Shown one piece after another: positions 1 to 64,000 of a DNA stretch of 64,000 nucleotides. The stretch lies in the NCBI RefSeq assembly GCF_008629695.1, contig NZ_VWSH01000001.1, positions 1 through 64,000 on the forward strand, in the 5' to 3' direction. The notes beneath the pieces are model-generated. The model saw only the letters and a program-made list of their open reading frames with translations, was not told where the DNA came from and did not search any database. The translations under genes were made by a program, and so were the position numbers. Numbering within the stretch: position 1 is the first letter of the stretch; each line of letters starts with the position of its first letter. The DNA comes from Taibaiella lutea (GTDB lineage: Bacteria; Bacteroidota; Bacteroidia; Chitinophagales; Chitinophagaceae).

Positions 1-103
1 ACTGAACTCTTAAACTAAGAAAGTAGCAGCGACGCGGCTTTCAGGATGAAATTCCTACCATTTTCTAAGAACTTTGTCCGCTGCCTTTATCTCTCAGCGG
101 GGT

Positions 104-136
104 GCAAAAGTAGGACCTCATTTCCAATCGGCAAAA
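104..136 (-). promoter_or_regulatory. Leftward Bacteroidota promoter, probably of an rRNA operon
   Basis: On the minus strand a TTTTG box is followed by exactly 19 bases and TACTTTTGC, a full match to the TTTG-N19-TAnnTTTG promoter used by the primary sigma factor of Bacteroidota. Transcription would leave the window to the left. The leader downstream (positions about 1-95, minus strand) contains AAAGTTCTTAGAAAA, which resembles the AGTTCTTTGAAA boxes of Bacteroidota rRNA leaders. That an rRNA operon lies just outside the window is an inference. Confidence 0.55.
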
Positions 137-294
137 TCTTTTTGTTAATTATTTGCATTAATAAACATCGACAATCCAGTGAAATGCAATGTCACAGCCA
201 TTCTCAGGCCAGATATTTATTTAAAACAATCTGTAGACTCGTTTGTTACCGCCTGATTAGCAGGCATATCATCGACTTTTGGCAAGGTTTATGA

Positions 295-510
295 AAAGAA
301 ACTTTCAGCGCAGGAGCATTATCTTCCCCGCAGAGGCACCAAAGCGCGGGAGGAAGGTGGTTTGAAGGTAAAAAACGTGAAGGGGTTAGCGTAAGGGATA
401 GCAGTGTAAATCCTTTTTTGGAAGGCAACGAACCCAAAAAGATTGAAACGGATAGCCCGACCCCTTGCGTAGCTTGGGGCTACGTCAAAAAACAAAAAGA
501 TGATATTGAT
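295..510. ncRNA. Structured intergenic element, possible ncRNA or dispersed repeat
   Basis: There is no credible gene in 1-609. This GC-richer block folds back on itself. AAGGGGT (about 401-407) pairs with ACCCCTT (about 460-466). Inside that, AATCCTTTTT faces AAAAAGATT. A further hairpin, GCGTAGC/GCTACGT, lies at about 466-485. Words such as GGGATAGCAGTG and CGGATAGCCCGACC look familiar from intergenic DNA of other Bacteroidota, but that is memory, not a search. The short minus-strand reading frames through it look like chance. Strand and function are unknown. Confidence 0.35.
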
Positions 511-609
511 TAACAACCATAAATAAAGCTACTATTATGATACAATATCATCCCAACGAGCAACCTGTATTTTGTCGTCTTACAATAAACAGACAGATAC
601 AAAAGCATT

Positions 610-1491
610 ATGATTCCTATTCATGATTTTGCGACAGATACGGTAGAAAAAACGCCTTTTAAATTTATTCCATTAAATCAAAGGTCGGATTATGATACAA
701 CAAAGGCACATCGTCACAGATACTATGAGATATTTCTGTTTGCAAAAGGCGGAGGTTACCATGAAATTGACTTCAATGCTTATAATATAACAGATTGCAG
801 TATCCATTTTGTTTCTCCAGGACAGGTGCATAAGGTAAGGAGGGAGCCTGATTCTTTCGGTTCCATTTTGTTATTTTCAAGCGACTTTTATTATTTTGGC
901 ACGAAGGTGAATTTGCCATTATATGAATTTTCATTTCTGAATACACATACACAAGGCTCTCCCATTGTTCAACTTAATGAACATCAATTTGATGAATTGT
1001 TAAATCTATCAAGGATGATGGGAGCAGAAAAATCATTGAACGATGTTTCGGGAAGAGAGGTTATCCGGACTTATCTTCATGCTTTCCTCCTGAAATGCCA
1101 CCAATACCAGTCTCATCAAAATCCGCAACAACATCTGGATGGTCATGGTTTGTTTCTGAAATTTAAAAGTCTGCTGGAAGATTCTTATACCAAGGAGCAT
1201 TTGTCCTCTTTTTACGCAAATGCACTTTATGTCTCAAACAAAAAATTGAATGAACTTTGTAAGACTTTTGCGGGCTCAACGCTTAGTGATTTAATTAAGG
1301 AAAGGTTATTACTGGAGGCTAAACGGCTGTTGCTTCATTCCAATAATAGTGTAAAGGAAATAAGTTATCATCTTGGATTTGAAGATCCGGCTTATTTTAA
1401 TAGATTTTTCAGGAAACATCTTGAAATGTCTCCTGTTCTTTTCAAGAAAAGCCATTTAGAGCCTGAGAGGATGGAAGATGAGTTAGCTTAA
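610..1491 (+). CDS. AraC family transcriptional regulator
   Basis: A 293-residue protein with the two-part AraC plan. The N-terminal cupin-like ligand domain (about 20-150) carries the HRHRYYEIFLF stretch typical of AraC sensor domains. The C-terminal double helix-turn-helix (about 195-282) includes the recognisable VKEISYHLGFEDPAYFNRFFRK segment, split here only by the usual family variation. It should bind DNA in response to a small molecule. No target operon is evident: the next gene converges on it, and a hairpin at 1523-1552 closes both. The ATG at 610 is the first in-frame start. The family is certain; the ligand is unknown. Confidence 0.9.
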   Translation: MIPIHDFATDTVEKTPFKFIPLNQRSDYDTTKAHRHRYYEIFLFAKGGGYHEIDFNAYNITDCSIHFVSPGQVHKVRREPDSFGSILLFSSDFYYFGTKVNLPLYEFSFLNTHTQGSPIVQLNEHQFDELLNLSRMMGAEKSLNDVSGREVIRTYLHAFLLKCHQYQSHQNPQQHLDGHGLFLKFKSLLEDSYTKEHLSSFYANALYVSNKKLNELCKTFAGSTLSDLIKERLLLEAKRLLLHSNNSVKEISYHLGFEDPAYFNRFFRKHLEMSPVLFKKSHLEPERMEDELA

Positions 1492-1522
1492 TCTTTACAA
1501 ATACACGAAACAATAAACAATA

Positions 1523-1552
1523 TAAACCCTGTCAGATATCTGGCAGGGTTTA
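1523..1552. terminator. Bidirectional terminator hairpin
   Basis: AAACCCTG and CAGGGTTT form the base of an inverted repeat with an inner TCAG/CTGG stem around ATAT. It sits between two converging stop codons (1491 and 1567), so it can serve both genes. Confidence 0.7.
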
Positions 1553-1566
1553 TTATTTAGGTAAAG

Positions 1567-2583
1567 CTATTGTCTGAAAAATATTTCAGTGGCTCCATAA
1601 CCATATCTCGGATTCCATTCGCTTTGGAAAAAATCTACTTCGTGAACAGACTTTAACAATGAATGAATTTCTTCTTTTAGCCTTCCTTTTCCAACACCAT
1701 GAATAACTACAAGAGATTGTTGATGGTGGCGAATTGCATTATCCAATGCATCTTCAAAGGCGTTCAATTGAATACTCAGCATTTCGTAATTGCTAAGACT
1801 ATTGATATCATCTACTAATTTCTCAATGTGCAAATCTATTTCCTGCTTTGGTTTGGAGGTTTTTGAATATTTCAATTCTTCTACCATTTTTGCCAAAGAT
1901 TCTTTTGACTTATAGTCTTCCTGAATATCTTTAATATCCGATTCGTTTGAAAAATCATCAGCGAGCTTGATATGGAACATCGGATGGTTTTCCTGTTGCA
2001 GTTTATTGATAAACCCAAACAGCTTCTTCGGTTTGATTCTTATTGTGTCTTTTAAAGGTTTGGCGGGCGACAAGACACTTGTCTGCTCTATAACCCATGA
2101 AAAGCGTGGCTGTTCATGCATTTCACTAAATGGAATATCATGAAGGTAGAAATGTGCAAATGGCTGCAATGTTGCTTTATGAGAAAATAGAGAACCGGCA
2201 TGGCCTGTGCACTCGTAATGTAGTGTGATGTTATAATTGGTTTGATTAATGAAATAAGCTTTCAGTTTATCAACCACGTCTTCAAACTCATCAAATTTAA
2301 AAACAGGCAGGAAAGAAAGATGAAAACCGGAGCTAACACCGTGTTCGACTTTTTTCTTATGTTTTTCTACAGGGATATCATCAATATGTTTAATCGTAGC
2401 TGGTTTTGCTTTTCTCTGTTCTGTAAACCATTTTAAATACGGATGGTCCACTTCGTCCAAAAAAACAGGAAAATGCGTGCCGCCAACTTCAACTTCCACC
2501 ATATCATTATTCAAAATACCTACAACCCTGCCCTCTTCGCCGGTCCTCTTCAGTAAAACAATATCTCCAATCGAAAATTTCAT
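1567..2583 (-). CDS. DUF2027/Smr domain-containing protein
   Basis: A protein of about 338 residues when started at the ATG at 2583; a longer frame upstream adds an unlikely 13-residue tail. The N-terminus (MKFSIGDIVLLKRTGEEG) resembles the SH3-like KOW fold of DUF2027 proteins. The last 90 residues are an Smr domain, as in the C-terminus of MutS2, with IDLH at about 249 and the HGVGKG nucleic-acid-binding loop at about 295. Smr domains bind or cut nucleic acids, so a role in DNA or RNA processing is likely but not shown. It runs toward the AraC gene and has its own upstream region, shared with the divergent B12 riboswitch. Confidence 0.85.
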   Translation of the reverse strand: MKFSIGDIVLLKRTGEEGRVVGILNNDMVEVEVGGTHFPVFLDEVDHPYLKWFTEQRKAKPATIKHIDDIPVEKHKKKVEHGVSSGFHLSFLPVFKFDEFEDVVDKLKAYFINQTNYNITLHYECTGHAGSLFSHKATLQPFAHFYLHDIPFSEMHEQPRFSWVIEQTSVLSPAKPLKDTIRIKPKKLFGFINKLQQENHPMFHIKLADDFSNESDIKDIQEDYKSKESLAKMVEELKYSKTSKPKQEIDLHIEKLVDDINSLSNYEMLSIQLNAFEDALDNAIRHHQQSLVVIHGVGKGRLKEEIHSLLKSVHEVDFFQSEWNPRYGYGATEIFFRQ

Positions 2584-2682
2584 GAATGTCCTTTCTTTTA
2601 TAAATCTGTGATATAAGGCCACGACTTACAAATTTCGCTACATTTTTTTATTATGCGGCCATTTATATTTTTTTTACCTTTG

Positions 2683-2826
2683 CTCCGCAATCAGAACAGG
2701 GAATCCGGTGTGAATCCGGAACAGTACCCGCTGCTGTAAGTTCCATTATATTATTACAAATCATGCCACTGTAAAGTTTTACGGGAAGGCTGTAATAAAG
2801 GGAACGAGTCAGAAGACCTCCTGGTC
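2683..2826 (+). promoter_or_regulatory. Cobalamin (B12) riboswitch
   Basis: The conserved parts of a cobalamin aptamer occur in order: GGGAATCCGGTGTGAATCC followed by ACAGTACCCGCTGCTGTAAG (about 2699-2740), GCCACTG (about 2764), GGGAAGGC (about 2782) and GAGTCAGAAGACC (about 2805). A TACCTTTGC motif just before it (2675-2683) could be the -7 box, though no clear -33 box is seen. The aptamer lies about 150 bases upstream of the DUF4465 gene and should repress the locus when cobalamin is plentiful. Confidence 0.93.
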
Positions 2827-2973
2827 GCATTTTAACAATCCATCGCTTTCGGGAATAAAAGTGAAGATAAGAGACGTTGATGGCTGTATTCCGTGAGCCA
2901 AATTCCAACTTATTTTTCCTGCATTGCTCAAAAGGGTCGATTTTATTCATTTTTAAAATTGTCAATCTTTTTT

Positions 2974-4215
2974 ATGCAACAAAAATTACAAAGATTTTTC
3001 GCAGTAACGGCGTTAACATTAGGCAGCGTATCATTACAGGCACAAACTATTTCAACTTTAGACGACCTTATTTTACCGTCTCCAAACAGCGATTTTGCGG
3101 GCACGCAAACTGCGGCGGGAGATTATGAATTCCAGAGCGGGCATGTAAAATTCTTTGGAACACTTGAAAGCTGGGGGGGATACGGAAGATTCAATTATAC
3201 CAATGTAGTTGACAGTACCAATCCGTCATTTACAAATGACAAAGCAGCCATAACCGGCAAAGGTTATGACAATTCAGATAATTACGGTGTAGTTTACCTG
3301 ACTCAGGACTACCCTGCACATCCAACACAAAGCCTGCTGATAGGCGCAAAGTTGCAGGGGGCAGCAGCCGGAAGCAAAGTACTTGGAACATACCTGACCA
3401 ATACTACTTATGCTTACTTGTATATGAAAGACAATTACACAACCGGAGATTTTCTGAAATTAGTTATCAGAGGTTACTTAAATAATGTAAAAACTACAGA
3501 TAGTGTAATATTTGATTTGGCAAAATATACTGCAACAGATACTGTTCTTGTAAAAAACTGGGAATGGGTCAACCTGCTTCCTTTAGGCAATGTAGATAGC
3601 ATCAATTTCCAGATATTATCTTCAGATGACTTTACGCCTTATTATGCTGCGTTCGACAATTTCACTACTCTGGATGGTGTATGCCCGCACGCTGCAGGCA
3701 TTATCGCTTCCACATTGAATGAAAACAGTGTGACCATTACCTGGAACGGAAGTGTAGAAAACCTTACAACTGATTATGAAGTTGCGGTGGATGTTTCCAA
3801 TACATTAGCTCCTACAGCAACTGCCGTAACGGTTACTGCCCCAACATATTCAAAAAATGCATTGGTTCCCAATACAACTTATTACGCACATATAAGAGCT
3901 ACTTGTCCTGACGGTGGGTTTTCTGACTGGGATACTGCAAGTTTTAAGACATTACCGGTTACCGGCATTTCAAATGCCAACGGCAATGAAATGAAGATCG
4001 TTTTAAGTCCTAATCCTGCAAATGATTTCATTCATTTACAAACAGCTATTTCTGTTGATGCAGATATTTATAATCTGGAAGGCAGATTATTGCGGCATAT
4101 TGAAAATGCAAAACAAGTTGATATCCGTAATTTAGCAGCGGGCACTTATTTGTTAAGGGTTGTAAATGATAAAAATGCAAGCCAGCAATCAACTTTACGG
4201 TTCATAAAGAATTAA
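2974..4215 (+). CDS. DUF4465 domain-containing T9SS cargo protein
   Basis: About 413 residues from the ATG at 2974, chosen because it begins a signal peptide (MQQKLQRFFAVTALTLGSVSLQAQ) and lies downstream of the riboswitch. Residues about 25-235 match DUF4465, with a DDL start and GxYGRFNYTN-like strands. A fibronectin type III-like module follows (about 240-325), then a T9SS type A sorting domain (LSPNPANDFIHL to the end). The protein should be exported across the outer membrane and attached to the surface. DUF4465 proteins recur in Bacteroidota cobalamin loci, and the riboswitch supports a role in B12 capture. Direct cobalamin binding is inferred, not shown. Confidence 0.85.
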   Translation: MQQKLQRFFAVTALTLGSVSLQAQTISTLDDLILPSPNSDFAGTQTAAGDYEFQSGHVKFFGTLESWGGYGRFNYTNVVDSTNPSFTNDKAAITGKGYDNSDNYGVVYLTQDYPAHPTQSLLIGAKLQGAAAGSKVLGTYLTNTTYAYLYMKDNYTTGDFLKLVIRGYLNNVKTTDSVIFDLAKYTATDTVLVKNWEWVNLLPLGNVDSINFQILSSDDFTPYYAAFDNFTTLDGVCPHAAGIIASTLNENSVTITWNGSVENLTTDYEVAVDVSNTLAPTATAVTVTAPTYSKNALVPNTTYYAHIRATCPDGGFSDWDTASFKTLPVTGISNANGNEMKIVLSPNPANDFIHLQTAISVDADIYNLEGRLLRHIENAKQVDIRNLAAGTYLLRVVNDKNASQQSTLRFIKN

Positions 4216-4222
4216 ATAACCA

Positions 4223-4253
4223 ACAAACCCGCAGGCCATTTTTGCGGGTTTGT
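4223..4253 (+). terminator. Terminator hairpin inside the B12 locus
   Basis: ACAAACCCGCA and TGCGGGTTTGT make an 11-bp stem eight bases after the stop at 4215, followed by a short T-rich tract. It may reduce expression of the downstream genes relative to the first. Confidence 0.65.
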
Positions 4254-4269
4254 TTCATTAAGATAAGCT

Positions 4270-5262
4270 ATGTATAGATTTCTATCTTCAACTATTTTAT
4301 TGTTTGCAATGCTATCTGCAAAGGCTCAGTATGCTCCGCAAACTCCCTTGCAAGGCAACACAGCTATTCCTCAAAACGACAGCAGAATTGTTGACTGGGC
4401 GGCGACCTGTTCTATAGAAAGAGGCTGGCTGGACATTGCGGATACAAGCCTGGGGCATCCGACATTGGGTTCAGAATCTGATGCCGTCGGCATTCCGGGT
4501 AGTGGTGTTGTAAGTCTGGGCGACAGCGGCGTTGCTGTATTGACATTTAATTACCATATTTATAACGGAAGCGGAGCTGATTTTGCTGTATTTGAAAACG
4601 GATTTTCCAATCCTGAAAATGATTCGTTTGCCTATCTGGAATTGGCCTTTGTAGAAGTGAGTTCTGATGGTATTCACTATTTCCGTTTCCCTGCTTCATC
4701 TGCTATGCAGGATACTGTTCAGATTGATAATTTTACTTATTCCCTTGCTTCCAAGTATCATAACCTTGCAGGTAAATATGTAAGTGGTTACGGCACTCCT
4801 TTTGATCTGGAAGATTTAAAAAATATACAAGGTTTAGACATTAATAATATCAGCCACGTTCGCCTTGTGGATGTAATCGGTTCTATTAATCCTTTATATG
4901 CCAGCATGGACAAAGACAATCATATTATAAATGAAGCTTACCCTTCTCCTTATCCTTCGGCCGGTTTTGATTTGAATGGCGTTGGCGTCATTAACAGCTT
5001 AAAACCAACATCTGTAAAGGAACTCAATAACTCTGTTTCAATAAAAATTTATCCCAACCCTACTAATGATATAGTTTATATAATCAGTGAAAACGGGAAT
5101 AAGGTTCATTATTCATTAAAGGATATAACGGGTAAAGAAATTTGTAATGGTTCTTTTTCAGGACAAACATTTTTATCCTTAAAAGAAAGAAACAAAGGGT
5201 TTTATTTCCTTTATCTTGAGTATGGGAACGAACATTTTGTTCAAAAAATCATCAAATATTAG
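4270..5262 (+). CDS. Cell-surface protein with T9SS sorting domain, B12 locus
   Basis: 330 residues: signal peptide (MYRFLSSTILLFAMLSAKAQ), a beta-rich body of about 230 residues containing FAVFENGF and DLNGVGVIN, and a C-terminal T9SS type A sorting domain (IKIYPNPTNDIVYI). I know this family only as an uncharacterised cell-surface protein that tends to sit beside DUF4465 and BtuG-like genes in Bacteroidota. Its place behind a cobalamin riboswitch suggests that it helps capture B12 at the surface. The ATG at 4270 follows the 4223-4253 hairpin. The next gene starts two bases after its stop, so the two are probably translationally linked. Confidence 0.75.
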   Translation: MYRFLSSTILLFAMLSAKAQYAPQTPLQGNTAIPQNDSRIVDWAATCSIERGWLDIADTSLGHPTLGSESDAVGIPGSGVVSLGDSGVAVLTFNYHIYNGSGADFAVFENGFSNPENDSFAYLELAFVEVSSDGIHYFRFPASSAMQDTVQIDNFTYSLASKYHNLAGKYVSGYGTPFDLEDLKNIQGLDINNISHVRLVDVIGSINPLYASMDKDNHIINEAYPSPYPSAGFDLNGVGVINSLKPTSVKELNNSVSIKIYPNPTNDIVYIISENGNKVHYSLKDITGKEICNGSFSGQTFLSLKERNKGFYFLYLEYGNEHFVQKIIKY

Positions 5263-5263
5263 C

Positions 5264-6355
5264 ATGTTCGCATTGCTTCAAAAGAAAAGCTTTTTAATAT
5301 TACTATTGTCAGTTATGATGATGGATATTGCCTGTGTCAGAGATAAACCGGAACCGTCCAATCCAGGCAATAATAACTCTGAAGGGAGAAAAGTATTCAT
5401 TGCAAATGAAGGAAGCCTTGGCAATGGCAATGCTTCTTTTTCATTCTATAATATTGATAAAGACAGCGTATATAACAATATTTATGAAACGGCAAACGGA
5501 CAAGGACCGGGTGATGTTTTACAGAGCGTATTAATTGATAATGACCGCATTTACCTGGCTGTTAATAACTCTGACAAGGTGGCTGTCATCGATAAAAGCA
5601 ATTATACATTATTGGGCAATATTCAGGTGCCTAAACCGAGATATTTATTAAAATTAAGCGCTGATAAAATGTACGTCAGCAGCCTTTATAATGCACAAAT
5701 CAATATCGTGAATCCATCAAATTTCCAGGTAACCGGAAAGATTGATGTTGATTATAAAAATTCTGAAGGATTAACAGCTTTGAATGACAAAGTATATGCC
5801 TGCAACTGGGATACGGCTTGTAATTACATTTATGAAATTGATGCTGCAACAGATGCCATTACTGCAAGAATCCATATTGCGGGAAAGGCATCGCAGCAGG
5901 TATTAGTAGATAAAAATAAAATGCTTTGGGTATTGGCAGGTAATGTTTACAAAGGAAAAACGGCTTCGTTAACCCAAATAAATCCTGCTACAAAAACTAT
6001 AATCAAAAGTTTTTTATTTCCTGCGGGCGCGGATATTATGAAGCCTTGCTGGAATCCGACAAATGATACTTTATATTTTCTTGGTGTGAATTATAATGGA
6101 GGAACGGATTATAATGGTGTTTACAGAATGTCTATAGATGACAATGCCATACCTTCTGCTCTCTTTATTCCCGCACAACCGTTACAATATTTCTGGGGGT
6201 TGGCGGTCGATTCTGTTAAAAATCAGATATATGTTGCGGATCCGAAAGGCTTTATTCAAAACGGCACCATTTCTATATACCAAACCAATGGGATTCAATT
6301 AAAGTCTTTCAATGTGGGAATCGGGCCGGGTTTTTTTAGTTTCGATAACCGGTAG
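5264..6355 (+). CDS. BtuG-like beta-propeller lipoprotein (DUF5074/YncE-like)
   Basis: About 363 residues from the ATG at 5264, two bases after the preceding stop. A longer in-frame start inside the upstream gene would spoil the signal sequence. The lipoprotein signal ends in MDIAC, with Cys24 as lipidation site. The rest is a propeller of repeated blades (RIYLAVNNSDKVAVID, KMYVSSLYNAQINIVNP, KVYACNWDTACNYIYEID). This is the architecture of BtuG, the surface lipoprotein that binds cobalamin with high affinity and caps BtuB in gut Bacteroides. Location in a B12-riboswitch locus supports that role. The partner BtuB is not in this window. Confidence 0.8.
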   Translation: MFALLQKKSFLILLLSVMMMDIACVRDKPEPSNPGNNNSEGRKVFIANEGSLGNGNASFSFYNIDKDSVYNNIYETANGQGPGDVLQSVLIDNDRIYLAVNNSDKVAVIDKSNYTLLGNIQVPKPRYLLKLSADKMYVSSLYNAQINIVNPSNFQVTGKIDVDYKNSEGLTALNDKVYACNWDTACNYIYEIDAATDAITARIHIAGKASQQVLVDKNKMLWVLAGNVYKGKTASLTQINPATKTIIKSFLFPAGADIMKPCWNPTNDTLYFLGVNYNGGTDYNGVYRMSIDDNAIPSALFIPAQPLQYFWGLAVDSVKNQIYVADPKGFIQNGTISIYQTNGIQLKSFNVGIGPGFFSFDNR

Positions 6356-6466
6356 CGATAAAAATAATTTCATTTTTTTGAAAGATGTGTTTTGAATTTA
6401 GCGGCTAAATTATATCTTTACGCTAATTCTGAAAATTCATTCAAAGACAAAACATCATATATTAGC

Positions 6467-7000
6467 ATGAGAAAAATTCTTCAATTAGGACTTGTATGTG
6501 CAGGTATCGGAATTATTGCTGCAGCATCTTCCTGCTCAAAGCCTTATAATTCGGGGCCATATCCTGGTCAGGATACTACAAAAAACAGCTTTAGGGGAAC
6601 GTTTACAGCCACTATTGACGGAGAAGCTTTTTCTGCTGAAAATAAATGGGCAAGCGACAAAAAAGATGACAACGGCATCAGAACTGTAACTATTTCAGGT
6701 GTTATGGATAGTAAAGCTAAAGATCCTTCTACTAATCAGAGCATTTCACTTTCTATTTATGATTATAAAGGCCCGGGTTTTTATCCAATTCAATTTGGTA
6801 CAGCCGGCAGCTATATTATGCTTAACAAAGGAACTGCAACCTCTTATCTGGCTAAAACAGGCGATACGCTTGCCCTGATCCAGATTACAAATGATGCAGG
6901 CACACTGGACGGTACATTCAATTTTGTAGTTGCTCCGGGTGGCATTGGCGAATCTGACAATCATAATATCAACAACGGTGCGTTCAGCGTTCCGAAATAA
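6467..7000 (+). CDS. Small DUF6252-like lipoprotein
   Basis: 177 residues from the ATG at 6467, which gives a clean lipoprotein signal (MRKILQLGLVCAGIGIIAAASSC, Cys23) that upstream starts would bury. The body is one beta-rich domain beginning FRGTFTATIDGEAFSAENKW, similar to DUF6252 proteins, and lacks motifs of known enzymes. It is the fourth gene after the B12 riboswitch and is followed by a strong hairpin (7035-7065). Function is unknown; context suggests an accessory surface or periplasmic protein of the cobalamin locus. Confidence 0.65.
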   Translation: MRKILQLGLVCAGIGIIAAASSCSKPYNSGPYPGQDTTKNSFRGTFTATIDGEAFSAENKWASDKKDDNGIRTVTISGVMDSKAKDPSTNQSISLSIYDYKGPGFYPIQFGTAGSYIMLNKGTATSYLAKTGDTLALIQITNDAGTLDGTFNFVVAPGGIGESDNHNINNGAFSVPK

Positions 7001-7034
7001 GCATTATAATATTTAACACTGTAATTAACATACA

Positions 7035-7065
7035 GCCGGCATTCATTTACGAATGCCGGTTTTAT
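7035..7065 (+). terminator. Terminator hairpin
   Basis: GCCGGCATTC and GAATGCCGG form a 9-10 bp stem followed by TTTTATTTTT, right after the stop at 7000. It separates the DUF6252-like gene from the thioredoxin-fold gene that starts at 7075. Confidence 0.8.
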
Positions 7066-7074
7066 TTTTGACCC

Positions 7075-8013
7075 ATGAACGAAACCAATAAACTAAAGAA
7101 AATCCTGTTAGTATCCTTATCGGTAATTTTAGGAGCCCTTTTCATTTTTTCAGCGTGGAGCAAAACCCAACCTAACCTTCAGCTTTTTGAATTTATAATA
7201 GAAAGCCAGGTACATTTGTCAAAACAGCTTTCTGCAGTTCTTGCAAGGTTTTTTATTGGTATTGAAGGCGGGTTAGGACTATTATTATTTGCCAATATTT
7301 TCGGTTATGGCAGATGGGTCTTAAAAGTTTGCATCGGGCTATTAATTGTATTCTCCATTCATCTTTTGTATCTTCTTATATCGCATGGAAATGATGTCAA
7401 TTGCGGATGTATGGGCGATATTGTACCAATGACTCCTGTTGAATCTTTATTGAAGAATGTTGGCTTGCTTGCAGGTTTACTGGTTCTTCTTAAATGGCAT
7501 AAAACGAAAGATGGCGTTCTTCTTGATTACGGTTCGTTTATCCTGTGCGGCATAATTGTTGCAGTGCCGTTTTTTATTTTCCCGTTTACAAAAGAAACGC
7601 AGATGCCTTTGTCGAAATTATACACAACAACAAGGTCAGAACATCCAACGGTAGAATTAAGAAAAGGGAAACATATCCTTTGTTTCATGAGCTTAAGCTG
7701 CTCGCATTGCAGAGATGCTGCCAAAAAAATCGCCATCCTTAAGAAGGAAAACCCTACGCTGCCATTTTATTTTGCATTGGCTTCCGGCACTGACAGCACA
7801 AGGGCTAAGCGTTTTAACGATTTCCTTACGGATACAAAAGTAAAAGACATTCCTTATCATTTCCTTGAACAAAAAGATTTTGTGGATATGGTCAAAGCAG
7901 CGGGAAATATGGGTGTTCCTGTTATTCTTTGGATGCAGGATACAACGGCAGTAAGAAATGTAAATTTAGATGAATTAAATATGGCAGATTTAAATGCCTG
8001 GCTGTCTCAATAA
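7075..8013 (+). CDS. MauE/DoxX-like membrane protein fused to a thioredoxin fold
   Basis: 312 residues. The first 170 form a four- or five-helix membrane domain of the MauE/DoxX type, with an NCGCMGD motif near 109-115. The C-terminal part (about 195-312) has a thioredoxin fold with CSHC at 209-212 and a later GVPVILWM segment corresponding to the cis-Pro loop. Such proteins pass reducing power across the inner membrane to periplasmic thiols. It lies a few bases beyond a terminator, so it may be expressed only by read-through from the B12 locus or from its own weak promoter. Substrate is unknown. Confidence 0.75.
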   Translation: MNETNKLKKILLVSLSVILGALFIFSAWSKTQPNLQLFEFIIESQVHLSKQLSAVLARFFIGIEGGLGLLLFANIFGYGRWVLKVCIGLLIVFSIHLLYLLISHGNDVNCGCMGDIVPMTPVESLLKNVGLLAGLLVLLKWHKTKDGVLLDYGSFILCGIIVAVPFFIFPFTKETQMPLSKLYTTTRSEHPTVELRKGKHILCFMSLSCSHCRDAAKKIAILKKENPTLPFYFALASGTDSTRAKRFNDFLTDTKVKDIPYHFLEQKDFVDMVKAAGNMGVPVILWMQDTTAVRNVNLDELNMADLNAWLSQ

Positions 8014-8026
8014 AAGTACAAAAAGC

Positions 8027-8063
8027 AAAACGGGCATTATTTTCTTCAGATAATGCCCGTTTT
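8027..8063. terminator. Bidirectional terminator hairpin
   Basis: AAAACGGGCATTAT and ATAATGCCCGTTTT form a perfect 14-bp stem between the converging genes ending at 8013 and 8079, with A and T tracts on the proper sides for both directions. Confidence 0.85.
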
Positions 8064-8078
8064 TATATAATAGCATCG

Positions 8079-10682
8079 TCAATCTTCTTTTTCGACCTGA
8101 GCAGCAGCTTCTTTTAGATCTTCATCAGCAATGGCAGATTTATAGGAAGCCCATGCATTTTGTGCTGTAAATGCCCTTAATTGCCATTTTTCCATCTGTT
8201 CTTTGTCTGTAGCAATCTTTGCCTGACTTTGGGCATATTTCTGAAGATTACGGATAATTTCAGCGTAATAAAGTCCATCAATAGCAGCTATATTCTTTAT
8301 GGCGTATTCTTTTATAAAATCAATGCCTGCAGTATATGTTTCATTCTCTTTTGCTTTTATAAGATAGGACTGGAATGCATTTAAGAAAGTTTTTCTGTCT
8401 CTTTCAAAAACATGCATTGTTTTGTCTTTGAAGAATTCAAAATCATTTGTTTCACCATCCATACTTATTACAGTAGCTGCGCTGAAAAGCAGCGCATTGG
8501 CTTTTGAATTTTCCGGATGCAAAGCTCTGGCGAAGGTTACAGCTCTTTTGTGGTTCACTTTATTCAAAGCATATAAAGCGTCGGCGGCAACTCTGTAGGA
8601 ACTATCATTAATGCTTATCTCATAAGTGTTGATAAATTCTTTTTCTTCCAAATCCCCTAATGCATGCAAAGCTTTAGAACGCACTTTTGAATCAGCATCG
8701 TTTGCCGCCATTCTACCAAGAAGGTTTTTCCATGAATCTGAAATTTTTGGTTTGTTTTCATACTGATATAAGCCTATTGCAAGCGCCCTGATAACAGGAT
8801 CTTTATCTTCCAAAGCCATTTCATAAACCATCTTTGTGGTATCGCTTCCTTTATAAGCAGCTAATGCAGTCAATGCAAAACGTTTACTGATATGGTCTCC
8901 GGCATTTTTATATTGAATATACCATTCGCGCGGCTGTTTGTTTTCCTTCCATTCGCCTAAAATCCAGTGCGCTACGTCTGGCACTACTACAGGCTTTTGT
9001 CCGTTTTTATAATCGACAGTAAATGTATCGATCTTATGCTGGCTGATCCACCATGTTTCATTTGTTTCATTGTCATTTATAATAAGCGTTTTCATCGGCA
9101 ATATATAAAGGCCTATAGAATCAGGCTGCACCTGAGATATAACCACTTTTAGCTTTTGGCCGGGATCATCATATAAATATTCGACATTGAGTACAGGATG
9201 GCCGCCTTTATAATACCACTGATTGAAGAACCAGTTCCAGTCTTGCCCTGTAACTTTTTCAAATGCCATTCTTAATTGCGGTACTTCTGCATTCTGGTAA
9301 GCATTTTGACTAAGGTAAAGATGCAGGGCATTGTAAAAAGCTTTGTCGCCTGCCAAAGACCTCAGATAATGCAAGATCAAACCGCCTTTTGAATAGCTGA
9401 TTCTATCAAATAAATCTTCCTGAGACATATAATGGAAGCGCAATAAAGCAGGATCGTTATATTTTGCCTGCTTCATATATTTTGCCAGCCCCTGCATCCA
9501 GTATGCTGCGCGCGCATCTTCACCGTATTTATATTCTGTCCAGAGTTGTTCGCTGTAATCTGCAAAAGATTCATTTAAAGTCAGGTTGCTCCATGATTCT
9601 GCCGTTACATAATCGCCAAACCATTGGTGAAACAATTCATGCGCCACAATGAAATCATTGTTATCATCATCCAATTCTCTTCTGTCTTTCAGATTAAAAG
9701 CGCCGAACAAACTTGCAGAGACATTTTCCATTGCACCGGAAACATATTGGTAACCTATAACCTGCGCATATTTATTCCAGGGGTAATCGACACCTAATTT
9801 ATTTGAAAAGAATTCCATCATTTCGGGTGTGTGCTGAAAGATATCTTTAGCATAAGCACCGTATTCCTGCGGCACATAATAACTTACTTCCCGGCCCCTC
9901 CAGCTTTCTTTGGATATGGCGTAATTGCCTGCAGCCATCATTGCCAGATAGGTGGATATCGGCAAGTCCTGTTTCCATACATCTTTACGCATATCACCGG
10001 CTTCTTTTACAGATTCGACCAATGTGCCGTTGCTTAAGGTTTTGAAAGAATCGGGCACATGCATGGTTATGGAAAAGGTGCTCTTAAAGACAGGGTTATC
10101 AAAAGTGGGGAACCAATGACTGTTAGCTTCCGATTCGCCTTGCGTCCATATCTGAACAGGCAAATAAGGCTCTTCATGATTAGTGTTGATAAAATACAAA
10201 CCTCTGTCTTCATTTATGGCACTGCTTCCGCCGGCTTTGCTCAGGTAGGGCATTGCTTTATACGCAATTGTCAAGAACAAAGTGTCTGATTGGCTATACA
10301 CTTTCGGAAGATGAATCGTCAGCTTTAAGCTATCATAGGAAAAAGCAAGCTTGTTGTTTTTATTGTCAGAAACACTATGAATCAACATGTCTTTTGCATC
10401 AAGCACCACGCTGTGCACACTATAAAAATAAGGATGCAATGAAAGCCGTGTGGTGGCATCAGCGGTTCTTTCCGGCAAATTGAAATGAATATCAATAGCA
10501 GTATTAACCAGTTCCCATTCTTTGGTTCTTGATGCACGATAGAGCTTCAATGCACTGTTTGAATCCGTTTCAGCGGCTTCTGAAACTGCAGTAGGCGCCG
10601 GGGTTGTATTGTTTTTAAAAAGCTTGCAGGAATTAAAAATCAATAAAACCGGGCATAACAATACTGATAAAACATTTTTCAT
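8079..10682 (-). CDS. M1 family metallo-aminopeptidase lipoprotein
   Basis: About 867 residues from the ATG at 10682; an ATG at 10688 is equally usable and a start further upstream is less likely. The lipoprotein signal ends FNSC (Cys19). The catalytic domain carries the GAMEN substrate-binding motif (about 316-320) and the zinc motif HELFH (348-352) with the third ligand in NESFADY (Glu371), 18 residues after the second His. A helical HEAT-like C-terminal region follows, as in large bacterial M1 peptidases. It should remove N-terminal residues from peptides in the cell envelope. Monocistronic by layout. Confidence 0.93.
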   Translation of the reverse strand: MKNVLSVLLCPVLLIFNSCKLFKNNTTPAPTAVSEAAETDSNSALKLYRASRTKEWELVNTAIDIHFNLPERTADATTRLSLHPYFYSVHSVVLDAKDMLIHSVSDNKNNKLAFSYDSLKLTIHLPKVYSQSDTLFLTIAYKAMPYLSKAGGSSAINEDRGLYFINTNHEEPYLPVQIWTQGESEANSHWFPTFDNPVFKSTFSITMHVPDSFKTLSNGTLVESVKEAGDMRKDVWKQDLPISTYLAMMAAGNYAISKESWRGREVSYYVPQEYGAYAKDIFQHTPEMMEFFSNKLGVDYPWNKYAQVIGYQYVSGAMENVSASLFGAFNLKDRRELDDDNNDFIVAHELFHQWFGDYVTAESWSNLTLNESFADYSEQLWTEYKYGEDARAAYWMQGLAKYMKQAKYNDPALLRFHYMSQEDLFDRISYSKGGLILHYLRSLAGDKAFYNALHLYLSQNAYQNAEVPQLRMAFEKVTGQDWNWFFNQWYYKGGHPVLNVEYLYDDPGQKLKVVISQVQPDSIGLYILPMKTLIINDNETNETWWISQHKIDTFTVDYKNGQKPVVVPDVAHWILGEWKENKQPREWYIQYKNAGDHISKRFALTALAAYKGSDTTKMVYEMALEDKDPVIRALAIGLYQYENKPKISDSWKNLLGRMAANDADSKVRSKALHALGDLEEKEFINTYEISINDSSYRVAADALYALNKVNHKRAVTFARALHPENSKANALLFSAATVISMDGETNDFEFFKDKTMHVFERDRKTFLNAFQSYLIKAKENETYTAGIDFIKEYAIKNIAAIDGLYYAEIIRNLQKYAQSQAKIATDKEQMEKWQLRAFTAQNAWASYKSAIADEDLKEAAAQVEKED

Positions 10683-10788
10683 CGACATACCTGCAAAGTT
10701 GGAAATTATGTGGAGCATTTCAATAACCCATGACGGGTGAATTTGTTGAAAGCGAAAAGCAAAAGGTAAATTCGATTTTGAAGATAGA

Positions 10789-11220
10789 TCACTTATCGTT
10801 TTGTCGTTTCCAAATTCCGGCTACTTTTTCAACCTGGATATTTGTCATACTATTAATTCTGTTTATTGTCCTTACGCCATGTATCATAACCATTGATGCT
10901 TTGCCTGTTTCGATGAAGTATCTTAATATAGCTCCATTGGGCAATTGAATGCGTCCGAATGTATGTAATGAATCTTCGTATCCCTTGAAATCACCATATG
11001 ATTTATCTACTGAACCCATTATTCTTCCTGAAATCAAGATGCTATTTTCATTAGTGATTAACCTTTGTGTTGTCAATATAGAATAGTTGGCCAAATCAAT
11101 AATAGTAGAACAAATAATTAGTTCTTCTTCAAAAAGATCAATTGAAATATTAGGATATAAATCATTAAAACCGGCATTTGTATCATAAAATTTTGTCCAT
11201 TTAAAATCATACGGTTTCAT
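10789..11220 (-). CDS. Hypothetical protein, 143 residues
   Basis: I do not recognise this protein. The ATG at 11220 (MKPYDFKWTKFYD) is preferred over one 20 codons upstream, which adds a basic tail. It has no signal peptide or membrane segment. The sequence alternates short beta strands (ISIDLFEEELIIC, LPNGAILRYFIETG) and ends in a basic tail. It lies between the M1 peptidase start and the FMN reductase on the same strand, with about 95 bases to the latter, so co-transcription is possible. Codon pattern and length support a real gene. Confidence 0.5.
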   Translation of the reverse strand: MKPYDFKWTKFYDTNAGFNDLYPNISIDLFEEELIICSTIIDLANYSILTTQRLITNENSILISGRIMGSVDKSYGDFKGYEDSLHTFGRIQLPNGAILRYFIETGKASMVMIHGVRTINRINSMTNIQVEKVAGIWKRQNDK

Positions 11221-11314
11221 AGTGCTCCTTTTTATCGAAGCAATACAAATATTGTGTATTGATTTATCAGACTTCTTCATTGAATCTTTATTAGTAGTAA
11301 CTTCTTTTTCTTTT

Positions 11315-11815
11315 TTAATATTCTATAAAGCCATTCAACTGCTCTTCAATAGCTTTGAGGGTCAATTGATTAATGAAATGCCCTTCTGCATCCATTTCTT
11401 CATTGATTCTGGAAAGGGGCAATTTGTTATAATGTACATTCATTCGCAGGTAATGCAGGATATTGGTCATGTGTTCTATGCCACGCAGATTGCCGCCACG
11501 GCCGTCTGCAACACCAACTAATAACGCTTTTTTATACCACCAGCATTTTCTGATGTCGGTATTATCAAGGAGTGCTTTTAAAACGCCGGGGAAGCTTCCG
11601 TTATATTCCGGCATTATGAAAATGATTTTCGGGGAAGGTATCAATAAGTCATTTTCAATTTGTAATATTTGCTCATTCCTGCTTAATACATTCAGGCCTT
11701 CCAGTGAAAACATATAGACATCCTGTTGCTGCTGCTTTAAAAAATTGTAATAATAATTTGCAACCTGCAAAGTTCTGCTGTCTTTTCTGTTTGTTCCTGA
11801 AATGATAGTTATCAT
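11315..11815 (-). CDS. NADPH-dependent FMN reductase
   Basis: 166 residues forming a single flavodoxin-like domain. The N-terminus ITIISGTNRKDSRT matches the phosphate-binding loop of NADPH-dependent FMN reductases, and FIMPEYNGSFPGVLKALLDN is the second signature of the family (PEYNGS). Relatives reduce FMN, quinones, azo dyes or chromate with NAD(P)H. The ATG at 11815 is the natural start. About 180 bases of divergent promoter DNA separate it from ccmC. Confidence 0.88.
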   Translation of the reverse strand: MITIISGTNRKDSRTLQVANYYYNFLKQQQQDVYMFSLEGLNVLSRNEQILQIENDLLIPSPKIIFIMPEYNGSFPGVLKALLDNTDIRKCWWYKKALLVGVADGRGGNLRGIEHMTNILHYLRMNVHYNKLPLSRINEEMDAEGHFINQLTLKAIEEQLNGFIEY

Positions 11816-11938
11816 GCTTTGAAATGAAAATTGGAATGTACAAATGTAATCCTCAGAATGATGAATTAAGGTGATTAAGGTTATTTTTTTTATGACTCAA
11901 AAATGACGATGCCATAGTATTTATTTCGATAAAGCCAT

Positions 11939-11947
11939 TACCTTTGC
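11939..11947 (+). promoter_or_regulatory. Probable -7 box for ccmC
   Basis: TACCTTTGC matches the Bacteroidota TAnnTTTG box and lies 46 bases before the ccmC start. A convincing -33 TTG is not visible, so this is tentative. Confidence 0.35.
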
Positions 11948-11992
11948 GCAAAATTAACAGGTAGTATTTTCACTATCATTTAAAAATTGCCA

Positions 11993-12694
11993 ATGCAGAA
12001 GTCCTGGTGGAAAATTCTTTGCGTTTTATTATTGGGATACTCCATAGTCGGGGGATTTCTGTTTACCGCTCCTCACCTTCCCATCATCCACGAAACTATC
12101 CGGAATTTGTATTTCCATGTCCCCATGTGGTTCTCGATGATGACGATGTTTACCGTAAGCCTTGTTTATTCCATTAAATATTTAAGAAGCAATAACCTTA
12201 AAGACGATTTGTTTGCCGTTCAGTTTATCAATATCGGGTTGCTGTTTGGCACTCTCGGATTAATAACCGGCATGGAATGGGCAAATTTCACCTGGGGTGA
12301 GCCCTGGAGTAACGATCCGAAACAATTGGGTGCTGCCCTGAGCATGTTGACTTATTTTGCATATATAGCATTAAGGGGTTCCATAGCTGACTATGACAAA
12401 AAAGCTAAAATAAGCGCGGTCTATAACATTTTTGCTTTTGCACTGATGATTCCGTTTATATGGATTCTACCAAGCCTTGCAGATTCTTTACATCCCGGAA
12501 GCGGTGGCAACGCAGGCTTCAATGCTTATGATCTGGATAATCACATGCGCCTGGTTTTTTATCCGGCTGTAATAGGCTGGATATTGATGGGTGTCTGGAT
12601 AAGCTCATTGATGATACGCTTAAATTTAATCGACAAAAAAGATATATTTAATGAAGAACAAAACCTCAAAAATCAATTCGATATCACTTTGTAA
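11993..12694 (+). CDS. ccmC: Cytochrome c biogenesis membrane protein CcmC/CcsA-like
   Basis: 233 residues from the ATG at 11993; an in-frame TTG two codons earlier is not needed. It has six predicted membrane helices and the WGxPWSxDPKQ haem-handling motif, here TWGEPWSNDPKQLGA (about residues 98-112), of the CcmC/CcmF/CcsA family. His residues next to periplasmic loops (FHVPMWF and DNHMRLVFYPAV) fit axial haem ligands. It moves haem to the periplasm for attachment to c-type cytochromes. It overlaps ccmD by 44 bases. The usual ccmB neighbour is absent here. Confidence 0.88.
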   Translation: MQKSWWKILCVLLLGYSIVGGFLFTAPHLPIIHETIRNLYFHVPMWFSMMTMFTVSLVYSIKYLRSNNLKDDLFAVQFINIGLLFGTLGLITGMEWANFTWGEPWSNDPKQLGAALSMLTYFAYIALRGSIADYDKKAKISAVYNIFAFALMIPFIWILPSLADSLHPGSGGNAGFNAYDLDNHMRLVFYPAVIGWILMGVWISSLMIRLNLIDKKDIFNEEQNLKNQFDITL

Positions 12695-12893
12695 GTATTT
12701 ACTTACTTTGTTGTTATTTTTACCATTTTTAGGTCATGCCCAACAAAATGTGGAGATGGCTGACGCTTTCAGATCGAATGGTAAAATTTATGTTGTGGTA
12801 TTGGTAATTTGCACTATTTTTGCGGGCATTATTTTATTTCTGGTCTTTTTGGAACGTAAAATCAAAAGATTAGAGAGAAATCAACTGAATTAA
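12651..12893 (+). CDS. CcmD family protein
   Basis: 80 residues: a cleavable signal peptide (ending FLGHAQ) and one membrane helix (IYVVVLVICTIFAGIILFLV) followed by a basic coiled tail (ERKIKRLERNQLN). This is the shape of the small CcmD-like proteins that follow CcmC in Bacteroidota. It starts 44 bases before the ccmC stop in another frame, indicating coupled translation. It should stabilise CcmC or help release haem-loaded chaperone. Confidence 0.78.
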   Translation: MKNKTSKINSISLCKYLLTLLLFLPFLGHAQQNVEMADAFRSNGKIYVVVLVICTIFAGIILFLVFLERKIKRLERNQLN

Positions 12894-12940
12894 AATCCAA
12901 ATACAAACAAGAAAGTAATTCATCACTTATTTAAAGTTTT

Positions 12941-14386
12941 ATGGCTTCTACGGCAACTGTAACGACCACTTCAGGTCACACTGAGTACAGCTTCTTCCAA
13001 GGCGTTGAACGCAATTTCGACAAAGCTGCTAAATTCACTCGCTTCGAGAAAGGTATTCTTGAACAAATCAAAGCTTGTAACTCTATTCTTCAGATTAAGT
13101 TTCCGGTTCGTATCGGTGATGGCGTTGAAGTAATCGAAGCTTACCGTGTACAACATTCTCATCATAAATTACCATGTAAAGGCGGTATCCGTTTCAGCAT
13201 GGACGTGAACCAGGATGAAGTTATGGCGCTTGCTGCTCTGATGACTTACAAATGTGCTATCGTAAACGTTCCGTTTGGTGGTGGTAAAGGTGGTATCAAA
13301 ATCGATCCGAAGAAATATTCTCCGTTCGAGCTTGAAAAAATCACCCGTCGTTACACTTCTGAATTAGCTAAGAAAAACTTTATCGGACCCGGCATCGATG
13401 TTCCTGCTCCTGATTATGGTACAGGCGCACGTGAAATGAGCTGGATCGTTGATACTTATGCTTCTCTGAATCCGGGCGAATTGAATGCTCAGGCTTGCGT
13501 TACAGGTAAACCTGTTGCTCAAGGCGGTGTTCGCGGACGTACAGAGGCTACAGGTCTTGGTGTTTATTATGGTATCCGTGAATTGTGCAATGTTGCTGAA
13601 GATATGAAAAACCTTGGCTTGACTACAGGTCTTGCAGGTAAAAAAGTGGTTGTTCAGGGTCTTGGTAATGTTGGTTATTATGCTGCAAAATATTTCCAGA
13701 ATGCCGGTGCATTGCTGGTAGGTCTTGCTGAATATGAAGGTGCTATTTCAAACCCTAATGGTTTGGATCTTGAACAAGTAATTGCTCACCGTAAAGAAAC
13801 AGGTTCTATCCTTAACTTCCCTGGTGCTACAAATATACCTGTCAGTGCACATGCATTGGAACTGGAATGCGATATCCTGATTCCTGCTGCACTGGAAGCG
13901 GTTATCCACGGTGGAAATGCTGCTAACATTAAAGCAAAAATCGTTGGTGAGGCTGCAAACGGTCCATTGACTCCTGATGCGGATGTTATCCTGAATCAAA
14001 AAGGTGTTATCGTTGTTCCTGACATGTATTTGAATGCAGGTGGCGTAACAGTATCTTATTTCGAGTGGTTGAAAAACTTAAGCCACGTTCGTTACGGTCG
14101 TTTGGAAAAACGCTTCAGCGAGAATATGTATGGTGAAATCGTTCACGCGATGGAAAGCATGACCGGCAAACGCGTTACAGAAATGGAACGTAAAGTATTG
14201 TTGCATGGTCCTGATGAAGTTGATTTGGTTTACTCAGGTCTTGAGGATACAATGATTACTTCTTACCATGAAATCCGTGAGGCATTAAAATCACATTCAG
14301 GTGTTGAAGATATGCGTACTGCTGCTTTCATTTGCTCTATCAACAAAGTTGGTTCTGCTTATGAAGAATTGGGTATCTTCCCTTAG
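12941..14386 (+). CDS. Glu/Leu/Phe/Val family dehydrogenase (glutamate dehydrogenase)
   Basis: 481 residues. The dimerisation/substrate domain holds the glycine-rich GGGKGG loop (about 111-116) with its catalytic Lys and the PAPDYGT segment with the catalytic Asp. A Rossmann NAD(P) domain follows ([20 protein letters not shown], about 228-247). It interconverts glutamate and 2-oxoglutarate plus ammonia; activity on leucine, valine or phenylalanine cannot be excluded from sequence alone. Codon use is strongly biased to a small set, as in highly expressed genes. It is followed by a strong terminator at 14408-14440. Confidence 0.93.
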
Positions 14387-14407
14387 TAGTAGATTTGCAA
14401 GTTCAGG

Positions 14408-14440
14408 AAAATGCCGGTTTCACCAGAAGCCGGCATTTTT
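14408..14440 (+). terminator. Terminator of the glutamate dehydrogenase gene
   Basis: AAAATGCCGG and CCGGCATTTTTT flank a 12-base loop, 22 bases after the stop at 14386. This is a classical intrinsic terminator. Confidence 0.88.
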
Positions 14441-14468
14441 TGTTTTCCAGAGGCGTCCCACACTTTAG

Positions 14469-14507
14469 TATAGATGTCCCACACTTTTGAAGTGTGGGAC
14501 ATCTATA
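14469..14507. repeat. Perfect 18-bp-arm palindrome
   Basis: TATAGATGTCCCACACTT is followed by three bases and then its exact reverse complement. A direct copy of GTCCCACACTTT precedes it at about 14456. The hairpin lies after the glutamate dehydrogenase terminator, where a second terminator would be redundant. Confidence 0.85.
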
Positions 14508-14594
14508 CAGCTTTCTATCTACAAATTGTAATAAACATTTCACGTTCTCTCCATCTTTGTAAATAGTATCTTTACGCAACAATCAAATACACAA

Positions 14595-14637
14595 GTACCC
14601 TGTATGACACATTTTCAAAATGTGTCATACAGGGTAC
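14595..14637. repeat. Perfect 21-bp-arm palindrome
   Basis: GTACCCTGTATGACACATTT plus one T pairs exactly with the bases after a single central C, giving 43 bases of perfect inverted repeat ending 22 bases before the start codon at 14660. If transcribed it would form a very stable hairpin in the 5' leader of the downstream gene. Confidence 0.88.
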
Positions 14638-14659
14638 ACACTCAAAACAATCAAACCAA

Positions 14660-15508
14660 ATGAAAGCATTTTTAGGAATGGGGCACTTAGGCTCCAATTT
14701 TGTAAAGGCCATGATAAACAAAGGCGAAGAGGTGCAGGTGTGGAACCGTACGGCTTCAAAGGCCCAGGCATTGGAAAGCGTTGGTGCAAAAGCTTTTGAA
14801 GAAATTACCGATGCCGTAAGGAATGCAGATGTCATCCACCTTACTTTAAAAGATGATGCGGCCGTAAACGAAGTACTGGATAAAGCAAGCAGCGCCTTTA
14901 AGCCGGGCGTTATTATTATGGATCATACAACCACATCGGTTGAAGGCTCTGTTGAAAGAACAAAAGAATGGAAAGCGCGTGGTTATACTTACCTGCATGT
15001 ACCGGTTTTTATGGGGCCGCAAAATGCATTGGAAAGCACCGGAAGTATGTTGGTTTCGGGGGATCAGGAACTGATTCAATCCGTTCAGCCACAGCTTGAA
15101 AAAATGACGGGAAAGGTTATCAATTTCGGGGATAAGGCGGGCATGGCTGCGGGCATGAAATTATTAGGCAATCATATGCTTATTGCTATTACCGCAGGAT
15201 TGACAGATACATTTGCGTTGGCTAAAGCGATGAATATTTCAAAGGAAGATTTAAGCGCTTTGTTTGATTCCTGGAATCCTGCCACATCTTTCCCTGCAAG
15301 GTTAAAGAAGATATCAGGCGGTGATTTTGATAACCCTACCTGGGAATTGTCAATGGCAAGAAAGGATGCGGGGCTTATGATGGCTGAGGCTAAAGCAGGT
15401 GATACCGATTTGATGGTGCTACCACATGTAATTGCATCAATGGACAACTGGATTAGTAAAGGTCATGGAAAAGATGACTGGACTATTATAGCTAAAGATG
15501 CTTTATAA
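14660..15508 (+). CDS. NAD(P)-dependent beta-hydroxyacid dehydrogenase-like oxidoreductase
   Basis: 282 residues of the 3-hydroxyisobutyrate dehydrogenase/imine reductase superfamily. The N-terminal Rossmann domain starts AFLGMGHLGSNFVKAM (GxGxxG) with the VWNRT segment that recognises the nucleotide ribose or phosphate. DHTTTSVEGS is the substrate-binding motif. GMKLLGN (about 173-179) carries the catalytic Lys and Asn, and an all-alpha C-terminal domain follows. The Arg in WNRT favours NADPH. The substrate is unknown. A 43-base palindrome sits just before the start codon and another hairpin follows the stop. Confidence 0.87.
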   Translation: MKAFLGMGHLGSNFVKAMINKGEEVQVWNRTASKAQALESVGAKAFEEITDAVRNADVIHLTLKDDAAVNEVLDKASSAFKPGVIIMDHTTTSVEGSVERTKEWKARGYTYLHVPVFMGPQNALESTGSMLVSGDQELIQSVQPQLEKMTGKVINFGDKAGMAAGMKLLGNHMLIAITAGLTDTFALAKAMNISKEDLSALFDSWNPATSFPARLKKISGGDFDNPTWELSMARKDAGLMMAEAKAGDTDLMVLPHVIASMDNWISKGHGKDDWTIIAKDAL

Positions 15509-15534
15509 TATTTAAACCGGGAGTTTAATATAAA

Positions 15535-15570
15535 ATAGATTTGACAACTTTTAAAGGTTGTCAAATCTAT
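15535..15570. repeat. Palindrome of the TTTGACAAC family
   Basis: ATAGATTTGACAAC and GTTGTCAAATCTAT form a 14-bp perfect stem around TTTTAAAG. It lies 27 bases after the stop at 15508 and can act as a terminator. A sister element with the same TTTGACAAC arms is at 33546-33572. Confidence 0.8.
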
Positions 15571-15597
15571 AAAATTTTCAAATTTATATTGAACAAA

Positions 15598-16149
15598 CTA
15601 AGGTTTTTCTACGGTTTTGTTTTCCGCAAGCTCTGCTTCGTCCGGTTCTTTTTCCATATCTCTGTCCAGGGTGTAAAGCGCTTCGGGTGTTGCACTTGTA
15701 CCGCCTGCAATTTTTATTTTATCCAGCAGGTTCAATGCCAGTGTTTCTTCTTCCGTTTGTTCCTTTACAAACCATTGCATGAAATGCCATGTAGCCCAAT
15801 CTCCTTCATCGTGGCTCAGTTTCACTAACCTGTAAATGCTTGTTGTATTATCTACTTCCTGCTTAAACACTTGTTCAAAACAGTCCTGGACATTGGACGG
15901 ATCTTGCGGAGGTTTGGCAATGGCATCAATATTTACTTTGCCGCCTCTTTCCAGGATGTATTCCAGGAATTTCATCATGTGGTTACGCTCTTCATTGGCA
16001 TGCCTGAAAAGAAAATTAGCAATGCCGTTGTATCCTTCGCTTGCAGCCCATGCAGCATAGGATAAATAAACTTGTGCGGCCCAAGCTTCCTGGGTCATTT
16101 GTTTATTTAGTCCCGATTCCATTTCGGGAGAAAGCCTGTTTCTGTTCAT
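15598..16149 (-). CDS. Ferritin
   Basis: 183 residues with the four-helix ferritin fold. Ferroxidase ligands are visible: Glu in MTQEAWAAQ, the EExxH motif NEERNHMMKF, Glu in FKQEVDN and the QWFVKEQTEEE helix with Gln and Glu ligands. It oxidises ferrous iron and stores it as a mineral in the cytoplasm. The acidic C-terminal extension (from about 160) is somewhat longer than in classical bacterial ferritins. The start ATG at 16149 is clear. It is followed head-on by the 15535-15570 hairpin. Confidence 0.92.
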   Translation of the reverse strand: MNRNRLSPEMESGLNKQMTQEAWAAQVYLSYAAWAASEGYNGIANFLFRHANEERNHMMKFLEYILERGGKVNIDAIAKPPQDPSNVQDCFEQVFKQEVDNTTSIYRLVKLSHDEGDWATWHFMQWFVKEQTEEETLALNLLDKIKIAGGTSATPEALYTLDRDMEKEPDEAELAENKTVEKP

Positions 16150-16290
16150 GATTGTGATTTTTTGATTATTATAACAATCTAAACACAGAAAAAAGATAAA
16201 AGATTAATAACGAACTGCTTTTAAAGAGTTTTTTGAATACCTTAACTTATTGACATAAAGATTTCAGGGGCGGATTATTGATAAGAAAAA

Positions 16291-17019
16291 TCAATCCCGA
16301 AAGTAATTCATGATTATTTTACTGATCGTATCGGCTTTATTATAAACCATCAGATGTCCGCCGCCTTTAATTTTATAATCAGGATGAGAAAGCCTGCAGG
16401 CGATGATCTTGTCGGCTGTTCCATGAATCTCTATGGTGCGCTCCGGCATTTCCACATTATCCCAAAAGGCTATGCTTTTCAATGCCCAGCGAAAAAGCTT
16501 TATATCTGTTCCATTCAATAAATGTGTGAGGGCTTTTTTATCCGTTGGCGTATGGGTGCCGAAATAGGTATAGGTGAGAAAATTAGTATGTCTCAGGAAG
16601 GAACCGGGAATGATTTTATATAAACCCAATCTCATGAAAAAAGCCTGAAACCGGCTCAAATCATCCTTTGTTCTGGCCGAGGAAATCAATACCATTTTCT
16701 CTACTTCTATTTGTTTGGAGACTTCTACGGCTACCATACCCCCGAAGGAAAGCCCGATTATATAAGGATTTTTAACTGTAATCTGCTCTTTTAACCTTCC
16801 TGCATAGTGTGCCAATGTTTCATCGGGCAAAGGCGGAATCCAGGAAATGTAAACTTTATTATAACCGGGCAGATCCAGGTTTGAGAATGGACTTGAATCG
16901 GCTCCGATACCGCTAAAAAGATAAATAGTTTTTTGATTTTGCTGAATTGTGTCCTCCGGGGTTTGGGAAAAACACAAAAAGCCACTTAATATTAATATAA
17001 TAGAAAAACACGTTTTCAT
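16291..17019 (-). CDS. Secreted alpha/beta hydrolase
   Basis: 242 residues from the ATG at 17019, which gives a clean signal peptide (MKTCFSIILILSGFLCFSQ). Starts at 17040 or 17097 only add polar residues in front. The hydrolase fold shows the nucleophile elbow GLSFGGM (GxSxG), HGTADKI near the acid residue and GGGHLMVYNKAD with the catalytic His. The acting location should be the periplasm. The substrate is unknown; general esterase or lipase activity is the usual guess. The upstream region is the long repeat island. Confidence 0.8.
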   Translation of the reverse strand: MKTCFSIILILSGFLCFSQTPEDTIQQNQKTIYLFSGIGADSSPFSNLDLPGYNKVYISWIPPLPDETLAHYAGRLKEQITVKNPYIIGLSFGGMVAVEVSKQIEVEKMVLISSARTKDDLSRFQAFFMRLGLYKIIPGSFLRHTNFLTYTYFGTHTPTDKKALTHLLNGTDIKLFRWALKSIAFWDNVEMPERTIEIHGTADKIIACRLSHPDYKIKGGGHLMVYNKADTISKIIMNYFRD

Positions 17020-17303
17020 TCTGTACGCTATAAATTTCATTTGCTTTTTACCGGTATAATACTCGTATTGGTTTATGAGTTTACGATATTGATGCAAAAA
17101 AGTTCAATTATTAAGGTATAAAATTCAACTTTTTAATGCCGGGGTTTTGACGACGCAATATTAATATGGTTTAGTTTCCCGCACAAATTATATTGGCTGA
17201 ATTATAGGTAAGGTTGAAATTGTCTTTTCCTTAAAAAGGAGATTGGGGTTTGACTGAAATTATTACGGGGCAGCAAAAAAGTACACGGGAGTTGATAAGT
17301 GTA

Positions 17304-17534
17304 CAGAGGTGTTTGATTTTGCGTCAAAGGTATTTGATTTTGCATCAGAGGTGTTTGATTTTGTGTAAGAGGTGTTTGATTTTGTGTAAGAGGTGTTTGA
17401 TTCGGTGTCAGAGGTCTTCGATTCTGTGTCAGAGGTGTTTGATTTTGTATCAGAGGTGTTTAATTCTGTGTAAGAGGTGTTTGATTCGGTGTCAGAGGTC
17501 TTTGATTTGGTGTCAGAGGTCTTCGATTTTGATT
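17304..17534. repeat. 21-bp tandem repeat array, 11 units
   Basis: Eleven consecutive units of 21 bases with consensus CAGAGGTGTTTGATTTTGTGT run without spacers. One reading frame gives a heptad-like (E/K)VFDFVS repeat, but several units carry TAA where TCA is expected, so it is broken. Another frame stays open for 348 bases (17250-17597) as a Cys/Arg-rich low-complexity string that I do not regard as a gene. A different short repeat (GGTTCGCAGAGATGAATG) is duplicated right after it at about 17562-17600. Confidence 0.85.
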
Positions 17535-17960
17535 ATATTAAAACCGATTATATGCATGAGGGGTTCGCAGGGATGCATGGGAGGTTCGCAGAGATGAATG
17601 AAAGTCTTACAGAAAATTGCGGGAGTTTAGATTTAATGTAAATGACTGATTATTAATCATTTTACATTATAGATTGATGTAAAATGATACTCGCGTGTAC
17701 GAATAAGAGATTTGCAAATGAGAATATATAATTGAATTAATGACAAGGGGGTTTTGAACTTTTGAATCACTAATTAGATTTTCATCCTATTATTAGTGGA
17801 TAGGGTTTTACGGAATTATTAGTGGATAGGGTTTCACGGAATTAAGCAGATAGGGTTTCACCCTATCCTATTTTCTTTCGCCCTTTCAGGGCTTGTAGAG
17901 AAAGGTATAATCAACGGAAGGGGGTTTCTTTATGTTGTTAACTTAGGCGTTTAATTAAAC

Positions 17961-17987
17961 CCTATGAGGTTTTTAAAACCTCATAGG
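17961..17987. repeat. 27-bp perfect palindrome
   Basis: CCTATGAGGTTTT, a central T, and AAAACCTCATAGG form a perfect 13-bp inverted repeat within the repeat island. Confidence 0.85.
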
Positions 17988-18094
17988 TTCCTAAATGCAA
18001 TCAGCGGATAGGGTTTAAGTAGATAGGGTTGCACCCTATCCTATTTTCTTTCGCCCTTTCAGGGCTTGTAGAGAGGGAGTGTGTACAGTTAATT

Positions 18095-18127
18095 AAACCT
18101 GTGAGGTTTTGAAAACCTCACAGGTTT
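18095..18127. repeat. 33-bp perfect palindrome
   Basis: AAACCTGTGAGGTTTT, a central G, and AAAACCTCACAGGTTT form a perfect 16-bp inverted repeat. It shares the inner GAGGTTTT/AAAACCTC core with the 17961 element but has different outer arms (CTGT against CTAT). Confidence 0.87.
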
Positions 18128-18246
18128 CCTGAAATAAATCAGCGGATAGGGTTGCATTCAATTATTAGCGGATAGGTTTTCATCCTATCCTGTTCTTTTT
18201 CGCCCTTTCAGGGCTTACCGGAGAGCTATTGCATTTGCCTTAGAAT

Positions 18247-18274
18247 AAAAAAAGGCGCTGTAAGAATACAGCAC
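18247..18274 (-). terminator. Terminator of the haem-uptake operon
   Basis: Read on the minus strand, GGTGCTGT and ACAGCGCC pair around ATTCTT and are followed by a run of T, 27 bases after the stop of the HmuY lipoprotein gene. Confidence 0.75.
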
Positions 18275-18300
18275 CGTTGGTCAGAAAGTGTATGAAAAAC

Positions 18301-19284
18301 TTATAATTGCTGATATTCAAAAGAGGGACTTCCTTTTTCGCCGCTTGTATTGAAGAAGCTAATGAAATGCATTTTATAGTAAAGTCCTTTTCGGTTACGG
18401 ATAATGTAGTTCCAGCTTTTATTCACTACATATGTTGAGCCGGTATAGGTTTTCCAGTCATATCCGATAGTGTTAATGGCATTGGAAAACGTTGCGCTTT
18501 CTGCATTTTGCAGATTAATATCGGAAAACGAGCTTAGAGTATCTTTAATCGCAGTAGTTTTATATCTGTTCAGCAGGCAGCCTGTTACAAGATATGGTAA
18601 GGGCCCCGATTCTTCTTCAAAAACGTGTGTGTACTGTGTAAAAGCGATATCCCATGTATCCTTCGGCGGCTCCACGGCAACGGTTGCTCCATCGGTCAGG
18701 GACATAAAGATAAAGTTGTAGTCGTCGTTTTTTGTAATGGTTTTTTCCACCAGATTACTGCCATTGATGTCTGCCATTTTCAGGTGATAGGTATTGGCAT
18801 CTACCTGAATGAACTGCACTTTTTTATGGCCTTGCTGATTGGCATCTTCATCGTAGCCGCGATCGATAATATACACTTCACCTGCAGTACGCCAGTCGCC
18901 GACAGCAGTGGAATCGAGATTGCCCGATGATGCATCCCAAAGCTTCGCACCCAATTTTCCGACGGTATCTGTCAATGATGCAAAATCAGTTACATGGGTA
19001 TTATAGGCAAACATTGATTTTGAAGAATTGAGTATAATATGGAAACCGTCTGCACCACATTCAAATCCCAAATCCCAGACTTTCTTGGCGTTTTGAGCAA
19101 CGGCTTTGTTTGTTTCAAGATCGAAGAAGATCTGATATTTATAATTATTGCCCATTGCTACTTGGTTGTTGGCAACTCCGGGTTTGACAGCAGGTTTAGG
19201 CACAGCTTTTTCATCTATCTCGCAGGAGCTTAGGAGTGTGACAAATAAAGACAAGCAACCTATATATAAAATACTTTTTTTCAT
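18301..19284 (-). CDS. HmuY family haem-binding lipoprotein
   Basis: 327 residues from the ATG at 19284, which starts a lipoprotein signal (MKKSILYIGCLSLFVTLLSSC, Cys21). The rest is the HmuY fold, recognisable by KVWDLGFECGADGFHIILNSSK, KDTWDIAFTQYTHVF, TIGYDWKTYTG and the terminal YKMHFISFFN. HmuY proteins bind haem at the surface and pass it to the TonB receptor HmuR. Its start lies 10 bases after the stop of the TonB receptor gene, so it is the last gene of that operon. Candidate haem ligands (Met/His pairs) cannot be assigned confidently by eye. Confidence 0.85.
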   Translation of the reverse strand: MKKSILYIGCLSLFVTLLSSCEIDEKAVPKPAVKPGVANNQVAMGNNYKYQIFFDLETNKAVAQNAKKVWDLGFECGADGFHIILNSSKSMFAYNTHVTDFASLTDTVGKLGAKLWDASSGNLDSTAVGDWRTAGEVYIIDRGYDEDANQQGHKKVQFIQVDANTYHLKMADINGSNLVEKTITKNDDYNFIFMSLTDGATVAVEPPKDTWDIAFTQYTHVFEEESGPLPYLVTGCLLNRYKTTAIKDTLSSFSDINLQNAESATFSNAINTIGYDWKTYTGSTYVVNKSWNYIIRNRKGLYYKMHFISFFNTSGEKGSPSFEYQQL

Positions 19285-19294
19285 TACCATAAAT

Positions 19295-21565
19295 TTATTT
19301 TGATGCAAAATGAAAAGCTAACCTTGCAAAATAGCTTCTGCCGGAACCAATGGAAGACGAGCCTCCTGCCAGTGAATGGGCTCCGGAAACTGCGCCGGAA
19401 GTAATAGTTGTAACGTCAAATATGTTTTTAACGCCAAGGGTAAGGTCTATTTTCTTTTGAAAAAGGGATTTGGAAACAGATGCATCGGCCCAGCTATATG
19501 CGCTGTTGTCTGCCTGCACTATATTCCCTTTATCATCTACTCTATAGCTTGGTATTCTTCCATTGTATTTATAAAAGGCGGCGAAGGTCATACCTTGCTC
19601 ATGCCAGTCATAATATACATTGAACCTGAAGTCGGGGGAGTATAAAAACGCGCCGGTGTTGTTTTCTTTGCTGAAAGAATTGTAACGGCCTAAATAATAC
19701 AAGCCTGCTGTCGCTTTTATATGTCGGAAACCAATAGATTGCTGAATCTGGAAGCCTAAGGTTTTAAAATTATCCAGATTAAAATAAATAAAAGCAGTTC
19801 CGCTGGAATCAGTTGCAGCCAAAGAAATCTGATTATCTATATTGTTGTAGTAAGCTAATACTTCTGTTTTAAGGCTGAGGTCGCCGCTTGTATGAATATA
19901 ATTTGCAGAAAAATCAAAGTAATCGGAATTTTCTGCTTTTAAATCTTTGTTACCTACAATGTTGTGATTGATGTCCACAAAATCGAAATAGAGCTCTTTT
20001 AAAGAAGGCGCCCTGAATCCTTTTGAATAAGAGGCCCTGAATGTAACCATATCATTTGCCGAGGTATGGACACCATATTTTAGATTTAATGAGGGTATCA
20101 GCGGCGCATCAAATTTGCTGTTGTATCCTGCACGCAAACCGGGGCGGATAGTCAGGTCTGCAAGAGGCGTCCATTCGGCATTGGCAAATACAGCAATATC
20201 ATCCATACTTTGTTTTAAATCTTCGATACGGGCCCCACGCGAATAATCATGCCGCAGGTCATACCCGAATTCATAATTCAATTTAGAGGATTTATTTACA
20301 TTGCTGATGGTTGCTCTTGACATCAACGATGTAAAAACGGAAGTATCCTGCGAGCCATCACTGATGGAAAGTGACTCCTGTAAATCGGTAAGGTCTTTTA
20401 CATAAGTATTTTTATTTCTTTTGAAATAGTTGAATGCTACCACTCCATTTATCCGGAAGTTCTTGCTTAGCATACCGGAAAGCGAAATACTGTTATTGAC
20501 TCTGTAAGTATTGTAATAATCATCTAAAGCGACAATGGTGGTGGGGGAAGAATCTGGCAATCCTTTATTATGAATGGATTCGTAAAAATAATCGAGGTTG
20601 TAATCGAATTTCAATTTCTTAAAATCATAACCATAATTAAACCCGCCAAAGTATTGCTCTTTTGGTTTCCAGGTCTGCACTCTTGATGCATCGGCTACCG
20701 GATTGAAATCGAAATAGAATTGCTTGTCTCCGGCACTCCAGCCGTCAAAATAATTACGTCCGCCGTTAACCTGAAAACGATGGTTCTTCAGGGCAAATCC
20801 TGCATTTGCATTAAGGTTATACTTACCGATACTTTCGTAATAGCCTTCGGTATTAAATGTAAAACTGCGGTTGGTATTCTTCTTGGTAATAATATTGATA
20901 GTGCCGGCTAATGCATCTGTACCATAACTTACAGCCAAAGGCCCCTGTACAATTTCAATGCGTTCTACGTTGTTCATGTTAATCTGCGAAGGATCGACAT
21001 TATCTGCCGTACGTCCGATAACGGGTACGCCATTAATCAGTATCTTGACATTCTGTCCTTGTATGCCTTGTAAACTAAAGCCACTGCCTAATACAGCATC
21101 TTCCGTAACGGTTACGTTGGCTTCATTCATCATTACATCGCGTAAATTAACAGCGCCCATGGCTGCTATTTTCTTTTGATCGATGATTCTGATATTGTGT
21201 ACTGCCTTTTCGGGGCTGTTAGGTGCAAACTGTGCTGTAACGACAACTTCATTTATTGAAGTCTGCTCTTTAGTAAGAAAATAGGTTTTGTTTACATTCC
21301 CTTTTACGGTCTCTGTTATTTTCCGGAAGCCAAGTTGGTATATAGTAATCTCATAGTTGTTGCCTGCAACCATTTCAGGGAAGGCAACCTTTCCGTTTAA
21401 ATCTGTAAAATAAATCTTCTCTGCTTTCGTAAGTATATCACGGCAGAAAACATGTGCACCGACTACAGCAACTGAATCTTCTTCAAAAACCGCTATTGTC
21501 TGGGCCGACACATCTGAACAGGTAAATAAAAATGCTGATAATAATATGGCGTAAATAAATTTCAT
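19295..21565 (-). CDS. TonB-dependent receptor, probable haem receptor (HmuR-like)
   Basis: 756 residues: signal peptide (ending DVSAQ), a carboxypeptidase-regulatory-like domain (about 22-100), a plug domain (NEVVVTAQFAPNSPEKAVHNI through VQGPLAVSYGTDALAGTINIIT, about 104-228) and a 22-strand barrel ending in YFARLAFHFASK. It should take up a haem compound with TonB energy. The substrate assignment rests on the two HmuY proteins encoded in the same operon; B12 is the alternative but no cobalamin riboswitch precedes it. It begins 11 bases after the stop of the DoxX gene. Confidence 0.85.
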   Translation of the reverse strand: MKFIYAILLSAFLFTCSDVSAQTIAVFEEDSVAVVGAHVFCRDILTKAEKIYFTDLNGKVAFPEMVAGNNYEITIYQLGFRKITETVKGNVNKTYFLTKEQTSINEVVVTAQFAPNSPEKAVHNIRIIDQKKIAAMGAVNLRDVMMNEANVTVTEDAVLGSGFSLQGIQGQNVKILINGVPVIGRTADNVDPSQINMNNVERIEIVQGPLAVSYGTDALAGTINIITKKNTNRSFTFNTEGYYESIGKYNLNANAGFALKNHRFQVNGGRNYFDGWSAGDKQFYFDFNPVADASRVQTWKPKEQYFGGFNYGYDFKKLKFDYNLDYFYESIHNKGLPDSSPTTIVALDDYYNTYRVNNSISLSGMLSKNFRINGVVAFNYFKRNKNTYVKDLTDLQESLSISDGSQDTSVFTSLMSRATISNVNKSSKLNYEFGYDLRHDYSRGARIEDLKQSMDDIAVFANAEWTPLADLTIRPGLRAGYNSKFDAPLIPSLNLKYGVHTSANDMVTFRASYSKGFRAPSLKELYFDFVDINHNIVGNKDLKAENSDYFDFSANYIHTSGDLSLKTEVLAYYNNIDNQISLAATDSSGTAFIYFNLDNFKTLGFQIQQSIGFRHIKATAGLYYLGRYNSFSKENNTGAFLYSPDFRFNVYYDWHEQGMTFAAFYKYNGRIPSYRVDDKGNIVQADNSAYSWADASVSKSLFQKKIDLTLGVKNIFDVTTITSGAVSGAHSLAGGSSSIGSGRSYFARLAFHFASK

Positions 21566-21576
21566 TCAGGTATTGT

Positions 21577-22017
21577 TTAATTGATTCGGGCATTGAATAA
21601 TGTTCCTATTTTTTTACTGTAAGCCAGCAGCAGTAATAGGTTCAATGTGAAGAAAATGCCTGTTTCTATGTTTTCATCCATTCTGTTATCCATAAATAAA
21701 TGGATGAAAAATATATTGAGTGTGACAGGCAATAAGAAAATCAGGCCTCCCAATCGTGTTTTAGGAAATAATATTAAAAGGCCGGAGAGAATCTGTAATA
21801 CACCGACCATTTTCAGGAATCCGGAAACCTTCAGCATCTTCACGGCAAGTTTAAAGGGAACAGGGCTTGCATAATGGTCGTTCTGAATGGCGGCTACCAA
21901 TTCCGACTTTGCCGAGGGATTGGGCGTCTGTTCTTTAGGCAGAAACTTCTTTACACCTGCATAGATAAAAAACAAGGCCAGACCTGCACTTAGTATGAAG
22001 TGTATTATACTTTTCAT
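21577..22017 (-). CDS. DoxX-like family membrane protein
   Basis: 146 residues with four hydrophobic helices (FILSAGLALFFIYAGVKKF, VSGFLKMVGVLQILSGLLIL, LGGLIFLLPVTLNIFFIHLF, GIFFTLNLLLLLAYSKK), the DoxX-like layout. It sits between a terminator-like hairpin (22030-22072) and the TonB receptor, 11 bases upstream of the latter. DoxX-like proteins often accompany redox or uptake genes in Bacteroidota. A specific role in haem handling is inferred only from the operon. Confidence 0.75.
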   Translation of the reverse strand: MKSIIHFILSAGLALFFIYAGVKKFLPKEQTPNPSAKSELVAAIQNDHYASPVPFKLAVKMLKVSGFLKMVGVLQILSGLLILFPKTRLGGLIFLLPVTLNIFFIHLFMDNRMDENIETGIFFTLNLLLLLAYSKKIGTLFNARIN

Positions 22018-22029
22018 CTTTGATATTTT

Positions 22030-22072
22030 AAAAAAGCCAAAGGAATTTGAATTTCAAACCTTTGGCTTTTTT
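22030..22072 (-). terminator. Hairpin between the DUF6607 and DoxX genes
   Basis: AAAAAAGCCAAAGG and CCTTTGGCTTTTTT form a 14-bp stem. On the minus strand it follows the DUF6607 stop by seven bases and ends in a T run, so it can terminate or attenuate before the receptor genes. Confidence 0.75.
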
Positions 22073-22078
22073 ATAGGA

Positions 22079-23002
22079 TTATTTTGTCATAAATGACTCA
22101 ATTACTTTCCTGATTTCATCCTGTGCAGCTTTGTGGTCATAGCTTTCAAGCGCAGAGTATTTATCGTCAATGGCAAAAAGCTTTTCATAGAGAGATTCGT
22201 TATCGACTTGCTTTTTCAGATTCAGCACATTTACTTTGGCATAAATATCAGCCCAGACGGTGCGGACATCTTTCCAGTAACTTTGATGTTTCTTCCACCA
22301 GTCTTCGCCTTCTTTACAGTCATAATCGCCTTTAAAGAATTTCTCATAACCCTTTTCTCCGCATAATAGCTGATCACCGGCATTAGTTCTGATGGTCTTG
22401 TCATTATCTTGTTCAAGCATCCAGCCAAAATTGGTGATTTCCATTTTACTGTGTCTTACAAGCACATTATAATCATCACGTTTGGTGTACTCTCTTCTTG
22501 GTAAAGGTGCGTCTGCAACGCTTTCCCAGAAATGGCGGCCATCTACATGGTTCCATGTTCCGAAGCCTTCGTAGCGGGGACTGTCGTCAACCTGATAAAC
22601 TTTTTGTGTCCAGGTGCCCTTAGCGGTTTTGCTGTCAATTGTTTTTTTCTTCCAGACATTATCTCTGTCATAAACCAACAGGTTTGTTTCTTCGTAAACC
22701 CAATCCTGCCTCCAGTGTTTGACGATCATACCACCACCGACTAACAATAAATGTTGAAAGGAAATTTTCTTGTCTGTTGCTTCAAGAAGAATTACATATT
22801 CGATGCCCCATTCTGTTTTGCGTTCATGATATTTGTAATTAGAATCAGGCGCAAAGGTTTCGGCAAAATCAAAAGTAACTTTATAGCAACCTGCCATAGA
22901 TACGATAGCTGCTTTATCTTGTTCAAACTTGCTTGTTGGCGCTGCATTTGCAGTAAAAGACAATAAGAATACTGCACAAATGGCGCTCAATAAATGTTTC
23001 AT
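22079..23002 (-). CDS. DUF6607 family protein
   Basis: 307 residues with a cleavable signal peptide (MKHLLSAICAVFLLSFTANA). The mature protein is rich in Trp and Lys and contains YKVTFDFAETFAPDSNYKYHERKTEWGIEYV and later EDWWKKHQSYWKDVR. I recognise it as the DUF6607 type that accompanies HmuY/TonB genes in Bacteroidota, but its biochemistry is unknown to me. It should be periplasmic. It lies 42 bases downstream of the T9SS HmuY gene and upstream of a hairpin, so it is probably co-transcribed with the former. Confidence 0.72.
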   Translation of the reverse strand: MKHLLSAICAVFLLSFTANAAPTSKFEQDKAAIVSMAGCYKVTFDFAETFAPDSNYKYHERKTEWGIEYVILLEATDKKISFQHLLLVGGGMIVKHWRQDWVYEETNLLVYDRDNVWKKKTIDSKTAKGTWTQKVYQVDDSPRYEGFGTWNHVDGRHFWESVADAPLPRREYTKRDDYNVLVRHSKMEITNFGWMLEQDNDKTIRTNAGDQLLCGEKGYEKFFKGDYDCKEGEDWWKKHQSYWKDVRTVWADIYAKVNVLNLKKQVDNESLYEKLFAIDDKYSALESYDHKAAQDEIRKVIESFMTK

Positions 23003-23044
23003 TTAAAATGGTTTGTTTATGATGAAATTTAGATGTTGGGAAAA

Positions 23045-24343
23045 TTACCGGATACTTACTTTCTGAATGGCAGTGCTTCCATTTACATCCAGGGCAACAA
23101 CGTACAATCCTGCTCTAAGTCCGGAGGTCGGTACAGCAAAAGCTTTCAGGCCTGTCTGGTTATTAACTTTGGTTTTGAAAACCTGTTTGCCTGTAATATC
23201 ATACATAATAACATTTACAGTTGTGTTTGCCTGCATCAGGTTTACTACGACGTTAAGGTCCGTACCTTTTGCAATCGGATTAGGATACAATGATAAAGTA
23301 GCAATGTTATTCATTTCATTGATACCTGTCGGAGGCGGAGGTGTTACAGGAGCACTTTTCAATTTTTCTTTAGAGAAAATAAAGTTACCATTTGTGCTAC
23401 CGCCAAAACCTGTCATTACAACTTTCCAGATAGCGCTGTCTTTTGCCTGAACAAAGAAAACGGTGCTGTCGTTTACAGTATATACACCGGCTCCCATATC
23501 ATAGGTTTTCCAATTCCAACCGATAGTGTTGATTTCAGATTTATAAGTCTGCGTCTGATAGTTATCATAATTGTCAACATCAGCTACATTCTCAACTTTT
23601 GCAGTCAATACACCACTATTAGCAAGAATACCGGTAGCAGTGCTCATATAGCCACCGCCAAGATCTGCCGTATATTGAGTGAAAACCAAATCCCAGTTAG
23701 TATTTGCTACCGGCTCGTGGTCAACTGCTGCATTACCGGATAAAGAATAGTAACCAAAGTTTTTAGTTGCATAAGCTGATTTTGCAAGCGCAACAGTTTG
23801 TTCGCCTGTACCGTCCAGATTAGCATAAACAAAATTGTAAGTGCCATTGGCAAGATTCTTAACCCATAATTTTTTGAAATCGCCGTTAACCAATTTAACT
23901 ACAAACATAGAATCACCTGTTACGAAGTGGGTATTCAGGTCATAAACGCCCCAGCCCAAATCGAAATCATTTGTAAGGTCTGCGTTCTGATTGAAAGCGC
24001 CCCAGCTCCAGGTAGTTTCACTGTTGTACATTTTAGGCCATGTGCTTAAACCTGCGGTATCAAAAGTTACAGCCCAGTTCGTGGCATTTGCAGTCGCATT
24101 AGGATAAGTGTATAATGCAGCACCGGAATAAGAGTTAATACTTATGGCATAGCCCATAGAGCCGCCTGTCTGAAAGGCAATATCCCATTCGTTTTTAGGA
24201 GCGGTAGTTTCAGTGCCTGTGCTTAATTGGTAGTAATTCTGATTAGCATAACCTGCGCCGACAGAAACGGTATCAGTTACCTGAGCGTTGGCTTGCATAT
24301 TAAGAAGGGAGATTACGGAACCAAGTAGAAGTATCCTTTTCAT
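23045..24343 (-). CDS. HmuY domain protein with T9SS sorting domain
   Basis: About 432 residues from the ATG at 24343 (signal peptide MKRILLLGSVISLLNMQANA). Two HmuY-like halves are visible: APKNEWDIAFQTGG near the start, and ANTNWDLVFTQYTADLG plus TIGWNWKTYDMGAG further on, matching the motifs of the lipoprotein HmuY encoded 4 kb downstream. A proline-rich linker (PPPPTG) leads to a T9SS type A sorting domain (LSLYPNPIAKGTDLNV to the end). It is thus the surface-attached or released counterpart of the lipid-anchored HmuY, and the first gene of the operon. Confidence 0.85.
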   Translation of the reverse strand: MKRILLLGSVISLLNMQANAQVTDTVSVGAGYANQNYYQLSTGTETTAPKNEWDIAFQTGGSMGYAISINSYSGAALYTYPNATANATNWAVTFDTAGLSTWPKMYNSETTWSWGAFNQNADLTNDFDLGWGVYDLNTHFVTGDSMFVVKLVNGDFKKLWVKNLANGTYNFVYANLDGTGEQTVALAKSAYATKNFGYYSLSGNAAVDHEPVANTNWDLVFTQYTADLGGGYMSTATGILANSGVLTAKVENVADVDNYDNYQTQTYKSEINTIGWNWKTYDMGAGVYTVNDSTVFFVQAKDSAIWKVVMTGFGGSTNGNFIFSKEKLKSAPVTPPPPTGINEMNNIATLSLYPNPIAKGTDLNVVVNLMQANTTVNVIMYDITGKQVFKTKVNNQTGLKAFAVPTSGLRAGLYVVALDVNGSTAIQKVSIR

Positions 24344-24375
24344 TTGAAATATATTGTTAGGTTGAGATTTGAAAT

Positions 24376-24407
24376 GCAAAATTGAGACTTAATGCAGCAT
24401 CTGACAA
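24376..24407 (-). promoter_or_regulatory. Probable promoter of the haem-uptake operon
   Basis: On the minus strand a TTG is followed by 20 bases and CAATTTTGC, one mismatch from TAnnTTTGC. It lies about 30 bases upstream of the ATG at 24343. Confidence 0.45.
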
Positions 24408-24498
24408 TCGCTGTTAACATGTAATTTCAAGTAACGCAAATAAGGTATTGCCTGATACCGCTTTCATGAATTGCAACCTTCATTGCGCTATAGATAAT

Positions 24499-24533
24499 TA
24501 TAGCCACCGGAAATATTTCTCCGATGGCTATAA
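24499..24533 (-). terminator. Hairpin downstream of the LuxR-type regulator
   Basis: TTATAGCCACCGG and CCGATGGCTATAA pair with one mismatch around AAATATTTCT, about 50 bases beyond the stop at 24585 on the minus strand. It would isolate the regulator from the haem operon. Confidence 0.55.
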
Positions 24534-24540
24534 AATGACT

Positions 24541-24567
24541 AATAGGATTTACACCCTATTCTATTTT
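24541..24567. repeat. Satellite copy of the GATAGGGTTT repeat
   Basis: AATAGGATTTACACCCTATTC followed by TATTTT copies the foldback arms of the repeat modules at 17846-18226 with a few changes, more than 6 kb away from them. Confidence 0.6.
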
Positions 24568-24584
24568 GTGTATAGTTGTCAAAC

Positions 24585-25247
24585 TTAATTCGCTTTGGCA
24601 GTGATAATACCTTTTCTAAGGGAATGAATAATAAGTTCGGAGGAATTCCTGACATTCAGTTTCCTGAAAATATTCCTTCTGTGTGTACCAACGGTATGGA
24701 AGCTTAAATATAATTGCTGGGCAATATCCTTAGTGGTAAAACCGTCTGCTATAAGCTGTATAATTTCAATTTCGCGTTCACTAAGGGTGGAAGAATTCAG
24801 CAACTCTTCTTCAACTTCATCTTTTCTGATAACCTTATGCAGCAATGCGCCCATTACATGTCCGCAGTAAAATTTTTCATCTTTTTTTACTGCTTTCACT
24901 GCATTTAAGAATTCGTCCTCATCGCATTCGTTTAATAAAAATGCATCTACTTCATAGGCCAGTACATCCATTAGTTTCTCATTGGACAATAATGAAGAAA
25001 GTATGATAAGCCTTATATGAGGATAATTTGATTTAATCTGCGCTATCTGTTCCAAATCAAAGTTCCCGTCTTCCTGAAAGCTTAAAACCACCACATCGGG
25101 TACTTCAAATTGCAATTGCTTACTTAGTTCCTGTTCATTTTTGGCAACACCTATAATCTCCAAATCCTCTCTTTTGAGCAAAATGGCTTTAATTCCTTCA
25201 CGTCTTAATGTTTGTGCGTCTGCAATCAATATCTTGGTACTGCTCAT
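24585..25247 (-). CDS. LuxR-type regulator with degenerate receiver domain
   Basis: 220 residues from the ATG at 25247 (MSSTKILIADAQ); the longer upstream frame adds an unrelated 31-residue tail. The C-terminal LuxR helix-turn-helix (about 150-215) is well preserved (LSEREIEIIQLIADGFTTKDIAQQL). The N-terminal domain aligns with NarL-type receivers, but the phospho-acceptor Asp is Ser56 (VVVLSFQED), the conserved Lys is Asn106, and the acidic pocket keeps only Asp10. It is therefore unlikely to be phosphorylated in the usual way. It lies upstream of, and on the same strand as, the haem operon; control of that operon is a guess. Confidence 0.82.
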   Translation of the reverse strand: MSSTKILIADAQTLRREGIKAILLKREDLEIIGVAKNEQELSKQLQFEVPDVVVLSFQEDGNFDLEQIAQIKSNYPHIRLIILSSLLSNEKLMDVLAYEVDAFLLNECDEDEFLNAVKAVKKDEKFYCGHVMGALLHKVIRKDEVEEELLNSSTLSEREIEIIQLIADGFTTKDIAQQLYLSFHTVGTHRRNIFRKLNVRNSSELIIHSLRKGIITAKAN

Positions 25248-25433
25248 GGTTGTTGCGGCGCTTATGTATATCCAATACCGCACGCTGCAAAGTAATACCA
25301 AAGATTTGCTTTTGCCATACCGCAAAACCGTTATTATCAAATTGTGACCAAGAAATTACAATTGAAAAACAGCATGATATTCAGACAATTAATTGAATCA
25401 AAATAAATAACCCAATGACGTGAAATACTACGA

Positions 25434-26783
25434 TTATTTAATCTTCCCGGTTACTATTTTTTCAGATTCAGCATTAAGCGCCCATCTTCCACGAAAAATA
25501 GCGCCTATAGCAGCTACCATACAAATCATTTCGCAGGCTGCATGTTTACCGGGAAAATCGGGGATATACCTGAGATTAATAAAGATACCCATTAAAAGGA
25601 GCAACAGAAATACATTAGGGATCTTCTTGTATTCCATTATAAAAATTGCCGCAACAGCCATCCACTGCACCATCTGATATGGAGGAGAATTAATGGGGGC
25701 GAAAAAGTTAGCTATAAAGTAAAAAACGAATCCTGCTAATATCAATGGCTGAACGGGCAAGGGAGCTGTTGCTTTTTTCCTGTTCATTTTATAAATAAAG
25801 AAAATAAGAAGGGCAAGGGATGACAATGTCAAAAATTCAAGCAAGGCTGTCGGTGGAAATTTACCACCGGTAAACTTTTTATAAACATGCATGAAATTGG
25901 TAACTACCGGGTTCACCCACTCGTCTTCGATACCCAGGCGCTTTTGCTCCTGTATGTTTTCTCCTTCAAATACAGCAGGCAATACAGCATCCATATCAAA
26001 ATTACCGGGTGGGTACACTACTTTCATCTGATGGATAGCGGCATGTTCCTTGATGGAGCCGAAATATTCCACCCAATTTGATTTTTCAAACGGAAGGAAG
26101 CAAACTATCAAAGCATAAACAGACAAAAGCATTCCGGAACCTAACAGGAATTTCCTGTATGTTTTAAAATACAGGAAAAAAGGAATCAGGAATATAATAC
26201 AACTGGGCTTGAATAATATTGCCAATGCCAGGAAAAGAGCCGCAGCATACATTTTGCCTTTTAACAAGGTGTATGCCGCCATAAAAAGCAGGAAACCGAA
26301 TAAAAGGTAGTATTGAGATAATTGGATATGGTGCAACCAGCCATCCGTAAAAAGAAAAGGAACAAAGAAAAGGAGGACCAGCAATGGATTCCTGCTTTCA
26401 TACCACGCTATTATTGCCATAAAAAACAATAAAGCATAGTTGAAGAAGAAGAAACATTTTACTATATCGGGTTCATTGTAATTTGCGACAGGCGATAAAA
26501 TTCTATGAAAAAATGGTGATGCCGAAATGATGGATACATGCCTGAAACGATTGGTATCTATTGTACGTTGTACTACATATTTAAGGTTATCGCCCGGATG
26601 CCAGTGATAATGGTAAGGCAAAATACCGTCTTTCATTAATCTTGCTCCCACCACACGATTGCGCATATCAGTAAAAACATGCACTTTCTGAACAAAAAAA
26701 GTTTTATAAATGCCAAAGCAACCTAAAATTATCAGAAAGAAAATAATACAGTTGCGTTGTGTCTTGTTCATAAATAAATTCAT
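25434..26783 (-). CDS. GT87-like multi-pass membrane glycosyltransferase, copy 1
   Basis: 449 residues with about ten membrane helices. The first loop contains the conserved RNRVVGARLMKDGILPYHYHWHPGD segment expected of GT-C fold enzymes, which use lipid-linked sugars on the outer face of the inner membrane. The neighbouring gene (26847-28172) is a paralogue sharing the same loop and the same overall order of helices. An ATG at 26771 is an alternative start. Substrate and product are unknown. A possible role is surface glycan assembly. Confidence 0.68.
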   Translation of the reverse strand: MNLFMNKTQRNCIIFFLIILGCFGIYKTFFVQKVHVFTDMRNRVVGARLMKDGILPYHYHWHPGDNLKYVVQRTIDTNRFRHVSIISASPFFHRILSPVANYNEPDIVKCFFFFNYALLFFMAIIAWYESRNPLLVLLFFVPFLFTDGWLHHIQLSQYYLLFGFLLFMAAYTLLKGKMYAAALFLALAILFKPSCIIFLIPFFLYFKTYRKFLLGSGMLLSVYALIVCFLPFEKSNWVEYFGSIKEHAAIHQMKVVYPPGNFDMDAVLPAVFEGENIQEQKRLGIEDEWVNPVVTNFMHVYKKFTGGKFPPTALLEFLTLSSLALLIFFIYKMNRKKATAPLPVQPLILAGFVFYFIANFFAPINSPPYQMVQWMAVAAIFIMEYKKIPNVFLLLLLMGIFINLRYIPDFPGKHAACEMICMVAAIGAIFRGRWALNAESEKIVTGKIK

Positions 26784-26846
26784 TTATACAAATTACAAAA
26801 ACGGCATCAACTTAAATAAAAACGATTATTGCTTATAGCGATAAGT

Positions 26847-28172
26847 TCACCTCAGATTTGAATCAATGTTTTTATTCCAGTCGCTTTTTATAATTATCAG
26901 GAAAGTTGAAAACATGAATATTACATCGGAAATAGCATGTTTACCTCTGATGTTCGGGAAATAGACCAGGTCAACAAATATGCCCAAAAAGAAAAAGACA
27001 ATCAGCCACCGCGGTATTTTTCTATTGAATATAATTATCAAAGCAGCAACCGTCATCCATTGAGGCATCTGATAAGGATTAGAAATGATGGGCGAAAAGA
27101 AACACGACAAACCATAAAACAATAAGCCTGTAAGCAATACTTGTTCTATGGAAATGTTGTAATCTTTCTGTTTTCGTTTTACGAAAAAGAAAGCAGCAAT
27201 TACACTTAAATAACAGAAACCCAATAAGCCATTCAATAACAAAACAGGTGGCTGCCGTTTTAATATGAATTTATAAATCAGGGAAAAATTGGAAGCCTCC
27301 GGGTTGACCCATGTCGATGGCGTGTGCTGCCTTTTTATTTCCATTGCGGCAAAATTTTCGCCTTCAAAAGGAAATGGCAATAAAGAGTCGATATTGTAAT
27401 AGCGCTGTTCATGCGGAAGCTGGCCAAGATGAACTTTTGTATGCTCCTGCAAGGCACTGAAATATTCTGTCCAGTTTTTTCTTTCAAAAGGGAAGAAGGC
27501 TAATATGGAAACGTAAATCAATAAGCCGGATGCAAGTCCCAAAATGAAGTGTTTATATTGCCTGAACAGTAAAATAAAGGGAATGGCAAACACGATACTA
27601 TTCAGCCTGAACAAAAACAGCAGTGCAAAAAGCAGGCCTGCAAAGAAATAATGTTTCTTCAGTATTGTAAAAGAAACAAGAAAAAAAAGGAATCCAAAGA
27701 GAAAGTAGTTCTGAACTAAAGTGATGTGATGGCACCAACCGTCGGAAAACAGAAAGGGTACGAAGAATAATAAAGTCAGTAATAAATTTTTGCTTTTATA
27801 CCAGGTCAGTAATGCCATGATGACAAGAAAAGCATAAAACAAAATAAAGATGCCTCTGTCAATGACTGGTTCATTATAATCGGCAAAGGGCCCTAAAACC
27901 CGGTGAAACAAAGGAGAGGACGTACACATGGAAACCCTGCGCCGATGGCTTGTGTCAATATCGTGTTCGCTTACGTAACGCACCGGATCGCCGGGATGCC
28001 AATGATAATAATAAGGTATGATACCATCTTTCATTAACCTCGCTCCCTGAACCCTGTTACGGAAATCGCCGCTACCGGCACTGCGTTGAATAGTATTGGT
28101 TCTTATAATACCCAATACTCCCACTATCAGTAAAAGTGCAATTAGTATTTTCTTGTAAAGATTCTGAGGCAT
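26847..28172 (-). CDS. GT87-like multi-pass membrane glycosyltransferase, copy 2
   Basis: 441 residues from the ATG at 28172 (MPQNLYKKILIALLLIVG). It is a diverged tandem paralogue of the gene at 25434-26783: RNRVQGARLMKDGIIPYYYHWHPGD here against RNRVVGARLMKDGILPYHYHWHPGD there, and both have FLFSDGWCHHI/FLFTDGWLHHI and near-identical C-terminal loops (FPNIRGKHA against IPDFPGKHA). GT-C fold is inferred. The two genes are 63 bases apart and likely co-transcribed. They follow the atpG terminator. Confidence 0.68.
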   Translation of the reverse strand: MPQNLYKKILIALLLIVGVLGIIRTNTIQRSAGSGDFRNRVQGARLMKDGIIPYYYHWHPGDPVRYVSEHDIDTSHRRRVSMCTSSPLFHRVLGPFADYNEPVIDRGIFILFYAFLVIMALLTWYKSKNLLLTLLFFVPFLFSDGWCHHITLVQNYFLFGFLFFLVSFTILKKHYFFAGLLFALLFLFRLNSIVFAIPFILLFRQYKHFILGLASGLLIYVSILAFFPFERKNWTEYFSALQEHTKVHLGQLPHEQRYYNIDSLLPFPFEGENFAAMEIKRQHTPSTWVNPEASNFSLIYKFILKRQPPVLLLNGLLGFCYLSVIAAFFFVKRKQKDYNISIEQVLLTGLLFYGLSCFFSPIISNPYQMPQWMTVAALIIIFNRKIPRWLIVFFFLGIFVDLVYFPNIRGKHAISDVIFMFSTFLIIIKSDWNKNIDSNLR

Positions 28173-28222
28173 TTTCAAAAGTACGAATGAAGTCTTTGAA
28201 ATAATCATTTCAATCAGATGAC

Positions 28223-28259
28223 AAAAAAATACTCATCCGGTAACCGAATGAGTGTTTTC
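28223..28259 (-). terminator. Terminator of atpG
   Basis: ACTCAT-CGG and CCG-ATGAGT form a stem with one bulged pair, flanked on the minus strand by a T run (the A run at 28223-28229). It lies 24 bases beyond the atpG stop. Confidence 0.72.
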
Positions 28260-28282
28260 TTTAAAATTTATTGAAACGATGC

Positions 28283-29164
28283 TTAACCATTCAACGCTGC
28301 TGCACCACTTACAATCTCTGTAAGTTCTGTAGTAATAGCTGCCTGACGCGCACGGTTATAAGAAATTTTCAGGCTGCGCAGGATTTCAGCAGCATTTTCC
28401 GTTGCTTTATCCATTGCTGTCATACGGGCGCCATGCTCGGAAGCATTGGCATCCAATATTGCTTTGTAAACTTGTGTATTCAATATTTTCGGCATCAATT
28501 CTTCAATCAAAACTTCTTTGGAAGGTTCGAAGATGAAGTCTGTTTGTTTTGCATTTTCTGCTGCTTCCACTTTTGGAATAGGCAAATAGGGCTCGCTTAC
28601 AAAAAGTTGGGTAGCTGCATTTTTAAACTGGCTGTAAACCAGTTCAACACGGTCATATTCTTTTCTCAGAAATGCTTCCTGTGCATAAACAGCAGCACGT
28701 TTCACATTTTCAAAACCCAAGTCAGAAAACATATTCCAGAAATTGTCTACCAAATTATAACCATGACGCTGGAAATATTCATAACCTTTTTTACCCATTG
28801 GCAAAATAGTTACATTTCCCTTTGCTTTCTGAGATGGGTATTTTGTATCAATGGTCTTGATAGCAGCTTTAATAACGTTTGCGTTATAAGCCCCGCAAGT
28901 ACCACGATCACTTGTAATAGGAATAATCAAAACCCTTTCAGCAGTACGTTCTTCTGCCAATGGAAGATGCATATCGCCGCTTAAACTGCTAACGATATTA
29001 CCTAACATTTCCTGCATTTTTTGCGTGTAAGGGCGCATTTGCAAGATAGCATCCTGTGCTCTGCGCAATTTAGCAGCACTCACCATTTTCATGGCTCTCG
29101 TGATTTGCTGTGTAGAGGTTACAGACTGTATGCGTAAACGAACTTCTTTAAGTTGTCCGGACAT
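28283..29164 (-). CDS. atpG: F1F0 ATP synthase gamma subunit
   Basis: 293 residues. The N-terminal helix (KEVRLRIQSVTSTQQITRAMKMVSAAKLRRAQ) and C-terminal helix (ARMTAMDKATENAAEILRSLKISYNRARQAAITTELTEIVSGAAAL, split over family landmarks) form the coiled-coil rotor shaft. The central Rossmann-like part has the expected DRGTCGAYN segment. It couples proton flow to ATP synthesis at the inner membrane. No other ATP synthase gene is in the window: upstream is kynU and downstream a glycosyltransferase. It has its own promoter and terminator. Confidence 0.95.
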   Translation of the reverse strand: MSGQLKEVRLRIQSVTSTQQITRAMKMVSAAKLRRAQDAILQMRPYTQKMQEMLGNIVSSLSGDMHLPLAEERTAERVLIIPITSDRGTCGAYNANVIKAAIKTIDTKYPSQKAKGNVTILPMGKKGYEYFQRHGYNLVDNFWNMFSDLGFENVKRAAVYAQEAFLRKEYDRVELVYSQFKNAATQLFVSEPYLPIPKVEAAENAKQTDFIFEPSKEVLIEELMPKILNTQVYKAILDANASEHGARMTAMDKATENAAEILRSLKISYNRARQAAITTELTEIVSGAAALNG

Positions 29165-29198
29165 ATAATATAAATATTTTTAATTTCACTAATCGGGT

Positions 29199-29231
29199 GC
29201 AAATGTACGAAGGGAATGCGGGATGTGCAAA
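29199..29231 (-). promoter_or_regulatory. Promoter of atpG
   Basis: On the minus strand TTTG is followed by 20 bases and TACATTTGC, a good match to the Bacteroidota consensus, about 35 bases before the atpG start. The -33 box touches the end of kynU. Confidence 0.65.
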
Positions 29232-29233
29232 TT

Positions 29234-30499
29234 TTAAACTGCAAGGTTTTTTAGAATCTCATAAAAACTATACACATCTTCAAAAGTATTGTACATCGGA
29301 ACCGGAGCAATACGGATTACATTGGGCTCCCTCCAGTCGGCAATAACACCTTCGTTGGTCAATGCATCGAAAACTTTGCGGCCGTCTTTGCCAAACAATA
29401 ATGACAATTGCGCGCCTCGGCGGTGTGGCTCGGATGGCGTAATGATTTCAAATTCAAGGTGGGTTAATTGCTTCAGCAGGAATTCGCAGTATGCAGTTAA
29501 TGTCAGGCTTTTATTGCGTAAGGTCTGAACAGAAGTTTTATCAAAAATATCCAGAGAAGCTTTATGCGCAATCATGTTAAATACCGGTGCATTGCTCATC
29601 TGCCAGCTTGCAGCGCCTTTTGAAGGAATAAAGCCTTTCTTCATTTTAAAGCGGGTGCTTTCCTCATTGCCCCACCAGCCTGCAAGGCGGAAAGTATCAG
29701 GATTATTACCATGCGTTTCATGAACAAAAATACCACCTACCCCACCCGGACCGGAATTCAGGTATTTATAAGAACACCAGCAGGCAAAATCAACCTTCCA
29801 ATCGTGTAACTGCATAGGGACATTACCCATAGCATGTGCCAAATCGAAACCACAAATAGCGCCCGTTTTATGTGCTGCTTCTGTAATATCTTTTAAATTG
29901 TAAAATTGACCTGTATAATAATTTACCGCTCCAATCATAACAGTCGCGAGGCTGTCTCCCGCATCAGATATGGCTGTCAGAATATCTTCATCACGCAAAG
30001 TGTATTCACCATCGCGCGGTGTCAGTTCAATAATAGCATCATCAGGATTGTAACCATGCATACGTACCTGGGTTTCGATGGCATATTGGTCCGAAGGAAA
30101 AGCTCCGGCTTCCATGATGATTTTGTAACGTTCTTTTGTTGGCCTGTAGAATGACATCAAAAGCAAATGTAAATTCACTGTCAATGTATTCATTGCCACA
30201 ACCTCTTCTTCTTTAGCTCCAACAATTTTTGCCAGAGAAGTGGAAAAAGGTTTCTGATAGCTGAACCATGGATGATCTGCATTGAAATGCCCTTCGACTC
30301 CCCATTTTGCCCAATCGCTTAATTCCCTGTCAAAAAGGTAACGGGCACTTTTAGGTTGAAGACCTAATGAATTTCCACAAAAATACACAACATCTTTACC
30401 GTTGTGTTGCGGGAAATGAAAACGTTCGCGGAAGGGATACAGAATGTCTATATCGTCCTGCGACTGGGCATATTCTAAATTTGCTTCGAAATTGTTCAC
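29234..30499 (-). CDS. kynU: Kynureninase
   Basis: About 421 residues if started at the GTG at 30499 (NNFEANLEYAQSQDDID), which matches the usual length and N-terminus of bacterial kynureninases. An ATG at 30598 would add 33 unusual residues. The PLP fold type I core is clear: FCGNSLGLQP near the start, GFDLAHAMGNVPMQLHDW, and the PLP-Lys motif CWCSYKYLNSGPGGVGG. It cleaves kynurenine or 3-hydroxykynurenine to (hydroxy)anthranilate and alanine in tryptophan breakdown. No other kynurenine-pathway gene is adjacent. It follows lspA on the same strand. Confidence 0.92.
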   Translation of the reverse strand: MNNFEANLEYAQSQDDIDILYPFRERFHFPQHNGKDVVYFCGNSLGLQPKSARYLFDRELSDWAKWGVEGHFNADHPWFSYQKPFSTSLAKIVGAKEEEVVAMNTLTVNLHLLLMSFYRPTKERYKIIMEAGAFPSDQYAIETQVRMHGYNPDDAIIELTPRDGEYTLRDEDILTAISDAGDSLATVMIGAVNYYTGQFYNLKDITEAAHKTGAICGFDLAHAMGNVPMQLHDWKVDFACWCSYKYLNSGPGGVGGIFVHETHGNNPDTFRLAGWWGNEESTRFKMKKGFIPSKGAASWQMSNAPVFNMIAHKASLDIFDKTSVQTLRNKSLTLTAYCEFLLKQLTHLEFEIITPSEPHRRGAQLSLLFGKDGRKVFDALTNEGVIADWREPNVIRIAPVPMYNTFEDVYSFYEILKNLAV

Positions 30500-30615
30500 G
30501 CTATTAAAAAGAGGTTTGAAAATATTATTGTCCGATATGTTAATTAGAATATCCGGAATGTCATTCCCGACATTATTTTGATTGCACAGAAACAGCAATG
30601 GCGATATTGCAGCGG

Positions 30616-31293
30616 TTAAGCTTTCCCTTCAACAATATCCTTTGGTTCAACAACAGGTTGCTGCATTGTCTTGGAATTCTGATGATTAGCCAAAAATTTC
30701 TTTTGAAATACCAATAAAGTAATAACACCTGTAGAAATTGCAGCGTCGGCCAAATTAAAAATGGGTTCAAAGAAACGCAAAGCGTGACCGCCTACAAACG
30801 GTACCCACTGTGGCCATACGGTATTTACCATTGGAAAATAAAACATATCAACCACTTTGCCATGAAGGAAAGAGCCGTAACCTTTACCCGGGCTTACTAC
30901 TTGTGCTATCTGCATAAAATCGCTTTCTGTGAAAATAAGCCCATAGAACATACTATCTATTAAATTTCCTGCCGCACCAGCCAGAATCAGGGCAGCGCAA
31001 ATCAAAAGACCTTTGCTGTAACCTTTTTGTACCAATTTCTTAACCCAGAAAAAACCAAAAGTAACTGCTACCAAACGGAACAAAGTCAATATCACTTTGC
31101 CTAAAGGATTGTCCATAATTGTCATTCCGAAAGCCATGCCTTCATTTTCTATAAAACAAAGCTGCGCCCAGTTCCCGGCCAAATGAACAGCACCCGGATC
31201 TCCGATTAGAAAATGCGTTTTTACATAGATTTTAATAATCTGGTCGAGGATTAAAATCAGGATTACTATAAAAAGGAGGTGCTTATATTTCAC
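30616..31293 (-). CDS. lspA: Lipoprotein signal peptidase II
   Basis: 225 residues starting at a GTG (31293). Four membrane helices and the catalytic Asp pair in GNLIDSMFYGLIF and FNLADAAISTGV are visible, as is FIENEGMAFGM, the equivalent of the NxGxAFG motif. It removes signal peptides from lipid-modified prolipoproteins in the inner membrane. The loop between helices 3 and 4 and the Lys/Gln-rich tail make it longer than the 160-170 residues of proteobacterial enzymes, which is usual for Bacteroidota. GCAAAAATA at 31323-31331 gives a TATTTTTGC box on its strand. Confidence 0.93.
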   Translation of the reverse strand: MKYKHLLFIVILILILDQIIKIYVKTHFLIGDPGAVHLAGNWAQLCFIENEGMAFGMTIMDNPLGKVILTLFRLVAVTFGFFWVKKLVQKGYSKGLLICAALILAGAAGNLIDSMFYGLIFTESDFMQIAQVVSPGKGYGSFLHGKVVDMFYFPMVNTVWPQWVPFVGGHALRFFEPIFNLADAAISTGVITLLVFQKKFLANHQNSKTMQQPVVEPKDIVEGKA

Positions 31294-31456
31294 GAAGGAA
31301 TGTTGTTAAATAAAAATTGCTTGCAAAAATAGCTTTATAGTTTGTAAAAACAGTCACAGGATTGTAGAAAATAATTAAACATCGACGGAACAAAATTGCA
31401 CAATTATTTATTAACGTATATTTTAGCAAAAATTTCCACACCTTAATCCCTGAAAT

Positions 31457-32023
31457 ATGATAGAGAAAAAATGCCCTAATTGCCAAACAAACAATATTTC
31501 AAATGCCAGATACTGTTCCGGATGCGGCTATGAGCTTCCAAAAATTGAGCAGGAAATTCCGAATGACTCAAAAGTAAATGTCTTACCATCGGCTTCGAAA
31601 TCAGAAAAAACAAAAAAGAGGATGGCGCTAATCTTCGGTATAATCGGCGCGGCTTTCGGGTCTTTTGTAGCACAGCATTATTTCTTTGACAACTCATCTT
31701 TTGATAAAAAAATGATGCAGGTGGCGAGTGAAATAAATAAAACATGCCCGATAATGGTTGACCAGTTTACGCGTTTGGATAATACGCTATCGCTGCCCAA
31801 TAATACATTTCAGTATAATTACACAATTGTTGGCGTTGCTAAATCAGAAGTAAATATTGATACGGTAAAGAAATACATTGAGCCGACCTTGCTTAATAAT
31901 GTCAAAACCAGTCCTGATATGAAAATATTCAGAGACAATAAAATGACGTTGGTTTATAATTACCGGGACAAAAACGGTGAACATGTGTGGAAATTTTCTG
32001 TTACACCGGAGATGTACAGATAA
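31457..32023 (+). CDS. Zinc-ribbon membrane protein, function unknown
   Basis: 188 residues. The N-terminus is a zinc ribbon with two CxxC pairs (CPNCQTN and CSGCGYEL). A linker rich in Ser and Lys is followed by one membrane helix (RMALIFGIIGAAFGSFVAQHYF, about 55-76) and a C-terminal domain of about 110 residues. The last domain, beginning ASEINKTCPIMVDQFTRLDNT, probably faces the periplasm. I do not recognise a function. It stands alone, with the SAM-riboswitch promoter starting right after its stop. Confidence 0.72.
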   Translation: MIEKKCPNCQTNNISNARYCSGCGYELPKIEQEIPNDSKVNVLPSASKSEKTKKRMALIFGIIGAAFGSFVAQHYFFDNSSFDKKMMQVASEINKTCPIMVDQFTRLDNTLSLPNNTFQYNYTIVGVAKSEVNIDTVKKYIEPTLLNNVKTSPDMKIFRDNKMTLVYNYRDKNGEHVWKFSVTPEMYR

Positions 32024-32030
32024 AAATAAA

Positions 32031-32064
32031 TTTGGTAAAGTAAAAACTTCACCTTTATCTTTGC
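32031..32064 (+). promoter_or_regulatory. Promoter of the SAM-riboswitch gene
   Basis: TTTG, 21 bases, then TATCTTTGC. This matches the Bacteroidota promoter and begins 8 bases after the zinc-ribbon gene stop. The leader from here carries the SAM-I aptamer. Confidence 0.6.
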
Positions 32065-32091
32065 ACCCGAAGTTCTTTTTCAAATTATTGC

Positions 32092-32192
32092 TACTTATCC
32101 AGAAAGGTGGAGGGACATGGCCCGACGATACCTTAGCAACCTATACTCGATATAAGGTGCTAATTCCAACTCAAGAAATTGAGATAGATAAG
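32092..32192 (+). promoter_or_regulatory. SAM-I (S-box) riboswitch
   Basis: The SAM-I landmarks are present in order: CTTATCCAGAAAGGTGGAGG, GACATGGCCC, GATACCTTAGCAACC, AAGGTGCTAATTCCAACTC and the closing GATAGATAAG that pairs with CTTATC. A terminator hairpin (32236-32267) lies downstream, so S-adenosylmethionine should switch transcription off before the gene at 32352. Confidence 0.94.
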
Positions 32193-32235
32193 TCAGGTCA
32201 AGCTTTTAATCGGTCTATTATCAAACTCATTATAC

Positions 32236-32267
32236 AGCTCATCTGATTTATCAGGTGAGCTTTTTTT
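32236..32267 (+). terminator. Riboswitch expression-platform terminator
   Basis: AGCTCATCTGA and TCAGGTGAGCT form an 11-bp stem (one G-U pair) around TTTA, followed by seven T. It lies 85 bases before the start codon at 32352 and after the SAM-I aptamer. Confidence 0.9.
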
Positions 32268-32351
32268 ATGCTCGTCTGATAAATAATCTTTCCGGGAGGT
32301 CAGCAAAATGTTTAATCAAAATTTTCATTAACTGTCTAATCCAAAAGAAAG

Positions 32352-33527
32352 ATGAGCACAAGCACTCAGATTCTCAACAGCATTCCTGTTGACCCGCAAA
32401 CAGGCGCTATCAGCGTTCCCATTTATCAAACCGCAACCTTCGTGCAGGAAGCACCCGGTGTAAACAAAGGTTATGATTATTCACGTAGTAACAATCCGAC
32501 AAGATCCGCGCTGGAAAGTGTTTTGGCTGCATTGGAAAACGGCAGCACAGGTCTTGCTTTCGCCAGTGGCTTAGCCGCAATTGATGCTGTTCTTAAGCTA
32601 TTGCAGGCCGGCGATGAAATTATTGCAGTCGATGATATTTATGGCGGCGCTTACCGTTTGTTTACGCATGTTTACGAAAAATTCGGCATCAAAATTAAAT
32701 ATGTCGACACGACAGATGTCTTGAATGTAGCAAATGCAATCGGCCCTGACACAAAACTGATCTGGCTGGAATCGCCTACGAACCCTACATTAAAAATATC
32801 GGATATTGCAGCTATTGCAAAGCTCTCCAAACAATGCGGGGCTTTGCTTTGTGTAGATAATACTTTTGCATCCCCCATCCTTCAAAAGCCTTTGGATTTG
32901 GGTGCGGATATTGTTATCCATAGCGCCACCAAATACTTGGGCGGCCATAGCGATTTGATTGCAGGTGCGTTAATTGCAAAAGATGCGGAGTTGGGCGCCA
33001 AACTTAAGTTTCTCCAAAATGCTGCAGGAAATGTATTGGGGCCTTTTGACAGCTGGTTAGTACTTCGTGGTATTGAAACCCTTTCGCTCCGTGTGTTTCA
33101 ACAATCCAACTCCGCACTTGCCGTGGCAAAATACCTGGAACAACATCCGGAAGTTGCAGCAGTTTATTATCCGGGATTATCTTCCCACCCTAATCATCTA
33201 TTAGCAAAATCACAATTAAAAGCTTTTGGCAGCATTATAAGCTTCCGCTTGAAAAATGACACAAAAGCCGCAGCTACAGCCTTTCTTCAAAATACAACAT
33301 TATTTCATCTTGCTGAAAGTTTAGGCGGTGTCAAAAGCCTTAGCTGCCTGCCTTGTGAGATGACGCACAAATCTGTTCCTGAAACAAAACGAAGGGAAGT
33401 AGGCATTACGGATGGCTTTATCAGATTGTCTGTAGGTATAGAAGAAACCGAAGATTTAATAGCGGATCTAGCAGCGGGATTAAAAGTTATAAGTCAATCG
33501 AGGATCAAGGAACTGGCTTTGGCTTAA
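32352..33527 (+). CDS. Cystathionine gamma-synthase/homocysteine-forming PLP enzyme
   Basis: 391 residues of the Cys/Met-metabolism PLP family. YDYSRSNNPTRSALE is the PLP-phosphate motif, DNTFASPILQKPLDLGADIVIHSATKYLGGHSD carries the PLP-binding Lys, and DGFIRLSVGIEETEDL is the C-terminal signature. It should join an activated homoserine to cysteine or sulfide; cystathionine gamma-synthase, gamma-lyase and sulfhydrylase cannot be told apart by eye. Control by the SAM-I riboswitch favours a biosynthetic role. Only one internal Met occurs (CEMTH), an unusual depletion shared with its neighbours. Confidence 0.88.
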   Translation: MSTSTQILNSIPVDPQTGAISVPIYQTATFVQEAPGVNKGYDYSRSNNPTRSALESVLAALENGSTGLAFASGLAAIDAVLKLLQAGDEIIAVDDIYGGAYRLFTHVYEKFGIKIKYVDTTDVLNVANAIGPDTKLIWLESPTNPTLKISDIAAIAKLSKQCGALLCVDNTFASPILQKPLDLGADIVIHSATKYLGGHSDLIAGALIAKDAELGAKLKFLQNAAGNVLGPFDSWLVLRGIETLSLRVFQQSNSALAVAKYLEQHPEVAAVYYPGLSSHPNHLLAKSQLKAFGSIISFRLKNDTKAAATAFLQNTTLFHLAESLGGVKSLSCLPCEMTHKSVPETKRREVGITDGFIRLSVGIEETEDLIADLAAGLKVISQSRIKELALA

Positions 33528-33545
33528 TTACCTTCCCATGTAAGG

Positions 33546-33572
33546 TTTGACAACTTTTAAAAAGTTGTCAAA
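33546..33572. repeat. Palindrome of the TTTGACAAC family / terminator
   Basis: TTTGACAACTTTT, a central A and AAAAGTTGTCAAA form a perfect 13-bp stem, 18 bases after the stop at 33527. It matches the element at 15535-15570 in arm and core sequence and separates the riboswitch gene from the leader ORF. Confidence 0.82.
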
Positions 33573-33688
33573 GCTACAAACAGGACGAATGTATTGCCAA
33601 ATAAAATTTATGGTTAATTAAAAGATAAAAGAGGATGAGCATTATTAATTTCATTAGCTTTGTTTCACTTGCAAACATTGCAAAATCA

Positions 33689-33772
33689 ATGAAGCCAACA
33701 ACTATTCATACTACACATATCCATCTGATGCATCGACGCGTCATGTGTAGCTATTGTTGTAATTGGCAGTAA
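33689..33772 (+). CDS. Putative Cys-rich leader peptide (attenuator)
   Basis: A 27-codon ORF beginning ATG AAG CCA and ending TGG CAG TAA encodes a peptide ending in HRRVMCSYCCNWQ. A basic HRR followed by a cluster of Cys codons (three of the last eight residues) is the layout of cysteine-sensing leader peptides, in which ribosome stalling on Cys codons controls downstream genes. The RNA has CTACACAT (33711-33718) facing ATGTGTAG (33743-33750), and a CTTGC-GCT-GCAAG hairpin with a T tract follows at 33823-33840. Downstream are the OsmC-like and homoserine dehydrogenase genes. Function is inferred from sequence and position only. Confidence 0.6.
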   Translation: MKPTTIHTTHIHLMHRRVMCSYCCNWQ

Positions 33773-33881
33773 TACATCTATTACAATCTTCCTTTTTAAT
33801 TTTTCTTTTGAGTTTTAAAATACTTGCGCTGCAAGGTTTTACTCTCTTTTTACCAACAATTTTTTAATCGTTTTTTACGTC

Positions 33882-34337
33882 ATGGCTAAGCTAAATTTTT
33901 CTTTTGCAGGAGAAAGTATTCAATCTTCTAAACTGGAATCCAAGACCCGCAAGTTCGACCTTGAATTTGAAAGCAATACTTATTTGTCATTTATAAAGAA
34001 TCCTACTTTTTCAGTAGAATATTTCTTTTCCATCAATAACTACGCTGAAAATTTAAGCGATGCTTTTCACATGGCTGCTAAAGAAGCAGGTATTGAAGTG
34101 GCTCAGTTTAATGTCATTATAACAGGCAATCTTGATTCCAATTTAACCCATAAAGAAAATTTCAATAACAGCATTTTTAATAAGATAGATGTTTCATTGT
34201 CTATTAAATCCAATGCGCCTGATGAAGCTCTGGAACAGCTTTTGAAGCTTGCCAATGAACTAAATCCGATTGAAGAAAGCATCGCCAATCAGGTAAGATT
34301 TCAATTTTCGTTGAACTCGGTTATTCATCTGAATTAG
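33882..34337 (+). CDS. Cysteine-free OsmC-like protein
   Basis: 151 residues. The long helix PTFSVEYFFSINNYAENLSDAFHMAAKEAGIEV and the strand-helix IDVSLSIKSNAPDEALEQLLKLANELNPIEES follow the OsmC/Ohr pattern. The two catalytic cysteines are gone: the second sits in a CP motif in true OsmC and is Asn128-Pro129 here, and the protein contains no Cys at all. A peroxidase role is therefore unlikely. It lies between the Cys-rich leader ORF and homoserine dehydrogenase. Its only internal Met is at 64. The fold assignment is by eye and moderately secure. Confidence 0.6.
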   Translation: MAKLNFSFAGESIQSSKLESKTRKFDLEFESNTYLSFIKNPTFSVEYFFSINNYAENLSDAFHMAAKEAGIEVAQFNVIITGNLDSNLTHKENFNNSIFNKIDVSLSIKSNAPDEALEQLLKLANELNPIEESIANQVRFQFSLNSVIHLN

Positions 34338-34474
34338 TAGTGAATAGTGAATGGTCAATTGTGAATAGTGAATGTGTAGCAGTGAATAGAAAGTTCGTCC
34401 TTCTCAATTCAAAAAAATAATAACGACTTCCAAAGTTTTAAAATCTAATATCTAACATCTAAAAATCTAAAAAA

Positions 34475-35737
34475 ATGTCTAAGCAAAACAAATTAACCAT
34501 TGGCCTGTTCGGCTTTGGTGTGGTAGGAGAAGGTCTTTACAAGGTATTACAACAAACGCCGAGCCTGAATGCAAACTTGAAAAAGGTTTGTATTAAACAT
34601 GCCGACAAAGAAAGAAATGCACCCGCAGCGCTCTTCACAACTGATAAGAATGACATCTTAAATGATGCCGAAATAAATGTAGTTGTCGAAGTTATTGATG
34701 ATGCCGATGCCGCATTTGAAATTATAACAACAGCTTTTAAAAATGGCAAGGCCGTGGTAAGCGCTAATAAGAAAACGATTGCGGAACATTTACCGGAATT
34801 TTTGAAGATACAACAGGAAACAGGTTTACCATTTTTATATGAATCTGCAGCATGCGCTTCCATTCCAGTTATAAGAAATCTGGAAGAGTATTATGATAAT
34901 GACTTATTACATTCCATTAAAGCAATTGTAAATGGTTCTACAAATTATATTCTGACCAAAATATTTGAAGAAAACCTGGAATTCAATGTTGCCCTGAAAC
35001 AAGCGCAGGATTTAGGCTTTGCTGAAAGCAATCCCAAACTTGATGTGGAGGGTTTTGATGCTGCCAATAAATGGACATTCCTTTTGACCCATGCCTATGG
35101 AATTGTAGAAGCTACGGAAAACATACTTTTTAATGGCATCCAGAATATTCAGTTGAGCGACGCGAAAGTGGCTAAAGAAAAAGGTTATGAAGTAAAATTA
35201 GTTGCGCAGGCAAAGAAATTATCAAACGGTAAAGTGGCAGCGTTGGTATTACCTCAGTTTGTTTCAAAAGAAAATCCTTTGGCTTTGGTGAAGAATGAAT
35301 ATAACGGTGTGGTTATTGAAAGCGGATTTGCTGATGAACAATTCTTTTATGGAAAAGGTGCGGGAAGCTTTCCGACTGCATCAGCGGTATTGAGCGATAT
35401 TTCGGCGTTGCGTTACGACTACAGATATGAATATAAAAAACTATATCACCATCAACCATTTGGCTTATCCAATGATTATTATCTAAGTGTATTTGTAAGT
35501 GCAGCATCCTGGAACAATATTCCGATTGATGATTTTGAATGGATTGATGAAAGTTATGCTGCCAAAAACAGGTGTTATATTACCGGTGTAATCCATTACA
35601 GCAAGTTAAAAGATGATAACTGGTGGAAACATAATGGCATTTCTTTAATACTGGATGCCAATGCGGTAATTGAACCGGAATCATTAGAAGCAATCAGACC
35701 CGAAAAAGCTATTACTTTCTTAGAACAGGTATTGTAA
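34475..35737 (+). CDS. Homoserine dehydrogenase
   Basis: 420 residues. The N-terminal NAD(P) domain has GLFGFGVVGEGLYK (GxGxVG) and VVSANKKTIAEH. The catalytic domain shows VNGSTNYILTKIFEE, the family signature, and FAESNPKLDVEGFDAANK with the catalytic Asp and Lys region. It reduces aspartate semialdehyde to homoserine, the branch point to threonine and methionine. It lacks a C-terminal ACT regulatory domain of the classical type. Apart from the initiator it has no Met and only three Cys. Imperfect GTGAATAGTGAATG and ATCTAA repeats fill the 137 bases before it. Confidence 0.88.
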   Translation: MSKQNKLTIGLFGFGVVGEGLYKVLQQTPSLNANLKKVCIKHADKERNAPAALFTTDKNDILNDAEINVVVEVIDDADAAFEIITTAFKNGKAVVSANKKTIAEHLPEFLKIQQETGLPFLYESAACASIPVIRNLEEYYDNDLLHSIKAIVNGSTNYILTKIFEENLEFNVALKQAQDLGFAESNPKLDVEGFDAANKWTFLLTHAYGIVEATENILFNGIQNIQLSDAKVAKEKGYEVKLVAQAKKLSNGKVAALVLPQFVSKENPLALVKNEYNGVVIESGFADEQFFYGKGAGSFPTASAVLSDISALRYDYRYEYKKLYHHQPFGLSNDYYLSVFVSAASWNNIPIDDFEWIDESYAAKNRCYITGVIHYSKLKDDNWWKHNGISLILDANAVIEPESLEAIRPEKAITFLEQVL

Positions 35738-35888
35738 AATCAATACTCACATCCCGTGAAAAATCCATTTTATTATATGAATTCCATTTTAAGGATTCAA
35801 ATAATAGAATGGATTTATGCTTTATAGATATTATTGTGAATTTGGTATCTGATTCATTTAAATTGAAATTTGATATTGAGTAAACTAC

Positions 35889-35897
35889 TACCTTTGC
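35889..35897 (+). promoter_or_regulatory. Probable -7 box for kup
   Basis: TACCTTTGC, 25 bases before the GTG start of kup, matches TAnnTTTG. The nearest TTG boxes lie 16 or 23 bases upstream, so spacing is not ideal. Confidence 0.35.
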
Positions 35898-35921
35898 CTT
35901 CTTAAATAAATAAAATTTGTA

Positions 35922-37871
35922 GTGGGAGCTCATCTTAAGAAAGCAAGTTTAGCCGGAATTATAATTGCATTAGGAATTGTATTTGGAGATATTGGTACTT
36001 CGCCGCTTTATGCAATGAATGCAATTGTCAGGGACAAAACTATTTCTGACTTATTAGTTATCGGCGGTGTATCATGCGTCATCTGGACACTTACATTACA
36101 AACCACTATTAAATATGTAATACTTACGCTACGGGCCGATAACAATGGGGAAGGCGGCATTTTTTCCCTTTTTGCATTGGTCAGGCGACATGCCAAATGG
36201 ATTGTCTTTTTTGCCATGATTGGAGGTGCTGCCTTATTAGCCGATGGCTTAATTACGCCACCCATTACGGTGACTTCAGCTATTGAAGGTCTTGATCTGC
36301 AAAGTGAAAAGACCAATATGATTGTTGTACTTGTTATTATTGCCGGTATCTTTTTCATGCAGCAATTTGGCACGCAATCCATCGGAAAGCTTTTCGGGCC
36401 TATAATGGTGCTCTGGTTTATGATGATGGCCGTTACAGGCACTATGCATTTAGGCGACAATCCACATATCTTCAGTGCATTTAATCCTTACTGGGCTATA
36501 AAATTATTGACACAATATCCTCAGGGATTTTGGCTTTTGGGTTCCGTATTTCTTTGTACAACGGGTGCGGAAGCACTTTATTCCGATTTGGGACACGTGG
36601 GTAAAGGTAATATCCGGGCTTCCTGGATTTTCGTAAAAATATGCCTGATATTAAATTATATCGGCCAGGGTTCATGGCTTTTAAGTCACCATAAAGGTGG
36701 CATATTACGCAATGATATCAACATTTTCTTCGCTCTAATTCCGGAAGGTCCGTGGCGTATTGCTGCGATTGTAATTGCAACGCTGGCAGCTATTATTGCT
36801 TCTCAGGCTTTGATTTCAGGTTCTTTTACTTTGGTAAACGAAGCAATCAAACTGAATCTCTGGCCAAAAATGAAAATCAATTTCCCTACAACGGAAAAAG
36901 GACAATTATTTATTCCGGGTATTAATTTCATGTTGTGGCTGGGTTGTACGGCAGTAGTCATTTTCTTTCAGGCTTCTTCGGCAGCAATGGAAGGCGCTTA
37001 TGGCTTATCCATTACCATTACCATGATCATGACTTCTTTGCTTTTAAGTTTTTACCTGTTCACACTTCGTGTTCCGAGAATATGGATTGGATTATATCTG
37101 GCTGTTTATTTAAGTATTGAAGTCAGCTTCCTGATTGCCAATCTGAGCAAATTCCCGCCACCACATAATGGCTTTGTAACGGTATTCATCGCAGGTGGTA
37201 TTTTCAGTATTATGTTCATGTGGTACAGGGCAAGAAAGATTAAAAACCGTTACGTTGAATTTGTAAGGCTGGAAGATTACGTTCCCATCATACAGGAATT
37301 AAGTAATGACCGTACTATTCCGAAATATGCTACGCATCTGGTTTATATGACGAGCGCCAATTTCAATAAAGAAATTGAACATAAAATCATTTTCTCAATT
37401 TTATATAAAAAGCCCAAACGTGCAGACATTTATTGGTTTGTGCATGTGGATGTTGTGGATGAACCTTATACAATGGAATATGTGGTTCAAACTGTTATTC
37501 CAAATGAGATAATACGCATTGAATTCAGGCTTGGGTTCAGGGTGGAACATCGCATCCAAATGATGTTTAAGAAAGTGGTGGAAGAAATGGTAGCAAACAA
37601 GGAAGTGAATGTAACCAGCAGATACGAGTCGTTAAGCAAGAATAATGTTCGCGGTGATTTCCGCTTCATTGTATTGGAAAAATTCCTTTCGAGAGATAAT
37701 GCTTTGCCTATTTTCGATAAGATAATTATGCGTGGCTATTTCATTCTGAAGAAATTGAGCTTATCCGAAGAACGCAGTTTCGGCCTGGACATGAGCGATG
37801 TTACAACGGAAAAATTCCCGTTAATAGTTTCCAAAACAAACGATATTAAATTGCAACGTGTGGGTGAATAA
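35922..37871 (+). CDS. kup: KUP family potassium uptake protein
   Basis: 649 residues starting at a GTG (35922). The family N-terminus ALGIVFGDIGTSPLYAMNAIV is plain, and about twelve membrane helices precede a cytoplasmic C-terminal domain of about 190 residues. GAEALYSDLGHVGKGNIRASW and SQALISGSFTLVNEAI are further KUP signatures. It brings in potassium with protons across the inner membrane. Its normal Met content contrasts with the Met-poor genes just upstream. ribF follows 26 bases later on the same strand. Confidence 0.93.
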   Translation: MGAHLKKASLAGIIIALGIVFGDIGTSPLYAMNAIVRDKTISDLLVIGGVSCVIWTLTLQTTIKYVILTLRADNNGEGGIFSLFALVRRHAKWIVFFAMIGGAALLADGLITPPITVTSAIEGLDLQSEKTNMIVVLVIIAGIFFMQQFGTQSIGKLFGPIMVLWFMMMAVTGTMHLGDNPHIFSAFNPYWAIKLLTQYPQGFWLLGSVFLCTTGAEALYSDLGHVGKGNIRASWIFVKICLILNYIGQGSWLLSHHKGGILRNDINIFFALIPEGPWRIAAIVIATLAAIIASQALISGSFTLVNEAIKLNLWPKMKINFPTTEKGQLFIPGINFMLWLGCTAVVIFFQASSAAMEGAYGLSITITMIMTSLLLSFYLFTLRVPRIWIGLYLAVYLSIEVSFLIANLSKFPPPHNGFVTVFIAGGIFSIMFMWYRARKIKNRYVEFVRLEDYVPIIQELSNDRTIPKYATHLVYMTSANFNKEIEHKIIFSILYKKPKRADIYWFVHVDVVDEPYTMEYVVQTVIPNEIIRIEFRLGFRVEHRIQMMFKKVVEEMVANKEVNVTSRYESLSKNNVRGDFRFIVLEKFLSRDNALPIFDKIIMRGYFILKKLSLSEERSFGLDMSDVTTEKFPLIVSKTNDIKLQRVGE

Positions 37872-37897
37872 ATTGCACAGCACACCTATTTCAATTC

Positions 37898-38821
37898 ATG
37901 GCTGTATTTCATCAATTAAATAACCTGCCTTCTTTTACTAAACCGGTTTTAACTATCGGCTCTTTTGACGGTGTACATCATGGTCATAAAGTTATTTTAT
38001 CGGAAGTAGTAAAAGCGGCGAAAGATATCGGCGGCGAAAGCATTCTCATAACTTTTGAGCCGCATCCCAGAAAAATCATACATCCTGAACAACCTTTGGG
38101 ATTGCTGACGGCACCCGAGCAAAAGATAGATTTAATACTTGCTACCGGCATAGACCACATTGTTGTAGTGCCTTTCAACCGCGACTTCTCCATGCTTTCT
38201 GCAACAGAATATGTAGAAGATTTTCTGTTGAAAAATTTCAATCCGCATACTATCATTATCGGTTATGATCATCATTTCGGACATAGCAGGGAAGGTAATA
38301 TTGACTTATTAAAAAAGTTAGTTCCGCCGGAAGTTACTATTGTGGAGATATCCGCACAACTTATTGAACAGGCTGCGGTAAGCTCTACCAAAATCAGGAA
38401 TGCACTGTTAAACGGCGGTATTCATATAGCTGCTGAAATGCTGGAACGTTCCTATTCCTACAAAGCTACAGTAGTGCATGGCGATAAGATAGGCCGTACT
38501 ATCGGCTACCCTACAGCCAACTTAAAACCTGTTTACAGCGATATACTTATTCCGGGTATTGGCATTTATGCTGTAATGGCGGAATGGAAGGGTAATCTGT
38601 TCAAAGGAATGATGAGCATAGGTTACAGGCCTACAGTTACGGAAGAAAAGATATTGACCTGCGAAGTGAATATCCTGGATTTTAATGAGGATTTGTATGG
38701 ACAAGTGCTTACAGTACACTTTGTGCAATACATACGTGGTGAAGAAAAATTTGAATCTTTAGACGATTTGAAAAAACAAATCGCTTTGGATGAAATGCAT
38801 ACCAGGTTGATTTTGGGATAA
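37898..38821 (+). CDS. ribF: Bifunctional riboflavin kinase/FAD synthetase
   Basis: 307 residues. The N-terminal FMN adenylyltransferase domain has TIGSFDGVHHGHKVIL, the nucleotidyltransferase GxFDGxHxGH motif, and FGHSREGN. The C-terminal riboflavin kinase domain (about 180-307) has GDKIGRTIGYPTANL, the conserved kinase loop. It converts riboflavin to FMN and then FAD. It lies 26 bases downstream of kup and ends 11 bases before the converging M20 peptidase stop. Confidence 0.95.
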   Translation: MAVFHQLNNLPSFTKPVLTIGSFDGVHHGHKVILSEVVKAAKDIGGESILITFEPHPRKIIHPEQPLGLLTAPEQKIDLILATGIDHIVVVPFNRDFSMLSATEYVEDFLLKNFNPHTIIIGYDHHFGHSREGNIDLLKKLVPPEVTIVEISAQLIEQAAVSSTKIRNALLNGGIHIAAEMLERSYSYKATVVHGDKIGRTIGYPTANLKPVYSDILIPGIGIYAVMAEWKGNLFKGMMSIGYRPTVTEEKILTCEVNILDFNEDLYGQVLTVHFVQYIRGEEKFESLDDLKKQIALDEMHTRLILG

Positions 38822-38832
38822 TTTTTTACTCT

Positions 38833-40017
38833 TTAGCTTTTCATCATATTCAAGGCAATATAGCTCATCGTTCCTGCGCCAATTTTCAATGCCTCTTCAT
38901 CAATATTAAATCGGGAATTATGGACCGGTAATGTAAACGCTTCGTTGTTTCTATTAGTTCCGATTCTGAAAAAGCAGCCCTTGGTATGCAAGGTATAAAA
39001 ACTGAAATCTTCAGCACCCATGCGCATTTCAAGGTCATGAACCTTTTCATTTCCCAAATATTCCTGCGCAAAAATCCTTGCCGCTTCTGTTGTTTGCGGA
39101 TCGTTAAACAAAGAAGGATAACCCTCCGGAATATGGATAATTGCTTCAGCTCCGTAAGCTTGTGCAATATGAATTGTCATTGTTTTGATATGTTCGATAG
39201 CTTCCTTTCTCCAAGTCTCATCAAAAGTACGCAAGGTTCCCATCAGTTCTACTGTCTCCGGAATGACATTGGTGGTAGCGCCACCCTGAATTTTACCGAA
39301 GGTCAAGACGGTAGGAGATAACGGATTGCTTTTGCGTGACACCAATTGCTGCAGTCCGGTTATAATCATTGCTGTTACTGCAATAGGGTCAACGGTTTGT
39401 TGAGGTAAAGCAGCATGGCCTCCCTTTCCCTTTACGGTTATATAAATTTCATCTGCACTAGCCATGTATTGTCCCGAACGGAAACCAACGGTTCCGGCAG
39501 GTAACTGAGGATATACATGCAACCCGAAAATAGCTTCCGGTTTGGGATTTTCCAAAGCTCCGGCAGCAATCATCAAACTTGCACCACCCGGGCTTTTCTC
39601 TTCTCCGGGTTGAAAAATTAATTTTATAGTCCCTTCAAAATTATCTTTTTGCTGCATTAAAATCCTTGCAGCGCCTAATAAACAAGTAGTATGTACATCG
39701 TGTCCGCAGGCATGCATCACGCCTTCGTTTCTCGATTTGTAATCAATATCATTTGCTTCCAGGATCGGCAATGCATCCATATCCGCACGAAGTGCAATGC
39801 ATTTTTTTTCAGGATGCAGCCCTTCAATCAATGCTACCAAACCTGTACCTGCAACTCCTTTTGTATAAGGGACAGCCAGTTTATCTAATTCGGCCGCAAC
39901 AAAATTCATGGTATTATATTCCTGATAAGAGAGTTCAGGATTAGCATGAATATGCCTCCTGATACTAATCAAATCAGGATAAATGGACTCAGTTAACTGC
40001 TTTATGGTATTAATCAT
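38833..40017 (-). CDS. M20 family amidohydrolase/metallopeptidase
   Basis: 394 residues of the M20D type (hippurate hydrolase or N-acyl-amino-acid amidohydrolase). Metal ligands are seen in MHACGHDVHTTCLLGAA, in FQPGEEKSPGG with the general base Glu, and in MGAEDFSFY near the C-terminus. The dimerisation domain is about 180-295. It cleaves amide bonds of acylated amino acids or similar small substrates in the cytoplasm. Its start overlaps the stop of the SPOR-domain gene by eight bases, so the two are translated as a pair. Confidence 0.9.
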   Translation of the reverse strand: MINTIKQLTESIYPDLISIRRHIHANPELSYQEYNTMNFVAAELDKLAVPYTKGVAGTGLVALIEGLHPEKKCIALRADMDALPILEANDIDYKSRNEGVMHACGHDVHTTCLLGAARILMQQKDNFEGTIKLIFQPGEEKSPGGASLMIAAGALENPKPEAIFGLHVYPQLPAGTVGFRSGQYMASADEIYITVKGKGGHAALPQQTVDPIAVTAMIITGLQQLVSRKSNPLSPTVLTFGKIQGGATTNVIPETVELMGTLRTFDETWRKEAIEHIKTMTIHIAQAYGAEAIIHIPEGYPSLFNDPQTTEAARIFAQEYLGNEKVHDLEMRMGAEDFSFYTLHTKGCFFRIGTNRNNEAFTLPVHNSRFNIDEEALKIGAGTMSYIALNMMKS

Positions 40018-40462
40018 CGGAGCCAGATGTTTCGGTTGCAGATGTCGGTTTTCTTGGCGTGGCGTAGTTAATTACATCAGGAACAATCATACATGGATTG
40101 AATTTCAGGCTTGCCTTATTAAACAATTGCATAGCCTCTCCCCTTGTTTTGAAATCACCCACTCTTACCCTGAACTGCGGATTATTATAAATAAGGTAGG
40201 AACGCACTCCCGGGAAGGCCTTCATGAAATCAAGCTTCGACTGATTGGCTTTCTTCCTGTCGTTACCATTATAAATCTGTACTCTGAAACCTCTTATTTT
40301 TCCTACAAATCCGCTTTTCTGAACAGGCTTATTTACTATCAATGCCAGCCGCGGATCAGCGTTTATATGTACCGTAACGGAATCCGATGCTGCATCATGG
40401 GAGGTTTGCGCCTTGCCCATTAAACTTATTAAAAGAAATAAGAGGGTAAATAAATGTTTCAT
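40010..40462 (-). CDS. Secreted SPOR domain protein
   Basis: 150 residues with signal peptide (MKHLFTLLFLLISLMGKAQ). Residues about 55-130 form a SPOR domain (GFRVQIYNGNDRKKANQSK, FRVRVGDFKTRGEAMQLFN), which binds denuded peptidoglycan at septa. It is the first gene of a two-gene unit with the M20 peptidase (8-base overlap). A periplasmic cell-wall role is likely; a direct link with the peptidase is unproven. Confidence 0.82.
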   Translation of the reverse strand: MKHLFTLLFLLISLMGKAQTSHDAASDSVTVHINADPRLALIVNKPVQKSGFVGKIRGFRVQIYNGNDRKKANQSKLDFMKAFPGVRSYLIYNNPQFRVRVGDFKTRGEAMQLFNKASLKFNPCMIVPDVINYATPRKPTSATETSGSDD

Positions 40463-40479
40463 GAATGTGTATTATACTG

Positions 40480-41133
40480 CTAAGTTGCCTGCGATACAAT
40501 TGCTATACTTGCCGACGCGCCAATGCGGTTGGCACCTGCTGCAATTAATTCATTTGCAAACGCAAATGTACGAATACCACCCGAAGCTTTAATGTTAATA
40601 TCTTCAGGAAGGTTTTGCCTCATAAGCCTGACAGCTTCCACACTTGCGCCTTTCTCGGCGTATCCTGTAGAGGTCTTCATAAAATCTACTTTATGTCTGG
40701 CATATAAATCACAACAAGCTATGATTTTATCATCTGATAAAATGCCACTTTCTATAATAACCTTTACTACACGCCGATTCAATCGAATGGGCTGCAGGCA
40801 GGCAATAATTTCTTTTGACAAATAATCAAAATCGTCATTGAACAATGCTGAAATATTTATCACAATATCCAGTTCATCCGCACCATCTTTAATAGCCTGG
40901 TGCACTTCTTCAACTTTAGCCTGAATGGTGCTGTAACCAAATGGGAATCCTATAACAGTAGCTGTTTTAACATCGGAATCTTTTGTCAATTCCTTAGCTA
41001 AGAATACAAAATTGGGTGGTACGCATACAGCCGCAAATTGATATTCAAGCGCTTCGGAACATAGTTTTTCAATATCGGAACGTAAAGTTGCGGGCTTTAA
41101 AATAGTATGATCGATATAGGAGGCAATATTCAT
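40480..41133 (-). CDS. deoC: Deoxyribose-phosphate aldolase
   Basis: 217 residues, a single TIM barrel. YIDHTILKPATLRSDIEKLC is the N-terminal DeoC signature, VIGFPFGYST follows, VKVIIESG carries one active-site Lys and DFMKTSTGYAEKGAS carries the Schiff-base Lys. It splits deoxyribose 5-phosphate into glyceraldehyde 3-phosphate and acetaldehyde. It lies 17 bases upstream of the SPOR gene on the same strand. Confidence 0.94.
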   Translation of the reverse strand: MNIASYIDHTILKPATLRSDIEKLCSEALEYQFAAVCVPPNFVFLAKELTKDSDVKTATVIGFPFGYSTIQAKVEEVHQAIKDGADELDIVINISALFNDDFDYLSKEIIACLQPIRLNRRVVKVIIESGILSDDKIIACCDLYARHKVDFMKTSTGYAEKGASVEAVRLMRQNLPEDINIKASGGIRTFAFANELIAAGANRIGASASIAIVSQAT

Positions 41134-41242
41134 TTTCTTTAATTCAAATTAAAAAATAAAAGGAAGAGGGATAAAATTAGTTAACTAAATGATTTTATAA
41201 AATAACCAAATCATCAATTCTTTTTGTGCATCAGGATTTCCG

Positions 41243-42538
41243 CTAATTCCTCAAATCCCGAAAGCGTTGCGGCTTACGGGAATTATCTGCAAAATGTAAA
41301 GCTTGTATTTCAGCGGCAGAGCAATAAATAATATGAGGCACTACACGCCATTTATGTTGAAATACAGGTTTTATCAATTGATTACAATCACTATCCTGCA
41401 TTTCCGTATAAACATACAGGATTAATTTGTCTTGTCCTGTTTCATCGGCAGAAAGTGTAACAGCATAATCCTTTATTGCTTCAAGATTATTTAGAACATC
41501 AAACAGCTGCGGCGGATAAATGGTTGTTCCTTTGAATTTTATCATTTGTTGCTTACGGCCTAAAACAGGACCTAATCGCATGGTATTTCTGCCACAGGAA
41601 CAAGGTTCATAATAAGCTTTTGCAATATCGCCGGTCCGGTATCTTAATAAAGGCATGGCTTCCACACCAAGCGTCGTAATGGTAATTTCTCCGGCTTCAC
41701 CTTTTTGAACCTGATTACCGTTTTCATCCAATATTTCAACAATAATTAATTCCGGATGATGGTGTCCGCCTTTGCCTGCGTTGCATTCCGTAAATGCAGT
41801 CTGCATTTCGGTAGAAGCGTAGGTCGAATATAATTCAATATTCCATTTGCTTTTTATTCTTTGTGCTAAAGCATTCGGTTCAAGGTTGTCATCCCTCAAA
41901 CTTTCGCCGATGGCCAATATTTTTTTTGCTTTGAAATCCCGGAAAGGAATATGCTGCTCTTCTGCGAAGTCCAGCATTTTTGTAATAAAAGAAGGAACTG
42001 CTACCAATCCGGTGACATCCAAAGCCTTCATTGTTTCCCACTGTAATGCAGGCAAACCGGGACCCGAGCGGATAACGGCCGCACCGATTTCTGAAAGGCC
42101 GGAGTAGTAGGCTATGCCTGCCATAAACTGGCGGTCGAGGGTAAGCATTAATTGAAAAACATCGTTTTCATCTACTTCCATGCAATGAAAAGAAAGCATT
42201 TCATTATAGGCCAATCGTTCCAGGTCATTGGATGAAAGAGCTATAAAAACAGGACTCCCCAAGGTGCCGGAGGTGGACATAATTTCCCTTATATCCTTTT
42301 TAGGAATACAAAGGAAATCCCAGTTGTGTTGTTGTAAATCTTCTTTAGTTGTAACAGGTAAGGACTGCAGGTCAGACAAAGACCGAATGTTTTCAATTTG
42401 TGCTTCAAAAGCATTCAGGTGGCCGGCATAAAAAGCGCTATTTGCTTTTATATAAGCTATTACTTCTTTTAATTTGCGAAGCTGGAATGTGTTTTGTTCC
42501 TCTGATTGCTGTTTTTCTATTTCAGGTATGAATACCAT
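41243..42538 (-). CDS. Phenylacetate-CoA ligase-like adenylate-forming enzyme
   Basis: 431 residues from the ATG at 42538; the preceding codon is only a TTG. The AMP-binding motif is MSTSGTLGSPVFIAL, and YSTYASTEMQTAF and LLRYRTGDIAKAYY are the further core motifs of PaaK-type ligases. A small C-terminal domain follows (GRKQQMIKFKGTTIYPPQLFDVL). A substrate carboxylate would be activated to an acyl-AMP and then a CoA thioester. No phenylacetate pathway genes are nearby, so the real substrate is open. Confidence 0.83.
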   Translation of the reverse strand: MVFIPEIEKQQSEEQNTFQLRKLKEVIAYIKANSAFYAGHLNAFEAQIENIRSLSDLQSLPVTTKEDLQQHNWDFLCIPKKDIREIMSTSGTLGSPVFIALSSNDLERLAYNEMLSFHCMEVDENDVFQLMLTLDRQFMAGIAYYSGLSEIGAAVIRSGPGLPALQWETMKALDVTGLVAVPSFITKMLDFAEEQHIPFRDFKAKKILAIGESLRDDNLEPNALAQRIKSKWNIELYSTYASTEMQTAFTECNAGKGGHHHPELIIVEILDENGNQVQKGEAGEITITTLGVEAMPLLRYRTGDIAKAYYEPCSCGRNTMRLGPVLGRKQQMIKFKGTTIYPPQLFDVLNNLEAIKDYAVTLSADETGQDKLILYVYTEMQDSDCNQLIKPVFQHKWRVVPHIIYCSAAEIQALHFADNSRKPQRFRDLRN

Positions 42539-42604
42539 CAAAAGCCGGGATAATTATTTTCGTATAAAGAAGAAACCGAAATACTGAACCAAACTTGTAA
42601 TAGC

Positions 42605-43006
42605 TTAGCTATTGGTTTCAGTTTGTGATGCGGTCTTACTTGTAGCCAACTGATTAATGAGATTATATAATTTTTCAATATCGATTTCCAACCGGCTGAT
42701 TGTTTGCTCATACATACGTTTTTCAAACGAGCTAAGCGTCGGAGGCACATTGGAGTGCATCATTTCATTTGCAACGGAATTTCCGTTGTATATATTTTCA
42801 CTTACGTTTACAAGTTCAGCAGGAGTAGTACTATACAATGTAGCCAAAACCTCGATCCTGTCCAGTGTTATTTTGGTTGTCCCTTTTTCCAATAAGCTAT
42901 AGGCATTCTGAGAAATATCTAACACACGTGCAACATATTCCTGCGTGTAGTTATTTACTTCACGAAGAATTTTAAGCTTCTTTGAGAATTTTTGAGTAAG
43001 AGTCAT
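42605..43006 (-). CDS. XRE family transcriptional regulator
   Basis: 133 residues from the ATG at 43006 (MTLTQKFSKKLKILREVNNYTQ); the longer frame upstream is not supported. A Cro/C1-type helix-turn-helix spans about 8-65 (QEYVARVLDISQNAYSLLEKGTTKITLDRIEVLA). A C-terminal helix (RMYEQTISRLEIDIEKLYNLINQL) could form a coiled-coil dimer. The domain is secure; targets are unknown. Confidence 0.82.
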   Translation of the reverse strand: MTLTQKFSKKLKILREVNNYTQEYVARVLDISQNAYSLLEKGTTKITLDRIEVLATLYSTTPAELVNVSENIYNGNSVANEMMHSNVPPTLSSFEKRMYEQTISRLEIDIEKLYNLINQLATSKTASQTETNS

Positions 43007-43117
43007 ATTCTCTAAAATATTAGGTGGTCTTAAAAAATAAAGTACCCTTTTACAGGTAAGAACCAATCTACCGGTGGAAGATTACAGCAAATCGGATAAA
43101 AGGCGTCAGGTACTTTC

Positions 43118-43582
43118 TTACGAAAGTAATTTCTGACGTAACAAAAATTCAAGTTGGCTATTCGATACTTCCAGCTTTTCATTCATCTGCTTTATCTTCT
43201 CTCTTTCAAGAAAGATATCGTAGGCACGGGCGATGGTCTTGTCCAGTTCTTCTTCGTTCCAGGGCTTAGTCAGATAGTGGAAAATTTTGCCTTTGTTTAT
43301 GGCATCCACCACTGCGTTCATATCGGTATAACCCGTTAATAAAATTCTGATGGGATCAGTAAATTTCTCAATTACTTTTTCAAGAAATTCAACGCCCGTC
43401 ATGTTCGGCATTCTTTGATCTGTAATAATTACATGAATGAGATTCTCCTCTAAAATTTTAATGGCATCCGCTCCGCTTATTGCGGTGAACACCTTATATT
43501 TTAGCCTAAAGGTAGCCTTAAAGGAAATAAGGTTGTTTTCCTCATCATCTACATACAGAATAGAAATTTTTTCATTATTCAT
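43118..43582 (-). CDS. Receiver-domain response regulator
   Basis: 154 residues. The receiver (about 5-122) has every key residue: YVDDEENN, the phospho-acceptor in ITDQRMPN, LLTGYTD and the Lys of YLTKPW. A C-terminal coiled-coil helix of about 30 residues follows but no DNA-binding domain. It most likely works with the 7TM-DISM kinase encoded 250 bases upstream on the same strand. A signalling role by protein contact is implied. Confidence 0.85.
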   Translation of the reverse strand: MNNEKISILYVDDEENNLISFKATFRLKYKVFTAISGADAIKILEENLIHVIITDQRMPNMTGVEFLEKVIEKFTDPIRILLTGYTDMNAVVDAINKGKIFHYLTKPWNEEELDKTIARAYDIFLEREKIKQMNEKLEVSNSQLEFLLRQKLLS

Positions 43583-43832
43583 CGATGTGATTATTATTTA
43601 ATTTTAAATAATGGAGCATGTTGTTGATAAGGGTTGTCATTCGCGTACCGTAAAGGTAAGTCTATTTTCAATTTAATGTATCTAATTTAATCTTAGCTAA
43701 TTGAATATATTTTATAATTATACCTAAAGACTTTTAATTGCATCTTTTTTAATTAAAATGTTGCAATTAAACGATACATAAATACTACTAAATAAAAGAT
43801 TTAAAATAAGTGGGCGCATTCTTCCTCTTAAT

Positions 43833-45968
43833 TTATTCTAATTCATGAATGGGAAGTATTATATTAAAAGTCGTGCCAATACCCATTTCTGTATCTACTT
43901 GTATATTGCCGTCGTGCTTTTGAATGGTATTAAATGCTATGGACATACCCAAACCTGTTCCCTGCCCTACGTCTTTTGTAGTATAAAAAGGATCAAACAT
44001 TTTACGTTTGGTTTCGGCTGACATTCCCGTTCCGTTATCTGATATGGAAATGAGCACCTGATTATGATCCAGTTTCGTAATGATTTTCAATTCACCGCCT
44101 TCTTCCTCTTTAAACTTCTCCCCGATAGCATATATCCCATTGGATATGACATTCAAAAACACCTGATTCAATTTTCCGGGATAGCAATTTACCAGTGGTA
44201 AATCATCATATTCCTTTATCACATTAATCTTATTGAGCATATTATTGACGATAATAAGCGTGGAATCCAGCCCTTCATTAAGATTGGCCTGCTTGATATC
44301 ATCTTCATCCAGACGTGAAAATATACGAAGGCTTTTCACTATCTCTGCCGTACGGCTGGCACCTTCATGAATACCTTTCAGCAAATGGCTGATTTCCGTT
44401 TTTAGGTAATCAAAATCCACATCTTCTTTGAATTGCCTGATTTTCCTGGCTTTTTCTTCTTTGGAACTATCATCCTGGCTAAAGGTTTCCAACATATCGA
44501 TTGTCTCCAATAAAGCGCCCACATCACGTTTCAAAGGACCTATATTGCCTGTTACGAAATTAATAGGATTATTAATTTCGTGTGCAATACCTGCTGTCAA
44601 CTGACCCAAAGACGCCATTTTCTCAGATTCCACCAATTGCATTTGCGCTTCTTGTAAATCATTCATCGCAACGTTCAATGTGTCATTCTTTTGTTCCAAT
44701 TCCTCCGTTCTTTCTTTTACTTTTTGCTCAAGTATTACGTTTTGTTGTTTGATGATCTGACTGTTTTCCTTTGCGATTCTCAGAGCGGCTAAACGGGACT
44801 GATCTTTCTCTTGTTTCATTATATTGATCCTGTTGGCAAGACCGAAAGAAAGTAACGCCATTTCAATTGCGGAAGCAGCCTGGGCTGAAGAACTGGTAAT
44901 ATTATTATAAGGCAGAATACCGGTATCTTTCAGCAGAAAAATGATTGAACCGGCTAACAAGGCCGACCATGCAATGAAGAAAAATTTGGCCGGTGAATAA
45001 CCTTTTCTCATTACAAACCAGGAAATGAAAAACACACTTAAAAGGAAGACTGTAGTTGCAAGCTGCATCAGCAGAAAGCCCGCCTGATCTTTATTCAGAA
45101 ATATCAACAGGATGCTGACAACAAAGGTGAATACCAGTATTTTTATAAAAGTATTTATCCTTGGATAATTGTTCTTTATCTGAAGGAAATCCCTGGCAAA
45201 GAATAAAGCTGCAATGGCGCATAAAGAAGCGAACAGCACAATACTTTTAGATTCAAAATACGGCAAATCAGGCCATAAGTATTTATAAGTATATCCTTTG
45301 ATGCCAATCTGGGTAAGGCCCGCAAGAAATACGTAAATGGCATAATAAACATATCCTTTGTCTTTCACGGAGAAAAACAGGAACAGGTTATATATTCCCA
45401 TTATAAGCACAATACCTATATATATGCCTGATATGATACTTTGCTTATCTAATTCTTCCCACAGCGGTATCGGTACATTGATATAAACGGGCAAAATAAT
45501 TTGTTCGGAGCTTTTAACCCTGATATAGTAAGTGTATGTGGTATTGGCCGGCTGATTTATATCAAGAATAAAATTGGGATATTGGTAACTCCTTTGCTTG
45601 AAAGGGATACTTTCTCCCAATACCTTTCTTGTATAATTACCTGCTGCATCAGGAATATAGATTTCTACTTCATCCAATATGGGATAAGCGAGCTCCAGCA
45701 GGAAATGATTTTGATTGCTACGGTTGTTCATATCAAATTTCAACCATATACCGTTAGCCTCCGTACCTAAATTGGGAATGTCAGTTTTAATTGCTTCAAA
45801 CTTTGTTGAATGCAATACATCTCTGAATTGTATTTCCTTGTCACTGCGCAACATCGACATGCTTTTGCCAATAGGCATTCTTCCCAGGGAATCTGTAATA
45901 ATTACGGCACTAAAGCAATTTACCGACAGTAAAAAACAAAGGACAAAGCAATATAAAAGTTTAGACAT
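43833..45968 (-). CDS. 7TM-DISM sensor histidine kinase
   Basis: 711 residues: signal peptide, a periplasmic 7TMR-DISMED2 beta domain (about 40-165), seven membrane helices (about 180-385), a coiled coil (about 395-440), a HisKA helix with the phosphorylated His (LGQLTAGIAHEINNPINF) and an HATPase domain with DNGTGMSAETKRKMFDPF and GTGLGMSIAF. The DISM sensor probably binds a carbohydrate-like ligand. Receiver protein 43118-43582 is the likely partner. About 250 bases of AT-rich DNA lie between them. Confidence 0.9.
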   Translation of the reverse strand: MSKLLYCFVLCFLLSVNCFSAVIITDSLGRMPIGKSMSMLRSDKEIQFRDVLHSTKFEAIKTDIPNLGTEANGIWLKFDMNNRSNQNHFLLELAYPILDEVEIYIPDAAGNYTRKVLGESIPFKQRSYQYPNFILDINQPANTTYTYYIRVKSSEQIILPVYINVPIPLWEELDKQSIISGIYIGIVLIMGIYNLFLFFSVKDKGYVYYAIYVFLAGLTQIGIKGYTYKYLWPDLPYFESKSIVLFASLCAIAALFFARDFLQIKNNYPRINTFIKILVFTFVVSILLIFLNKDQAGFLLMQLATTVFLLSVFFISWFVMRKGYSPAKFFFIAWSALLAGSIIFLLKDTGILPYNNITSSSAQAASAIEMALLSFGLANRINIMKQEKDQSRLAALRIAKENSQIIKQQNVILEQKVKERTEELEQKNDTLNVAMNDLQEAQMQLVESEKMASLGQLTAGIAHEINNPINFVTGNIGPLKRDVGALLETIDMLETFSQDDSSKEEKARKIRQFKEDVDFDYLKTEISHLLKGIHEGASRTAEIVKSLRIFSRLDEDDIKQANLNEGLDSTLIIVNNMLNKINVIKEYDDLPLVNCYPGKLNQVFLNVISNGIYAIGEKFKEEEGGELKIITKLDHNQVLISISDNGTGMSAETKRKMFDPFYTTKDVGQGTGLGMSIAFNTIQKHDGNIQVDTEMGIGTTFNIILPIHELE

Positions 45969-45986
45969 AAATTTAGGTTAGGCTTA

Positions 45987-46751
45987 CTATTTGATACAGG
46001 AAGCAACTACAATATTAATGGCACAACCAAAATGTTGTTGTGCATCGGCATTTTTCAGCGCTTCCATAAATACCTCATGTTCTGAACCGCTAATGTAATT
46101 CTTTTCAGCCATTTCGTTTACCATCCGGTCGATCCAGATATAGTCACAAGCCTCTTTGTATGTCCTGAGTACAAAAGGAAATATTTCCAATCTGATATCT
46201 CTGAAACCGCCCTGTTCCAGATAAGATGTCAGTTTTTTAGCCGCAAGTCCATTGTTTATCTTTTCTTCTGTGAGGTATTGGGTTATCTTTTTTTCTGTAA
46301 CAGGATCGCCATTATAAAATGACAAGCTCTGCCAATCTGTTTCTACAATCACAAAAGGCGCATCAACTGCCAAAACACGTTTGATTTCGGCTATTACGGT
46401 CTCTGTATTTTTTAAATGCTGCAATAATCTTTCGGCCCTGATACCGGACAATGCTACATTTTCATAAGAAAGCGGATAAACTTCAGACAAGACGAAATCC
46501 ACATTTTCAACATCGGCAGAAGAAGATTTTGCTTTTTCTATCATCTGAGGATCGTGATCAACACCAATTACTTGAACCTGCGGATCCATCATTTTAGCCA
46601 TATTGATGGCATCAATGCCTGTTCCGCAGCCAAGATCTGCTATAGTGCCATTGGTAATTTGTTGAAAGGGCTGGTAAGAGTGCTTTTTAAGATTGCCAAG
46701 TAATTTTGCAGTATCTTCAAGGTAACTGATATCGTAATGTTTTTGTGACAT
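45987..46751 (-). CDS. SAM-dependent methyltransferase
   Basis: 254 residues, class I methyltransferase fold. Motif I is IADLGCGTGIDAINMA (about 35-50), followed by VIGVDHDPQMIEKAK and the post-motif AERLLQHLKNTETVI, which resembles the UbiE/Methyltransf_11 group. The acceptor is not predictable. It ends 18 bases before the start of the 7TM-DISM kinase gene, so the two may be co-transcribed. Confidence 0.82.
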   Translation of the reverse strand: MSQKHYDISYLEDTAKLLGNLKKHSYQPFQQITNGTIADLGCGTGIDAINMAKMMDPQVQVIGVDHDPQMIEKAKSSSADVENVDFVLSEVYPLSYENVALSGIRAERLLQHLKNTETVIAEIKRVLAVDAPFVIVETDWQSLSFYNGDPVTEKKITQYLTEEKINNGLAAKKLTSYLEQGGFRDIRLEIFPFVLRTYKEACDYIWIDRMVNEMAEKNYISGSEHEVFMEALKNADAQQHFGCAINIVVASCIK

Positions 46752-46845
46752 AAAAAGGAGGGAAGATTTTAAAATAATCTTATTTGGTTTGTTTGGGTGT
46801 TGAAAAGATGGCAGTAAATTTAATTGTTATTGGTTTTAATAGCAA

Positions 46846-47655
46846 TTAAAGGAAAGAAATATTTTTTTCGCTTGATTTTGCAGTCTTGTATTGTCGCCTG
46901 GCGTTTTCGATCGTATCGGCCAGACTCCATGACTCAAGTTTTGGAATAGCAATATCATAGTGAATAGTCATCTGCTTTTTGCGTAATTCCTCTACAATTA
47001 CAACCTGTAAGTTTTCTCTTAATTTAAAAATAGCATCTCTGTCTTCCTGTATGGCCGTGTCCATGGAAACAATATCACGATTGCAAACGGCTGTAGCCAG
47101 CAAATCAAGCTTCGGATAATAAAAGGTGCCTTCATTACCCACACTGTACAATACTTCAAAACCGACGTTTTGAGCCATTTTAAGCGTATAAGGAGCGCAA
47201 AGGCCGAATAAGGACGTCAAACCTATTTGTGTGGAAATGGCAACTGCAGCGCGAAATAAAAAAATGCTTCCTATACCGTAGCCGGCAATCAACCTGGAAT
47301 TCCATAATCCACAGCATTCGCCGGTGCCTCTTAATGCATATTCAAAAACATGATCTTCTATTGTGGGATCAAAAGCAAGTGTAGCGGCTTCGATGGGCAA
47401 TGGTTCCGTACCGCCGGCAACATGAACGCGGGCCCCGCCATAAACAACAGAACCATCCAACGATTCCACAATCAGAACAAACGCGGCAGGATTAAACATC
47501 CATGAATTGTTGGAGGAAGTAACTTTCTTAACACCAATGCTTGTTAAAACCTGTTCATGTCCCTTCAAAAAAAGCTCACAAGTCGCAGGATCATCAATTG
47601 CTCTAAAAGCCCTTAGTCGAACCTCGGGCTTTTCCTTATTTAAAGAAGCATCCAT
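46846..47655 (-). CDS. GNAT-fold N-acyltransferase-like protein
   Basis: 269 residues. The central part looks like a GNAT fold: strand AAFVLIVESLDGSVVYGGARVHV (about 57-80), then ECCGLWNSRLIAGYGIGSIFLFRAAVAI (about 113-140), where the Glu followed by SRL and the later YTLKMAQNVGFEVL recall LuxI/FeeM-type N-acyl amino-acid synthases. The N- and C-terminal extensions are unfamiliar. Acyl transfer is plausible but the identity is uncertain. The gene lies upstream of the methyltransferase and 7TM-DISM kinase, on the same strand. Confidence 0.5.
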   Translation of the reverse strand: MDASLNKEKPEVRLRAFRAIDDPATCELFLKGHEQVLTSIGVKKVTSSNNSWMFNPAAFVLIVESLDGSVVYGGARVHVAGGTEPLPIEAATLAFDPTIEDHVFEYALRGTGECCGLWNSRLIAGYGIGSIFLFRAAVAISTQIGLTSLFGLCAPYTLKMAQNVGFEVLYSVGNEGTFYYPKLDLLATAVCNRDIVSMDTAIQEDRDAIFKLRENLQVVIVEELRKKQMTIHYDIAIPKLESWSLADTIENARRQYKTAKSSEKNISFL

Positions 47656-47854
47656 CTTAGATTGTCCATTGTATTTTCAGCTTAATAAATTGAAAATCAA
47701 GCTGCTATGATTGTGTGATTGTTCATTGGTTAAAAAAAGAACCTAAATATAGCGTATTTATGCGGCAAAGATAACTCAATGCCCAAAAATCATAAAATCT
47801 TTATTGAAATAGCTTTTCAGCAAATAGCCGGGTCAAAATATATCCTTTTATAAG

Positions 47855-47875
47855 GCATTCGTTACAAACGAATGC
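47855..47875 (-). terminator. Hairpin downstream of the NarL-type regulator
   Basis: GCATTCGTT and AACGAATGC form a perfect 9-bp stem around ACA, 55 bases beyond the stop of the regulator gene on the minus strand. Confidence 0.5.
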
Positions 47876-47930
47876 ATACTTACATAAACACCAAACTTCA
47901 TTTGTTCAGGCATAAATGAATTTGTTCCGA

Positions 47931-48581
47931 TCATTCCGCCAATCCTAAACGCACAGCTATTCCCACTAATTCTGCCGTATTTTTTGCATACATTTTTTTT
48001 AGCAATGTCAACCTGTGTGTTTCAGCAGTACGTGGACTGATGGATAATTTATCAGCTATTTCCTGTGTGGTATTGCCTTGTACAATAAGCTGCAGAATCT
48101 CCTGCTCCCTTTTAGTCAGTTCGTAAGGAATATTCAATCCGGCTTTCTGAGGCTTGAACATATTCTGTAATAAGTGTTCTTTTAGTGAAGGCTCTATAAA
48201 CTCCTCTTTATTATAAGCATGATGTATAGCTGTAATCAATGTTTGCTGATCAGTTCCTTTCAGCAGATAACCAATACATCCGTTATATAACATGCTTTTC
48301 ACCATGGCAGGAGCATCAAGGCTGGTAAGAGCCACCATTCTTATTTCAGGGTATTGTTTTACAATAATAGCAGCCAACTCGTGACCTGAAAAATCCGGCA
48401 GTAATACATCCAGCAGCAAAATATCGGGCTGTTCGGCTGCAAGTCCTTCCAGTAAATCTTTGCCTGAATGATAGGCATTCCTGACCTCCATATCTTTTTG
48501 TTCAGCAAGCATCATCCTGATGCCATTTACAGCAAGCGGATGATCATCAACAATGGCAATTTTAATAGGTGTCAAATTCAC
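47931..48581 (-). CDS. NarL-type response regulator
   Basis: 216 residues. The receiver is complete (IVDDHPLAVNG, phospho-acceptor in LLLDVLLPDFSG, LTSLD and YLLKGTD). A LuxR helix-turn-helix follows (LTKREQEILQLIVQGNTTQEIADKLSISPRTAETH, about 148-182). It lies seven bases downstream of the TPR histidine kinase and surely forms a two-component pair with it. Targets may include the divergent SBBP-repeat protein gene, but that is a guess. Confidence 0.93.
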   Translation of the reverse strand: MNLTPIKIAIVDDHPLAVNGIRMMLAEQKDMEVRNAYHSGKDLLEGLAAEQPDILLLDVLLPDFSGHELAAIIVKQYPEIRMVALTSLDAPAMVKSMLYNGCIGYLLKGTDQQTLITAIHHAYNKEEFIEPSLKEHLLQNMFKPQKAGLNIPYELTKREQEILQLIVQGNTTQEIADKLSISPRTAETHRLTLLKKMYAKNTAELVGIAVRLGLAE

Positions 48582-48587
48582 TGAATT

Positions 48588-50630
48588 TTAAGGCTGTTGT
48601 GAAGATAATATTTCGAATTCAATATGGATGGATGTTCCACTCTTTTCATTGCTTTGAATATCCATTATTCCATTCATAACACGCAATCTGTTTTTAATAC
48701 TCATCAATCCCATACCATTACTTCCGGCTTCCACATTAAAGCCTTTTCCGTCATCTTCAATAGTTATGGACAGCACATTTCCGACACTTGCCATCTGCAA
48801 TATTACTTTAGATGCATGCGCGTGTTTGATGATATTCTGCATCAGCTCCTGTATAATCCGGTAAACAGATAATTCAAATTCGGCATCAAGCCTGTCTATT
48901 GTTCCGTGCAATTGAAAGTCTATGCACAATTGCGTATTCTTTTTTATGGTATTACAAAAATAAAAGACAGCCTCTGCCAACCCTCCTTGTAACAGCATAT
49001 CAGGCATCAGATTGTGAGCAGTGCTTCTCAATTCTGTTGTAGCTGTTTCCATGCTGTCTATCAGCTCACGGTAATAATCTGTTTCAAAAAATACCTCGCT
49101 GCTTATTTTCCTGTAACTGTCCGGAATCACTTTCATCCCCATCTTAATGGTAGAGAATTGCACCATAATGCCATCGTGAATTTCCCTTGCAAGCCTTGCC
49201 CTTTCCTGCTCTTCGCCTTTTATCATAGCACGCAGGTAATTTATCTCCCGGTCTTTCTGAATATCATTCAATTCTTTTAACTGAAGCCTTTGTTTATTTT
49301 TACTATTGCGATAAAAAGATGCCAGCAATACAATGAATATTATTGCTCCGAATGCAATGACAATAATCCAGAATGTACGTTCCTTCAGTTTATTGTTGGT
49401 TTGCGCAAGTAACAATTTGTTGGTGGCAATTGCCTTGTCCCTGTTTGCAATTTCCAATTGCGATTCCAGATCATAAACAGAAATCATCTTTTCTTTAACC
49501 TTCATGGAATCCAGTAATTCCAGGCTTCTCTTCTCCAAATCATAAGCAAGCTGATAATTTCCGTTTAAAGCCTTGATGGCAGACAAAGTCTGATAGGCCT
49601 GATAAGTATAAGACAAATCATTATCGCCTTGATTACCTGATTCCTTTACTACTTCATTCAGCAAAACCTCCGCTTCATTGTACTTTTTCTGATCATAATA
49701 CAAAATACCCAATACGGATTTTGCATAAAGATTATTGGTGTAATCATGCGCCTTTACAGTAAATATTATTGCCTGTTGCAATAACGTAACAGCTTCATCG
49801 GGTCTGGACTCTTTTACTGCTATTTTACCAAGTGTAATCAATGTAAGCGGATTATCGGGATAATATTTCAGCGATAAATTCAATAAATATTTTGCTGAAT
49901 CCAGTTGCTCATTCTCGAAATAAATCAGCCCTATATTGGAGTTAAGGTTAGCTTCCGTTAATCGGAGCGCCGTGCTTTTCTTACTGAATGAGGTAACTAC
50001 GTTTTTTGCTTTCTGCAAATAAAGAGCCGACTTTTTAAAATTATTTACCCCACTCCATAATATACCCAGATTATTATAGATAGAACTGACATCGACCACT
50101 TCACCTTCAGACTTGCATTTTATACCTGATACTATTTGTTCCGCTTTGGAAGAATAATAATACATAGAATCATACATCGCAAGCCGGAAGTAAGGAGCGC
50201 TCATGCAGGTATAAAACATAGCCAATGAGGTTCTGTTCCTTAATCCTTTAATGGCATACGGAAGTGCTTTACGGTAATAAAGAATAGCCTTTTGATAATT
50301 ACCTTCAATAGTATTTACATAACCGATATCTGCAAGTGCCGTAGCTATGCCGCAATCGTAATTTAAATAAAGGCTTTTACTCAATGCATCCCTAAGCAGG
50401 TATCTGGTGCTGTCGGGTTCACGCCTTACAATAGTCAATGAATAATTGATCTGATTACGTATCGGAATCGTGTCTGACTGTTGCAGTTTTCTATAACCTT
50501 CAGGTTGCAGCTGTAAGCCATAGTCAAAGCCTTCATCATCGTTTAAGTACTGAGCTGCCGGTTGGCAAATACCCTGATTTACGTATATCGCAAAACAAAA
50601 AATTAAGAAAATAAATTTCCTGAAAATCAT
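48588..50630 (-). CDS. TPR-containing sensor histidine kinase (NarX/HisKA_3 type)
   Basis: 680 residues: signal peptide (ending GICQ), a periplasmic stretch of about six tetratricopeptide repeats (about 70-380), a coiled segment, one membrane helix (FWIIVIAFGAIIFIVLLASFY, about 418-438), the HisKA_3 dimerisation helix with ARLAREIHDGIMVQFSTIKMG, and an HATPase domain (IQELMQNIIKHAHASKV; DDGKGFNVEAGSNGMGL). Only the ligand is unknown. It is coupled to the NarL regulator gene at 48581. Confidence 0.92.
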   Translation of the reverse strand: MIFRKFIFLIFCFAIYVNQGICQPAAQYLNDDEGFDYGLQLQPEGYRKLQQSDTIPIRNQINYSLTIVRREPDSTRYLLRDALSKSLYLNYDCGIATALADIGYVNTIEGNYQKAILYYRKALPYAIKGLRNRTSLAMFYTCMSAPYFRLAMYDSMYYYSSKAEQIVSGIKCKSEGEVVDVSSIYNNLGILWSGVNNFKKSALYLQKAKNVVTSFSKKSTALRLTEANLNSNIGLIYFENEQLDSAKYLLNLSLKYYPDNPLTLITLGKIAVKESRPDEAVTLLQQAIIFTVKAHDYTNNLYAKSVLGILYYDQKKYNEAEVLLNEVVKESGNQGDNDLSYTYQAYQTLSAIKALNGNYQLAYDLEKRSLELLDSMKVKEKMISVYDLESQLEIANRDKAIATNKLLLAQTNNKLKERTFWIIVIAFGAIIFIVLLASFYRNSKNKQRLQLKELNDIQKDREINYLRAMIKGEEQERARLAREIHDGIMVQFSTIKMGMKVIPDSYRKISSEVFFETDYYRELIDSMETATTELRSTAHNLMPDMLLQGGLAEAVFYFCNTIKKNTQLCIDFQLHGTIDRLDAEFELSVYRIIQELMQNIIKHAHASKVILQMASVGNVLSITIEDDGKGFNVEAGSNGMGLMSIKNRLRVMNGIMDIQSNEKSGTSIHIEFEILSSQQP

Positions 50631-50810
50631 CTTTAAATATACTTAGGGAACGAAGGCGGTTAACTACGGGAAAATACTGATTTTCAAAAATAGCGTATTT
50701 CTCCCGATTTCATGCATGGCCTGTTGCATCTATCTTTACAGCAATCAGTATTGTCAGTAACCACTTACTTTTCCTTTTATCAATCAATTTTTCATAATAA
50801 AAACACGACA

Positions 50811-53627
50811 ATGAAAAGGATTCTTTTACTTTCTGCTTGCCTGCTTGCCGGACGATGTTCGTTCGCAAAATCTCCGTCAGAGTCATGGCATCAGCAAAAT
50901 CATTTGTTACTTATTGAAAATAAAGGTCAGATTACTGACCAAAACGGGCATCCAAGATCCGATATTCAGTTCAGAATGGAAACCCCGGAAGTCAATGTGC
51001 TGATTGGAAATGCATCTTTACACTATCAATGGCAACAACATGATGCTATCAATACCAAAGACATCCAATCCTTGCTTAATAAGAAGAGCAATACGTATCG
51101 CATGGATGTTTCCCTTGTAGGTGCCAATCCTGATGCCTCTGTCATAAAAGAGGGAACTCAGCCTTATTTTGAAAAATATTACCTCGCTCATTTAGGACTG
51201 AACGGCACCATTGCTCATTCTTATAGTAAAGTTACTTATCAGAATGTGTATCCTGATATTGATTGGGTAATCTACGCCAACCGTGATGCAAATGGCGCAG
51301 AAGTTTTGAAGTATGACTTTGTCGTGCATCCCGGTGGCAATGCGGCTTTAATCCAACTGAAATACGAAGGAAGCACATCACTGAAATTAAATGAAGACGG
51401 GAGCCTTCAGGCATTTACGCCTATGGGCAATATCAAAGAACAAGCTCCTTATTCCTACAGCATTAATGAAAACACCAAGACCACGGTATCATCTGAATTC
51501 CAATTAAAAAACAATGTGCTGAGTTTTAAACTGGCTGCATATAAAGGTACTTTGATTATTGACCCTTCTTTGGAATGGGCTACCTATTATGGCGGCGCAG
51601 GTTTTGATTTGGGTACTGTATTAACCTGCGATAACAGCGGGCATGTATATGTTACAGGTGCCTCCTGGATGAGCATGGATATAGCAACAGTTGGCAGCTA
51701 TCAATATACGAATGCAGGAGACTTTGATGCCTTTCTTGCAAAATTCGATAGTGATGGCAACAGGTTATGGGCAACTTATTATGGCGGCCCGACACTGGAT
51801 TACAGTTTTGGACTTGCCTGCGACCAGCATGACAGGGTTTATATCTCAGGTATTACTTTGAGTACAACCGGGATATCTACAGCAGGAAGCGCACAAGCAA
51901 CTTATGCAGGTGGCGGCGGAGATGATTATCTTGCCCGGTTTGACAGCTCAGGCAGCTTAATATGGGCTACATACTGCGGCAGTTCAGGCGATGAATATAA
52001 TGGTTTATGTGCAGCAGATGAATTCGGCCATGTCTATCTTACAGGATATACAACAGGTAATGACAATATATACAGCAACGGTCATCAAAGCACCAATGGC
52101 GGCGGCCCTAAAGACGCATTCCTTGTGCAATATGATACATCCGGTATTAAACAATGGGGAACGTTTTATGGTGGCTCCGGAGATGATCAGGGTGATGGTG
52201 TTGCATGCGATCGTTTAGGGTTTGTTTATATGGAAGGCCATACCAATAGTGCTTCCGCTATCTCTACAAGCGGCAGTCATCAACCTGCAAATGGCGGTGG
52301 CTTCGATGATTTCCTCGTTAAATTCAATAGTGCGGGTGTAAGGCAATGGGCTACTTATTATGGTGGCACTGCCGATGAAAACAATGGCAATATGCGTCCT
52401 GTAGCCTGCGATAAAAATAACAATGTATATATTTCCGGACAAACACCCAGTACAACCGGAATTGCAACATCCGGCAGCTATCAGTCTGCATCCGGAGGGG
52501 GCACAGATGCTTTCCTTGTGAAATTTAATTCTGCAGGCACCAGAACCTGGGGTACTTATTATGGCGGTAGCGGAAATGAAAACGGAGGTTCGATAGCTTG
52601 TGACCTTTCAAATAATATTTTCTGGTGCGGCTTTACTACAAGCACTGATAGTATAGCAACTCCGGGAAGCCACCAGACAACTTTCGGCGGCGGACAGGAT
52701 GATGTTTTCCTGACAAAATTTGATGAAAGTGGCAACCAGATTTTCGGCACCTATTATGGTGGCAATTCTTTAGATGAAGGCATAGCTGTGGGATTTGACA
52801 ATATAGGGAATGCCTACATTTCAGGTGGCACGGCAAGCCCGAATAACATAGCAACACCGGGTAGCTTCTCTACCACATATGCAGGTGGCATTGCCGTATT
52901 TCTTGCTAAATTCTGTACTTCCGTAAATGCCATATCATTAAACGGCCCTGACAGCATCTGCGCCAACAGCACTCAACTTTATACTACTACGGCAATAGCA
53001 GGAGCTGATGGCTACATCTGGACAATACCTGCCGGATGGTCCGGCGCAAGTGATTCCAACAGTATAAGTGTGACTTCAAATGGTACAGGCGGACAGATAA
53101 CGGTAAAGGTGATCAGATGTGATACCAGCACTGCATTACAATTCAATGTATATGTACGCCCCGTTCTTCCGGCGGTTATAACAGCTAATGGTTTTGTATT
53201 AAGTACGGTGAATACCCATACAAGCTATCAATGGTTCTTTAACGGGCAAATCATAAACGGTGCTCAGAATCCGACCTATACGGTAACACAGAATGGCAAC
53301 TATACGGTCGTGGTGACAAACCCGGGTGGCTGCACAGACACTTCGGATGTATTTGCAATAAGCAATGTGGTTGCCATACAGAATGTAGAGCAACTAAAGA
53401 ACAGTATTCAAATTTATCCGAATCCGGCTAATTCCATTTTGAATATTCTTTCACCGGTTGCTTTAAACATCAACATTACCGGTATGGATGGCAGAGTTTT
53501 TATCAATAAGGATAATGTAAAAGCAATAGACATCAGCAACCTTTCAAATGGTGTTTACATGATCCGGTTTACAGACAAGGATGGCCATTTTATTAAAACA
53601 GAAAAATTCACAAAGCTCAGCTTGTAG
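50811..53627 (+). CDS. SBBP beta-propeller T9SS surface protein
   Basis: 938 residues from the ATG at 50811, which gives the signal peptide MKRILLLSACLLAGRCSFA; the 33 residues of upstream frame are not part of it. An N-terminal all-beta region (about 25-285) precedes roughly seven SBBP repeats of 55-60 residues, each ending W(A/G)TYYGG and carrying D-x-FLxKF and NVYISG-like strands. An Ig-like/PKD segment (SICANSTQLYTTT; YQWFFNGQIING) and a T9SS type A sorting domain (IQIYPNPANSILNI) follow. It is a large exported surface protein of unknown ligand, divergent from the TPR kinase gene. Confidence 0.85.
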   Translation: MKRILLLSACLLAGRCSFAKSPSESWHQQNHLLLIENKGQITDQNGHPRSDIQFRMETPEVNVLIGNASLHYQWQQHDAINTKDIQSLLNKKSNTYRMDVSLVGANPDASVIKEGTQPYFEKYYLAHLGLNGTIAHSYSKVTYQNVYPDIDWVIYANRDANGAEVLKYDFVVHPGGNAALIQLKYEGSTSLKLNEDGSLQAFTPMGNIKEQAPYSYSINENTKTTVSSEFQLKNNVLSFKLAAYKGTLIIDPSLEWATYYGGAGFDLGTVLTCDNSGHVYVTGASWMSMDIATVGSYQYTNAGDFDAFLAKFDSDGNRLWATYYGGPTLDYSFGLACDQHDRVYISGITLSTTGISTAGSAQATYAGGGGDDYLARFDSSGSLIWATYCGSSGDEYNGLCAADEFGHVYLTGYTTGNDNIYSNGHQSTNGGGPKDAFLVQYDTSGIKQWGTFYGGSGDDQGDGVACDRLGFVYMEGHTNSASAISTSGSHQPANGGGFDDFLVKFNSAGVRQWATYYGGTADENNGNMRPVACDKNNNVYISGQTPSTTGIATSGSYQSASGGGTDAFLVKFNSAGTRTWGTYYGGSGNENGGSIACDLSNNIFWCGFTTSTDSIATPGSHQTTFGGGQDDVFLTKFDESGNQIFGTYYGGNSLDEGIAVGFDNIGNAYISGGTASPNNIATPGSFSTTYAGGIAVFLAKFCTSVNAISLNGPDSICANSTQLYTTTAIAGADGYIWTIPAGWSGASDSNSISVTSNGTGGQITVKVIRCDTSTALQFNVYVRPVLPAVITANGFVLSTVNTHTSYQWFFNGQIINGAQNPTYTVTQNGNYTVVVTNPGGCTDTSDVFAISNVVAIQNVEQLKNSIQIYPNPANSILNILSPVALNINITGMDGRVFINKDNVKAIDISNLSNGVYMIRFTDKDGHFIKTEKFTKLSL

Positions 53628-53645
53628 TATAAATAAATTTAAATT

Positions 53646-53680
53646 TCAGGACAGGCCGCTTTTAAAGCGGCCTGTCCTGA
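53646..53680 (+). terminator. 35-bp perfect palindrome, terminator of the SBBP gene
   Basis: TCAGGACAGGCCGCTTT, a central T and AAAGCGGCCTGTCCTGA form a perfect 17-bp stem 18 bases after the stop at 53627, then ATTATTTT. The remaining 255 bases to the next gene hold nothing I recognise. Confidence 0.85.
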
Positions 53681-53935
53681 ATTATTTTAAGGCCGCGCTG
53701 AAATATCAAATCCAATTGATTAAAAGGGAAAAACATACCTATTAAGCAAGTATGCCACTTAAAGCGCAGTGTATTTGTGTGAAGGAGCGCTATTGAAGAG
53801 CAACAAATAGACCCCGGCATTTTTGAACTTGCAGATTAAAAGCAGGGACTTGCAGACAAACAGGGCTTGTTGGCATATCACTAAAAATAAAACATCTGCT
53901 TCGTTCTATTTTCGAATTCTAAATCACTATTTACA

Positions 53936-56365
53936 ATGATTATTCGAAAATATCTGGGCGGTCTGTTAGTATTATCAGCTATCACTACAGCCAATGCACA
54001 AAGCTCCATACAAGGCAATGTTGCTTTAGAAGCTGCCACTACTCCTGCCGGACATTGCATGGTAGCATTGATGCGGATGCAAGACAGTCTGGAGATGCAG
54101 AAAGAGGAGACAAGCGAAAATGGAAACTTCCATTTTGATGCAATAGCCGATGGCAATTATTTTCTGCAAATAAACTACCCTTCCTTTTATAATTACACTT
54201 CCGCTATTATTACATTAAAGGACAGTACAAAAATTGCGCTGCCCGACATTGTATTACATCTGAAAACAACCTCCTTAAACGAGGTTTCAATAAATGCGTT
54301 AAAATCCGGGTTGTCATTTAAAGATGGCAAGATTATTTTATCTACTGCCAATAATCCTTTAGCATCGGGCAGCACAGTTATTGAGTTACTTAAAACTTTG
54401 CCGGGCGTGATATTGGACGCAGATAACAATATTACGGTTAATGCTAAAGCAGGCGTGCGCTTTATGATTAATGGCGTACTGCAACAAATCCCGGAAGCAC
54501 AAATGATGTTGCTGTTAAGTAACATGAGCACAGAATCTGTAGCTTCTCTTGAACTGATTAAAAACCCGCCAGCTAAGTACGATGCCGCCGGAACAGCAGG
54601 CCTGATTAATATTGTAACGAAGCAATCAAAGATTAAAGGATATAACGGCAGCATTATGACAAGCCTTGGCATGGGCAAACGTTTTGGCGGCGGCGCAAAT
54701 GCATCGCTCAATTTCAGATCAGATAAACTTAGCTTATTCAGCAATATAAGTTACCTGCGTCGTAACCCCTTAACTGATTTCAGCATGAACAGGACCATAG
54801 GTACTGCCAATGATTTGCAGTCTATCCGTACAACAGGCAGCGATAATACTCAACTACATTCCATTAATATAAATGCAGAGCTGGAATACGAACTAAGTCC
54901 CAAAACCATGATGAGCCTCAATTTCCGAACCTCACCGGGAAAAAGCTCCGATCATTTTTTAGCTGAAACAAATTTACATAACGCCCCTCTCCCCTATAAC
55001 CAAACGGACTTTACAACGGAAAACGTTGATAAATATAATAGTCCGTCAATTACTCTTTACGCCCGGCATTTATTTGATACCTCCGGCACTCAAGTCTCCT
55101 TTACAGCAGATTATACCAATTTCAGGTACAATGAATCCCGGGCTAATGAAAATGTGTTTTATGACAGCAATCATTCCGAAAGCTTACCCGACAAAGCCTA
55201 CAATAATTTAATGGATTTGAACTTTCAGGTATTTACACAGAAACTGGATTTCACCAAAACACTTTTCAATACATGGGTACTGGAATCGGGGTTGAAGTCG
55301 AGCTTTGTACAAAATAACAGCGACAACAACTTGTTGCGTAGCTATCCGGGAACAGACCAGTTTTATAATGACCCTGCGTTTTCAAGCATATACCGTTACA
55401 AAGAGCAAATTTTTGCAGGCTATGTAAATGCAATGAAATCGTTCGGAAACATTTCCCTGCAAGGCGGGCTGAGAGCAGAACAGACCTTAGTGAATGCTGT
55501 TAATAAAACAAATGAAGAAAAGCTGCATCGCAATTACTTCAACCTATTTCCAAGCATGAGCCTCGCCTATAAGCAAAGCGAAAAAAACAGTTTCCAATTT
55601 ACCTATAGCTATCGCATCGACAGGCCTGCTTACGATCAATTGAATCCTATCAGATTGTTTTTCAGCGAACTGAATTACGGAACGGGCAATTCCAATTTGT
55701 TACCGCAGTACAGTCATAACCTGACGTTGGATTACAACTACAATAACTTGCTGATCAGCAGCATCGGCCTTACTAAATACAGTAATAGTATATATCGTTA
55801 CACCTATTCCGATGAAGCGGCAGGCGTACAGATCGACACGATTGATAACCTTGCATCGCGCACCATTCTATCGTATAGCCTTACGTTTCAAAAACAATGG
55901 GGCAATGCGTTTAATCTACAGCTATCAGGTATGACAGCATTCTGCAATTCAAAAGGCGTCATTAATCAGACAAGTATTGACCAGCATTCATTGATGGGCT
56001 ATTTGTCTGCTAACAGCGATCTTTTATTACTGCAAAAAATGAGGCTTCAATTAAATGCGCGCTATTCTACACCATATATCGACGGCATTCAACATTATTC
56101 CCAAAGAGGCTCAGTAGATCTGGCATTGCAAAGAAGGTTCATGGCAGATAAACTGAATGTTGTGCTGGGAATTTACGATTTGCTCTACACCGATTATGGC
56201 AGTATAAAAAGCAATTTACCAAATCAGACTTATTATGAATATGCCAAGAATGATTCGAGAAGAGTGCGCCTGAACATTACTTACAGGTTTGGCAATATGC
56301 GCATCAACAGGCAATTCAACAATAAACAGGAAGAAGAAAACACACGTATTAAAAAGGTAGAATAA
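53936..56365 (+). CDS. Outer membrane beta-barrel family protein (TonB-receptor-like)
   Basis: 809 residues: signal peptide (ending ANAQ), a carboxypeptidase-regulatory-like beta domain (about 22-110), a plug-like segment (TVIELLKTLPGVILDADNNITVNAKAGVRFMINGVL to YDAAGTAGLINIVTK, about 145-225) and a large barrel of the OMP_b-brl_3 type ending in a basic tail after RVRLNITYRFGNMRI. Such proteins lack a clear TonB box, and some act in export or sensing. It is followed after 44 bases by an ABC transporter and a LytS/LytTR pair on the same strand, suggesting one functional unit. Confidence 0.83.
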   Translation: MIIRKYLGGLLVLSAITTANAQSSIQGNVALEAATTPAGHCMVALMRMQDSLEMQKEETSENGNFHFDAIADGNYFLQINYPSFYNYTSAIITLKDSTKIALPDIVLHLKTTSLNEVSINALKSGLSFKDGKIILSTANNPLASGSTVIELLKTLPGVILDADNNITVNAKAGVRFMINGVLQQIPEAQMMLLLSNMSTESVASLELIKNPPAKYDAAGTAGLINIVTKQSKIKGYNGSIMTSLGMGKRFGGGANASLNFRSDKLSLFSNISYLRRNPLTDFSMNRTIGTANDLQSIRTTGSDNTQLHSININAELEYELSPKTMMSLNFRTSPGKSSDHFLAETNLHNAPLPYNQTDFTTENVDKYNSPSITLYARHLFDTSGTQVSFTADYTNFRYNESRANENVFYDSNHSESLPDKAYNNLMDLNFQVFTQKLDFTKTLFNTWVLESGLKSSFVQNNSDNNLLRSYPGTDQFYNDPAFSSIYRYKEQIFAGYVNAMKSFGNISLQGGLRAEQTLVNAVNKTNEEKLHRNYFNLFPSMSLAYKQSEKNSFQFTYSYRIDRPAYDQLNPIRLFFSELNYGTGNSNLLPQYSHNLTLDYNYNNLLISSIGLTKYSNSIYRYTYSDEAAGVQIDTIDNLASRTILSYSLTFQKQWGNAFNLQLSGMTAFCNSKGVINQTSIDQHSLMGYLSANSDLLLLQKMRLQLNARYSTPYIDGIQHYSQRGSVDLALQRRFMADKLNVVLGIYDLLYTDYGSIKSNLPNQTYYEYAKNDSRRVRLNITYRFGNMRINRQFNNKQEEENTRIKKVE

Positions 56366-56409
56366 GTATCCATCGGTATTCCATTACATCAACTTAAATA
56401 AAAAAAATT

Positions 56410-57315
56410 ATGAATTGCATAGAGGCCAAAGCGCTTACGTACCATTTTTCTGAGGGCGAAGCTGTTTTAAATAATATCGACTTAAATATTCCCAATGGAT
56501 CAATTTACGGATTTTTAGGCGCCAATGGCGCAGGCAAGACAACAACCATGAAACTCCTGCTGGGCCTGCTTAAAAAGCAACAGGGCGACATCCGTATCTT
56601 CAATCAATCCTTGCATGAAAACAGACAAAACATATTAAGGAGAACGGGCACTTTCATTGAATCACCTTCTTTATACGGGCATTTAACTGCAGAGGAAAAC
56701 CTGAAGATATGGCGCAGGATATATCAATGTTCTGCATCAAATATAAAAGAAGTGCTGGAGCTTGTCGGGCTGAGTAGTACAGGAAAGAAAAAGACCGCCA
56801 AATTTTCCTTAGGGATGAAACAACGGCTGGGAATAGCGATAGCATTGCTTCATAAACCACAGTTATTGATACTGGACGAACCTACAAATGGCCTGGACCC
56901 TACCGGAATGATTGAAATCCGCGATTTACTGAAGCGGCTGAATAAAGAATCAGGCACAACCATTCTTATTTCGAGCCATTTGCTTAGTGAGGTTGAAAAA
57001 CTCGTTACCGATGTAGGGATCATTCATAAAGGCAATCTTTTATTTCAGGGAACCATGCAGGCATTACAGGCCAGGCAGCAACAGGCCACAAATATATCCA
57101 TCGATACAAATGACGGGCAACGGGCGCTTGAAATTGTCAGCCGCAATAATATAAAAGCAAGTTTGCAAAACGGACAGCTGATATTACCCGTAACAGAACG
57201 GGAAGTGATGTCGCGGCTTAATGAACAATTTGTAAACGAACAGATAGAAGTATATCAGATTAAGATAGTAAACAACGATTTGGAATCCATATTCATAGAC
57301 CTCACAAAAAACTAA
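56410..57315 (+). CDS. ABC transporter ATP-binding protein
   Basis: 301 residues. The nucleotide-binding domain has Walker A GANGAGKTT (about 37-45), the signature FSLGMKQRLGIA (about 133-144), Walker B LLILDEPTNGLD and the switch His in ILISSHLLSE. The C-terminal extension (about 215-301) resembles that of bacitracin/lantibiotic-type (BcrA-like) ATPases. It drives the membrane protein encoded three bases downstream. Export of a peptide antibiotic, or defence against one, is the family theme; the substrate here is unknown. Confidence 0.92.
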   Translation: MNCIEAKALTYHFSEGEAVLNNIDLNIPNGSIYGFLGANGAGKTTTMKLLLGLLKKQQGDIRIFNQSLHENRQNILRRTGTFIESPSLYGHLTAEENLKIWRRIYQCSASNIKEVLELVGLSSTGKKKTAKFSLGMKQRLGIAIALLHKPQLLILDEPTNGLDPTGMIEIRDLLKRLNKESGTTILISSHLLSEVEKLVTDVGIIHKGNLLFQGTMQALQARQQQATNISIDTNDGQRALEIVSRNNIKASLQNGQLILPVTEREVMSRLNEQFVNEQIEVYQIKIVNNDLESIFIDLTKN

Positions 57316-57318
57316 CAA

Positions 57319-58086
57319 ATGAACTTTATAAACAGTTTGCAAAGCGAATGGATGAAAACCAGAAGGAGTGCGGCTTCATGGCTATGCATTATCGGCGCTT
57401 CTTTTCTGCCGGTTTTGTTTATAGTATCTTTTTTAAAAGACCATAGCACTATTAACGATATACACGGGCAGCAGAATGTATGGAAAATATACTTCTTCCA
57501 GATATGGAGGTTTATGGCTATGGCTATTCTGCCATTCGGCGTAATACTTAGCAGCACTTTAATTGCGCAGATAGAATACAGGAATAACACATGGAAACAA
57601 TTGCATACAACACCGCAAAGCCTGACAACCATATTTACTGCCAAACTTTTGGCCATCATCTTAATGGTTGTTAAATTCTTTATTATTTTCAATATCGGCA
57701 TTCTGCTGTCCGCCATTATTCCAAGCCTGCTATTCCGGCACGGATTACCAACAGCAGCTTTCCCGTTTTATTTCTTCATGGAGATAAATCTGAAGATATT
57801 TATCAGTTGCTTACCGGTTATAGCTATACAGTTTCTGCTAAGCCTGCAATTCAAAAATTTCCTGATCCCTGTCGGCGTCGGGTTATTGCTACTGGTGGGT
57901 TCCATCATACTTATCTTTGGCTGGAAATATGCTTATCTCAGTCCTTATAGTTATACCATTTTATTAGTCACAGGAGATAAAACCAAACCCTTGCCTGTAA
58001 ACATCTATGCATTTTCAGCAGGCTATTTTATACTTGGCGTTGTTATTAGCTATTATCTCTATCTTAGTAAAAAGGATAAAAGCTAA
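57319..58086 (+). CDS. ABC-2 type permease
   Basis: 255 residues with six membrane helices, the first at about 22-43 (SWLCIIGASFLPVLFIVSFL) and the last near 232-250 (YFILGVVISYYLYLS). The N-terminus NFINSLQSEWMKTRRSAASW is the amphipathic lead typical of ABC-2 permeases of the lantibiotic-immunity kind. It forms the transporter with the ATPase gene just upstream (three-base gap). Confidence 0.85.
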   Translation: MNFINSLQSEWMKTRRSAASWLCIIGASFLPVLFIVSFLKDHSTINDIHGQQNVWKIYFFQIWRFMAMAILPFGVILSSTLIAQIEYRNNTWKQLHTTPQSLTTIFTAKLLAIILMVVKFFIIFNIGILLSAIIPSLLFRHGLPTAAFPFYFFMEINLKIFISCLPVIAIQFLLSLQFKNFLIPVGVGLLLLVGSIILIFGWKYAYLSPYSYTILLVTGDKTKPLPVNIYAFSAGYFILGVVISYYLYLSKKDKS

Positions 58087-58121
58087 GTTGTTAATTTTAA
58101 AATCTAAAACTGATCTGTAAG

Positions 58122-59168
58122 ATGAAAAAATGGGTTGTCATATTATTACATGCGGGGTATTGGTTTCTTTACCTTATGCTCATCGTATTGCTGACGGCTT
58201 TCATTTTTTCAACAGCCAAACATGTAGAGCCGCATAAAATCATATTCAACAATATGCTGGTCTTCATGTCGACATTTGCGGTATTGCCCGCTATTGCGGG
58301 ATTCTATATTTCCTATGCCATATTGTTCCCGCGCTTTTTATTCAGAAAGAAAATAGGTGCGTTGTTTGTATTTACCATATTGACTTCGCTTTTTTGCGGC
58401 GTGCTGGGCTGCTTTTGCTTAATGCTCAGCTATGACCATGCCATTTTCAATATAAGTTCCCAGGCATTTATACCCGTTTTAATTATAATTTCCATTAACG
58501 GATTGTTGAATGGCCTTGTTGCTATGGTTATGAAAGGATTTATAACCTGGTATGCCGATATTAAATGGAAAGAGGCATTGAGTAAAAAAAATCAGGAAAC
58601 GGAACTCGCATTGGTTAAATCGCAACTGAATCCGCACTTTCTTTTCAATACTATTAATAACATCGATATTCTTATCGGAGAAGATGCGGCAAAAGCATCT
58701 TTGTACCTGAATAAGCTTTCGGATATGATGCGTTTTATGCTCTATGAAACAAAAACCGAAACCATTCCGCTATTGAAAGAACTGACTTATATTGACAAAT
58801 ACATCGACCTTCAAAAGATCAGAACAGCTAATGCCAATTATGTTGAATATTCTGTACAAGGCGACCCTTCCGGCAAGGAAATAGCGCCCATGTTATTTAT
58901 TCCCTTTATTGAAAATGCCTTTAAACATGCCACACAAAAAAGAACAGGAAGCGCCATTGTTATAAAGATTGTTATAGAACCCAAACGTATTGATTTTTAC
59001 TGCGAAAATTCTTATTCCGTATCACCAACCGAAAAGCCGGAACAAGGCGGACTTGGAAACGAAATTATGCTTAAACGGATAGAGCTGCTTTATCCTGAAA
59101 ACCACACTTTGGAAATTGAAGACAAAGACCAGCAGTATAAAGTAAAACTAATACTTACGCAAAAATGA
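58122..59168 (+). CDS. LytS-type sensor histidine kinase
   Basis: 348 residues: four membrane helices (about 5-160) without a large outer domain, then the His-kinase core of the LytS/YehU group with KSQLNPHFLFNTINNIDIL (phosphorylated His) and MLFIPFIENAFKHA (N box). The small membrane sensor is of the intramembrane-sensing type, often coupled to ABC transporters. Its stop overlaps the start of the LytTR regulator gene by four bases (ATGA). Confidence 0.92.
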   Translation: MKKWVVILLHAGYWFLYLMLIVLLTAFIFSTAKHVEPHKIIFNNMLVFMSTFAVLPAIAGFYISYAILFPRFLFRKKIGALFVFTILTSLFCGVLGCFCLMLSYDHAIFNISSQAFIPVLIIISINGLLNGLVAMVMKGFITWYADIKWKEALSKKNQETELALVKSQLNPHFLFNTINNIDILIGEDAAKASLYLNKLSDMMRFMLYETKTETIPLLKELTYIDKYIDLQKIRTANANYVEYSVQGDPSGKEIAPMLFIPFIENAFKHATQKRTGSAIVIKIVIEPKRIDFYCENSYSVSPTEKPEQGGLGNEIMLKRIELLYPENHTLEIEDKDQQYKVKLILTQK

Positions 59169-59845
59169 TAAACTGCATAATCGTTGAAGATGAACCATTG
59201 GCACAGGTTCGTCTTCAAAATTATATAAAGAAGCTGCCATCATTGAATCTGTCAGAAACATTTGATAACGGCATGGATGCCCTTCTGTATCTTAAGTCAA
59301 ATGAAGTTGATCTTATGTTTCTGGATATAAATATCGGCGAGTTATCCGGCATTCAGCTGTTGGAAGCCACGGGTATAAAAAGCGGCGTGATACTTACTAC
59401 CGCCTATCATGAATATGCGCTGAAGGCTTACGATCTTAAAGTGGTGGATTACTTATTGAAGCCCTATACTTTCGAACGTTTTTTACAGGCAGTAGAAAGA
59501 GTAGAGGACATTGTGAAGAAAAGCGAACCGGTCAAAAACAAGTCATACATTTTTGTAAAAACAGAGTACCGGCTTGAGAAAATCCCCTTTTCAGACATCC
59601 TTTACATAGAAGGCATGCGGGATTACAGAAGAATTCATACTATCCATAAAAAGATAATGACTTTGCAGACTTTCAAGGAATTTGAATTGCAAATACCTTC
59701 AAATATTATTTGCAGAGTACACAAATCATTCATGGTTTCTGTCGATAAAATTGAAGCCATTGAGAAAGATAAAATCAAAATCCGGGAGAAGATTATACCC
59801 ATTTCAGAAATGTATAAAAAAGATTTCTTTAAGCTGATTCAATAG
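59165..59845 (+). CDS. LytTR response regulator
   Basis: 226 residues. The receiver is canonical (IVEDEPLAQ, phospho-acceptor in FLDINIGELSG, TTAYHEYAL and LLKPYTFERF). A LytTR DNA-binding domain (about 128-222) carries YIFVKTEYRLEKIPFSDILYIEGMRDYRRIHT and RVHKSFMVSVDKIE. It pairs with the LytS kinase (4-base overlap) and probably controls the upstream ABC transporter/barrel operon. It is followed by a 41-bp minisatellite. Confidence 0.94.
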   Translation: MINCIIVEDEPLAQVRLQNYIKKLPSLNLSETFDNGMDALLYLKSNEVDLMFLDINIGELSGIQLLEATGIKSGVILTTAYHEYALKAYDLKVVDYLLKPYTFERFLQAVERVEDIVKKSEPVKNKSYIFVKTEYRLEKIPFSDILYIEGMRDYRRIHTIHKKIMTLQTFKEFELQIPSNIICRVHKSFMVSVDKIEAIEKDKIKIREKIIPISEMYKKDFFKLIQ

Positions 59846-59935
59846 TTAAACTACGGACAAGTATCAGATATCAACAAACAATATCCGAATGTCTGCACGA
59901 ATGCCTGACTGAACAAATGAGCAAACGGCTGCGTT

Positions 59936-60180
59936 TCTTCCCGCTTAGAAGAAGGTATTGTTGTTAAACATTGGGTCCTTCTTGTTGAGAAGGAAGTATT
60001 GTTGTCAAACATTGTGCTCTTCTTGTTGAGAAGGAAGTATTGTTGTCAAACATTGTGCTCTTCTTGTTGAGAAGGAAGTATTGTTGTTAAACATTGTGCT
60101 CTTCTTGCTGAGAAGGGAGGATTGTTGTCAAACATTGTACTCTTCTTGCTGAGAAGAAGATATTGTTGTCAAACATTTGC
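59936..60180. repeat. 41-bp minisatellite, six units
   Basis: TATTGTTGTCAAACATTGTG recurs at 59956, 59997, 60038, 60079, 60120 and 60161, exactly 41 bases apart each time. Between copies lies TCTTCTTGTTGAGAAGGAAG, in which TCCTTCT/AGAAGGA pairs as a small hairpin. 41 is not a multiple of three and there are no variable spacers, so it is neither coding nor CRISPR. It fills most of the 431-base gap between the LytTR gene and the next gene. Confidence 0.9.
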
Positions 60181-60276
60181 CTGCCTGCGACACCGGTACA
60201 TCTGTAGTTGTGAGCTGTTAGTCAGAATATACCCACAGCACAAAAGTCATACTCCATGTTGGAACTACATTTATTC

Positions 60277-60603
60277 CTATTCCTGAACAAATTTTCTATA
60301 GAAAATAATTACGATAAAAAGCAATAAAGAGAAGAACAAATTTATCAAAGAGGGCATAATATCTAATGGTTTAATTGTGCTTTGATAAATATCCTTTGGA
60401 TTGATATAAACCATTACATCAACTTTCTCATAAGGAGCATCTTCATATGAAAATTTCTCTTTGTTTTGATAAAGAACTCCTTGATAAAAAAACTGGTATG
60501 TTACATAATCGGATGTGTCATAATTGACAGCAGTAACAGTTGAATGAGTAATAACCCCTTTAACCGTCTCCCAATGTTTTCTTTTATTGTATGACAAAAT
60601 CAA
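60277..60603 (-). CDS. DUF3592 domain membrane protein
   Basis: 108 residues starting at a TTG (60603). WETVKGVITHSTVTAV and YQFFYQGVLYQNKEKF followed by VMVYINPKD are the DUF3592 pattern, and the C-terminus is one membrane helix (LINLFFSLLLFIVIIFY). The start overlaps the stop of the upstream gene by four bases (TTGA), which supports this unusual start by translational coupling; no in-frame ATG exists before the conserved region. Function of DUF3592 is not known. Confidence 0.65.
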   Translation of the reverse strand: MILSYNKRKHWETVKGVITHSTVTAVNYDTSDYVTYQFFYQGVLYQNKEKFSYEDAPYEKVDVMVYINPKDIYQSTIKPLDIMPSLINLFFSLLLFIVIIFYRKFVQE

Positions 60604-60911
60604 ATTAATAGCAGCACTCTATTGACACCTTTGGAAGCATTGAAGTTCTTTGCGGCTATAGAATAGATAATAGAACTGTCTCCATTTGCTTTCTTTATAA
60701 AAAGTTTTAAGTAAAGATTTATCTCCCGTTCATTGTCTGAGATGAAGTATATATCCTGATATAAGTTGGCTCCATCTATATATACCCAGTCACAATGGAC
60801 TTTTGATATACCGATTATTGAAGCTGGCAAGTCTATTTGAGCATACATATACCCGCTATTGCCTGAAATGGCAATAAGGAACAATAGGATATAAGGAATT
60901 ACATTCTTCAT
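60600..60911 (-). CDS. Hypothetical secreted protein, 103 residues
   Basis: The ATG at 60911 opens a signal peptide (MKNVIPYILLFLIAISGNSGYMYAQ). The short mature part has beta strands (DWVYIDGANLYQDIYFI, NEREINLYLKLFIKK) and ends LLLI. I do not recognise the family. Its stop overlaps the TTG start of the DUF3592 gene by four bases, so both are one unit. Confidence 0.55.
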   Translation of the reverse strand: MKNVIPYILLFLIAISGNSGYMYAQIDLPASIIGISKVHCDWVYIDGANLYQDIYFISDNEREINLYLKLFIKKANGDSSIIYSIAAKNFNASKGVNRVLLLI

Positions 60912-61946
60912 TCAGTAATAAGGGTAGTTAAAACGTCATCCAAAACAGGCAAATTTTAAAAAATGCATAAAAAAGCAATTTTTAGCAATATCTAAACATA
61001 TTTTGAATAAAATAACAATACTTAAATTATTTAACAAAAGATTATCTATTCATTAAACATACTATTAAAATATTAAATGCAATAAGGGACACAATAATGA
61101 ATAGTTGTGTAAAACAAATAAAAATTATACTTATTGAACTGACAATCAAATAATTTTTCTTAAAAAAATACAATTTTATAGATTAAGAATCATCACTTTA
61201 TTCCTGTTTTAAAATAATTTAAGTAAAAAAAAATTAATTATACAATTTAAAATTAAAAAATGCATAAATTTTTTAATTAGCGTTGCACAACAATAGAGAT
61301 TTCAGAATGCATACTATAGTGCCACTCTACAATTATATAACATTGTTATATATGTCTTAAGGAAAGTAAAAACGCTTGATTTCTATAAATAATAATAGTG
61401 AAAGGTTAAAGAACCAAGGGCATAAAATAAGGACGTATTTATGTATGCCTTTTGTATTCCGCGTCACTTTATTTCATGTTCGAACAGAGCGCAGTAATGA
61501 ATGACAATAAGCCGGAGCTTGTTGCAAGAGCATTTAGGATTTACAATGGATTGCATTGAAGGATTCCAGCAAAAAGTCAGCTATTTAGCTTGAAACAGGA
61601 AGTAACAAATCAAGACTTATTATTATCGCTTCAATGTGGCTAGAATATCTTTCCGAAAAGAAATATTTGCAAATACATGCAAGACAAAAAAAAGGACAAG
61701 TTTAGATTTCTCTAACTTGTCCTTTTTGTGAACCCCTTGGTACAAAACTCTAATCATTTTATAGAAGATTTGAAATTGTTAGCGAGAATCAAATCAAACC
61801 CATAATCTACATTTGTAATAATTTTCTTTTTGTCGGATGATTTCTAATAAAGGTAACGTTCACGATTGTTCTCCGACTTTTGTAACACGGTCATTTTTCC
61901 TTGTCCAAATAATAGTAACAATGATGTTGCTATTATTATTATAAAA
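60912..61946. other. 1-kb AT-rich gene-free region
   Basis: No credible gene lies in these bases. The first 400 are very AT-rich with many A and T runs. Around 61497-61680 a frame opens with NDNKPELVARAFRIYNGLH but is interrupted repeatedly and matches nothing I know; it might be a decayed gene. A strong hairpin (61689-61727) stands isolated within it. The SDR gene follows. Confidence 0.6.
61689..61727. terminator. Isolated terminator-like hairpin
   Basis: AAAAAGGACAAGTT and AACTTGTCCTTTTT form a perfect 14-bp stem flanked by A and T runs on both strands. No intact gene ends next to it. Confidence 0.7.
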
Positions 61947-62696
61947 ATGGACAAATTAAAAAACAAAGTTGCCGTAATAACAGGCGGTAGCAGTGGGATT
62001 GGTCTGGCGACGGCCAAAGAATTTATCGCAAACGGTGCAAAAGTTGTAATTTTTGCCCGAGGCAAACAAGCCATCAGTGAAGCTGCAAGCGAACTTGGAC
62101 CAAATAGTTTTGCTGTACAAGGAGATGTTTGCAATCAATCAGATTTAGACAAATTATTCGATGAAACACAATCAAGATTTGGCAAAATTGACATCTTATT
62201 CGTAAATGCTGCACAAGCAAAACTGGCAACGATTGCAGAAACAACAGAAGCTTTTTTTGACGAAATGATAGATATAAATTTCAAAGGAGCTTACTTTACA
62301 CTTCAAAAAGCTATTCCTTATTTAAACAATAATGCATCTGTAGTCATTACAACATCCTGGTTAAATAGTATTGGTTTTGGCGGTAGCAGTTTACTAAGTG
62401 CCAGCAAAGCGGCTTTACGTTCTGTTGTCCGAGTTGCATCCGCCGAATTAGCGGAAAGGGGAATCAGAGTAAATGCCGTAAGCCCGGGAGCTATAGGAAC
62501 ACCACTTTGGGGGAAAATCGGTTTACCTGATGATGTATTAAAAGCGGCAGGTGAAGCTATTACAAATCAAATCCCGGTTAAACGTTGGGGACAACCGGAA
62601 GAAATTGCTAAAACAGTACTATTTCTTGCTTCTGATGATTCGTCCTATATTATTGGTAACGAATTGACAGTAGATGGAGGTTTAAGGCAAATTTAA
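61947..62696 (+). CDS. SDR family protein with altered catalytic site
   Basis: 249 residues from the ATG at 61947; a longer frame adds an unrelated 27-residue tail. The Rossmann motif TGGSSGIG (12-19) and the C-terminal RVNAVSPGAIGTPLWGK and GNELTVDGG are typical classical SDR features. The catalytic set is unusual: Ser137 and Lys154 are there, but the Tyr of YxxxK is Leu150 (LLSASK). It may be a weak enzyme or use another residue. An efficient terminator follows the stop (62707-62740). The neighbour is an ECF sigma factor gene. Confidence 0.82.
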   Translation: MDKLKNKVAVITGGSSGIGLATAKEFIANGAKVVIFARGKQAISEAASELGPNSFAVQGDVCNQSDLDKLFDETQSRFGKIDILFVNAAQAKLATIAETTEAFFDEMIDINFKGAYFTLQKAIPYLNNNASVVITTSWLNSIGFGGSSLLSASKAALRSVVRVASAELAERGIRVNAVSPGAIGTPLWGKIGLPDDVLKAAGEAITNQIPVKRWGQPEEIAKTVLFLASDDSSYIIGNELTVDGGLRQI

Positions 62697-62706
62697 GTTA
62701 TAAATT

Positions 62707-62740
62707 AACCAAAGCAAACTTAATGGTTTGCTTTGGTTTT
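62707..62740 (+). terminator. Terminator of the SDR gene
   Basis: AACCAAAGCAAAC and GTTTGCTTTGGTT form a 13-bp stem with a run of T, 11 bases after the stop at 62696. It isolates the SDR gene from the sigma factor gene starting at 62752. Confidence 0.88.
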
Positions 62741-62751
62741 ATTAAAAATAA

Positions 62752-63624
62752 ATGGATAATCCTTTTCAAATAGACTATACAGACGAAGTAGATTCGGACT
62801 TGGTAAAATCAGCAATTGGTGGTGATAAAAAGGCATTACAAAACCTGATTGTCAGACATCAATTGTTCATTTACAACCTTGCGTTAAAAATGACAAAAAG
62901 TGTTGAAAATGCTGAAGATTTAACGCAAGAAGTATTTATAAAAGCCATTACTGCATTATCAAAATTTGAAGGAAAAAGTAAATTCAGAACCTGGTTATAT
63001 AGAATAACTGTAAACCACTTTTTAAACACAAAAAAGAGTAAAGCCGAATTGAAAACAATAGACTTTGAAAGCTATTTCAATTCAATTGACAATATTCCGG
63101 CTCAGGAACTTAATGCAACGGAAGAGACTGAACTCACAGATACAATAGAAGAAATCAGAATAAGCTGCACAGCGGGAGTGTTGCTTTGCTTAGACAGGGA
63201 ACAAAGAATGGTATACATACTGGGCGAAATGTTTGACATTAACCATAATTTAGGTTCAGAAATTTTAGGAATTACAACAGGTAATTTTCGCATCAGGTTA
63301 ATGAGAGCAAGGCAAGACTTATATAATTGGATGAATAAGCGATGCGGCTTGGTAAATAAATCCAACCCTTGCAGGTGTGCCAAGAAAACAAGGGGATATA
63401 TTGACGCAGGAATTGTTGATCCTGACAATTTAGTATTTAACACTCGCCACAAAAGAAAAATATACGAACTATCACAACAAAAGGCTATTTTAATTACGCA
63501 TACAGTAGAGGATTTACATAGAAATATTTTTCGACAACATCCGCTTCAAGAACCTTTAACATCAACAAAAATAGTTAACGAAATCTTTAATAATAATCTA
63601 ATAAAATTAATACTGAACTCATAA
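62752..63624 (+). CDS. ECF-type RNA polymerase sigma factor with Cys-rich C-terminal extension
   Basis: 290 residues. Sigma region 2 spans about 25-95 (AEDLTQEVFIKAITAL, FRTWLYRITVNHFLN), and region 4 about 135-192 (LGSEILGITTGNFRIRLMRARQDL). A further hundred residues follow, starting RCGLVNKSNPCRCAKK (Cys198, 207, 209), a likely metal or redox site, and ending in a helical domain. No anti-sigma gene is adjacent, so the extension may itself be the sensor. It should direct RNA polymerase to a small set of stress promoters. Confidence 0.85.
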   Translation: MDNPFQIDYTDEVDSDLVKSAIGGDKKALQNLIVRHQLFIYNLALKMTKSVENAEDLTQEVFIKAITALSKFEGKSKFRTWLYRITVNHFLNTKKSKAELKTIDFESYFNSIDNIPAQELNATEETELTDTIEEIRISCTAGVLLCLDREQRMVYILGEMFDINHNLGSEILGITTGNFRIRLMRARQDLYNWMNKRCGLVNKSNPCRCAKKTRGYIDAGIVDPDNLVFNTRHKRKIYELSQQKAILITHTVEDLHRNIFRQHPLQEPLTSTKIVNEIFNNNLIKLILNS

Positions 63625-63721
63625 ATGGTTCAGATATTATCAGCTCTTCAAATATCTCTATCAGATATGCCTTGAACAGAAGTACAATACCTTAAAGAAT
63701 TTGTAATAATTCTGTGTTTTG

Positions 63722-64000
63722 CTAAAGATTTTGCTTCTTAAACTTTTCATGCCTGTCGACCTGTTTCCCCGAAATCATAAATATGCCTTCGCCGCGATAA
63801 TGGACGGTTTTCGGAAACTTCGGAGACACTGCTACATGAGCCTTAACTACCTCCAATACGAAGAAATTATATTTGTCAAGCATATGCCCATCGACAACTT
63901 TGCATTCGTAGTTGGCATAGCATTCTTTAATCAACGGAGCCTTGACCATTTCAGCTTCTTCCGCAGTCAGTCCAAATTCAGCGAATTTATCCGTAACGGC
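63722..64000 (-). CDS. Flavin reductase family protein (C-terminal part)
   Basis: The last 92 codons of a gene that runs in from the right edge; the frame stays open to the end of the window. The sequence KECYANYECKVVDGHMLDKYNFFVLEVVKAHV and the later YRGEGIFMISGKQVD match the FMN-binding split-barrel flavin reductases. It would reduce flavin with NAD(P)H. The start and the nucleotide-binding part are outside. The Met codon at 63949 is internal, not the start. Confidence 0.72.
   Translation of the reverse strand, partial: AVTDKFAEFGLTAEEAEMVKAPLIKECYANYECKVVDGHMLDKYNFFVLEVVKAHVAVSPKFPKTVHYRGEGIFMISGKQVDRHEKFKKQNL

Follow-up and report, generated by a model that had tools for sequence, protein, structure and literature searches.

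In Taibaiella lutea (Chitinophagaceae), a short open reading frame (ORF) ending in cysteine codons precedes genes for an OsmC-like protein and a homoserine dehydrogenase. Control by Cys-codon leaders very probably exists in Bacteroidota, with the T. lutea leader as a member, judging from conservation within the genus and from poly-Cys leaders found before cysH operons; on both counts the cysteine-sensing leader proposed for this phylum in the first-pass annotation is well supported. Ribosome stalling at the leader probably gauges the supply of cysteine, by analogy with mycobacteria, and a stall under cysteine starvation would relieve attenuation of the two downstream genes (probability about 0.76). 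For this model we infer that the ORF is translated, that cysteine is the signal and which step is blocked.

The 27-codon ORF with a Cys-rich tail is present at 33689-33772 of the 64 kb window (the whole stretch of T. lutea DNA that was analysed), as originally described. Its Cys codons start at 33746, 33755 and 33758, three within the last nine codons, and a gap of 109 nt separates it from the OsmC-like gene, which is followed by the homoserine dehydrogenase gene. The leader frame is also open upstream to an ATG at 33635, but this codon lies 5' of the promoter box (33655-33662), which makes 33689 the likely start. The box, TAGCTTTG, matches TAnnTTTG, the established -7 promoter box of Bacteroidota, and is the same in four species, which places the start of the transcript most likely near 33669. 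The distance of 34 nt between box and leader ATG suggests a 5' leader of about 20 nt before this ATG. A TTTGG -33 box is found about 20 nt 5' of the -7 box in three Taibaiella species and is weak in T. lutea.

Table 1. Features of the leader locus in the T. lutea window.
Feature	Position	Strand	Remarks
SAM riboswitch before the cystathionine-type gene	32092-32194	+	RF00162, 86 bits
Cystathionine gamma-synthase/lyase-type enzyme, 5' of leader	32352-33527	+	PF01053, 9e-150
-7 promoter box, Bacteroidota type TAnnTTTG	33655-33662	+	TAGCTTTG; identical in 4/4 Taibaiella species
Leader ORF, 27 codons	33689-33772	+	Peptide MKPTTIHTTHIHLMHRRVMCSYCCNWQ, then stop; tail ...VMCSYCCNWQ
Long hairpin over leader ORF	33694-33767	+	Fold shared by all four species; z between -2.1 and -3.0
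Pyrimidine-rich, C>G tract right after leader stop	33773-33812	+	Y = 0.72; candidate Rho-loading region
Terminator-like hairpin (33810-33844), then TCTTTTT	33810-33851	+	Local fold -8.0 kcal/mol
OsmC-like protein, first gene 3' of leader	33882-34337	+	PF02566, 7e-7
Homoserine dehydrogenase	34475-35737	+	PF00742, 4e-50; PF03447

The best NCBIfam models for the upstream cystathionine-type enzyme are cystathionine gamma-lyase/synthase, none scoring above cut-off, and the order of SAM riboswitch and cystathionine-type gene is the same in the other three Taibaiella species (L098-L100). Among 195 family genomes searched, the OsmC-like protein is confined to those of Taibaiella (four). Homoserine dehydrogenase is followed by the gene for a potassium transporter of the Kup type and then by one for a bifunctional FAD synthetase/riboflavin kinase. 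In T. koreensis (G002:C21:107583-108752) and T. helva (G003:C21:284063-285241), a second gene resembling homoserine dehydrogenase (43-44% identity) lies about 0.7 kb 3' of the first; no such gene was found in the T. lutea genome. Elsewhere in the window, Rfam matches correspond to a Flavo-1 RNA (384-466) and a cobalamin riboswitch (2646-2836).

The leader is syntenic in all four Taibaiella species examined (T. lutea, T. helva, T. koreensis and T. chishuiensis), the peptides of the last three being MIHATNFTTRIRMTQPCVMCSYCCCW, MDRTINYTTRIRMTQPCVMCSCCYCC and MTATAIHIYTTQTVIARQRMMCSCCCYMW, respectively. When the reading frame was checked in these close relatives, it proved to be conserved: the ATG is aligned, the frame is open, the MCS(Y/C)CC tail is kept and the change in length is in frame, and the other two frames hold stops in the four-species alignment. 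From 3 to 6 Cys residues stay near the end of the leader, with positions swapping between Tyr and Cys codons, and the nucleotide stretch ACTACAC...ATGTGTAG is also conserved. The N-terminal part of the peptide is not conserved, though the start codon and frame are. The HRR sequence before the Cys run, taken by the first-pass annotation as a mark of the actinobacterial polycysteine family, occurs in T. lutea only, the corresponding residues being IRMTQPCV in T. helva and T. koreensis and IARQRM in T. chishuiensis; membership in that family is supported neither by HRR nor by NCBIfam, which has no family for the tested leader peptides.

An RNA model built from the promoter and the ORF recovers the four Taibaiella leaders at E values of 6e-23 to 7e-19 and nothing convincing in the other 290 family genomes, where the best match (E 0.018) has no Cys ORF; its best matches outside Taibaiella (E 0.018-0.1) were rejected for the same reason. 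The genuine matches of a peptide search of 147 relatives were congeners only, and the inspected matches of the pattern MCS(Y/C)CC from other genera, in 294 family genomes, fell within large genes, ran antisense to them or did not precede sulfur genes. No convincing leader precedes homoserine dehydrogenase at 27 other Chitinophagaceae loci. The pattern TTTG..ATG..TGYTGYTGY was dropped as too unspecific within the genus.

The long hairpin over the leader (z-scores of -2.1, -2.5, -2.4 and -3.0 in the four species) contains both complementary segments of the first-pass annotation, CTACACAT (33711-33718) and ATGTGTAG (33743-33750), which are exact reverse complements. Its pairs join ACAAC (33698-33702) with GUUGU (33756-33760), the latter in Cys codons, CUACACA (33711-33717) with UGUGUAG (33744-33750), and UGAUGC (33726-33731) with GCGUCA (33738-33743). 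In the alignment 94.7% of cells are paired and three pairs have changes on both sides; this covariation comes from four sequences, is equalled by 38 of 500 shuffles and is suggestive only. The smaller hairpin annotated at 33823-33835, CTTGC-GCT-GCAAG, is real and forms the core of the terminator-like hairpin, which stands in the same place in the other three species with a differing sequence. A simulated ribosome stall on the Cys codons opens the leader hairpin in all four species and lowers the terminator-like hairpin consistently in T. helva only. Hence the switching of hairpins with ribosome position that had been suggested is borne out by folding simulations of T. helva and not of T. lutea, T. 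koreensis and T. chishuiensis, and a conserved terminator/antiterminator switch was not seen in simulations of the four species.

Loci with PF01507 matches (cysH/cysD) were gathered from Chitinophagaceae and phylum-wide, and a leader was defined as an ATG ORF 8-50 codons long that has three or more Cys within 7 residues and lies in the stretch from 60 to 420 nt before the PF01507 match. Such an ORF is present in sense at 17 of 46 Chitinophagaceae loci and in antisense at 0 of 46, with 1.2 expected from dinucleotide shuffles; the corresponding numbers for other Bacteroidota are 8 of 72, none, and about 0.9. Among the 17 family leaders, two (L153 and L200) are weak and one (L208) has an internal Cys run. 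The run is usually at or near the leader end (e.g. ...TQCCCCCC before the stop), as exemplified by the peptides MQRFLTTRILLMNATNTQCCCCCC, MKNLAHIKYICCCCC, MIMLFTPHIINGCCCCNTCCNC and MNKQTTAASLHLTVRNRATVMAACCCTRTCCCCCM; most cysH leaders are 36-75 nt 5' of the gene, and a TAnnTTTG box lies at most 63 nt from the leader start codon in 14 of the 17 family leaders listed. Two of the 8 leaders outside the family, from two genomes of one genus in another class of the phylum (L241, L242), end in RMTCCC before PF01507 genes, which suggests that the leader class reaches past Chitinophagaceae.

Within Taibaiella, cysH/cysD are present in T. chishuiensis and T. koreensis, and T. lutea and T. helva have weak PF01507 matches only. 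Both species with strong matches have a poly-Cys leader before cysH (MNKQTTAALQSLHAPTHAALMMACCCSCFCCCC and MSFYNVSAFSAYVHPVAPVTCCRIVCSHLAICCCC), the ends being ...MMACCCSCFCCCC and ...LAICCCC. The peptide of T. chishuiensis is similar to one from another genus (L164); both begin with MNKQTTAA, which suggests shared descent. At the T. chishuiensis locus (L264:2508-2614), a SAM riboswitch, the poly-Cys leader and cysH follow one another on one strand, and the same tandem is found in another genus (L152:2428-2571); in this layout, riboswitch and leader would form a stack of two sulfur-sensing controls on a single transcript.

Over the 40 nt past the leader stop, C exceeds G in 23 of 23 leaders measured, and the mean Y is 0.65 vs 0.48 in leaderless loci at comparable distance (p = 7e-6), a control that may include coding sequence. 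Pairing of Cys codons with downstream RNA gave no above-chance signal across the class (Fisher p = 0.16), and pairing between the ORF start and Cys codons was not significant in cysH leaders at 13 loci. The strong hairpin AAAGCCTTC...GAAGGCTTT followed by TTCTTTTT, which is intrinsic-terminator-like with a T tract, was observed between the Cys-containing ORF and cysH at L208 (G009); because of it, the block may differ between loci. A motif like GTAGACTA also lies upstream of cysH leaders, near the promoter or leader start (L151, L155, L162, L163, L167, L206, L210, L211 and L214), with an inverted copy, TAGTCTAC/TAGTCCAC, upstream in several loci. This motif, present in 11 of 17 leader loci vs 4 of 29 leaderless ones, is possibly a repressor site.

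By composition alone the T. lutea ORF is not rare: over both strands of the window, ATG ORFs 8-50 aa long that have three or more Cys within 7 residues occur 18 times. It rises above chance because it is conserved. A functionless chance ORF, which that count would allow, is very improbable given that promoter, frame and Cys tail are conserved in four species and that a related leader class occurs before cysH. The locus could instead be a conserved structured RNA (a riboswitch, sRNA target or protein-binding hairpin), in which UGUUGU serves to pair with the ACAACA where the ORF begins, the Cys-rich frame being a by-product. The retention of the hairpin in four of four species, pairing Cys codons with the ORF start, agrees with this, but the frame and start codon are kept though the N-terminal peptide varies, Cys codons outside the paired part are kept as well, and unrelated cysH leaders have terminal Cys runs but no comparable significant hairpin (z -0.7 and -1.0 for the two of Taibaiella), all of which makes a purely structural role improbable.

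According to the starvation-stall model, a transcript from near 33669 would carry the short leader ORF ending in Cys codons. When Cys-tRNA is plentiful, ribosomes would translate the leader to its stop and dissociate, the hairpin over the ORF would refold, and the two downstream genes would be expressed at an attenuated level. When Cys-tRNA is scarce, a ribosome would stall at the terminal Cys codons, open the hairpin and cover the adjoining pyrimidine-rich tract, and RNA polymerase would read through. In Escherichia coli, a ribosome that stalls at the end of the tryptophanase leader tnaC covers a neighbouring Rho site. The mechanism proposed here is of that type, although tnaC senses free tryptophan via the nascent peptide and the signal here would be scarcity of Cys-tRNA. 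A C-rich, G-poor stretch after the stop, as in a tnaC-like Rho-dependent system, is present by composition only, and a terminal Cys run with a C>G tract fits the layout that shielding of the following RNA by a stalled ribosome would call for. Rho-site shielding is placed first because a pyrimidine-rich C>G tract follows most leaders, and because similar, unconserved polypyrimidine motifs follow the ORF of mycobacterial Cys leaders, for which Rho was suggested (Seliverstov et al., PMC1262725). Against the starvation-stall model, the terminator-like hairpin responds consistently to a simulated stall in T. helva only, pairing of Cys codons with downstream RNA stays at chance level across the class, the T. 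lutea leader has only three Cys codons and is weaker than most cysH leaders, and homoserine dehydrogenase would be a less direct target of Cys control than sulfate assimilation.

As the blocked step, Rho loading is the leading, if tentative, candidate; an intrinsic terminator-like hairpin is rather unlikely, and access to a downstream start codon less likely still. In a classical terminator/antiterminator arrangement, the stall would free the ORF-start arm to pair with the 5' arm of the terminator-like hairpin. GCAACAA can indeed pair with UUGUUGC of this hairpin in T. helva, where stalling lowers the hairpin's probability from 0.78 to about 0.46, but there is no such drop in T. lutea (one stall position excepted), T. 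koreensis or T. chishuiensis, and we regard this arrangement as unlikely. Similarly doubtful is translation attenuation, by which the leader would govern access to the OsmC start codon and not transcription: polycysteine ORFs of Mycobacterium smegmatis are described as translation attenuators (PMC13236596, PMC9031893) and in T. lutea and T. helva the start regions of leader and OsmC are paired with each other in folds of the full length, yet the gap between leader and OsmC is about 110 nt, and the Cys codons lack conserved pairing to downstream start regions.

Cys-codon leaders of cys operons are known in Mycobacterium, Propionibacterium and Bifidobacterium (Seliverstov et al. 2005, PMC1262725). 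The Bacteroidota leaders share with these actinobacterial ones a Cys run near the stop, a position before sulfur genes, and a polypyrimidine stretch after the ORF, usually without a conserved terminator. They differ in phylum, in their unrelated peptides and in the TAnnTTTG promoter, and the window locus also in the conserved hairpin over the ORF and in its OsmC/homoserine dehydrogenase target. Cysteine-responsive attenuation at leaderless mycobacterial polycysteine ORFs is experimentally supported (Canestrari et al. 2020, doi 10.1111/mmi.14498, as cited in PMC9094748, PMC9031893 and PMC13236596); the citing passages call these leaderless ORFs translation attenuators, whereas the window leader would lie about 20 nt inside its transcript. 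Leader-peptide attenuators have been suggested for amino-acid operons of Flavobacterium psychrophilum, likewise a case of leader-peptide control of amino-acid genes in Bacteroidota, in a passage (PMC9723704) that names no cysteine. No prior description of a Bacteroidota Cys leader was found in the open-access literature searched.

A separate poly-Cys regulon of Bacteroidota, or at least of Chitinophagaceae, can tentatively be proposed, which would comprise sulfate assimilation and the OsmC/homoserine dehydrogenase genes of Taibaiella, would in some cases lie downstream of a SAM riboswitch, with SAM read first and Cys-tRNA second on one transcript, and would act by Rho-site shielding. The tandem of SAM riboswitch and Cys leader would be a simple two-input device, and many unannotated short ORFs would become testable. 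If the leaders before cysH in Bacteroidota do form a separate, recurrent class, the counting of Cys-tRNA by stalled ribosomes would prove to be a general control of sulfur assimilation, and the phylum, in which little is known of how sulfate assimilation is controlled, would have gained a regulator of it.
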